Shown here: in pieces, positions 1-26,768 of the stretch
Numbering within the stretch: position 1 is the stretch's first letter
How the letters are laid out: each line of letters starts with the position of its first letter
Source: a virus
Virus record (IMG/VR): IMGVR_UViG_3300048839_001047
Location: 1 to 26,768 of that record
Direction: 5' to 3' (one strand)
Length of the DNA: 26,768 nucleotides
Position numbers and translations under genes: made by a program
Notes under the pieces: generated by a model
What the model was told of the DNA's origin: nothing
Databases searched by the model: none
Seen by the model: only the letters and a program-made list of their open reading frames with translations

Positions 1-371
1 TCGACGGCGTGATCACCTTCATCGACGACGCCGGCGGCGCGCCCAAACGGATCATCGTGCAGGTCAAAAGCGGCCACGTCAAAAGCGGCGACATCCGCGA
101 CCTGGCCGGCACCATCGAGCGCGAGAAGGCCGCTATGGGGATATACATCACGCTTGAAGAGCCAACGAAGCCAATGATTACTGAAGCGGCTTCGGCCGGG
201 TACTATCACTCGCCGGGCTGGAATCAAGACTATCCGCGAATTCAGATTCTAACGATCCGGGAGCTGCTCAACGGCGCGGCTGTAAAGATGCCGCCCGCAG
301 GAATGACCTTCAAGCAAGCGGAGCGAGTGAAGGAATCGGGGGCAGTCCAGAAAGGTTTGTTCGATGGCTGA
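1..371 (+). CDS. C-terminal part of a DNA methyltransferase/restriction protein with Mrr-like nuclease tail (5' partial)
   Basis: The frame is open to the left edge, so only the last ~122 residues are present. The segment I-I-V-Q-V-K-S-G-H followed by DIRDLAGTIEREKAAMGIYI and the YYHSPGW region is typical of the Mrr-like (PD-(D/E)XK, QxK variant) domain at the C-terminus of large site-specific DNA methyltransferases. An Asp about 15 residues before QVK fits the catalytic pair. The domain is known to bind or cleave DNA; in full-length proteins it sits after an N6-adenine methyltransferase core, which would lie upstream of this window. The stop overlaps the next gene by 8 bases, so the two are probably co-transcribed. 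The fold assignment is from recalled family pattern; the methyltransferase half is inferred. Confidence 0.7.
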   Translation, partial: DGVITFIDDAGGAPKRIIVQVKSGHVKSGDIRDLAGTIEREKAAMGIYITLEEPTKPMITEAASAGYYHSPGWNQDYPRIQILTIRELLNGAAVKMPPAGMTFKQAERVKESGAVQKGLFDG

Positions 372-1140
372 TAAAGAGCTGCAAACACTGGATCAAAAAA
401 CAGTCGATTTCTACGGCGACGAATTGGCGGCGGCCCGCCTTGATGACGGCCGTATCTACGCCAGTCTGCGGCATATGTGCCAGGCGCTAGATATTGACAC
501 AACAGGCCAGCGGCAGCGGATCAACCGGCACAAGGTTCTCAATTCGGGGCTAGGGGTTTGCAAATTACAAACCCCTGGGGGATTGCAAGATTCTTACGTG
601 CTGCGCGTCGATCTGGTTCCGCTATGGTTGACTGGCATCCGTACAAGCGCAGTCAATGAGACAGTCCGACCGAAACTGGAAAAGTTTCAGGAAGAGGCGG
701 CTGCCGTTTTATGGGAGGCGTTCCAAGAAGGGCGACTAACTGCCGATACATCATTTGATGATCTGCTGGCCAGCGACAGCCCGACAGCCCAAGCCTACAG
801 AATGGCTCAAGCGGTGATGACACTGGCACGGCAGCAGCTCCTAATTGAAAGCCGCGTCGTCAACGTGGAAGGTCGCTTGGAGTTGATCGAAGCGCAGCTG
901 GGCGCCTCAGATCGGTTTGTTACCGAGGACCAGGCCAGCCAGATCAGCCAAGCCGTGAAAGCGGTGGCAATGGTTCTGAGCAAGGCCAGCGGCACGAATC
1001 AATACGGATCAGTGTATGGCGAGCTGTATCGGAAGTTTGGCATCACCTCATACAAGCAGCTCCCGGCCGCAAGGTTCGAGGAAGCAATGGCATTTCTTAC
1101 AGAGTGGCATCAAGGGCTGGTTGGTGAAGAACAGTTTTGA
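364..1140 (+). CDS. Phage antirepressor (P22_AR_N plus ORF6C-like C-terminal domain)
   Basis: This 258-residue protein begins with a P22 antirepressor N-terminal domain: VDFYGDELAAARLDDGRIYA, then the QRQRINRH motif, a TPGG hairpin (about residue 70) and RVDLVPLWLTGIRT. The C-terminal third (residues ~175-250), with YGSVYGELYRKFGITSYKQL and EAMAFLTEW, matches the ORF6C pattern found in phage antirepressors. Such proteins bind and inactivate phage repressors or act as DNA-binding lysis/lysogeny switches. It overlaps the upstream methyltransferase tail by 8 bases. A 9-bp inverted repeat with a 7-base loop (552-576) lies in the region encoding the TPGG hairpin. The family call is firm; the target repressor is not visible here. 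Confidence 0.85.
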   Translation: MADKELQTLDQKTVDFYGDELAAARLDDGRIYASLRHMCQALDIDTTGQRQRINRHKVLNSGLGVCKLQTPGGLQDSYVLRVDLVPLWLTGIRTSAVNETVRPKLEKFQEEAAAVLWEAFQEGRLTADTSFDDLLASDSPTAQAYRMAQAVMTLARQQLLIESRVVNVEGRLELIEAQLGASDRFVTEDQASQISQAVKAVAMVLSKASGTNQYGSVYGELYRKFGITSYKQLPAARFEEAMAFLTEWHQGLVGEEQF

Positions 1141-1321
1141 AAGGGCTTGCGATCCAAGCAAAGTGGCCGTACAACGTAATGCTGTACGCCACAACAGGCG
1201 GCAGCAGGTTCTATAAGGCGCGGGCTGTTTTGGAGCAGCTTGCGTCACGTTGCAGGTGTCATAATTTCAGGCGACGGCCGGTTGCACAGTACGGCCGTCA
1301 CATAAGGAGGAAACAAGTTAA

Positions 1322-2164
1322 GTGAAGAGACGTAATTTGATCATTGGTGCTGTTGGGTTGCTTGTCCTGTGCTTTGTTGTGAGCGCCATTATAGGCGCAG
1401 TGCGAATGAGCACGCCGGAGGGCCAGGCGGCGGCCACGGCCGAAACAGTGGCAAAGGCCGCAGAGGAAGTGGAGCGCACAGCAACAGCAGCCGCAAAAGC
1501 CACCGAGAAGGCACGGCCAACCGACACGCCAGCGCCAACGAATACACCCGCCCCAACCGATACGCCCGCCCCTACGAACACCCCTGCCCCAACAGACACG
1601 CCGCAGCCCACGCTGACGCCAACGCCGCTGCCTGAGCCGATCATGTACAGCGGTTCAGGCGACGACATCATTGACGTTGAAAAGCCGCCCGGCCTCACCA
1701 TCGCCCACATCACCGGCAACGCTGCCTCACGCCACTTTGCTGTCACATCGCTCGACAGTGAGGGCAACACGCTTGAGCTGCTGGCCAACACTACCGAACC
1801 ATACGACGGGACGCGGCCGCTGGATTTCCTCGCAGGCCAGAACACAACACGCTTTGAAGTTGCCGCAACCGGAGACTGGACAATTGAGATTCTGCCCTTG
1901 CCAATGGCTGATGTGATTGATGTGCCCGGCTCGTTTGCGGGGAATGGGGATCGCGTGCTTATCCTCGGCGCTGGCGTGCCGGATACTGCGCACATCGTTG
2001 GCAACGCGGCTGGGAGACACTTTGCGGTGCTCGGATATGGTCCATCTTTTCCAGACTTACTAGTCAACACGACAGAGCCATACGACGGCCGTGTTATTGT
2101 CCGTGGCGACACGCTTGTGCTTGAAGTCGTCGCCGCCGATGAATGGACGATTGATTTTGAGTAA
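1322..2164 (+). CDS. Membrane-anchored exported protein with Thr/Pro/Ala linker and two repeated beta-type domains
   Basis: The start is GTG at 1322, supported by a strong AAGGAGG at 1304-1310. Residues ~5-26 form one hydrophobic segment (LIIGAVGLLVLCFVVSAII), preceded by positive residues, so the rest should face outside. Residues ~35-62 are an Ala-rich helix; residues ~64-103 are a low-complexity T-P-A-P-T-(D/N) linker like those common in exported Chloroflexota proteins. After it come two diverged copies of one ~75-residue domain. Each contains a H-I-x-G-N-A-A-x-R-H-F-A-V core, an NTTEPYDG motif and an end in W-T-I-(E/D). No enzyme motif was seen; surface binding or a lysogenic-conversion cargo gene is possible. 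A terminator follows directly. Confidence 0.8.
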   Translation: MKRRNLIIGAVGLLVLCFVVSAIIGAVRMSTPEGQAAATAETVAKAAEEVERTATAAAKATEKARPTDTPAPTNTPAPTDTPAPTNTPAPTDTPQPTLTPTPLPEPIMYSGSGDDIIDVEKPPGLTIAHITGNAASRHFAVTSLDSEGNTLELLANTTEPYDGTRPLDFLAGQNTTRFEVAATGDWTIEILPLPMADVIDVPGSFAGNGDRVLILGAGVPDTAHIVGNAAGRHFAVLGYGPSFPDLLVNTTEPYDGRVIVRGDTLVLEVVAADEWTIDFE

Positions 2165-2234
2165 GTGCGGTCTGGGCGCGATCACCGAAAGTATGTAGCA
2201 GTTTCACCGTCTCGATTTCCAACAGGAAACAAAA

Positions 2235-2265
2235 AAGCCGCTTCGTTTGAAGCGGCTTCTTTGCT
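2235..2265 (+). terminator. Rho-independent terminator after the exported-protein gene
   Basis: A perfect 10-bp stem (AAGCCGCTTC at 2235-2244 with GAAGCGGCTT at 2249-2258) has a GTTT loop, an A-run upstream and a T-rich tail (CTTTG). It sits 70 bases after the stop of the exported-protein gene. The A-run also lets it work from the minus strand, where the zinc-ribbon gene ends at 2360. Confidence 0.85.
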
Positions 2266-2359
2266 TTGGAGGGTGGAGACTCAAATGCAAGACCAATCTT
2301 AGCAGTCGTTTGTACCTATTCAACCATCTCGCGGCAGCACGGCCGTATCCTCCACCGGC

Positions 2360-2602
2360 CTAAAAAATAGGTTCGCGGCAGTACTGGCAACGGCCGTCAC
2401 GCGGCAGCTCTACGCGCCAGTTGCCGCAATCGGGACAGACGCACCACCGCGCCGCCGAGCCGACGCGCTGCTGAGTCGCGGCGCAGACGGCCAGCCAGAA
2501 GACGGCCGTGGGCGGGGCGTCTCCGTTTCCGGCCGCTCTCCCCTTCCCTGCACCGGTTCCTGCGCGTACGGCCGTGCCGGTGGTGTGCTCGATTTGGATC
2601 AT
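2360..2602 (-). CDS. Small zinc-ribbon protein
   Basis: This 80-residue minus-strand frame ends in a clear four-cysteine ribbon, C-P-D-C-G then C-Q-Y-C, with 12 residues between the pairs (residues ~56-76). The N-terminal half is Ala/Gly-rich and featureless. A purine-rich GAGGGGGAAGG stretch lies directly before the ATG and can serve as a ribosome binding site. Four ACGGCCGT octamers fall inside it. Short zinc ribbons of this type are usual in phages as accessory nucleic-acid-binding proteins. The cysteine pattern is the only positive evidence that this frame is real; codon-level support is modest. Confidence 0.5.
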   Translation of the reverse strand: MIQIEHTTGTAVRAGTGAGKGRAAGNGDAPPTAVFWLAVCAATQQRVGSAARWCVCPDCGNWRVELPRDGRCQYCREPIF

Positions 2603-2673
2603 CCTTCCCCCTCACCCTCTGGTTGTTCTGTTTTTACTTTCGCCCCCTGAGTCATCGATTAACTTGGAGAAAG

Positions 2674-2706
2674 AAAAAGGCCGGTACGTCTTGCCCGGCT
2701 TTTTTC
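2674..2706 (-). terminator. Hairpin terminator downstream of the HNH cassette (possibly bidirectional)
   Basis: AAAAAGGCCGG (2674-2684) faces CCGGCTTTTTT (2695-2705) across a 10-base loop, so both strands have a GC stem followed by a T-run. The sixth pair is G-U read on the plus strand but A-C on the minus strand. The only nearby upstream transcription is the minus-strand HNH/187-aa unit ending at 2968, so the minus strand is the likely user. It also insulates the zinc-ribbon gene. Confidence 0.7.
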
Positions 2707-2753
2707 TTTCCCATATCTCACCTTGCCTTACTCCGCCTTGTAATATATCCCTG

Positions 2754-2823
2754 CCGCGCCGAGCCGAGCCGCGCCCGACCTGACCTAACCTTACCGCGCC
2801 GAGCCGTACCGTACCGGACCATG
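2754..2823. repeat. Period-5 (CCNNN) array A
   Basis: Fourteen consecutive pentamers start with CC in strict 5-base phase, for example CCGCG, CCGAG, CCTGA, CCTAA, CCTTA, CCGTA, ending with CCATG. The three other positions vary, so it is not a simple microsatellite. It does not code in this phase and lies 3' of the minus-strand HNH/187-aa genes. A shorter out-of-phase run (CCTTG CCTTA CTCCG CCTTG) precedes it at 2721-2740. Confidence 0.8.
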
Positions 2824-2827
2824 AGTT

Positions 2828-2854
2828 TAATGGTAGCCGAAATGGCTACCATTA
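2828..2854. other. 11-bp hairpin between the two period-5 arrays
   Basis: AATGGTAGCC (2829-2838) pairs perfectly with GGCTACCATT (2844-2853) around GAAAT, and one more T-A pair closes at 2828/2854. Neither side has a T-run, so it is a weak terminator candidate at best; it could be an RNA processing or protein-binding site. Confidence 0.6.
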
Positions 2855-2856
2855 CA

Positions 2857-2926
2857 CCAAGCCACGCCACACTGCACCGCACCTTGCCTTGCCTATCCCA
2901 GTCTAGCCGCGTCGCGCCGCTCCATG
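2857..2926. repeat. Period-5 (CCNNN) array B
   Basis: A second run of fourteen pentamers, the same count as array A and also ending in CCATG. Eleven of them begin with CC (CCAAG, CCACG, CCACA, CCGCA, CCTTG twice, CCTAT, CCCAG, CCGCG, CCGCT, CCATG); the exceptions are CTGCA, TCTAG and TCGCG. It ends 42 bases from the stop of the 187-residue protein gene. Confidence 0.75.
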
Positions 2927-2967
2927 AATTTAAATGGGGCAGCAAAATTGACTACCCGATTCACAAA

Positions 2968-3531
2968 CTACGCCACCACCTCGAACCGCCCAAACTGCGG
3001 ACGCCAGTCACCCAGGCCAATAATACTGCCTGCGATCTCGAACCATTCGTCCAGTTGGCGCTCGTTCACAAGCTCATCATCATACGTTACCTTGACTTTT
3101 GCCTGCCATTCCTCGAAAATGGGGTGTGTTCGTGCTACTCTAGCGCGTCCAACCACTACAATGGCCCGGTGACGAAACGATTCCTCTTCCCAAAGTGCAT
3201 CGGCGTCTGTCGGGCCATTGTATTCCAGTACAGCATTATTGAGGATGAACACCCCCGCTTCCGCTTGCTTCCCCTCCTTGCGCTTCCGAGCCGCACGGAT
3301 CAACATGCCGCGCACGTTTTGCGGCGGAATCACCGGGCCTGACTTGCCCATGTACAGGCCGCCCAAGAACTCAAGCCGTGCCATTTCTTCGTAATCCGCA
3401 TCAGTCTTGGCTCGCTTCCCGGAGGTAGCTTTCATAGCTTTTGCGAACACGTTGGCCGGATCGGCCATTTGGCCGTTGTGCATCAACATCGGGCACACTG
3501 ATTTCAATGTGTACTCTTTTTCTTTCAACAT
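2968..3531 (-). CDS. Conserved phage-type hypothetical protein, 187 aa, partner of the HNH gene
   Basis: ATG at 3531 has a good AAGGAGAG ribosome binding site 7 bases upstream, which fixes the start even though it lies inside the HNH frame. The pattern is TLKSVCPMLMHN near the N-terminus, a GKRAKTDADYEE region, PPQNVRGMLIRAARK, and a C-terminal (R)THPIFEEWQAKVKV then IGLGDWRPQFGRFEV. From memory this resembles a family of unnamed proteins recurrent in phage and metagenomic contigs; the alternating beta-strands and the glycine/arginine-rich C-terminus are loosely reminiscent of RAMP-like folds, but I cannot show that. No catalytic motif was identified. It is translated from the same leader transcript as the HNH gene and ends near array B. 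Confidence 0.8.
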   Translation of the reverse strand: MLKEKEYTLKSVCPMLMHNGQMADPANVFAKAMKATSGKRAKTDADYEEMARLEFLGGLYMGKSGPVIPPQNVRGMLIRAARKRKEGKQAEAGVFILNNAVLEYNGPTDADALWEEESFRHRAIVVVGRARVARTHPIFEEWQAKVKVTYDDELVNERQLDEWFEIAGSIIGLGDWRPQFGRFEVVA

Positions 3532-3808
3532 GATTTAACTCTCCTTCAGGCTCGATTGCCTTTACCTTGTATTGACGCTGGCTGTAACGTCGCCCGCGAA
3601 TTACGTTCGTGATTGCCTTGTGGCACTCCGCGCAAAGGGTGATCAAGTCTTCCATAGGCTCATCTCCGAAATGTTCATAACTGACATGATGGCATTCTAG
3701 CTGCTCTGTGCCGCCACATGTGCGACAGCGGCTTTTGTCCATCATCCTGCGCTCTTCTCGTTTCCGATACCACTCGGCGCTGCTAATGTACTTGCTGTAA
3801 CCTTTCAT
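3401..3808 (-). CDS. HNH endonuclease
   Basis: Residues ~5-65 form a compact HNH domain: EWYRKREERRMMDKSRC, C-x2-C-G (CRTCGG), LECHHVSYEHFGDEP, LITLCAECHKAI. The two Cys pairs make a zinc knuckle, the HH pair supplies the catalytic histidine and the last His completes the motif. The family nicks or cuts DNA and includes phage packaging nucleases and homing enzymes; this copy lies far from the terminase genes, so homing or defence is as likely as packaging. No good ribosome binding site is adjacent to the ATG; GAGGTGA lies 16 bases away, with a two-codon frame (ATG GAT TGA) in between. The C-terminal ~43 codons overlap the next gene by 131 bases, which is unusually long. Confidence 0.85.
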   Translation of the reverse strand: MKGYSKYISSAEWYRKREERRMMDKSRCRTCGGTEQLECHHVSYEHFGDEPMEDLITLCAECHKAITNVIRGRRYSQRQYKVKAIEPEGELNHVERKRVHIEISVPDVDAQRPNGRSGQRVRKSYESYLREASQD

Positions 3809-3842
3809 CGTTTCAATCCATTGTCACCTCAATTTTTACTAT

Positions 3843-3907
3843 CCTTGCCCAGGCAAGCCACGCCGGGCCTTGCCCAGCATCGCCCCGTCAGGCCTCACCC
3901 CGCCTTG
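3843..3907. repeat. Period-5 (CCNNN) array C
   Basis: Thirteen pentamers in phase (CCTTG, CCCAG, GCAAG, CCACG, CCGGG, CCTTG, CCCAG, CATCG, CCCCG, TCAGG, CCTCA, CCCCG, CCTTG), ten beginning CC. It lies in the leader between the structured RNA and the HNH start, so it is transcribed on the minus strand as a G-rich NNNGG series. With arrays A and B it brackets the two-gene cassette. Confidence 0.65.
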
Positions 3908-3912
3908 AACGT

Positions 3913-4053
3913 AAAACAGCCACCCTTTACTTCGTAAGTTGTTGAGGCCTACGGCGGTGGTCCCGCTCAAGCAAAGGGTGGCTGTTTTGCCACGAAGTAT
4001 TAAGTTTTCATTCAGCGGGTACAAAAACACCACCGCATTCCGTAAGCCTCAAC
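3913..4053 (-). ncRNA. Structured leader or small RNA with long hairpin and potential 16-bp pseudoknot
   Basis: Read on the minus strand from 4053, GTTGAGGCTTACGG (4053-4040) pairs with CCGTAGGCCTCAAC (3954-3941), with one U-G wobble that would be an A-C mismatch on the plus strand. The helix continues past one-sided bulges with CGGTGGT/ACCACCG (4035-4029 with 3961-3955) and CCCGCT/AGCGGG (4019-4014 with 3967-3962). The apical loop holds AAAACAGCCACCCTTT (3988-3973), which is perfectly complementary to AAAGGGTGGCTGTTTT (3928-3913) just 3' of the main helix, giving an H-type pseudoknot. The loop can alternatively fold a GTGGC/GCCAC hairpin (3993-3978). The 3' arm ends in UUUU, so it might also act as a terminator. 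The predicted +1 coincides with the first base of the helix. No known RNA family was recognised. Confidence 0.6.
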
Positions 4054-4060
4054 AAAAATA

Positions 4061-4088
4061 ATTATAGCACGGCCGTTCCAGTAGTCAA
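4061..4088 (-). promoter_or_regulatory. Near-consensus sigma70-type promoter of the structured RNA / HNH unit
   Basis: On the minus strand TTGACT (4088-4083), a 16-base spacer and a perfect TATAAT (4066-4061) are followed 7 bases later by G at 4053, the first base of the long helix. The spacer contains an ACGGCCGT octamer. This is one of the best promoter matches in the window. Confidence 0.8.
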
Positions 4089-4155
4089 CAACCAAACCGC
4101 ATGATATTAATGATCGCATCTCCACAGTTAATCAATCAACTTAACTCTGGAAAGC

Positions 4156-4187
4156 AAAAGGCCCAACCGGTGATGGTTGGGCCTTTT
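4156..4187. terminator. Strong bidirectional terminator
   Basis: A perfect 13-bp stem (AAAAGGCCCAACC at 4156-4168 with GGTTGGGCCTTTT at 4175-4187) has a 6-base loop and a T-run on both strands. It separates the minus-strand HNH promoter from the repeat-rich stretch and the plus-strand promoter at 4412. Confidence 0.85.
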
Positions 4188-4195
4188 GTATTTCA

Positions 4196-4390
4196 GGCGC
4201 TACGGCCGTCTCCGCCCGCGCTTTTGCCCGCTTTTGTAGCGCTTGCGGTAGCGCTTCAAGGGCGCTTCTGCTCTCTGTAGCGGCCGCTACAGGCCGCTTC
4301 ACATGCGCTTCAGGCGCAGCGGTCCGTAGCGGGCCGGAAGCGCCTGCTGTAGCGGGCATTTTCAGGCGCTCCCCCTGCCCTTGCCGGTCC
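4196..4390. repeat. Non-coding stretch of short repeats and palindromes around GTAGCG/GCGCTTCA
   Basis: No convincing gene lies between the terminator and the promoter at 4412. The stretch is built of recurring fragments: GTAGCGCTT (twice), GTAGCGG (three times), TTCAGGCGC (several, one at 4191-4200), GCGCTTC. It contains a perfect 18-bp palindrome CTGTAGCGGCCGCTACAG (4275-4292) and an ACGGCCGT octamer at 4202. A TTG-initiated minus-strand frame spans it but runs through the terminator hairpin and is Ala/Pro-rich, so I read it as non-coding. It may be a protein-binding or structured-RNA region. Confidence 0.5.
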
Positions 4391-4411
4391 CTGAAGTATT
4401 CCAATTAGTTA

Positions 4412-4439
4412 TTGACATATCATGTATACATGATATACT
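4412..4439 (+). promoter_or_regulatory. Promoter with embedded 20-bp palindromic operator
   Basis: TTGACA (4412-4417), a 16-base spacer and TATACT (4434-4439) form a strong promoter. The spacer is occupied by the perfect palindrome ATATCATGTATACATGATAT (4417-4436), which overlaps both boxes. A dimeric regulator bound there would block polymerase, so this is a probable repressed phage or plasmid promoter. It drives the gene at 4487. Confidence 0.85.
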
Positions 4440-4486
4440 TAGAGTAGTTGAGAGCAAGAGTAGTTAACAGTTTAGGAGTACGAGCA

Positions 4487-4765
4487 ATGACAACTTACAC
4501 GAACGAAACCTACGCCAAACATTACCCGCAACTGGTCGCCCAGGCCGTCGCCGCCGGTTATGTCGCTGAAGACGATCCGACCGATGTCGATGTCGTCGAA
4601 TACATCAAAAGCGAGCATGTGGACGCTTTCAAGGCCTACGCCGATTGCGGCCTGAGTGACGCCGAAGCGGTCGAACTCTTATCCGAGTACGATTGCGATT
4701 ACGATGAAGCCCTGCGCGGCGGGGAAGTGCAGCCACATGACCCTTACGCTCATGTGAGCTTCTAA
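4487..4765 (+). CDS. Small acidic protein of unknown function
   Basis: ATG at 4487 follows TTTAGGAGTACGAGCA, which contains an AGGAG site; the frame extends upstream but this start is far better supported. The 92-residue product is strongly acidic (many Asp/Glu), without signal peptide or membrane segment. Its C-terminal half, GLSDAEAVELLSEYDCDYDEALRGGE, looks like a small helical bundle. Its promoter carries a palindromic operator, so it is probably a tightly controlled early or immunity-region gene. I do not recognise the family. Confidence 0.8.
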   Translation: MTTYTNETYAKHYPQLVAQAVAAGYVAEDDPTDVDVVEYIKSEHVDAFKAYADCGLSDAEAVELLSEYDCDYDEALRGGEVQPHDPYAHVSF

Positions 4766-4773
4766 AGATTAGT

Positions 4774-4797
4774 GGGCGCGGGCTGGAACCCGCGCCC
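4774..4797 (+). other. Intercistronic GC-rich hairpin
   Basis: GGGCGCGGG (4774-4782) and CCCGCGCCC (4789-4797) form a perfect 9-bp stem with loop CTGGAA just after the stop at 4765. There is no T-run, so it probably stabilises the upstream message or partially attenuates rather than terminates. Confidence 0.7.
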
Positions 4798-4819
4798 GCA
4801 CTCGCCACAGGACAACGCA

Positions 4820-5245
4820 ATGATAAAAGCAACCAACGTCACATTTACAACGAATTCCCCGCGAGCCTCCCTTGCCATCGACTGTACCGGCCTGAGCCTT
4901 GTCACGTACAATGGCAAGCCGATGATGCTGGCCTATGGCGACGGGGCGCGCACGAGGGAGGCGATTTGTCAGCTCTACGAAGAGGTAAACGGCACCCCTC
5001 CCCTCGCGCCGGAAGATCCGTACTTTCGCGGATTCCAGGCCATTGGCGGATACCAGCCGCATGTGGGCGACAAGTGGCAATTAGCAGACGAGCGCGCGCG
5101 GCAGATGATGATCATGGACCCCGATCCGGAGATTGACGGGGTGCGTGCGCAGTGGGTGCGCTTCATTGGCTATCATGGCGCGCCCGCTTTCTTCCCTGAA
5201 GTTTTGCCGGCCGCTGCCCTTGACGGCGCGCGGCCGTGGGAGTAG
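4820..5245 (+). CDS. Hypothetical protein, 141 aa
   Basis: The start chosen is ATG at 4820, preceded by ACAGGACAACGCA; a GTG at 4772 in the same frame would run through the hairpin and is less likely. The product begins MIKATNVTFTTNSP and looks like a soluble alpha/beta protein with no transmembrane segment. It has a RARQMMIMDPDPE region in the middle and a hydrophobic Pro/Ala-rich tail. It is the second gene of the operator-controlled cluster. No family was recognised. Confidence 0.75.
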   Translation: MIKATNVTFTTNSPRASLAIDCTGLSLVTYNGKPMMLAYGDGARTREAICQLYEEVNGTPPLAPEDPYFRGFQAIGGYQPHVGDKWQLADERARQMMIMDPDPEIDGVRAQWVRFIGYHGAPAFFPEVLPAAALDGARPWE

Positions 5246-5252
5246 GAACGAA

Positions 5253-5549
5253 ATGAAAAAGACCATGACCATTTTCTGCACACCGGAAGCCTTCATCGCT
5301 CGCGTCACCGAGAGCGGTCAAGGCTGCACGACAGTCACGCGCGAGTACCGCATTCATGGCCTGAGCATCCGGCGGTTCTACGCCCTGAGCGGCGGCAAGC
5401 ACACGGCCGTGTCTCTCAGCGACCACAGTTACGAGGTCTATCTGCGGCGGCTCCGGCTCAACGAGAAAGAGGGGGTTAAGATGGATAAGCCTCGGTATGA
5501 GCTGCTGCTGGCATCGAGGGCGATGAACGACGAGGCGAAAGGAAGCTAA
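5253..5549 (+). CDS. Hypothetical protein, 98 aa
   Basis: ATG at 5253 follows GTAGGAACGAA, 8 bases after the previous stop; the open frame extends further upstream over the previous gene but without a ribosome site. The product is basic overall and mixed alpha/beta (MKKTMTIFCTPEAFIARV, then YRIHGLSIRRFYALSGGKH). An ACGGCCGT octamer at 5403 encodes Thr-Ala-Val. The tight spacing places it in one operon with its neighbours. The function is unknown. Confidence 0.75.
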   Translation: MKKTMTIFCTPEAFIARVTESGQGCTTVTREYRIHGLSIRRFYALSGGKHTAVSLSDHSYEVYLRRLRLNEKEGVKMDKPRYELLLASRAMNDEAKGS

Positions 5550-5550
5550 G

Positions 5551-5862
5551 ATGAACGAAGAAGAGTACAAGCAGCACCTTGACGAGATAGCCGAAAAAGC
5601 GCACAAGGACATGACAAAAGTTCAGACCGCGTTCGGCACGCTTTACGTTGTTAGCCTGAGAAATTATCATGACGAGCCGATTGTTGCTTCATTCATTTGC
5701 GCCGAAACAGGCTACGATGATGAGGCGATGAAGCTGCGCGCGCCGATCTCTCTTCTGGAAAAGCGCAACGGCGTTGACCGGTATCCGACAATCACCTCGG
5801 TAGCAGTCTACGGCGAGAGCGTGCAGAAAATCGTGCGGCGCATTGTGGAGGAAGTGTACTAG
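5551..5862 (+). CDS. Hypothetical protein, 103 aa
   Basis: ATG at 5551 starts one base after the preceding stop, with AAAGGAAG 7-8 bases upstream, so translation is probably coupled. The N-terminal ~25 residues (MNEEEYKQHLDEIAEKAHKD) are a charged helix; the remainder alternates beta-strands and ends in a helix (QKIVRRIVEEVY). No motif was recognised. It is the last gene before the partition locus; an inverted repeat (GCCGCTG/CAGCGGC, 5886-5892 and 5909-5915) follows its stop. Confidence 0.75.
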   Translation: MNEEEYKQHLDEIAEKAHKDMTKVQTAFGTLYVVSLRNYHDEPIVASFICAETGYDDEAMKLRAPISLLEKRNGVDRYPTITSVAVYGESVQKIVRRIVEEVY

Positions 5863-5931
5863 CCCTGCCCAGGCCGCGCAGAATGGCCGCTGCCGCGTCG
5901 AGGCGTAACAGCGGCATAATTCCTTAGATCG

Positions 5932-6007
5932 TTGCGCCACTCTCTTTTTAAGGGTATTGTATACAACGTTTACAGAGTTACGCCTGTATCCGGCAGAAAC
6001 AGGCGTA
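5932..6007 (+). promoter_or_regulatory. parA promoter/operator region with inverted repeats (possible centromere)
   Basis: TTGCGC (5932-5937), 17 bases, TATTGT (5955-5960) is a moderate promoter. The palindrome TTGTATACAA (5957-5966) overlaps its -10 box and shares the GTATAC core with the operators at 4417 and 7198. Further on, TACGCCTGT (5979-5987) and ACAGGCGTA (5999-6007) form a 9-bp inverted repeat before the parA ribosome site. In type Ib partition systems the operator and centromere lie upstream of parA, so this stretch is the natural candidate for both. Confidence 0.6.
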
Positions 6008-6034
6008 GACAATGCACATAATAGGGAGATACCT

Positions 6035-6841
6035 ATGGCGAAAATCTACGCAGTAATGAACAGAAAAGGCGGCACCGGCAAGACGACGACGGCGATTGCG
6101 TTGGCGCAAGGGCTGGCCCGCCGCCGCTACGAGGAAGGATACACCGGTGATACGGCCGTGCTGCTGGTGGACCTTGACCCGCAAGGGCACGTTGCCGGTT
6201 CGCTCGACCTGGACACCGGCGGCCGCTGCCTGAGCCAGTTCTTTCTTGACCGATCCAACTATGGGCGCGTGCTTATGCGCGCCGCCAACGAAAGCCATGC
6301 GCGGCGTGGCATGTGGGTTGTTCCAGCTACCGATAACTTGACCGAGGCGAAGCGCGCCTTGATTGTGAATGGAAAGATCGACGACGCGCTGGAATGGGCA
6401 CTTGGCGAAACGCGCAAGCTCTTTGAGTACATCGTGCTCGATTGCCCGCCGACGCTGGACTTCCTTCAGACGGCCGTCTATCGCTTTGCCGATCTCGCCG
6501 TCGTGCCGGTACGTGCCGACTACCTGTCGCTCAATGGCGCAATGCAGCACACGCGCGACATCGTGGCCGCGCAGCAAGCGGGCAGCAAGATCGCGATCAA
6601 GGCGCTTGTCCCGACCTTCTTCGACACGCGGATCAACCAATGCAGCGCAGTGGTGAGCAGACTAATCGAGGTGTACGGCCGTGACAAGGTGACAGTACCG
6701 ATTCCGAGCACGATCCGCGTGGCCGAAGCACCGGAGTATGGCATGACAGTATTCGAATACGCCGAAAGCCGGAGCAGCGACAACATGGCCCAGATCGCGG
6801 CAATGGCCTACAACAGGGTAGTAGAGAGGGTGATGATATGA
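6035..6841 (+). CDS. parA: ParA-family partition ATPase
   Basis: ATG at 6035 follows GGGAG; the open frame extends 26 codons upstream but without a ribosome site and across the operator. The 268-residue protein starts directly with the deviant Walker A motif KGGTGKTT (residues 11-18), followed by the A' motif VLLVDLDPQG, Walker B-like YIVLDCPP and a VVPVRADYLSLNGAMQ segment. It lacks the N-terminal HTH of large P1-type ParA, so it resembles type Ib (ParF-like) ATPases that segregate plasmids by nucleoid-associated ATP cycling. It overlaps the next gene by four bases (ATGA). The presence of a partition ATPase implies extrachromosomal maintenance. Confidence 0.92.
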   Translation: MAKIYAVMNRKGGTGKTTTAIALAQGLARRRYEEGYTGDTAVLLVDLDPQGHVAGSLDLDTGGRCLSQFFLDRSNYGRVLMRAANESHARRGMWVVPATDNLTEAKRALIVNGKIDDALEWALGETRKLFEYIVLDCPPTLDFLQTAVYRFADLAVVPVRADYLSLNGAMQHTRDIVAAQQAGSKIAIKALVPTFFDTRINQCSAVVSRLIEVYGRDKVTVPIPSTIRVAEAPEYGMTVFEYAESRSSDNMAQIAAMAYNRVVERVMI

Positions 6842-7161
6842 GCAGTGACGACATTGATAACGCATTGGGCAGCATTGCAAACCGAGCGCCAGGCTCACGC
6901 ATCGGCAAGGAAAAGGTAGAGCAGCCGGTCGCGCGGCAGGCGACGCGCACGACCGAGAAAACCATCGTCTATTCTGTGCGCCTACCGGAAGCATTCGCTG
7001 CGCACACCCGGCAGATCGCGAAGCAGTTCGGGATCAGCGAGGCCGAGGCGAAAAGGGCGATCATCTATCGGGGAGTGCAGGCGTACATGATTGACAAAGA
7101 GCAGCTCGAAACCGAGTTCACCACCAAAGTCGTAGCAGTACGGCCCAGCGATCTAGCCTAA
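6838..7161 (+). CDS. Small DNA-binding partition partner, ribbon-helix-helix type
   Basis: This 107-residue protein is translationally coupled to parA through an ATGA overlap. Residues 1-40 are polar and probably disordered. Residues ~42-80 (KTIVYSVRLPEAF, then HTRQIAKQFGISEAEAKRAI) have the strand-helix-helix pattern of ribbon-helix-helix proteins. This matches ParG/Omega-type partners, whose flexible tail stimulates the ParF/ParA ATPase while the RHH dimer binds the centromere and represses the operon. It is therefore the best candidate to bind the GTATAC palindromes. The RHH call is from pattern, not from alignment. Confidence 0.75.
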   Translation: MSSDDIDNALGSIANRAPGSRIGKEKVEQPVARQATRTTEKTIVYSVRLPEAFAAHTRQIAKQFGISEAEAKRAIIYRGVQAYMIDKEQLETEFTTKVVAVRPSDLA

Positions 7162-7190
7162 CCCAGCCACATCCGCGATCCCGTCCCTGA

Positions 7191-7220
7191 TTGACAGATC
7201 GTGTATACATGATTTACAAT
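7191..7220 (+). promoter_or_regulatory. Second promoter with near-identical operator
   Basis: TTGACA (7191-7196) and TACAAT (7215-7220), 18 bases apart, flank ATCGTGTATACATGAT (7198-7213). This differs by one base from the core of the operator at 4419-4434 and occupies the same position between the boxes. The two promoters are therefore probably controlled by one dimeric regulator. It drives the gene at 7240. Four pentamers of CCNNN type (CCTAA CCCAG CCACA TCCGC) occur just upstream. Confidence 0.8.
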
Positions 7221-7239
7221 AACTAACAGAGAGGTTACG

Positions 7240-7683
7240 ATGACACTTTACACAACAAAGGATCAGGAGCAGGGTCGCATGACACGAGACTTAAACCGCC
7301 GCGAGCGGGCCGAGGCTATGGCCGCTTACGCGCAGCGGATTGTGCGCGTCGAGCCGTACCCGCCGGAGGTGGAGGCGTTAATCGCCAAAGCGATGACCGA
7401 GCACGACTTCGATACCCGCCTGTCGGCGCTGCGCTTTCTCGAAGCTGCCGGTCGCCTTGACAAAGGCTTCCGCGTCGGCGGCAAGATCGCCAATTACGAC
7501 GAGGCGGTGAAGGCGCTGATGGGTAAGTTCGACTGCACCAAAAAGACCGCGCTGAAGCATGTACGTGAGGCGGCGATGGTTGCCCAACATCCGAGCTACG
7601 AGCCGAGCATCGCCAACTGGGGCGGCGTGCGGCGCGGGGATGGGTGGCCGCCGGAGACTGTCGCAGAAGATGAAGGGCCTTAG
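7240..7683 (+). CDS. Hypothetical protein, 147 aa
   Basis: ATG at 7240 follows AGAGAGGTTACG. The protein is soluble, largely helical and charged (RDLNRRERAEAMAAYAQRI), with a central DYRL-free helical repeat and YDEAVKALMGKFDCTKKTALKHVREA that could be a DNA-binding helix pair. The C-terminus is Gly/Pro-rich. It stands alone between an operator-controlled promoter and a strong terminator, as expected for a single-gene regulator or immunity unit. No family was recognised. Confidence 0.75.
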   Translation: MTLYTTKDQEQGRMTRDLNRRERAEAMAAYAQRIVRVEPYPPEVEALIAKAMTEHDFDTRLSALRFLEAAGRLDKGFRVGGKIANYDEAVKALMGKFDCTKKTALKHVREAAMVAQHPSYEPSIANWGGVRRGDGWPPETVAEDEGP

Positions 7684-7692
7684 ACCAAAACA

Positions 7693-7725
7693 AAACAAGC
7701 CACCTTTGCGGGTGGCTTGTTTGTT
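7693..7725 (+). terminator. Rho-independent terminator
   Basis: A perfect 12-bp stem (AAACAAGCCACC at 7693-7704, GGTGGCTTGTTT at 7711-7722), a 6-base loop and a short T/G tail lie 10 bases after the stop at 7683. It closes the single-gene unit started at 7191. Confidence 0.85.
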
Positions 7726-7835
7726 ACCTGGGTAGTTAGGCCAGGATTTTGAGTACGAGACAGTGAGCCGGGAGGCCCACAGTCAAGAGCAATCTCATCA
7801 TAGCAGTTGCTCATTTCCATGTCAACTATCGGTTA

Positions 7836-8213
7836 ATGGTTCAGGATGTTTACAAAGGTTCGGCAGAGGTTTACAATGTGCCATATCCTTTCGCGAATTC
7901 ACGCGAAGTTAATGGGTACGTTACCGACCTTCCGGCCATCATTGCGTTTTTGATCGCAGCAGGGAAAGGGACGACGTTGATGTTACGAGATGCAAGCGAA
8001 CAGAGTTGGCCGGTAGATCGACCGGAAGGCAGCAGTGGTATCGTGCGGATCGCATCCGCGCAGCAAGCGATCATTCTGGAGCTGGTCAATCTCGTCGAAG
8101 AGGGCGTGTGCGATGACCGGGCCGAGGCGCGGCTGCGCGAGTTGGTGGTTGCGAGCAAGGAGGTGCTGACGCTGGTCGCGGAGGCGCTACAGACGTGTTA
8201 CGAGCAAAGATAA
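7836..8213 (+). CDS. Hypothetical protein, 125 aa
   Basis: The frame is open and uses codons like its neighbours, but no clear ribosome site precedes ATG 7836; GTG at 7878 is an alternative and leaderless translation is possible. The product has a mixed N-terminal half and a helical C-terminal half (QQAIILELVNLVEEG then RLRELVVASKEVLTLVAEAL). A direct repeat GTTTACAA occurs at the 5' end (7848 and 7869). It lies between a terminator and the response-regulator-like gene. The function is unknown. Confidence 0.65.
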   Translation: MVQDVYKGSAEVYNVPYPFANSREVNGYVTDLPAIIAFLIAAGKGTTLMLRDASEQSWPVDRPEGSSGIVRIASAQQAIILELVNLVEEGVCDDRAEARLRELVVASKEVLTLVAEALQTCYEQR

Positions 8214-8214
8214 A

Positions 8215-8235
8215 AGCGCCGGGTAGTCCGGCGCT
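8215..8235 (+). other. Hairpin after the 125-aa gene
   Basis: AGCGCCGG (8215-8222) and CCGGCGCT (8228-8235) pair perfectly around GTAGT, two bases past the stop. There is no T-run, so it is a weak terminator or a message-stabilising hairpin. Confidence 0.6.
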
Positions 8236-8291
8236 GGTCGCAGGCGGCTGGTCGGACAAACAAGCCGCCACACGAATGAGAGGGGTATAAC

Positions 8292-9059
8292 ATGAAGATT
8301 TTATTGCTGGATAATCAGATCGGGTTTCGGCGCGCGCTGGCAGATTATTTGACTAGGCACGGCTATCTGGTCGATGCGCAGGACACGACCGCGAGCGCGC
8401 TTGCGGCGCTGGCCGCGAGTGGCGACGAGGGTGGGGAACCCTTCGGCCTGGCGATTGTCGAACCGCACACGAACAAGCGATTTTTGACGGAAGCGCAAGA
8501 GATGGCGCCTGGCCTGCCGATTTTGGTCGTGACCGGCGAACCGGACTGGAAAGCGGGCGTGGACTATCTGACGGCCGGTTACGTCGATGCCTACCTCTCC
8601 AAACAGGACCCGGAGCTGCACGACCGGCTGCTCAGTTGTATTCAGGACACGGCCGTGCGCATGTCCTTCGATGGATGGCAAGTGGACATGGAGACATACG
8701 AGATCACGTATCACGGCCGTCCAATCGAACTGACCCAGATGCAGACAGTCATCTTTGCCCATTTCGTGCGCAACCCGCGCAGGCGCATCGGTTACGAAGA
8801 GATCGCCCGCGTGACCGGCAAGGACCCGGACACGCTCGCAGCCGCCCGCGTCAAGATGGCGGCAACGATGAGCAACATGCGCGCACGACTGGCAGAGCAG
8901 GCCGGTTACGAGGTAATCAGCAGCGTAATCCGCATGGGCTTCAAGATCATGCCCGCACCGGTTGATGGAAGCGAGAGCGAGAGCGCCGCGGCCGGTGAAG
9001 CGGCCGGGCAGAGTGAGGCGGCTGGGGAGCGAGGCGGCGCGGAGAGGGTGAAGGTCTAG
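8292..9059 (+). CDS. OmpR-type response regulator with degenerate (Glu) receiver
   Basis: ATG at 8292 follows GAGAGGGG. Residues 1-115 have the receiver layout: MKILLLDNQIGFRRALADYL, a core strand LAIVEPH where the phospho-accepting Asp is expected but Glu is found, ILVVTGEP, and YLSKQDP with the conserved Lys. Residues ~125-215 form a winged-helix output domain (FDGWQVDMETYEITYHGRPI, then SNMRARLAEQ and VIRMGFKI). A Ser/Glu/Gly/Ala-rich tail of ~35 residues follows. Glu at the acceptor site often mimics phosphorylation, so it may be constitutively active and independent of a kinase; no kinase gene is nearby. It sits upstream of the replication gene, so control of replication or lysogeny is plausible. 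Confidence 0.75.
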   Translation: MKILLLDNQIGFRRALADYLTRHGYLVDAQDTTASALAALAASGDEGGEPFGLAIVEPHTNKRFLTEAQEMAPGLPILVVTGEPDWKAGVDYLTAGYVDAYLSKQDPELHDRLLSCIQDTAVRMSFDGWQVDMETYEITYHGRPIELTQMQTVIFAHFVRNPRRRIGYEEIARVTGKDPDTLAAARVKMAATMSNMRARLAEQAGYEVISSVIRMGFKIMPAPVDGSESESAAAGEAAGQSEAAGERGGAERVKV

Positions 9060-9178
9060 GGAGATCACAGTCACTATCTGGACGGCTGCTGTTAATCGAT
9101 GTACTATAACATTTCACATGGTTTTGTGTGGTTTTCTGATATTTGGCGAGATTGCGGCGGTGAGGCGCCTGTTGCGTG

Positions 9179-9364
9179 ATGGGCACAAATGGATATGATC
9201 CAGCGAGAGAGCAGGTAAAACAGCCTGCAAAGCAAAACGACGATCCGCTACCTGCCCTGGTTTTTGATCGTCGAATTCGCTTGAGTGATGTATTGCCGCA
9301 AAATCCGGGTGAAAAACCTGGGGTTTTCGTGTTCCTGAGCGGCAAATTGTTAGGAGAATTGTAG
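9179..9364 (+). CDS. Possible leader ORF upstream of rep, 61 aa
   Basis: The frame (ATG 9179, or GTG one codon earlier) ends one base before the rep start, so translational coupling is possible. The ribosome site is poor: GAGG lies 12 or more bases upstream. The product is polar with a hydrophobic C-terminal half (LPALVFDRRIRLSDVLPQN, then GVFVFLSGKLLGEL). A hairpin lies inside it. Plasmid rep genes often have such leader frames for copy control, but this one could also be non-coding. Confidence 0.4.
   Translation: MGTNGYDPAREQVKQPAKQNDDPLPALVFDRRIRLSDVLPQNPGEKPGVFVFLSGKLLGEL
9300..9327 (+). other. Attenuator-like hairpin just upstream of rep
   Basis: AAAATCCGGGT (9300-9310) pairs with ACCTGGGGTTTT (9316-9327) with one bulged G and two G-U pairs, and it ends in TTTT. 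Its position 38 bases before rep and inside a small frame suits transcription attenuation of replication initiation. Confidence 0.5.
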
Positions 9365-9365
9365 C

Positions 9366-10373
9366 ATGGATACGGCAACGGTCAAGAGCATTGAAGACGT
9401 TTGGCAGGATACGCTTAATGAATTGAAGCTACAGATGACGCGGGCGACGTTCGACCAGTGGCTCGCGTCATCTACGGCCGTCCAGTTGTGGGGCAATGAG
9501 CTTACCATTACTGTCGTCAACGAAATGGCGCAGGACTGGCTCATGCACCGGCTGCGGGACACGATAGAGCGCACGCTGAGCGCAGTAGCGGGGGAGGCTA
9601 TGACAATCAAGATCGTTACCAGAAGTGATGTGGAGCAGGAGGCGCTCTTGCGCATGCCGCCGGTGGCTACGGTGGTTTATGACGCGACGCTGACAAGGCA
9701 TCAGCCACCGCCGCCGCCCGCGCCGAACGATCCGGCGGTGTACGGCCGTTCGGACGCGGAGCTGCGCGCAAGCATAGAGGCGCGCAGGAACGCGGGTATG
9801 AATGGCAGCCAGAGCGGACATCTGAATGGCAGCGGCAAGGGCCACCAAATCGAGGATGACGACGAAATAACCATCACGCGCAGCGAAGAGGGTGATCCAG
9901 ACGCAGCCTTTATGCAGATCGGGCATTACGCGGTTCGGTTCTGGCGGCCGTATCTGGGGCGCACGGCATTTGATTTGTGGGAGGTGCTTACCACCTACCA
10001 GTACGGCATGGAAAACTGGAAAGAGAAAGCGCCGCACAACTCGACCCTTCTGCGCAAGATAGGAATCCAGAATCGGCAATCGCTGGAAGAGGCGATCATC
10101 GACTTGGAACGTGAAGGTATTTTTAGCTTCCGGCGCGAGATGAAAGACGACGATCCACGTACCGCGAAATGCTACTATGACGATTTCAAGCCGCTGGATG
10201 TTCGCTATGGCGGCGGCCGGCTGCTGAGCTATGAGCAGCACCTGCGCCTGACGCCCCCGGACCAGAAAGAGCACATTCGTTATCTGAAGAAGTACGTCAA
10301 GAAAGGCCGGTTCGACATGCGGGCCTGGCGCAGCGGCGCGCCGCGCAGCCAGTGGTTGATCGAGCGTGAATAG
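9366..10373 (+). CDS. Replication initiator with DnaA-type N-terminal domain
   Basis: ATG at 9366 follows TTAGGAGAATTGTAGC. Residues ~8-80 match the DnaA N-terminal domain (W-x3-L-x-E-L-K-L-Q-M-T-R-A-T-F-D-Q-W, then an ELTITVVNEMAQDWL strand-helix and a RLRDTIERTL helix), which in DnaA recruits helicase and other partners. A ~95-residue Pro/Gly/Asn-rich linker follows. Residues ~180-335 contain a winged-helix-like block (FWRPYLGRTAFDLWEVLTTY, then NRQSLEEAIIDLEREGIFSF) and a basic C-terminus. The AAA+ module of DnaA is absent. Four iterons lie directly downstream, so this is probably the plasmid-type Rep that binds them. The mosaic is inferred from patterns. Confidence 0.75.
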   Translation: MDTATVKSIEDVWQDTLNELKLQMTRATFDQWLASSTAVQLWGNELTITVVNEMAQDWLMHRLRDTIERTLSAVAGEAMTIKIVTRSDVEQEALLRMPPVATVVYDATLTRHQPPPPPAPNDPAVYGRSDAELRASIEARRNAGMNGSQSGHLNGSGKGHQIEDDDEITITRSEEGDPDAAFMQIGHYAVRFWRPYLGRTAFDLWEVLTTYQYGMENWKEKAPHNSTLLRKIGIQNRQSLEEAIIDLEREGIFSFRREMKDDDPRTAKCYYDDFKPLDVRYGGGRLLSYEQHLRLTPPDQKEHIRYLKKYVKKGRFDMRAWRSGAPRSQWLIERE

Positions 10374-10438
10374 GTTGGATTTCAGGTGTCTGAAACAGGA
10401 TCGAATTGACAATGACTACGCGCAAACGTGAACGCTAG

Positions 10439-10557
10439 ATGTTACATCCTACGTACACGTTTAGAATGTTACATCCTACGTACACGTTTAGAATTTCAAA
10501 TGTTATACGTGGTGTACACGTTTGGATCAGATGTTACACCTGACGTACACATTTACA
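10439..10557 (+). repeat. Four 27-bp iterons, candidate replication origin
   Basis: Units lie at 10439-10465 and 10466-10492 (identical and abutting), 10500-10526 and 10531-10557 (diverged). All begin ATGTTA, carry a central ACGT or GTGTACAC element and end in ACGTTT(A/G)GA or a close variant (ACATTTACA in the last). Their head-to-tail layout directly after rep and before an AT-rich stretch is the classic arrangement of an iteron-controlled origin or of a Rep autoregulatory site. Confidence 0.85.
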
Positions 10558-10615
10558 GATAAAAGAAATAAAAGAAATAAAGGTGCAAAAGAAAGTTGTT
10601 ATCTTTTTCTTTTGC
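10558..10615 (+). other. AT-rich putative unwinding element with terminal hairpin
   Basis: The iterons are followed by an A-rich stretch with tandem AAAAGAAAT-like units (10560-10582). A perfect inverted repeat, GCAAAAGAAA (10585-10594) with TTTCTTTTGC (10606-10615), follows. AT-rich DNA next to iterons commonly melts during initiation; the hairpin could also terminate rep transcription. Confidence 0.6.
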
Positions 10616-10638
10616 GTTGAAGGCGAGGCGAACTAAAA

Positions 10639-11292
10639 ATGACAGCGACGACGACACAAGCAGACAAGCCCGAACATGCGGCGGCGATCCACCCGCTTGC
10701 AAACCATACGGCCGTGTTGCATAATGCGCTCATGGATCTGTCCGAACTTTACGGAGCCAGAGACGCGGCCGATTATGCGGGCGTGAGTTTGCCGACGCTG
10801 CGCCATGCGGTTCAGGGAGGGACGCTGGAACCGATAGCCCTGAGCCAGCGCGTCTATGCCGACGGCCGTGTCTACCCGTATGGCTTCGTGTTCACGCGGC
10901 GGATGCTGGACGCCTGGCGCGCCGACGGCCGTGCCGCGCCGACCGAAGACGAGCGGCGGCAGGTGTTCAACAGCGCCGGAGCCGCCGAGTATCTGGGCAT
11001 TTCGGTGGATGCGCTGAAGCAGGCGTATCATGTGCGCGGCTCGTTGGCGGGCCGGAACATCGGCGGGGCGGTTGTATTCCTGCTGCGCGATCTAATCGCC
11101 TACAGCGAACGCGAACGGCCGTCCGGGCCGGAGCATCCGCGCGCGCTGTTCAGCGCCGAGCAAGTGCGCGAGATGCGTGAGCTGTACGAAAGTGGCGTGA
11201 CCATCCGCGAGATCGCCAACCGCATGGACCTCGACGCCGACCTCACCACGATCCACGGCGTTGTATACGGCCGGACGTACCGCAACGTTTAG
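10639..11292 (+). CDS. DNA-binding protein with several helix-turn-helix segments
   Basis: The 217-residue product carries three segments that look like helix-turn-helix motifs: ARDAADYAGVSLPTLRHAV (residues ~40-60) and SAGAAEYLGISVDALKQAY (~113-133), both of excisionase/MerR-like type, and EMRELYESGVTIREIANRM near the C-terminus. The first two are paralogous and each is followed by a YGFVFTRRMLDAW- or VVFLLRDLIAYSE-type strand, as in excisionase-type proteins that recognise a residue pair per domain. ATG 10639 is preceded by a weak AGGCGAGG. It is the first gene after the origin and may regulate replication or the early operon. Four ACGGCCGT octamers lie within it. Confidence 0.7.
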   Translation: MTATTTQADKPEHAAAIHPLANHTAVLHNALMDLSELYGARDAADYAGVSLPTLRHAVQGGTLEPIALSQRVYADGRVYPYGFVFTRRMLDAWRADGRAAPTEDERRQVFNSAGAAEYLGISVDALKQAYHVRGSLAGRNIGGAVVFLLRDLIAYSERERPSGPEHPRALFSAEQVREMRELYESGVTIREIANRMDLDADLTTIHGVVYGRTYRNV

Positions 11293-11479
11293 GCGGCGTG
11301 ACATGACCCTACACGGCCTGCCAGCCCGCGCAGGGTAGCGGAAATTTCAATTTTGCAGCGGTGAATGGGTGTTTCTGCGTCCACAAGGGTTATATATCAT
11401 TTCTAGGTCGTTTTTGTCATTTCATGATTTGGTAGTTTTGAGCAGAAAAGAGCGCAAAAGAGCGCAAGGGAGTACGACA

Positions 11480-11902
11480 GTGAGTAAGACAGAGAGCAGG
11501 GCAAGAGCAGAAAAGACAGGCGTCACCCTAGACGCGCTGCTGACTGAGGCGGCGGCGTATCTGGCCCGCGCCGAAGCGGGTGCGCTGGGCAGCGCCGAAG
11601 CCACGGCCGCTGAAGCGATAGACATCTATCGCAGCGTCGCCGGTATCCGCAAGCAGGCGGACGCGCTGTTTGACCAGGTGCAGGGTCGGGCAAAGGAACT
11701 GCTGAGCGAGATCATCGTTGAAACCGGCAAGATGGAATGGTCTACCGAGTTTGGCAAGGCGTACATCCCGAAGCCGAGCATCTCCGCCCGCTACGACACG
11801 AAGGCGCTTGACGCCCTGTGTGCCAGCGATCCCGAACTCGCGGCGCGGCTGGCTCCGCATCGCATCGAGAGCGAACGCGCCGGGTCGTTGACGATCCGCT
11901 GA
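11480..11902 (+). CDS. Phage hypothetical protein, Gp157-like pattern
   Basis: GTG at 11480 is chosen because AAGGGAGTACGACA precedes it, a leader shared with two other genes; the frame is open further upstream without a ribosome site. The 140-residue product has a long helical N-terminal part (TLDALLTEAAAYLARAEAG, AEAIDIYRSVAGIRKQAD) and then a beta-rich segment ending in DTKALDALCASDPELAARLA and an ESERAGSLTIR tail. This resembles the siphovirus Gp157-like and related phage accessory proteins that accompany recombination genes. The match is from memory and of low certainty. Confidence 0.7.
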   Translation: MSKTESRARAEKTGVTLDALLTEAAAYLARAEAGALGSAEATAAEAIDIYRSVAGIRKQADALFDQVQGRAKELLSEIIVETGKMEWSTEFGKAYIPKPSISARYDTKALDALCASDPELAARLAPHRIESERAGSLTIR

Positions 11903-11929
11903 GTTGGTGCAGGTTGATGACTTGTATAC

Positions 11930-11999
11930 TTGACATGATTATAACCGGCTGTTATACTTCTATTACGTTGATTGACCGGTTGGGGGTAGTTGCCCAACC
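11930..11999 (+). promoter_or_regulatory. Promoter and leader hairpin of the 84-aa gene
   Basis: TTGACA (11930-11935), exactly 17 bases, TATACT (11953-11958) is a near-consensus promoter. A GTATAC element (11924-11929) abuts its -35 box. In the leader, GGTTGGG (11978-11984) and CCCAACC (11993-11999) form a 7-bp hairpin before the GGAGTACGAGCA ribosome site. Confidence 0.8.
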
Positions 12000-12021
12000 C
12001 GTAGCAAATGGAGTACGAGCA

Positions 12022-12276
12022 ATGTTCAGAGCACCTAAGACAAGCAAAAAGAATCACACAATTGCAAACCTGAAGGCGCTGTGCATCGACACAGTGGTCA
12101 AGGAGTATCGAGCGATTTACAACCGCGAGAGCGACGACGACCGGCTGGCGGTGGACAGTGTAAGCATCACCGCCGATGCCTGCAAGGTACTGTTTGAGTT
12201 GGCCGAGTTAACCGGCCAGATCACACACCTGGATCGGTGGGGGAATGGTCTGGTCATGGTTTGGATTAAGGAGTAG
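12022..12276 (+). CDS. Hypothetical protein, 84 aa
   Basis: ATG at 12022 follows GGAGTACGAGCA, the same 12 bases as before the gene at 4487, which fixes the start over the longer open frame. The product is basic at the N-terminus (MFRAPKTSKKNHTIANLK) and helical throughout (ADACKVLFELAELTGQI). No motif was recognised. It has its own strong promoter and a hairpin terminator follows, so it is an independently expressed small gene. Confidence 0.75.
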   Translation: MFRAPKTSKKNHTIANLKALCIDTVVKEYRAIYNRESDDDRLAVDSVSITADACKVLFELAELTGQITHLDRWGNGLVMVWIKE

Positions 12277-12288
12277 CAGGGTTTTGAC

Positions 12289-12322
12289 GCGCGCCGGATA
12301 GTGACCGGCGCGCTTTATCTTT
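12289..12322 (+). terminator. Probable terminator
   Basis: GCGCGCCGG (12289-12297) and CCGGCGCGC (12305-12313) form a perfect 9-bp GC stem with a 7-base loop, followed by TTTATCTTT. It lies 12 bases past the stop at 12276. The interrupted T-run suggests partial readthrough into the next genes. Confidence 0.7.
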
Positions 12323-12345
12323 AGCGAGTACGAAGGAGCATACAC

Positions 12346-12495
12346 ATGAAATTCTTGGAACTGTTAGTGAGCTTTACAATCGACAATCCGCTGGCTGTTT
12401 TGGGGCTGATCGTGATCGGATTTGTGCTGCTCGGTTATGAGCTGCATTGTCGGTTCACCGGTGGCTACGATGACAACACAGGCCGGAGAGAGTGA
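12346..12495 (+). CDS. Small single-span membrane protein, 49 aa
   Basis: ATG 12346 has a clear GAAGGAG site 7 bases upstream. The product has one strong hydrophobic helix at residues ~15-30 (LAVLGLIVIGFVLLG) and a short polar tail with a Tyr-Glu-Leu-His-Cys segment. Small membrane proteins in phage early operons can be exclusion or lysis-timing factors; nothing here identifies which. Its 3' end overlaps the next gene by 26 bases. Confidence 0.7.
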   Translation: MKFLELLVSFTIDNPLAVLGLIVIGFVLLGYELHCRFTGGYDDNTGRRE

Positions 12496-12664
12496 GGTGG
12501 CGGCCGCGAAGAAGCGACCGGGGAATGGGATCGTTTTCAGTGACGGCCGTTGGGTGACTTTGTGCGGCGCAAGCGAGCGCCCACTGAATGGCTACGTAAA
12601 TAGAGACGGCGCACCCGTGGAACCGGAGACGCCGCATAAGGAGAATAGCGATGGCGATGAATAA
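12470..12664 (+). CDS. Hypothetical protein, 64 aa
   Basis: ATG 12470 (MTTQAGESEV) is chosen inside a longer open frame, because upstream codons coincide with the membrane-protein gene. The ribosome site is weak (GGTGG). A strand-rich centre (GNGIVFSDGRWVTLCGA) is flanked by polar ends, and it overlaps the ATPase gene by 14 bases, so it is probably part of the same operon. No family was recognised. Confidence 0.6.
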   Translation: MTTQAGESEVAAAKKRPGNGIVFSDGRWVTLCGASERPLNGYVNRDGAPVEPETPHKENSDGDE

Positions 12665-13949
12665 TATGTTTCGTAAAGCGGTGAAGGAAGAGGCCAAGCT
12701 GCTGATGGCGGTTTCCGGTCCATCCGGCGCGGGCAAGACGTACACCGCGCTGCGGTTCGCGACCGAACTGGCCGGGCTGGGCGGCCGCATTGCCGTGGTG
12801 GACACAGAGCACGGATCGGCCAGCAAGTACGCCGACCTGTTCAGTTTCGACACGCTGCACATGGAGCCGCCTTATCATCCGGCGCGGTTCGCTGAGGCCG
12901 CGCGCGCGGCAAAGGCTGCCGGGTACGATGTGCTGGTCATTGACAGTCTGTCACATGCGTGGGCCGGTTCCGGCGGCGCGCTGGAAATGGTGGATGAAGA
13001 GGCCAAGAAGATTAAGGGCAACTCGTATATGGCTTGGGGTGCGGTGACGCCGGTGCATCGCAACATGGTTGACACAATCGTGTCAGTTGGCGGGCCTGAC
13101 GGGATGCACGTCATTGTGACCATGCGCAGCAAAACAGAGTACGTGCTGGAACAGGACGCGCGCGGCAAGACAGTGCCGCGCAAGGTCGGCATGGCTCCCA
13201 TCCAGCGCGACGGGACCGAGTACGAATTCGACGTGTGGATCGAGATGACCATCGACAACGATGGCATTGTCCAGAAGACGCGCTGCCCTGAATTGACCGG
13301 CCGCGTGTTCTCGAAGCCCGGCGCAGAAGTCACCGACATCCTGAAAGAGTGGCTCAAAGGCGCTGCGCCGCTCACGCAGGAAGAGTACGAAGCGGCGATG
13401 CTTGACGCGACCGACGCCGGAACGTGGGCCTACAATGCCCACCGCCTGAACGTGGTCAACAGCGTATTTGCCGCGCCGCAGAATCTGATCGACTTTCGCG
13501 GCTATCTCGGCGCTGAGGTGTACGGCCGTGGCGACAATGAGCGGGTCTGGTCTGTGCTGCGCAGCTACAGCAATGCCATTCTGGACGGTAGTGACAAGCG
13601 CGACGCGGCGGCCGCTGCGCGTATGGCGTGGGCGGCGGATGATCCGACGGTGAAAGCGAAGCCGCAGCCGCAGGCGAATGGGCAGGTGAAGGCGGAAGCG
13701 CAGTCAAAGGCAAAGGCGGGACCGGTGGAGGACGAACCGAAGCCTGCCGCTGCCTCCACCGCCGCGGCTGTTCCTGCCACGCCCACGACCCCCGCGCGGA
13801 TCGGCAAGGACCCCGCCGAACTGCTGAAAGCGACCGGAACCGAGATCGACGCCGACATGCTGAGCGGCGGTGATGACGGGGAAGGTGAAGACGACGATCT
13901 TGATTACGCTTTTGCGAGCGAAGACGATTTCGCAGAGGCCGGAAACTAG
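12651..13949 (+). CDS. RecA-fold (AAA_24-type) phage ATPase
   Basis: ATG 12651 has an AAGGAGAA site. Walker A is GPSGAGKT (residues 23-30) and Walker B is VLVID (residues 94-98) followed by SLSHAW. The block (FDVWIEMTI, TRCPELTGRVFSKPG) is typical of the AAA_24 ATPases of phages, a group that includes Sak4-like recombination proteins. The C-terminal ~100 residues are low-complexity and Ala/Pro/Lys-rich and end in an acidic tail (DDGEGEDDDLDYAF), reminiscent of a single-stranded-DNA mimic or partner-binding tail. At 432 residues it is longer than most such proteins. Together with the downstream resolvase-like nuclease it suggests a recombination/replication module. Confidence 0.85.
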   Translation: MAMNNMFRKAVKEEAKLLMAVSGPSGAGKTYTALRFATELAGLGGRIAVVDTEHGSASKYADLFSFDTLHMEPPYHPARFAEAARAAKAAGYDVLVIDSLSHAWAGSGGALEMVDEEAKKIKGNSYMAWGAVTPVHRNMVDTIVSVGGPDGMHVIVTMRSKTEYVLEQDARGKTVPRKVGMAPIQRDGTEYEFDVWIEMTIDNDGIVQKTRCPELTGRVFSKPGAEVTDILKEWLKGAAPLTQEEYEAAMLDATDAGTWAYNAHRLNVVNSVFAAPQNLIDFRGYLGAEVYGRGDNERVWSVLRSYSNAILDGSDKRDAAAAARMAWAADDPTVKAKPQPQANGQVKAEAQSKAKAGPVEDEPKPAAASTAAAVPATPTTPARIGKDPAELLKATGTEIDADMLSGGDDGEGEDDDLDYAFASEDDFAEAGN

Positions 13950-13950
13950 C

Positions 13951-14325
13951 ATGGCCGGGCAACGAGATAACGTGTCTCGCGCTGCCAAAGTGGCAGCGCC
14001 GCTCTTGGTCTTTGACGAAAGACCGGTTGCGGAGCGGCGCTATCTTATCCGAACGGTGCTGCCATATGACGCAGAGCAGGAAGGGAAGCTGGTCACGATG
14101 ACGCGAGTAGGGCACACAGTTTGCGGGTTCGTTGATGCCGACGGTGTGAGTCACGAGCGGGAATTTGTGATCTGGAACGATGATCCAAGCTGGATAATCT
14201 ACCTGCTTAGCATTTTCTTCGTGACCTTCATGTCAGCGGGCGCGGTTACGGCCGTGCTGTTGACCGGATTCATCGCCGTCGCGTTGGTGGTACTGCGCAT
14301 CGGAGTGGCGCGTCGTGGCCGGTAG
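13951..14325 (+). CDS. Hypothetical membrane protein with C-terminal hydrophobic hairpin
   Basis: ATG 13951 starts two bases after the ATPase stop; the ribosome site is embedded in the preceding codons (AGAGGCCGGAAACTAGC). The first ~75 residues are a small beta-rich domain (RYLIRTVLPYDAEQEG, then VTMTRVGHTVCGF). Residues ~80-118 contain two adjacent hydrophobic helices (IIYLLSIFFVTFMSAGAV and AVLLTGFIAVALVVLRI), so the C-terminus should be membrane-inserted. The cytosolic domain may be tethered to the membrane near the replication machinery. No family was recognised. It overlaps the next gene by 11 bases. Confidence 0.75.
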   Translation: MAGQRDNVSRAAKVAAPLLVFDERPVAERRYLIRTVLPYDAEQEGKLVTMTRVGHTVCGFVDADGVSHEREFVIWNDDPSWIIYLLSIFFVTFMSAGAVTAVLLTGFIAVALVVLRIGVARRGR

Positions 14326-14779
14326 CAGCAGCAAGCGCATCGGCGCGCGTAACCAGCGCGTCGGCAAGGCCGGAGAGCAGGTCGCCGAGATTATGCTGCG
14401 ACAGGCGGGCGTGTGCATGGTCGAGCAGATCGCCACGCCCTACGTAATCTACGCCTCGCGCGGCACTGGCCGCAATCGCTGGGTGCAGATGCGCCACACT
14501 GTGAAGGTGAGTGGTGACCGGCGCGGGATCATGCCGGACGGCCGTCGTGTGCTTTGTGAAGTCAAGGTACGCAGCGGCAATCTGCGCAAGTCGGATTTCG
14601 AGGCGCATCAACTCGCGGCGCTGGAAGAGAACTCGCAACTGAACGGCGTGAGCCTGGTCGCGTGGATTCACCCGGACGAAAGCCTGCTGCTGCGCTGGCC
14701 GCTGCCCGGCTTCGAGAAGGCGCGGGCCAGCATCACGCTGGAAGCAGCGCGCGGACTGCGTTGGGACGGCCGTACATGA
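14315..14779 (+). CDS. Holliday-junction-resolvase-like PD-(D/E)XK nuclease
   Basis: The start is GTG 14315, coupled to the preceding gene. The layout is a basic N-terminus with Glu21, then GDRRGIMPDGR (Asp68/Asp75), CEVKVRSGNL (Glu82, Lys84 as the ExK pair) and SDFEAHQLAAL, the order expected of RecU/VRR-NUC-type nucleases. Such enzymes cut four-way junctions during phage recombination and packaging or trim replication forks. It lies just after a RecA-fold ATPase. The residue pattern supports the nuclease fold; the specific substrate is inferred. Confidence 0.75.
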   Translation: MAGSSSKRIGARNQRVGKAGEQVAEIMLRQAGVCMVEQIATPYVIYASRGTGRNRWVQMRHTVKVSGDRRGIMPDGRRVLCEVKVRSGNLRKSDFEAHQLAALEENSQLNGVSLVAWIHPDESLLLRWPLPGFEKARASITLEAARGLRWDGRT

Positions 14780-14841
14780 CTGCGCCTGCTAAAGTTTCAT
14801 ATCGTTTTATAGATGTTTGTGAAGTTTGGAGGTGATTGGTG

Positions 14842-15306
14842 ATGATTGAAAAGAATGAACCATTGGCGAGAGTGGATCGGGCGTTGCGGCGGGCGCAGTT
14901 GCAGTCGCTCGGCGCTGGGCCGGAAGCGGGAACGCAGCAGCAACCGGAACCGGTCGATTTGGAGATGTGGATCGCCCTGAACCGCGTCAAGGGCGGGGCG
15001 CTGATTTACAACGTAGCCAATGACTGGTACATGGCTACGGCGTCGCTGAGCAAGATGGTCCCGAAACTGGTCGGCGCATTGGCCGCCGCCGGTTACATCA
15101 CGCAGTCCGGTCCAGGTGTGTACCGGATGAGCGCGAAGGGGCTGCAAGCGTGGGAGGCGTTCCCAACGACAAGCGTGCGCGGCGCCAATGTCGAGGGTAT
15201 GTGCGACATCTGTCACGAGGTCACGGATCTGCACGCGGTCTATGAACGGGCAACCGAACGTTACATGTTTCTGTGCGCCGACTGTCACGAATGGGAGCGG
15301 ATGTGA
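14842..15306 (+). CDS. Winged-helix protein with C-terminal zinc ribbon
   Basis: ATG 14842 is preceded by GGAGGTGA at 6-base spacing, preferred over a TTG two codons upstream. Residues ~40-110 look like a winged helix (LEMWIALNRVKGGALIYNVA, SLSKMVPKLVGALAAAGYI, GVYRMSAKGLQAW). The C-terminal ~35 residues carry two Cys pairs, CDIC and CADC, with a spacer rich in aromatic and charged residues, as in a zinc ribbon. It is probably a nucleic-acid-binding regulator of the phage. An AT-rich gap of ~60 bases before it could hold a promoter, but none is clear. Confidence 0.75.
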   Translation: MIEKNEPLARVDRALRRAQLQSLGAGPEAGTQQQPEPVDLEMWIALNRVKGGALIYNVANDWYMATASLSKMVPKLVGALAAAGYITQSGPGVYRMSAKGLQAWEAFPTTSVRGANVEGMCDICHEVTDLHAVYERATERYMFLCADCHEWERM

Positions 15307-15307
15307 G

Positions 15308-15586
15308 ATGGGGACCATCTTCCGAAACAGCTACGTGCCGACAGGGCCAATTGACGAAGCCCCGGCCGTGCTGACCCAGACGCCGCATGAGTGGCGCAAT
15401 GCTGAGTTTACGAACGCGGTGTACCGCACGCCTGACGGCGGCAAGACGGCCGTATCTGACGAGTGGGTAAAGCGCAATCTGCGCTGGTATGGCGGCGGGC
15501 ACATGCGCGGCCCGGAGCCGACACTGCCTTACTTCGCGTGGGATGCGCCGTGGGTGACGCGCGGCTTCAAAAGGGGGACCGCATGA
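15308..15586 (+). CDS. Hypothetical protein, 92 aa
   Basis: ATG 15308 starts one base after the preceding stop, so it is likely coupled. The product is rich in aromatic residues and glycine (RNLRWYGGGHMRGPEPTL, then YFAWDAPWVTRG) with no recognised domain. It overlaps the next gene by four bases (ATGA). The ACGGCCGT octamer at 15446 falls in its coding region. The function is unknown. Confidence 0.7.
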   Translation: MGTIFRNSYVPTGPIDEAPAVLTQTPHEWRNAEFTNAVYRTPDGGKTAVSDEWVKRNLRWYGGGHMRGPEPTLPYFAWDAPWVTRGFKRGTA

Positions 15587-15855
15587 GATACGACATCACG
15601 CTCAGGACACAGGTGGAGATTGCCGACGACGCCGCGCAGCCGGTACGCCCGCTAAAGCTGGCCGAACTGCTCAAGGATGCGGTCACGCGCACGGCCGTCT
15701 TCCAGCAGATCGCGTTCAGTGAACCGCTCGACGTGAAGGTGACGCGGGTGAAGGAAGAGGGACAGGGCGGGTCGGAGACGGCCGTGGCGGAAACGCCGGG
15801 AAAGGCTGCGCCAAAAGCCAAAACGAAAACAACGCCGGATGCACCGGCGTCATAG
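15583..15855 (+). CDS. Hypothetical protein, 90 aa
   Basis: The start is ATG 15583, overlapping the preceding stop (ATGA), with AAGGGGGA upstream. The N-terminal ~55 residues are ordered (MRYDITLRTQVEIADDA, then KLAELLKDAVTRTAVF); the rest is a Lys/Ala/Pro-rich tail likely to be flexible and basic. Hairpin ACGCCGG/CCGGCGT (15832-15850) spans the last codons. No family was recognised. Confidence 0.7.
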   Translation: MRYDITLRTQVEIADDAAQPVRPLKLAELLKDAVTRTAVFQQIAFSEPLDVKVTRVKEEGQGGSETAVAETPGKAAPKAKTKTTPDAPAS

Positions 15856-15873
15856 CAGAAACAGGAGATAGAC

Positions 15874-16284
15874 ATGGTTGACAACATTGACAACATGATT
15901 ATTGAACATGGCGGGAAGACGTTCGATATCAGAGCGATGGACAGGGGCGAGCTGCTGCTGCTCAAAATCTCCATTGAGAGCGACATCGACGCGATCAAGT
16001 CACAAATCAGGGAAGCACAGAACCGCGTCGCTGTGGAGCACGAGTACGCGGACCGCGACTGGTATCGTCGCGCCAACGACGCGGCGAAGATCAAGGGGCG
16101 GCAGGGGCAGCTCATTCAGGCGCGGCTCGGCATCCTGAAACAGCAGGAGAGGGAAGCTCGCCTGAGCAGCCTGCCGCGCCGGTTCATGGACGCGGCTTAT
16201 GAACTGCTGGATTTGGAAACGTATCAGCGCATTAACGACGAAGCGCACGCGGCGTTGCGGCGTGAAGGGTTGTTGGAGGATTGA
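15874..16284 (+). CDS. Coiled-coil hypothetical protein, 136 aa
   Basis: ATG 15874 follows CAGGAGATAGAC. After a short strand (IIEHGGKTFDIRAM) the protein is almost entirely helical, with heptad-like spacing of leucine, isoleucine and charged residues from residue ~25 to ~125 (ELLLLKISIESDIDAIKSQI, then LIQARLGILKQQEREARL). A coiled-coil oligomer or scaffold is likely. It is followed at 2 bases by the RNA ligase gene. The function is unknown. Confidence 0.75.
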   Translation: MVDNIDNMIIEHGGKTFDIRAMDRGELLLLKISIESDIDAIKSQIREAQNRVAVEHEYADRDWYRRANDAAKIKGRQGQLIQARLGILKQQEREARLSSLPRRFMDAAYELLDLETYQRINDEAHAALRREGLLED

Positions 16285-16285
16285 C

Positions 16286-17260
16286 ATGGCGAACGATCAA
16301 AAGGTCGATGTAATGAGCGAACTAATGAGCTGCGCGCTAGGAACCGCGATCAGCAGCTACCCCAAGGTCATGGCGTTGGGGCATAAGATGCTTGGCCGCG
16401 AGTTTCTTGTCGGCCAGGTGGTGGTCGAGGAAAAGATCGACGGCAGTCAGTTCTCTTTCGGTACGCGCGACGGGGAGCTGCTATGTCGCAGTAAGAACGT
16501 GCAAATCGACCTTGCCGATCCGGGCATGTTTGCAAAGGCGGTCGCGACCGTGCGCGAGATTCAGCACCGGCTCGTGGACGGCTGGATTTACCGCGCTGAA
16601 TTCCTCAGCAAGCCGAAACACAACACATTGAAATACGGCCGTGTGCCGGAGTACTACCTGATCGGCTTCGACGTAGAGGTCGCGCCGTCTGAATTCCTGC
16701 GCGAGGCGGCCAAGCACATCGCCTTTGAAGAGATCGGCATGGAAGTGGTTCCGCTGTTTTGGCGTGGGCTGGGCAGCGACCTGACACAGGACCTGATCGA
16801 CAAGTGCCTTCAAGAAGAGTCGATTCTCGGCGGCGCGCTGGTCGAGGGTGTGGTTATTAAGAACTATGACCAGTTCACGCCGGATGGCAAGATAGCGATG
16901 GCGAAGGTTGTCTCTGAGGCGTTCAAGGAAAAGCACGCGACCGACTGGAAGCAGCGCAATCCGAGCGGTAAGGACGTGATCGTGCTGCTGGCGAACCAGT
17001 ACGCCACTGAAGCGCGTTGGCGCAAGGCGGCGCAGCATTTGGCCGAAAGTGGAAACCTTGACGGCTCCCCGCGTGATATCGGCCCGCTCATGAAAGAGGC
17101 GCAGCAGGATTTGCGCAGTGAAGAAGAAGACGCGATCAAGGCCGCGCTGTTCAAGCACTTCTGGCCGCAGATTGCGAAGGGCGCGACGCGCGGCTTGCCG
17201 GAGTGGTACAAGGACGAACTGGCACAGGCGATGTTCGCGGCAATGGGCAAGGAGGATTGA
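16286..17260 (+). CDS. RNA ligase, T4 Rnl2-like nucleotidyltransferase
   Basis: ATG 16286 has TTGGAGGATTGAC before it. Motif I is EKIDGS with nucleophile Lys50; further ligase motifs follow: WIYRAEFLSKPKH, YYLIGFDVE, LVEGVVIKNY (motif IV) and MAKVVS (motif V). The 324 residues fit an Rnl2-type core plus a C-terminal helical domain. Enzymes of this family seal RNA nicks and in T4 counter host anticodon-nuclease defence by repairing tRNA. No PNKP-type repair gene is visible in the window. The assignment to the ligase superfamily is firm; RNA rather than DNA as substrate is a family-based inference. Confidence 0.85.
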   Translation: MANDQKVDVMSELMSCALGTAISSYPKVMALGHKMLGREFLVGQVVVEEKIDGSQFSFGTRDGELLCRSKNVQIDLADPGMFAKAVATVREIQHRLVDGWIYRAEFLSKPKHNTLKYGRVPEYYLIGFDVEVAPSEFLREAAKHIAFEEIGMEVVPLFWRGLGSDLTQDLIDKCLQEESILGGALVEGVVIKNYDQFTPDGKIAMAKVVSEAFKEKHATDWKQRNPSGKDVIVLLANQYATEARWRKAAQHLAESGNLDGSPRDIGPLMKEAQQDLRSEEEDAIKAALFKHFWPQIAKGATRGLPEWYKDELAQAMFAAMGKED

Positions 17261-17261
17261 C

Positions 17262-17714
17262 ATGATTTTCAAAGACCTGCCCATTGGCGCACTGTTCCAG
17301 GTAGAACACGAAGACCCGCGCCTGCTGCTGTGCAAGACCGAACCGCAACAGAAGAAGATCGGTCGCCGCCTGTGCGTCTTTAACGCGAAAGTGGTCGGAG
17401 CGCCGTCCGATCTGTTCAGCGTTGACGCCTACGATTCAGTTATCGTGGTCGATCCCGAAGACGAGCAGATCGTGGCTGAACGCAAGCTGCTGTGCCTGCT
17501 GGATACGGCCGTGGACGCGCTATTCGAGCAGATGGAGCCGCCGCCCGCGTGGGCGCAGCAGTTGCGCGTGGTCGCCTACTGGGAAGATCGCGACGCGGTG
17601 ATGCGGGCTATACAGCCGTACAAGGGCGAGGTGCGGCCGTTAGTGCACCAGCCGATCAGCTCATCCGCCGGTGAAGCGATAGTGGAGATTGCGCGGGATG
17701 AGGTGCGCGAGTGA
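17262..17714 (+). CDS. Hypothetical protein, 150 aa
   Basis: ATG 17262 is preceded by AAGGAGGATTGAC, the same site as the RNA ligase gene, one base after the ligase stop. The protein begins with a beta-rich domain ([18 protein letters not shown], then [20 protein letters not shown]) and ends in helices. No motif was recognised. Its last codons overlap the ParB-methyltransferase gene by 4 bases (GTGA), so the ligase, this gene and the methyltransferase are one translationally linked unit. Confidence 0.75.
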
Positions 17715-19078
17715 ACGAACAGGAGCGCGAATACCATCCGGCAGCCAACATATTCCCGCTGATGCAAGGGGCGGAGTACGAAGACCTGAAAGCCGACATC
17801 GCTGCCAATGGCCTGCGGGAAGCTATCTGGCTGCACAAAGACGGCCGTATCATCGACGGGCGTAATCGGCATAGGGCGTGTCTGGACACCGACACGCTGC
17901 CGCAATTCAGGACGTGGGGCGGGAAAGGGTCGTTGGTGTCGTTCGTGGTGTCGCTGAACTTGCACCGGCGGCATCTGAGCAGCAGCCAGCGCGCGGCCGC
18001 GGCGATTGAAATGTTACCGCTGTACGAAGCTGAGGCGAAAGAGCGGCAAGTGACGCTGGCTGGTACGCGCCGGAACGATGAAGCAGACCTTCCGCAATTA
18101 ATTGCGGAAGGTGCAACCGGTGAAGCGCGCGACATTGTTGCGCAAGACTTCGGCACGAACCGGCAATACGTTTCCGACGCCAAGCGCCTGAACGAAGAGG
18201 CGCCTGACATTTTTGAGCGAGTCAAATTAGGAAAGACCACAATCCCGAAGGCGAACAAGGAACTGAAAGAGCGCAATCAAGCCCCTCGTCATTTGACAAT
18301 CCCCTCCCTCGCTGAAGAGATGATCGGCCTACCCGATCAAGAACGCTTCGAGCGGCTCGGCTGGGGTCTGCGCACATGGGATGACTGGCGCTTCGACAAG
18401 TGCGATGAACGCTTTGGCGACGACTGGCCCGGCCGCATTCCCGCGCAATTAGTCGCTCACACGCTGTTCTACTTTACTCGCGAGGGAGACAGAGTGCTCG
18501 ATCCAATGGCGGGCGGCGGCGTGGTGCCGGATGTGTGCAAGGTGTTCGGACGGCCGTGTGATGCCTTCGATCTGGCGACACGGCCGGAGCGACCGGAGAT
18601 CCGTAAGCACGTCTGGAATCCGGCGTCTCCACAGTGGCCCGCGGACACCGAGCCGCCGGACCTTATCTTCTTCGACCCGCCTTACTTCAGCAAGAAACAG
18701 AGCGAGTACGCAGACAAAGCCGGAGCCGGAGAAGTGCCGATCAGCGACCTTGACCGGCGCGCCTACCTGGACTTCTTTGCCCGCTTCTTCCGGCTGGCAC
18801 GCGCACGATCCGGACATGGCACGCGCATGGCGTTTCTGAACGCGGATTGGCGCGACTTTCAGGGCACTCCCGCGGTTGATGAAGCGCACTATGAGGCGAT
18901 CACGCTGCTGGATTACGCCGACCTGCTGAAGCGCAACGGCTGGAACATCACGCACCTGATCGACGCGCCGATGTCAACCGAACGCTTTAACGCCGGGGTT
19001 GTGTCAGCGATGCAAAAGCGGCGCATCCTCGGCGTCGTGCGCAGGACACTCATCATGGCGGTGGCGACGAATGACTAA
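17711..19078 (+). CDS. ParB-like domain fused to DNA methyltransferase
   Basis: The start is GTG 17711, with the GTGA overlap. Residues ~8-100 form a ParB/Srx domain: [20 protein letters not shown], then the catalytic-type motif [13 protein letters not shown] and [20 protein letters not shown]. Residues ~125-185 include a helix-turn-helix-like stretch ([20 protein letters not shown]). The C-terminal part is a methyltransferase with motif I DPMAGGG (residue 264) and catalytic DPPYF (residue 322), of the N6-adenine/N4-cytosine class. Such ParB-MTase fusions are recurrent in phages and mobile elements. A perfect 26-bp palindrome lies inside this gene. The target is unknown, as no restriction partner is adjacent. 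Confidence 0.85.
18087..18112. repeat. Perfect 26-bp palindrome inside the methyltransferase gene
   Basis: The two 13-base arms read ACCTTCCGCAATT and AATTGCGGAAGGT, an uninterrupted palindrome with centre at 18099/18100. It codes for [10 protein letters not shown]. Its position between the ParB domain and the methyltransferase domain is unusual for chance and suits a self-binding site or a recombination or processing site. Confidence 0.85.
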
Positions 19079-19784
19079 CATCTGGTTCGTGAAGCACAGC
19101 GAAGTGCTTTACAAATTGCAGCAGTCCGGTATCAAGTATCCGACCTTCAAGCGCACCGGCATGCACATGCGCGACATCAATGCCGGATACAAAAACGCGC
19201 CGGTGATCCCGCTGCTGTATGGCTACGTGCAAACGCAAGGCCGCCTGCCCGCGCCGGAACTGTGCGCGCGCTGGCTGTACGATAACCACGCCGACGAAAC
19301 AGAAAAGCGCACAGAGCGCAAAGAGGTTATCCAGCGCACGATCAAGCTGGTACTGGACTTCTATCGCGAGCTGCACACGTTCGGCCTGCTGGCATCCAAT
19401 GACTTCTTTGGCGTGGTTCGTTATGCCAAAGTTGACGACATCGATCTGGGCGTCGATTACACGGCCGAAGTGAGCGAGGCGCAGCAGCTCATCACACTGG
19501 ACAAGATCGGCGTACAGGCGGCAATCGGTGACGCCCGCGCCTACACGCGGGAAGGGTACTTTCAGCCGGTGAAGGCGGCGCGGAAACTGACACGTACCGG
19601 CGGCGCGCTGAAGTGGGACGGCCCAATCCACTGGCTGACAAATGAGTTTCGGCGCGCGGCCTACGAGCCGGTTAGCGGCACGTTGTTGTTCACTGAAGCG
19701 CACGTCGCCGATCTTGTCGAAGAGGTAGCCGGGCAAGGTATTGTGCGCACGGCCGTGCAAGCGGACGCGGACACGCCGGAGTAG
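19071..19784 (+). CDS. Hypothetical protein, 237 aa
   Basis: ATG 19071 overlaps the methyltransferase stop by 8 bases. The product is soluble with no obvious motif: an N-terminal helical part ([20 protein letters not shown]), then [20 protein letters not shown], a charged ~30-residue helix ([20 protein letters not shown]) and a C-terminal half with beta-rich [17 protein letters not shown]. Length and layout resemble phage accessory DNA-processing proteins, but I cannot assign it. It is the last long gene of the methyltransferase unit. Confidence 0.7.
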
Positions 19785-19848
19785 GCGCAGGCATGAAAGC
19801 GTGCACAGGTGCAACAGGGTGCTAGGCACTCAAAGGTAAGGTATCACA

Positions 19849-20046
19849 ATGGAATTTGTTCAAAGCCCACTATTCACGATGTACCTGTTCGTTGGCGCAT
19901 TGCTTGGCGCGGCGATTGTGGTGAAGAAGACCGGACGCGGCGACGGTCTTGGTTCCTGTCTGGCCTACGGCCTTATCGCCGCGCTTGTCTGGCCGCTGCT
20001 GCTGTTTCTGGCGATTATCGACACGACCAGCAGACCGAGCCGGTAG
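19849..20046 (+). CDS. Small membrane protein, two helices, 65 aa
   Basis: ATG 19849 follows AAAGGTAAGGTATCACA. Two hydrophobic stretches (residues ~8-25 FTMYLFVGALLGAAIVV and ~36-58 LAYGLIAALVWPLLLFLAII) are joined by a positive loop KKTGRGDG, so the termini are probably on one side. Small phage membrane proteins of this form can be holin-like, antiholin or superinfection-exclusion proteins; nothing distinguishes these. A short GAGC/GCTC stem with a T-run follows the stop. Confidence 0.7.
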   Translation: MEFVQSPLFTMYLFVGALLGAAIVVKKTGRGDGLGSCLAYGLIAALVWPLLLFLAIIDTTSRPSR

Positions 20047-20151
20047 CTCTCTTTTTTCGGCTTGCATGAAATGATGGATAATGGTAGAGAATGATGAAAA
20101 ACCATGATATACTAAACGCAGCCAGACGCGGCCAGCATTAAAGAGAGGAAC

Positions 20152-20544
20152 ATGCCAACGTTACCGGACATTGAAGGGATTCCCGCCGCACAGTTCAAAA
20201 CGAACGTCACCAAGCGCCTTCCGGCACTGGCTAAAGAGCATTATCCAGAGAATCAGCCGCGGCGCGCGGCAGTGCTGCGGCGAGCGCTGCAACTCGCGCC
20301 GGAAATGCCGGAACCGGCCTGGCGCATGGCCAGAGGCGAACACGTCTGGGTTGTCGATCCCAATTACGTCCTGCGCGTGTGGCGTCTGGCGAACAAGCGG
20401 TGGTGCTGTCAGTTGATTGGCGCGACCCCGCTCAGCAGCTACGTATGCTTGCAAGAGACAGCCAGCAGCGGCAAGGCACAACTGGAAGCATATCTGTTAT
20501 GGCGGGCCGCAAGCGCGGCCATATTCGACGCAGAGGCCGGGTAG
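20152..20544 (+). CDS. Hypothetical protein, 130 aa
   Basis: ATG 20152 has AGAGAGGAAC upstream. A TATACT hexamer (20108-20113) could serve as -10, but no convincing -35 is present. The product has a basic N-terminal region (RRAAVLRRALQLAPEM), then a small beta domain (HVWVVDPNYVLRVWRLANKR) and a helical end (GKAQLEAYLLWRAASAAIF). No family was recognised. A very strong hairpin follows 68 bases later. Confidence 0.7.
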   Translation: MPTLPDIEGIPAAQFKTNVTKRLPALAKEHYPENQPRRAAVLRRALQLAPEMPEPAWRMARGEHVWVVDPNYVLRVWRLANKRWCCQLIGATPLSSYVCLQETASSGKAQLEAYLLWRAASAAIFDAEAG

Positions 20545-20611
20545 GGATTGCATCATGAGAACGTTTGTGCTACCGTCACCGCGTCCGACATCCACGCATT
20601 TACCCCTCATA

Positions 20612-20655
20612 GAAACGGCCGTCAGCAGACCTCCTCTGACGGCCGTTTCGCATTT
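20612..20655 (+). terminator. 14-bp perfect hairpin built from two ACGGCCGT octamers
   Basis: GAAACGGCCGTCAG (20612-20625) and CTGACGGCCGTTTC (20636-20649) pair perfectly around a 10-base loop. Each arm holds a full octamer (20615-20622 and 20639-20646). The tail GCATTTTGGGG has a short T-run. It marks the boundary between the long early operon and the genes before the terminase. Confidence 0.75.
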
Positions 20656-20679
20656 TGGGGCCGGAAATGGGGGTAGGCT

Positions 20680-20943
20680 ATGCCGAGAATAGTCAAGAAC
20701 AGATCATCGGAACCATCTGAGCCGGTCAAGCCGCCAATCGTGGCCAACGAAGTGAACGCACTCGCGGCCCGCATCTCCCGCAAATATGGGGACGTGCCCG
20801 GCGCGGTCGTGGCCCTGATCGTCGCGCACGACGGGCCGGTCCAGTGCTGCATACAGGTCGGTGGCTTTGAGGTCGCGTATCAGACGGCCGCCACGATTGC
20901 CGAGGCTATGGCGCTGGCTGAAGCGGAAGCGTGCAACACATGA
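20680..20943 (+). CDS. Hypothetical protein, 87 aa
   Basis: ATG 20680 follows GGGGGTAGGCT. The product has a basic, Pro-rich N-terminus and a helix-rich centre and end (NEVNALAARISRKYGDVPGA, then TIAEAMALAEAEACNT) around a short strand pair (VQCCIQVGGFEVAYQTA). No motif. It is the first gene after the octamer hairpin and overlaps the next by four bases (ATGA). Confidence 0.65.
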   Translation: MPRIVKNRSSEPSEPVKPPIVANEVNALAARISRKYGDVPGAVVALIVAHDGPVQCCIQVGGFEVAYQTAATIAEAMALAEAEACNT

Positions 20944-21551
20944 GCGAGAAGAAGGTCAAGTGCTCACGCTGCGGCGCGCTGACAAAGCATCGCCAACTGT
21001 GCGACCAGTACCCGCCGCCGCGCGATCTGGTCATGCTGCTCATTGAAACGCCGATGCTTATGAGCGATTACGAGCGCGAATTCCTGCGCGCCGGATCGCG
21101 TTATTTCATTTACACCCGCTACAACCTGGGTCTTGCCATTTTGGAGCAGGAAAACCCGCAGTTGTTGGCGCGCTGGCATTCGTGGCGCGTCGATGAAACG
21201 AACAAGCGCAGGTTGAAGGGGCAAAGAAACAGCGGGAGGTACGGCGTCAACGCCAAGTACTGCGCCTGCTGCGAGGCAAAGCTGAGTAGTAAGCGCCTGC
21301 TGAAAGCAGCCGGGGTCTATGGCGATTATTGCGGGTGGTGCGTCGCTGAGCTGCGCTACAAGGCGGTATGCAGCGGCGACGTTCCCGAAGATATGCCGCT
21401 TGCTGAATTCGCCGAAGTGCTGGCAAAAAGTGGGACCGTGGCGGCGATGCAGAAGCGCCGCGAGTGGGTCAGCAAGGCCGCCGGAAAAGAGAGTAAACAT
21501 CGGCCCGGCGCGAAAGCGATTGCGGGGCAGAACGTGCCAGCCTTCGCATAA
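20940..21551 (+). CDS. Zinc-binding hypothetical protein, 203 aa
   Basis: The start is ATG 20940 (MSEKKVKC), overlapping the previous stop; the open frame begins three codons earlier. The first ~20 residues hold C-S-R-C-G and a following Cys (KCSRCGALTKHRQLC), a ribbon half. The centre is helical (YEREFLRAGSRYFI, then NLGLAILEQENPQLL), and a second Cys cluster follows (KYCACCEAKLS, then GDYCGWCVAEL). Several pairs could coordinate one or two zinc ions. The C-terminus is basic. It is a probable nucleic-acid-binding protein directly upstream of the terminase genes, so an accessory packaging or transcription role is possible but unproved. Confidence 0.7.
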   Translation: MSEKKVKCSRCGALTKHRQLCDQYPPPRDLVMLLIETPMLMSDYEREFLRAGSRYFIYTRYNLGLAILEQENPQLLARWHSWRVDETNKRRLKGQRNSGRYGVNAKYCACCEAKLSSKRLLKAAGVYGDYCGWCVAELRYKAVCSGDVPEDMPLAEFAEVLAKSGTVAAMQKRREWVSKAAGKESKHRPGAKAIAGQNVPAFA

Positions 21552-21679
21552 CCATTAGTGAAAATCACGGCAAGTTTTCAGGAAGGAAAGAGTAAAACGC
21601 AGGATCAGCGAAGGTATGCATATGCGGGGGTCGGTTTCGTGCGCTCGCGAACGTTTCGCAAAGGTTTACAGGGTTTTCT
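21552..21679. other. Gap before the small terminase gene (possible packaging site)
   Basis: No ORF is supported in these 128 bases. The centre holds an irregular GC/AT-mixed inverted series around CGTGCGCTCGCGAACGTTTC and a GCATATGC palindrome. The stretch directly 5' of a small terminase gene is a common place for cos or pac sites, but no family consensus is recognisable here. Confidence 0.3.
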
Positions 21680-22393
21680 ATGGGTAGTCGCAACTACGCC
21701 GAACTAATCCAGCAAGAGCTGGACGCGCTGGATCACCTCAATTCCAGACGCTCGATGCGCGACAAGACGTTGCTCGCCGTCGCCGCTGCGGTTGTGGACG
21801 GCCGTTCGATCAACTCCGTGCTCGGCACAGGCGGTGCGGTGCGAGAATCCACCTACTACAGCAAGAAAAAGGACTGGCACAACAACAGGGACTTTAAGCG
21901 CGCGCTGAACAACATTATCGCGCTGTACCGCCAACGCGACACTGAGATGCGTGAAGCGGCGGAAGCGGAAGCGCGAGAGAAGCGGCATCGGGAGCGGGCG
22001 CGCCTGATCGATGAGGGCAAGGCGATCTTGACCTCCCTCATCGCCGAACAGCTTCACCAAGCGGAGCTAATCAAGCTCAGAGCGCAAGACGCGCTGGAGA
22101 ACGGGGAAGTGCCGCAGTCGGTCGGCTTGGAAGCCAGGCTCGACGAATTGACCCGCTTCATGAAAGTCATCTTTTCCGAAGAGCGTACCGAGTTCGACGA
22201 GACACCGGCCAGCAAGATACAAGCCGAATTTGATTGGCGCGCCAATTTGCCGGATGGGGTCACGCCGTCGGACGCGGACGAGGCTCTGAATCAGTTTGCG
22301 GAGATCATTGTCAGGCAGCAGCTACAAAACGTACTAGACGGCCGTCTCGGAGCCGACGACGAGAGCTTCACAGACGCGGACGGTGCCGACTGA
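21680..22393 (+). CDS. Phage terminase small subunit (probable)
   Basis: ATG 21680 has only a weak site (AAAGG and GGG further upstream). The 237-residue protein has an N-terminal helical DNA-binding-like part: RDKTLLAVAAAVVDGRSINSV, then STYYSKKKDW and NNRDFKRALNNI. A long charged coiled-coil (residues ~85-145) and an acidic C-terminal tail (ADDESFTDADGAD) follow. Small terminases bind the packaging site and load the large subunit through a C-terminal tail; coiled coils are used for ring assembly. Its stop overlaps the large subunit start by one base. The main evidence is position and layout. Confidence 0.75.
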   Translation: MGSRNYAELIQQELDALDHLNSRRSMRDKTLLAVAAAVVDGRSINSVLGTGGAVRESTYYSKKKDWHNNRDFKRALNNIIALYRQRDTEMREAAEAEAREKRHRERARLIDEGKAILTSLIAEQLHQAELIKLRAQDALENGEVPQSVGLEARLDELTRFMKVIFSEERTEFDETPASKIQAEFDWRANLPDGVTPSDADEALNQFAEIIVRQQLQNVLDGRLGADDESFTDADGAD

Positions 22394-24126
22394 TGGACGC
22401 CGCCTACGCGCCGCTCATTCGCCAACTATGGGGCGACAACGCCCCGCCTGCGCTGCAAGAGGCGATCACCGGCGAACTGCAAGCGCGGGTTGCCCTGCTC
22501 ATGCAAGAGGAAGCGCGGTCGCACGAACTGCTGCGGGATTGGCGCAAGTGGGTCACGTCGATGTTCCCGACCTACGCTTCCAAGCCTTTTGCTGATCATC
22601 ACGTCGATTTCTGGCGCTGGGTGTGGGATATAGAAGAGGGTGTCCGGCCACGGCCGTTCGTGGCTATCTGGCCACGTGGCGGGGGAAAGTCTAGTTCGGC
22701 TGAAATGGCCTGTGTCGCTATCGGCGCACGCAAGGTACGCAAGTACGTCTGGTACATCGGCACGACCCAGGATCAGGCGGATAAGCACGTCGAGAACATC
22801 GCCGACATGCTGGAAAGCAGCGAGATAGCCGCCAATCACCGGCTGCTGTCGCAGCGGGAGATCGGCAAGTATGGCAACTCACGCGGCTGGCGCCGCAGCC
22901 GCCTGCGCACGGCCAGCGGTTTCACTGTTGACGCTATCGGCCTCGACACTGCGCGGCGTGGTTCGCGTGTGAAGGACGCGCGGCCGGACGTACAAATTTA
23001 CGACGACATCGACGAGAAGCACGACACAGCCAAGACCATCGAGAAGAAGATACAGATCATCACCACGTCGCTGCTGCCGGCCGGTTCCAACGATCTGGCG
23101 GTCATGATGGTACAGAACCTGATCCACCCGGACAGCATTTTCGCGCAGCTCGCCGACGGCCGGGCCGGATTCCTGTACGACCGCGAAGTGTCCGGCCCAC
23201 ATCCGGCCGTGCGCGGCCTGACCTATGAAGAGCGCCCCGGCGGCGGATACGTCGTGACCGGCGGCGTGCCGACGTGGGAAGGGCAGGGGCTTGCCACGGT
23301 ACAGGAGCAGATCAACGAGTGGGGCATCTCCGCATTCGAGGCCGAAGCGCAGCACGAAGTCGCCGCGCCGCTCGGCGGCATCTGGGATCACGTCATCTTC
23401 CGGCACGTCACGCACGACAAAGTACCGGGCATCGTGACCGGCTGCGTCTGGGTCGATCCGGCCGTGACGGAGACAGACAACAGCGACAGTCACGCCATTC
23501 AGGCCGACGGCATCGCCGCCGACGGTACGATCTACCGCTTCTTCTCGTGGGAGCAGGTCACGTCGCCGGAAGAAAGCATTTGGCGGGCGGTATTGAAGGC
23601 GGTCGAACTTGGTTTTGTGACCGTCGGCATTGAGACGGATCAGGGCGGCGACGCATGGCGGTCGGTGTATCGCTACGCCACGAACAGCATGCGCGAGATT
23701 TCGACGGCGCTTGTGGCATTGGAGCAGGGCGGGCTGGAACAGGACGCGGGTAAAGACGACAAGTATCAGCAGTTGCGCGCCCTGTCACCGGAAGACGCGG
23801 CGCGGCACACGGCCGTGCTTGCCGCGCATGACGAGACGAAGGTCGGGCAGGTACGGCCGTATGCGGCCGGTATCGTTTACGGCAATATCATGCTGCCGCG
23901 CTTCAAGTCAGCAAAGGCCGGGGCAGGGCATGGCAGCAAAGTGGAGCGCAACGCGCGCATGCTGACAGATTACGAGCGTGGGCGCGTGGTGCATGTGACC
24001 GGCACACACGAGGCGTTGGAAAAGGCATTGAAGCGTTTCCCGAAGGCGAAACCGTTCGACCTGGTGGACGCGGCATATTGGGGTTGGGCTGACCTTCGCG
24101 GCGTGTCGAAGGGCGTATATATCTAG
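22393..24126 (+). CDS. terL: Phage terminase large subunit
   Basis: ATG 22393 shares a base with the small-subunit stop. The N-terminal ATPase has Walker A WPRGGGKSS (residues 93-101), Walker B-like VQIYDDIDE (200-208) and a coupling segment ITTSLLPAGSNDLAVM. The C-terminal nuclease has Asp355 in CVWVDPAVTE, Glu414/Asp416 in VGIETDQGGD and a late Asp in DLVDAAYW, the three-acid RNase H-type pattern. It powers DNA translocation into the procapsid and cuts the genome. 577 residues is normal. Followed 15 bases later by the portal gene. Confidence 0.93.
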   Translation: MDAAYAPLIRQLWGDNAPPALQEAITGELQARVALLMQEEARSHELLRDWRKWVTSMFPTYASKPFADHHVDFWRWVWDIEEGVRPRPFVAIWPRGGGKSSSAEMACVAIGARKVRKYVWYIGTTQDQADKHVENIADMLESSEIAANHRLLSQREIGKYGNSRGWRRSRLRTASGFTVDAIGLDTARRGSRVKDARPDVQIYDDIDEKHDTAKTIEKKIQIITTSLLPAGSNDLAVMMVQNLIHPDSIFAQLADGRAGFLYDREVSGPHPAVRGLTYEERPGGGYVVTGGVPTWEGQGLATVQEQINEWGISAFEAEAQHEVAAPLGGIWDHVIFRHVTHDKVPGIVTGCVWVDPAVTETDNSDSHAIQADGIAADGTIYRFFSWEQVTSPEESIWRAVLKAVELGFVTVGIETDQGGDAWRSVYRYATNSMREISTALVALEQGGLEQDAGKDDKYQQLRALSPEDAARHTAVLAAHDETKVGQVRPYAAGIVYGNIMLPRFKSAKAGAGHGSKVERNARMLTDYERGRVVHVTGTHEALEKALKRFPKAKPFDLVDAAYWGWADLRGVSKGVYI

Positions 24127-24141
24127 GGGCAGGGGAAGATT

Positions 24142-26178
24142 ATGGCAGTTAGACGATGGTGGCGCGGGTTTGGAGAAGGGAGCAACAAGGCACGCTCCGG
24201 TCCGCCGACAGAACAGAAGATGTCATTGAGTATCACGTCAACCGGCGTGCAGAAAGTGGCGAATTTGCCGGATACCGGCGCGGGCGCGTTGGTGGCCGCG
24301 TACCGGCACAACCAGCTCGTGCGCGCCTGCGTGGACATTCTCGCTAACAGTGCGACCGATCCGCGCCTGATCGTGCAGGCCCGCGACAAGGACGGCGACT
24401 GGAACGAGGTTATGGGCCACCCGTTCCGGCGGCTGCTCATGCGCCCGAACAGCTACATGGATGAAGCGATGTTTATCTCCTTCGCAGAGATGAGCATCGA
24501 GGTCATGGGCGTGTTCTACTGCGAGATTGTGCGCTCACGCGGCAAAGTGCCGGTGGAGCTGCATCCGCTGCAACCGCAGCTCGTAACGCCGCAGTATCGC
24601 ACGCTGCGCAATGGCGAGAAGGAGCTGACGCACTATCTGTACAAGGATGGTCTGTACGAGCAGAAGTTTGCGCTGGAAGAAATGCTTGTGCGCGATGACA
24701 AAATGCTTGGCGGCCGATTGTCGCCGTTAGCATCTGCTATGCGCGCCATCGACAGTGACAACGCGCAAACCGACTACGTGCGTGCCTTCTTCGGCAACGC
24801 CGGTGTGCCGTCCGGTTTGTTGAAAATCCACAACCGCACGATTGACCAGGACGAGAGCCGCCGCCTGCAAGACCAGTGGGACGCGCGGTACAGTCTCGCG
24901 GGCGGCGGGGCGAATGGCACGGCCGTGCTCGACGAGAACGCGGATTACCAGAAGATCGGCGCGAATCTGAACGAACTGGACAGCCAGACGCTGCGCGGCT
25001 TCGACGAGAGCCGGATCACAATGGCCTTCGGGGTCCCGCCCCTGATCGTTTACGCCTATTTCGGCCTCATGCGCGCGACGTACAGCAATCTGAAGGAGGC
25101 TTGGTCGCAGTTCTGGCAGACGACGATGAGCAGCAAGCTAAAGGGCTGGCGCAGCTTTTTCACAGTCAATCTGTTGCCTGCGTTTGAAGACCAGAACGCG
25201 ATCCTTAATGAGCAGACGCGCCTGTTTTGGGACATCTCGCAAGTCGGAGCGCTGCAAGAGAACGTGGACGCCGCCAATGATCGCGCGCGCAACAACTTCA
25301 CCGCCGGTGGCATGACCTTGAACGAGTTCCGCGCGGCGGTCGGGTTGCGCGACTTCCCGGAACCCGACCTGGGCGACATGATCTACTTCCAACTGCGCGC
25401 CGCATCCGGTCTTTCCGGCATGTCGCCTCTGGCTGCTCTATCCGACGCGCAGACAGAAGCGGACGTTGCCAAGATTCTGAGCGAAGGCTTTGCGCGGCTG
25501 GAATTGGCACAGGGGGGAGCGCGGGAGGGCGGTAGTACGGCCGTCCAAACTACTCCGTCCGCTTCCAAGTGGCAGCTCGTTCGGCCGCAAGACGCGAAGA
25601 TGCGGCAGGCGGAACAGCAGCGGCTTAAGCAGTATGGCGATGAGTTGTACGCATTAGCGGACAAGGCGCGGCAAGGGCAGATCGACAAGGAGCAGTTTGT
25701 CATCGACCTGAAGGCCCTGAGCCGCGACAGTCTCGTCGCTGCCTACGTGCTCGGTATGCTGCTCGGTGACGACGAGTTAACCGACGAGGAATTCGCGTCG
25801 GTGTACACGCACATTCAAAAGGCCGAAGAGAGCGCTGCCAATCTCGGTGAGGACATCTATGCCGGTCGTTATGGCGGGGTGCATCGGGACGAGGAAGACG
25901 AGGGCCAACCGGCCAGCCTGACGGCGCGCACGGCGCTCTGGGTCGGCGCGGCGGCGGCGGTGATCGTGCTCGGCCGGACGTGGCGACGGGATGACCCGGA
26001 ACTGATGTGGAGGCGCGGCGCTACCGAAGAGCCGTGCAACGACTGTCTCGCCTTTGAGGGCACGACGATGAAGGCCAGCGTCTGGCGGGCGACGTGGGAT
26101 GCTGAACGCCTGCCGCGCGGGCATGGGCTGGAATGCGGCGGCTGGAACTGCGAGTGCGATCTGTATGTGGTGGCGTAG
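24142..26178 (+). CDS. Phage portal protein with MuF-like C-terminal extension
   Basis: ATG 24142 is preceded by AGGGGAAGATT. Residues ~30-460 have HK97/SPP1-type portal features: MGHPFRRLLMRPNSYM, YLYKDGLYEQKFALEEMLVR, NAGVPSGLLKIHNRTIDQDE, then the helical stem (TMSSKLKGWRSFFTVNLLPAFE) and ERMTLNEFRAAVGL-like part. After a Gly-rich linker at ~455-470, residues ~475-678 are an extra domain ending with a cysteine-rich motif, C632-x2-C635, then H661 and C665-x4-C670-x-C672. That tail resembles the zinc-like end of MuF/SPP1 gp7-type head proteins. A fused portal-MuF, or a portal with a processed C-terminus, is suggested. 678 residues is longer than typical portals (~400-550). Confidence 0.88.
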   Translation: MAVRRWWRGFGEGSNKARSGPPTEQKMSLSITSTGVQKVANLPDTGAGALVAAYRHNQLVRACVDILANSATDPRLIVQARDKDGDWNEVMGHPFRRLLMRPNSYMDEAMFISFAEMSIEVMGVFYCEIVRSRGKVPVELHPLQPQLVTPQYRTLRNGEKELTHYLYKDGLYEQKFALEEMLVRDDKMLGGRLSPLASAMRAIDSDNAQTDYVRAFFGNAGVPSGLLKIHNRTIDQDESRRLQDQWDARYSLAGGGANGTAVLDENADYQKIGANLNELDSQTLRGFDESRITMAFGVPPLIVYAYFGLMRATYSNLKEAWSQFWQTTMSSKLKGWRSFFTVNLLPAFEDQNAILNEQTRLFWDISQVGALQENVDAANDRARNNFTAGGMTLNEFRAAVGLRDFPEPDLGDMIYFQLRAASGLSGMSPLAALSDAQTEADVAKILSEGFARLELAQGGAREGGSTAVQTTPSASKWQLVRPQDAKMRQAEQQRLKQYGDELYALADKARQGQIDKEQFVIDLKALSRDSLVAAYVLGMLLGDDELTDEEFASVYTHIQKAEESAANLGEDIYAGRYGGVHRDEEDEGQPASLTARTALWVGAAAAVIVLGRTWRRDDPELMWRRGATEEPCNDCLAFEGTTMKASVWRATWDAERLPRGHGLECGGWNCECDLYVVA

Positions 26179-26427
26179 GTGGACGTGAGCGAGATTGTGA
26201 TGGACATCGTTGTGCTGTTCCTGATTGGCAACCAACTCTTTTTCATGGTTCTGGCGCTGTTGTTCGCTCTGGTCCAGAAGGAGCACGGCCGTGCGGGGTG
26301 CGACGTAACAGAGGGCATGTTAGCCGGTGTGCGCGGCGGTGAAGGTCAGGCAGACCGACCGCGTGTGGTGCATAAACGACACAACCGATTCGAGGTGAGA
26401 TCGACTTATGGCGACGAGGGAAGATGA
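26179..26427 (+). CDS. Small membrane protein, 82 aa
   Basis: GTG 26179 begins directly after the portal stop (a second GTG lies at 26185). Residues ~5-33 are one hydrophobic segment (IVMDIVVLFLIGNQLFFMVLALLFALV) without signal-peptide cleavage features; the tail is basic and polar. It may be membrane-anchored in the virion assembly pathway or be a small exclusion/lysis-type protein. It overlaps the next gene by 20 bases. Confidence 0.6.
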   Translation: MDVSEIVMDIVVLFLIGNQLFFMVLALLFALVQKEHGRAGCDVTEGMLAGVRGGEGQADRPRVVHKRHNRFEVRSTYGDEGR

Positions 26428-26608
26428 GCTTTTGAGGCGTGAGCAGGCGGCGATCCGGAAGGCGCGTGATGCGCGGCTGGCTCCGTGGCAGGTGCAGGCG
26501 GCGTACTACATCGCCATGCTGAACAACGCCGCCTTGCGCGACGGTGGGCAGGCAGTGACGTTGACGCTCACGCCGGGCAGCCCGCCGACATTGCAGAAGA
26601 GCGAGTAG
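26408..26608 (+). CDS. Hypothetical protein, 66 aa
   Basis: ATG 26408 is preceded by CGAGGTGAGATCGACTT. The product is a charged helix (MATREDELLRREQAAIRKAR, then DARLAPWQVQAAYYIAMLNN) with a short polar tail. It is a typical small structural-region gene; no family was recognised. Confidence 0.65.
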   Translation: MATREDELLRREQAAIRKARDARLAPWQVQAAYYIAMLNNAALRDGGQAVTLTLTPGSPPTLQKSE

Positions 26609-26655
26609 GCAGGTGGAAATTATCAACCTTTAGCTGGGGAGCCAAAGGGTGTGTA

Positions 26656-26768
26656 ATGATGACTGAGTTGGAAGCTGACAGGATGGTGCAGATTGACGGG
26701 GAGGTAACGGCGCGGGCGCTGCCCATGCGGCCGGATGGGGAAACGTTCAGCGCCGTGTTCGCCCTCCC
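26656..26768 (+). CDS. Start of a late-operon protein (3' partial)
   Basis: Tandem ATGs at 26656 and 26659 open a frame that runs off the right edge: MMTELEADRMVQIDGEVTAR and on, with GGGGAG about 20 bases upstream and AAAGGG closer. Position after the portal suits a scaffold, protease or capsid gene, but 37 codons are not enough to tell. No identity is claimed. Confidence 0.5.
   Translation, partial: MMTELEADRMVQIDGEVTARALPMRPDGETFSAVFAL

What the first reader, a model, noticed from the sequence alone, without database searches (positions are those of the whole stretch)
2754..3907. Three period-5 (CCNNN) arrays bracket the HNH / 187-aa gene pair
Arrays A (14 units), B (14 units, mostly CC) and C (13 units) share a strict 5-base phase with CC fixed and other bases variable. 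A and B lie just downstream and C just upstream of the two genes; A and B both end with CCATG. Variation at three of five positions argues against ordinary slippage. This looks like a selected spacing, for example repeated contacts by a protein or RNA, or the flanks of a mobile cassette.
Basis: seen in the sequence. Interest (0 to 1): 0.75.

Follow-up and report, generated by a model that had tools for sequence, protein, structure and literature searches.

The report
Phage VIPR guide-RNA locus with HNH nuclease
The odd five-base arrays are three guide-RNA genes of a recently described phage system (VIPR) that uses a Cas7-like protein to find DNA; here the partner gene is an HNH nuclease, so this phage probably marks rival DNA for cutting, although no target was found.

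Summary
The arrays are real (13, 10 and 10 CC units of 13; the best windows elsewhere have 6). On the minus strand, the strand of both genes, they read YNNGG repeated. The 187-aa protein is Vipr: it matches the solved SUSP1 Vipr (PDB 36pp, E 1e-23), its model (pLDDT 96.8) best matches Csm3/Cas7 subunits, and it is phrog_4652. Of 120 viral contigs selected only by the array pattern, 82 carry a Vipr homologue, and all 175 arrays there have GG on the vipr coding strand. The locus is therefore a VIPR system (PMC13142463): promoter, one upstream vrRNA (C), HNH accessory gene, vipr, two downstream vrRNAs (B, A), terminator. The HNH gene overlaps the vipr start out of frame; this arrangement defines one Vipr lineage (26 of 102 proteins) found in phages, Chloroflexota, Alphaproteobacteria and others. 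The most likely function is RNA-guided recognition of competing DNA with cutting by HNH. No target was found in the collections, so recognition and cutting are inferred. This is a new member of a known kind. What adds interest: a nuclease-bearing VIPR on a phage (the preprint links nuclease types to host defence), and tRNA-like elements behind vrRNA arrays in some relatives.

The parts
4061..4088 (-). sigma-70-like promoter TTGACT-16-TATAAT with an extended -10 TG
   Evidence: 11 of 12 consensus positions; consensus match only, start site not shown
3913..4055 (-). leader with two interleaved inverted repeats (3913-3932/3969-3988 and 3939-3954/4040-4055)
   Evidence: RNA fold z = -4.4; no match in fetched loci; role unknown
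3843..3907 (-). vrRNA C: 13 YNNGG-type units, 10 of them with GG, upstream of the genes
3401..3808 (-). HNH endonuclease gene (vap), overlapping the vipr start by 131 nt in another frame
   Evidence: PF01844 E 2e-5; same overlapping arrangement across one Vipr lineage; C-C/HH/D/C-CH motif conserved
2968..3531 (-). vipr gene, 187-aa Cas7/RAMP-like protein with G-rich loop GLGDWRPQFGRF
   Evidence: PDB 36pp SUSP1 Vipr E 1.1e-23; AF2 pLDDT 96.8; Foldseek top hits Csm3/Cas7; phrog_4652 E 2e-46
2857..2926 (-). vrRNA B: 14 units, 11 with GG
2825..2857 (-). 14-bp hairpin between vrRNA B and vrRNA A (3' tail of B or a processing element)
   Evidence: z = -3.9
2749..2823 (-). vrRNA A: 15 strict YNNGG units
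2669..2710 (-). terminator-like long hairpin closing the operon
   Evidence: (16-nt arms, 94% complementary); not picked up by the simple terminator scan

Best explanation
The segment 2669-4088 (minus strand) is a VIPR (Viral Interference Programmable Repeat) locus. One operon yields vrRNA C, an HNH nuclease, the Cas7-like Vipr protein, and vrRNAs B and A. Vipr protomers line up along each vrRNA, one per five bases, holding the fixed GGY. The two variable bases of each unit pair with DNA at every two of three target positions (the 1-nt skip rule of PMC13142463). The bound complex blocks, and with the HNH partner probably cuts, DNA of competing mobile elements. Shown here: the arrays, their strand, the Vipr homology and fold, and the conserved HNH-vipr gene overlap. 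Inferred from the preprint: RNA expression, the pairing rule and the target class. Inferred only: that HNH cuts the guided target.
For: Sequence match of the 187-aa protein to the solved SUSP1 Vipr (PDB 36pp), E 1.1e-23 alone and 5e-37 as a profile. Confident model with Csm3/Cas7 of CRISPR types III and VII as best fold matches. Contigs chosen only by (CCNNN)9CC carry a Vipr homologue in 82 of 120 cases, with 175 of 175 arrays in one orientation to the gene, median distance 163 nt. Unit composition over 269 tracts in 89 loci: position 1 is C/T 92%, positions 2-3 free, positions 4-5 G 97-98% (the tracts were selected for GG and largely for Y, so it is the freedom of positions 2-3 that is informative), matching the published YNNGG. 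One upstream and two downstream arrays, like the SUSP1 layout of one upstream and three downstream. The HNH gene overlapping vipr forms one lineage, 26 of 102 proteins, 4 changes on the tree against 23 for shuffled labels.
Against: No convincing target for A or B in 2.9 million viral contigs, and none for A in the genome collection or in 400 Chloroflexota genomes. The pooled skip-rule test on fetched loci showed no signal for any skip (small, unrelated target set). B and C contain broken GG units. The three tails are not alike, whereas the preprint reports an invariant tail. No RNA data.
Confidence: 0.93

Rival explanations
1. VIPR locus, but the HNH gene is an unrelated homing endonuclease that invaded next to vipr and plays no part in guided DNA recognition.
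For: HNH genes are common selfish genes in phages; similar free-standing HNH proteins occur in Streptomyces phages and far from vipr in other loci.
Against: The out-of-frame overlap with vipr (about 75-190 nt in most cases) is kept in one Vipr lineage across viruses and at least five bacterial phyla. The metal-binding and HH motifs are conserved. The preprint reports nuclease vap genes.
Confidence: 0.12
2. The arrays are binding sites in DNA (operator or iteron arrays) or slippage products, not RNA genes.
For: Periodic sites flank the genes; GC-rich short repeats can arise by slippage.
Against: Strict strand bias relative to vipr, 175 of 175; hypervariable NN with fixed GG is not slippage; the neighbour is an RNA-guided-type RAMP protein.
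Confidence: 0.03
3. A decayed VIPR: array A works, B and C are degenerating remnants.
For: The fixed dinucleotide is broken in 3 of 14 and 3 of 13 units of B and C; tails differ; no target found.
Against: Both genes are intact with conserved motifs; promoter-like and terminator-like sites bracket the unit; relatives also carry imperfect units.
Confidence: 0.15

Closest known systems
Type II VIPR of Escherichia phage SUSP1 (PMC13142463; PDB 36pp)
   Same: Vipr homologue along nearly its full length; YNNGG vrRNAs; one upstream and several downstream vrRNAs; phage-borne.
   Different: Partner is an HNH nuclease upstream of and overlapping vipr, not a DNA-binding protein; tails not conserved between the three arrays.
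Nuclease-bearing VIPR types (III and V of PMC13142463)
   Same: Vipr plus a predicted nuclease accessory gene.
   Different: Those are described as enriched in host defence islands; this one lies in a phage record with terminase and portal genes. The exact type could not be assigned because the supplement was not readable here.
Class 1 CRISPR Cas7/Csm3 effectors
   Same: Fold and filament logic.
   Different: No CRISPR array, single RAMP, five-base fixed-motif guide instead of contiguous spacer.
TIGR-Tas (PMC12045711)
   Same: Phage-borne RNA-guided DNA targeting; some members carry HNH (own knowledge).
   Different: Different protein (a Cas7-like RAMP here) and different array; considered on general knowledge only, not compared.

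Membership tests
VIPR | Vipr protein: small single-domain RAMP with G-rich loop | tested here: met
VIPR | 9-16 tandem YNNGG repeats with hypervariable NN | tested here: met
   15, 14 and 13 units; A strict, B and C with 3 broken GG each
VIPR | Arrays in the long intergenic stretches flanking vipr, GG on its coding strand | tested here: met
   window layout, and 175 of 175 arrays in relatives
VIPR | Accessory vap gene acting on DNA | tested here: met
   HNH gene, overlapping and lineage-specific; activity on DNA not tested
VIPR | Invariant structured 3' tail | tested here: inconclusive
   B has a 14-bp hairpin, A runs into a terminator-like hairpin, C runs into the HNH gene; no shared tail seen
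VIPR | Targets readable by the 1-nt skip rule | tested here: inconclusive
   no target found for A or B; C searched only locally
VIPR | vrRNA expressed and bound by Vipr | not testable with these tools
   needs RNA sequencing and pull-down
VIPR type II | vap encodes a predicted DNA-binding protein | tested here: not met
   HNH nuclease instead; Vipr lies in another lineage than phages L192 and L193
VIPR type III or V | predicted nuclease vap | tested here: met
   HNH; but the preprint's main text names neither HNH nor gene order, so the type stays open
CRISPR-Cas class 1 | CRISPR array and multi-gene cas locus | tested here: not met
   only two genes and pentanucleotide arrays

The most novel reading that the evidence does not exclude
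A lineage of VIPR in which the HNH gene is welded to vipr by a conserved gene overlap is carried by phages (window, L028, L124, L128) as well as chromosomes. Phages would then use a compact guided nuclease, not only guided repression, against rivals, contrary to the preprint's link of nuclease VIPRs with host defence.
Probability: 0.45. Interest if true: 0.65.

Novelty: new member of a known kind. Interest (0 to 1): 0.5.

Why it matters
VIPR was first described in a 2026 preprint as a possible ancestor of CRISPR effectors. This locus gives a compact member (two genes and three guides in about 1.4 kb) with an HNH nuclease on a phage, which is a direct test case for whether VIPR can cut DNA and who uses the cutting form. 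The simple array pattern also finds VIPR loci without any protein search, in 82 of 120 contigs here.

Tried and rejected
Targets: 1-nt-skip patterns of A and B (seeds of 8 to 10 units) in viral contigs, 11 units of A in genome contigs, and full A with up to 3 mismatches in 7 handled records and 400 Chloroflexota genomes. Best matches were 22 of 30 (A) and 22 of 28 (B) positions, within chance after seeding. Pooled skip-rule test with 264 unique tracts against 2.3 Mb (both strands) of fetched loci: no skip exceeded shuffled guides, so the rule could not be re-derived here. A Methylobacterium relative's guide against 99 genomes of its genus: nothing. Rfam search of the window and 16 loci: nothing at gathering level. 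Host by the octamer ACGGCCGT: none of 201 Chloroflexota genomes is as rich as the window. Considered and rejected: slippage, cassette ends, iterons.

Full report
Observation. The three arrays exist as described. A (2749-2823) has 15 strict CCNNN units, B (2857-2926) 14 units with 11 CC, and C (3843-3907) 13 units with 10 CC. They are the three best period-5 windows of the record (13, 10 and 10 of 13; next 6), and dinucleotide shuffles never exceed 8. Lag-5 identity is 0.72, 0.63 and 0.51 against about 0.31 in shuffles. The fifth base is a purine in 40 of 42 units, so on the minus strand, which carries both genes, the unit reads YNNGG.

What the neighbouring genes are. The 187-aa gene has no Pfam match but matches phrog_4652, of unknown function. 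Built from 71 sequences, its AlphaFold2 model has mean pLDDT 96.8. Foldseek's best matches in the PDB are Csm3/Cas7 subunits of CRISPR types III and VII. By sequence, the only strong PDB match is 'SUSP1 Vipr protein', 36pp, E 1.1e-23 for the single sequence and 5.2e-37 for the profile. The G-rich loop GLGDWRPQFGRF is conserved. The second gene is an HNH endonuclease that overlaps the vipr start by 131 nt in another frame.

Literature. A full-text search found one preprint, PMC13142463. VIPR systems consist of a phage-encoded ancestral RAMP (Vipr), an accessory gene (vap), and vrRNAs of 9-16 YNNGG repeats. The dinucleotides pair with DNA at xNN spacing, and the targets are competing phages and satellites. 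In SUSP1 one vrRNA lies upstream and three lie downstream of the genes. This is the anatomy seen in the window.

Independent test of the link. I scanned 2.9 million viral contigs with (CCNNN)9CC alone. Of these, 82 encode a Vipr homologue, and all 175 strict arrays in them have GG on the vipr coding strand, median distance 163 nt. Over 269 tracts, unit position 1 is C or T in 92%, positions 2 and 3 are free, and positions 4 and 5 are G in 97-98% (GG and Y were part of the selection, the free middle was not). Conversely, most loci fetched by the Vipr protein alone carry YNNGG tracts beside it.

The HNH lineage. The HNH gene lies upstream of vipr on the same strand, in most cases overlapping its start, in 26 of 102 Vipr proteins. 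These fall in one part of the tree (4 changes against 23 for shuffled labels), with four rows lacking HNH inside; one of those, L127, is cut at the contig end. Members come from viral contigs, Chloroflexota (L176, 56% identity to the window), Methylobacterium, Microvirga, Bradyrhizobium, an Azospirillum plasmid, Leptolyngbya, Phycisphaerae and others. The C-C, HH, D and C-CH residues of the HNH fold are almost always kept. The window itself is a phage record, perhaps a phage-plasmid: terminase large subunit, portal, ParA-like protein, DnaA_N/replication-initiator-like protein, Sak4-like protein, RNA ligase and anti-repressor. HNH-VIPR relatives L028 and L128 carry terminases and L124 a tape measure protein. 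Nuclease VIPRs are therefore on phages too, while the preprint ties nuclease types to host defence.

Operon. A sigma-70-like promoter (4088-4061, 11 of 12 matches) precedes a leader with two interleaved inverted repeats, then C, HNH, vipr, B, a 14-bp hairpin, A, and a terminator-like hairpin (2669-2710). That one transcript carries all of this is inferred.

Mechanism. Vipr protomers presumably coat each vrRNA, one per YNNGG unit, and present the NN pairs to DNA; bound DNA is blocked and, through HNH, probably cut. The pairing rule is taken from the preprint. I could not re-derive it: no target of A or B was found, and the pooled test had no signal. The HNH step is inference from gene linkage.

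Verdict. A new member of a known, very recently described kind.

Noticed in passing
L124:6655-6700 and 6797-6842; L123 near 2898; L122 4163-4208; L039 near 4460 and 4580; L132 near 3006; L008 near 6389 (positions on the vipr coding strand): tRNA-like elements (a TTCRANY T-loop on a 5-bp or longer stem closed by an acceptor-like stem) lie just 3' of vrRNA arrays; within 90 nt of arrays they are about 15 times more frequent than elsewhere (7 in 27 kb against 15 in 873 kb). They could recruit RNase P/Z to free the guides. The preprint's main text does not mention tRNA.
   Followed up: partly
window:3913-4055: Leader before array C holds two long interleaved inverted repeats (20 and 16 nt arms) that exclude each other or form a pseudoknot; no copy in the fetched loci.
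   Followed up: partly
window, 44 places: The palindrome ACGGCCGT occurs 44 times (0.7 expected from base composition); none of 201 Chloroflexota genomes is similarly rich, so the host lineage remains open.
   Followed up: partly
L176:3500-3800: The Chloroflexota relative has a near-invariant hairpin AAGGATGCAATCATCCTT between its vrRNA tracts, formed partly by the last CAAGG unit.
   Followed up: no
L187:801-2450: Several arrays in an Omnitrophota MAG are each followed by the same hairpin GTTGCATTCGCAAC.
   Followed up: no
window:9-371: Mrr-like restriction endonuclease fragment at the record's edge.
   Followed up: no
L002-L121, 38 loci: 38 of the 120 array contigs have no Vipr homologue in the fetched stretch; some are low-complexity C runs, some are cut at a contig end, others (such as L026, L034, L060) have good YNNGG tracts and may hold diverged Viprs or stand-alone guides.
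   Followed up: no

Follow-up and report, generated by a model that had tools for sequence, protein, structure and literature searches.

The DNA analysed here is a 26,768-nucleotide stretch of viral record IMGVR_UViG_3300048839_001047 (the window), and its minus strand carries an operon ordered leader, guide array, HNH accessory gene, vipr, and further guide arrays. VIPR (Viral Interference Programmable Repeat), reported in 2026 as a possible forerunner of CRISPR, is described in the main text of the preprint as comprising Vipr proteins, an accessory gene, and guide RNAs of 9–16 GGY/NN repeats, with guides and mechanism known (PMC13142463). The 187-aa product of the putative vipr gene (2968..3531) has a single phmmer match among PDB sequences, 36pp, ‘SUSP1 Vipr protein’ (E=1.1e-23), matches phrog_4652 at 2e-46, and has a predicted fold (pLDDT 83.9) that resembles Csm-type RAMP chains, the top PDB matches of the model being chains of Csm/Cmr complexes with E from 1e-4 and a TM of ~0.45. 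Its start is overlapped by a 135-aa HNH gene (3401..3808; Pfam HNH, 2.3e-5), likely the vipr accessory gene, to which no numbered vap or type could be assigned from the preprint main text (PMC13142463); the two reading frames share 131 nt (3401-3531), and comparable overlap is seen in L003, L004, L005, L008, and L228. A repeat scan finds three GGYNN arrays on the vipr strand, a vrRNA1-like guide array of 13 units (3840..3904), a vrRNA2-like array of 14 (2854..2923), and a vrRNA3-like array of 15 (2746..2820), and an inverted-repeat search places a terminator-like hairpin 3’ of the last one (2669..2710). The same scan finds arrays in 85 of 88 related Vipr loci (all except L153, L188, and L208) versus 0 of 238 control locus-strands. 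As judged from sequence, the HNH/187-aa unit is a VIPR system, like those of the preprint main text (PMC13142463) in having a Vipr RAMP protein, a small accessory gene, GGYNN arrays both up- and downstream, and a phage-borne location. The original prediction named the unit, and neither its identity as VIPR nor the guide-RNA array as the first thing downstream of the leader was part of it.

Other features of the locus may be noted. Under a 1-nt skip rule, no guide target in the virus itself or in the loci examined has more than eight matching dinucleotides of 14–16, and a 20-base vrRNA1 pattern has 0 exact matches in viral contigs. At the place expected for the vrRNA1 tail, just 5’ of the HNH start, a stretch ending GGATTGAAAC (3810-3839) matches CRISPR-DR9 weakly (E=10), and we take this CRISPR-like repeat as chance. 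The virus is probably a phage-plasmid, because ParA and a DnaA N-terminal-domain protein (5957-6841 and 9366-10373) occur together with terminase and portal genes. A near-identical record (G001, 70,608 bp), whose ends overlap window 11116-11266, is without exactly 1101-3753 (the whole of vipr and the arrays beyond it, the larger part of HNH, and the terminal part of an antirepressor-like gene) and retains the leader and vrRNA1 (locus L012); the absence is either a real deletion or an assembly variant.

The leader occupies the interval between the operon promoter and the first guide array, with all elements on the minus strand. The promoter (4061..4088) is the TTGACT/TATAAT pair originally noted, with a 16-nt spacer, a TG before the -10 hexamer, and 11 of 12 consensus matches, and it is insulated by an upstream bidirectional terminator-like hairpin (4147..4196; 22-nt arms, 6-nt loop, 86% complementary, AAAA/TTTT flanks). 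Inverted-repeat search defines two long helices. The 5’ arm of helix A (TTGTTGAGGCTTACGG, 4040..4055) starts 5 nt past the -10 hexamer, at the expected +1, and pairs with CCGTAGGCCTCAACAA at 3954-3939 over 16 pairs including one U-G. Sequence reading and folding add a continuation at 4014..4036 (GCGGTGGT, a U-rich insert, and CCCGCT), whose partners AGCGGG and ACCACCGC precede CCGTAGGCCTCAACAA in the A’ arm (3939..3968), and the two additional pairings, GCGGTGGT/ACCACCGC and CCCGCT/AGCGGG, complete the interrupted 14+7+6-bp helix that had been proposed; segment 4014..4036 is also predicted to fold as a local hairpin with a U-rich loop. Helix C begins within the A-A’ loop (AAAACAGCCACCCTTTGCTT, 3969..3988), and its 3’ arm (AAGTAAAGGGTGGCTGTTTT, 3913..3932; also recovered by folding) forms the 3’ half of a terminator-like stem, ends in TTTT, and is followed directly by the array at 3904-3840. 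The C/C’ complementarity, previously described as 16 perfect base pairs between loop and 3’ flank, extends to 20 nt through a G-U and three more pairs. By sequence reading there is a third, 7-bp complementarity between ACTTCGT (B, 3992..3998) and ACGAAGT (B’, 3929..3935), the latter overlapping the first C’ bases; this is at chance level in the window sequence and we discard it as evidence there, although comparable B/B’ pairs occur in several related leaders.

The predicted structure is well beyond what shuffled sequence yields. The leader fold has a z-score of -4.4 with 0 of 200 shuffles as stable, the interlocked helices score -31.3 and -37.2 kcal/mol in stacking, and dinucleotide shuffling of the 281-nt region never matches the interlocked pair in 1000 trials, the best shuffled weaker helix reaching -22.3. 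The case for the minus strand as the RNA is slightly stronger than the single U-G wobble first cited, as there are two wobbles, one per helix, each G-U on the minus strand and A-C on the plus strand. Consistent with the earlier view that no known riboswitch or ribozyme is present, the window has 0 Rfam matches at or above gathering score (three sub-threshold matches fall in 3780-4110), and HEARO/omega RNA, riboswitches, ribozymes, and C4 RNA are rejected on this basis. Neither a conserved ligand pocket nor a leader peptide came to light; the candidate peptide AUG CGG UGG UGU UUU UGU ACC CGC UGA within A was dropped, having no counterpart in L150. At 4200-4370, beside the leader, are dense TGTAGCG- and GCGCTTC-type short repeats with an iteron-like look. 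Further on, a near-perfect palindrome, TATCATGTATACATGATA (4417-4436), overlaps a plus-strand TTGACA/TATACT promoter and has an 89% similar copy at 7190-7217, and from their sequences the two look like a repressor operator pair.

Related leaders are found at other Vipr loci. The relatives comprised the best 80 of 150 from viral contigs and 8 from genome contigs (88 loci, 531,173 bases), and the controls were 119 random loci from a first pattern scan (1,072,938 bases), with both strands scanned. Scanning by helix energy alone (interlocked pairs summing to -55 or lower, the weaker helix at -20 or lower, both strands, no T-run filter) gives 17 hits in the 88 Vipr loci versus 4 in the 119 control loci, and nine of the 17 mark the start of an operon on its sense strand (L145, L150, L151, L152, L153, L154, L155, L220, and L227). 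Three of the four control hits are a GC-rich interlocked repeat, CGCTGCGTGG / CCCAAGCTTCGCGGCCC, common to L031, L033, and L087. A filtered scan demanded, besides interlocked helices, a -10 hexamer immediately 5’ of A and TTT at C’; it yielded 12 hits across the Vipr loci (1.06 Mb strand-bases) and a single weak one (-36.9) across the controls (2.15 Mb). Ten of the 12 are at operon starts (L150-L155, L162, L163, L173, and L220), and the remaining two are at L173 +3798, 5’ of a ParB-like gene, and at L190 (weak). A looser scan with a cutoff of -34 was too unspecific to use (191 hits in Vipr loci versus 141 in controls). With L145 and L227 counted from the energy scan and inspection, the A-C-A’-C’ topology is present with unrelated stems at the VIPR operon start in 12 of 88 other Vipr loci, representing nine distinct sequences. 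The window leader resembles the mutually alignable leaders of L150, L153, L154, and L241 in topology and promoter spacing, in a U-rich segment following A, and in opening C with an AGCC-type sequence, and differs from them in sequence.

VIPR does not need the leader, as by these criteria it is missing from 76 of the 88 Vipr loci and from all ten VIPR loci of isolated phages and plasmids (chosen for diversity among 136 matching records), every one of which has arrays. In a tree, leaders occur in the clade of the window (98/92) and, outside it, in L162, L163, and L173; L227, which also bears a leader, is not placed, its reading frame being too short. Relatives include one Chloroflexota MAG (L220); a scan of its fetched pieces, 0.55 Mb strand-bases in all, returned a single weak hit. 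When viral contigs were scanned with a 23-base motif built from three leaders, seven stretches were recovered, all at VIPR loci, six on contigs already known and one at a new VIPR locus (L228) with the same leader. DNA homology searches of phages and plasmids brought up no useful match to the element, and the exact C/C’ pattern matches no virus but this one among viral contigs and has no match in genome contigs.

The leader is not exclusive to VIPR, because further copies precede HNH, DnaB-like, and ParB-like genes. In the fetched pieces of five leader-bearing viruses (668,830 strand-bases), the virus of the window has one element only, and further leaders occur elsewhere. G005 carries a leader 5’ of a small HNH gene, and G009 has leaders 5’ of a DnaB-like helicase operon (the gene judged from its translation) and of a ParB-like gene; the L173 leader has a duplicate copy before other repeats. 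G006 has a leader 5’ of a second VIPR operon (L241, 17290-18420), in which the leader and GGYNN repeats are followed by a GIY-YIG-like (MUG113/T5orf172) accessory gene in place of HNH, then by a very divergent Vipr (phrog_4652, 1.7e-8), and finally by another array. G007 gives two hits of lower strength (-37.6 and -44.3), which probably arose by chance. A non-VIPR leader, GATCGGGGCTTCTTTTTT (L249), lies 5’ of an operon with a DnaB-like gene and shows the attenuator-like design in textbook form, its A’ overlapping C’.

Absence of covariation in homologous loci had been named in advance as grounds for abandoning the proposed structure, and related leaders do covary, the window copy itself being too divergent to enter the alignment. 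In a MAFFT alignment of L150, L153, and L154, 94% of helix C cells are paired and both bases differ in 9 of 23 pairs, a result matched by 0 of 500 shuffles. Once L241, a later find from the phage that carries L154, is added, helices A and C jointly give 36 pairs with 95.3% of cells paired and 18 pairs changed on both sides; none of 500 shuffles of the four-leader alignment does as well on any measure, and slid partners pair in 37–52%. The alignment is small at four sequences, and deriving the structure from L154 biases the comparison toward the unslid version. Complementary B/B’ segments are UUUUUUCGC/GCGAAAAAA in L150, UUUGCC/GGCAAA in L153, L154, and L241, and GGCGGUUUU/AGAACCGCC in L163.

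These pairings can be read in several ways. The original prediction placed a static 16-bp pseudoknot atop the full 14+7+6-bp helix, and this part does not hold for the window: a 6-nt linker beside a helix of ~27 bp makes it sterically implausible, and the two pairings are therefore better read as alternatives. L173 has no nucleotide between A’ and C’ (helices of 12 pairs) and the window has six (helices of at least 16 pairs); either linker is too short for both helices to stand together, which argues for a reading in which A-A’ closes a loop around C. We modestly favor, on balance, a transcription attenuator of the VIPR operon, with terminator C-C’ and antiterminator A-A’ exclusive by interlocking. 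In such an attenuator A would pair with A’ once A’ emerges during transcription, and the closed A-A’ stem would keep C off C’, such that polymerase continues into the guide array and genes. Should some trigger prevent A-A’ pairing, C-C’ would form an intrinsic terminator just 5’ of the guide array, and only a short RNA of ~145 nt would be made. A’ would sit in the terminator loop, and as the stems share almost no bases, mutual exclusion would arise from the interlocking. The elements, the conserved topology and covariation of related leaders, the predicted order of folding, and the placement between promoter and operon are computed results in favor of this reading; we infer that C-C’ terminates, that A-A’ is the antiterminator, that a trigger exists, and which state is the default; a ribosome, a phage protein, the Vipr/vrRNA complex, and temperature are candidate triggers.

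Several observations bear on the attenuator. The leader lies between promoter and operon, and this structured position behind a promoter supports, as a possibility, the early suggestion of a switch for the HNH/187-aa unit. Mutual exclusivity of the stems in the window follows from a geometric argument, the 6-nt linker combined with near-equal predicted alternatives (-58.9 vs -57.9 kcal/mol in fold prediction without knots). In prefix folding, A-A’ is complete or nearly so when the A’ end is reached in 10 of 11 leaders (not L141), and at the C’ end C-C’ has formed in seven of ten, with A-A’ persisting in L162, L163, and L220; any call of the default state rests on energy models that omit pseudoknots. 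In the closest Vipr relative, L141-143 (68% identical, among the best 80 of 150), a canonical terminator and its seven-T run lie between promoter and guide array, and the L141 terminator loop complements an upstream segment. C’ is a GC-rich arm with three to six T’s in nine of ten distinct VIPR-start leaders, including the window, which partly reflects selection for those found with the TTT filter; in the energy-only scan, TTT ends C’ in six of seven distinct leaders (the window, L150, L153, L154, L220, and L227, and not L145). The window C-C’ is a GC-rich stem with a short U-run, TTTT followed by ACG, and C-C’ is stronger in L163, L173, and L249; L150, L153, and L154 have TTTG or TTTC, and L145 none. 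The U-runs of the window, L150, L153, and L154 are weak relative to intrinsic terminators, and C-C’ escapes a simple terminator scan, as its loop exceeds the length permitted there. Retention of the leader in L012, the variant without most of HNH and all of vipr, also counts against a VIPR attenuator.

In L150, L153, and L154 the linkers are 12–16 nt, so a true pseudoknot could form, and we have considered that helices A, B, and C co-form as a knotted RNA module, either a put-like processive antiterminator or a phage-protein site controlling several operons. The element begins at the expected transcription start, recurs before several operons within the same phages, and has the third crossing pair B/B’ in several copies (L150, L153, L154, L241, and L163), as such a module might. 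However, the 0–6 nt linkers exclude full co-formation in L173 and the window, the U-runs at C’ are left unexplained, and no core sequence is conserved across all copies as put-like recognition would need, and we regard this model as unlikely. A more general idea, which we think rather unlikely, is that the leaders form a new phage RNA class with helices ordered A B C A’ B’ C’, all crossing, as either a real knot or a folding-order ratchet that would block the terminator by topology and not by base competition, timing VIPR and a few other operons together.

Other roles are less probable still. Long duplexes (at least 14 pairs in most copies) could protect the 5’ end or be cut by RNase III to release an adjacent guide RNA, as the leaders of the window, L162, L163, L173, L220, and L227 adjoin GGYNN arrays, but those of L150, L153, and L154 are directly 5’ of protein genes with no intervening array, and the downstream arrays of the window have no such element (one hit in the virus), which renders a processing or stability function improbable. 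Even less do we expect a stand-alone small RNA, ~145 nt long with its 3’ end at C’ and unrelated to the downstream genes: it would account for the dedicated promoter, the upstream terminator, the terminator-like 3’ end, and persistence in the variant lacking vipr, yet related elements stand at operon starts, some ~20 nt or less from the start codon, and the virus genome offers no notable trans target. DNA elements also carry long inverted repeats, and one GC-rich interlocked repeat is common to controls L031, L033, and L087, but the covariation, sense-strand wobbles, promoter placement, and shuffles make a chance structure or DNA-level repeat without an RNA role scarcely credible.

Transcription attenuators include trp-type leaders and the expression platforms of T-boxes and riboswitches, and the window leader is like them in being promoter-proximal with two alternative stems, the later one terminator-like. 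It differs in that the antiterminator partner lies in the terminator loop, giving interlocking instead of competition for the same bases, and in that no ligand or leader peptide was found. The C4 antisense RNA of P1/P7, a regulatory RNA of phages, shares a transcript with its complementary target and lies immediately 5’ of it, and the window element has a similar arrangement; unlike C4, it has no Rfam match, and the antirepressor gene in the window is on the other strand and not 3’ of the element. Put RNA is not known for interlocked long stems. HK022 put is likewise a phage RNA of early transcripts that affects termination (PMC9378689). The parts of the literature seen on interlocked attenuators and put RNA contain nothing alike, which does not prove the element unpublished. 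In the VIPR preprint main text, guide RNAs consist of repeats with a 3’ tail that in the SUSP1 clade has a pseudoknot, whereas the window element is 5’ of the repeats, and the words ‘terminator’, ‘leader’, ‘attenuat’, and ‘riboswitch’ do not occur there (PMC13142463).

The main text of that preprint gives no account of how VIPR operons are switched, and the leader is a concrete, covarying RNA element at the operon start. Because all seven stretches matching the 23-base motif are at VIPR loci, the motif is usable for finding further ones. The leader can be assayed in vitro, and its design is one of two stems made exclusive by interlocking.
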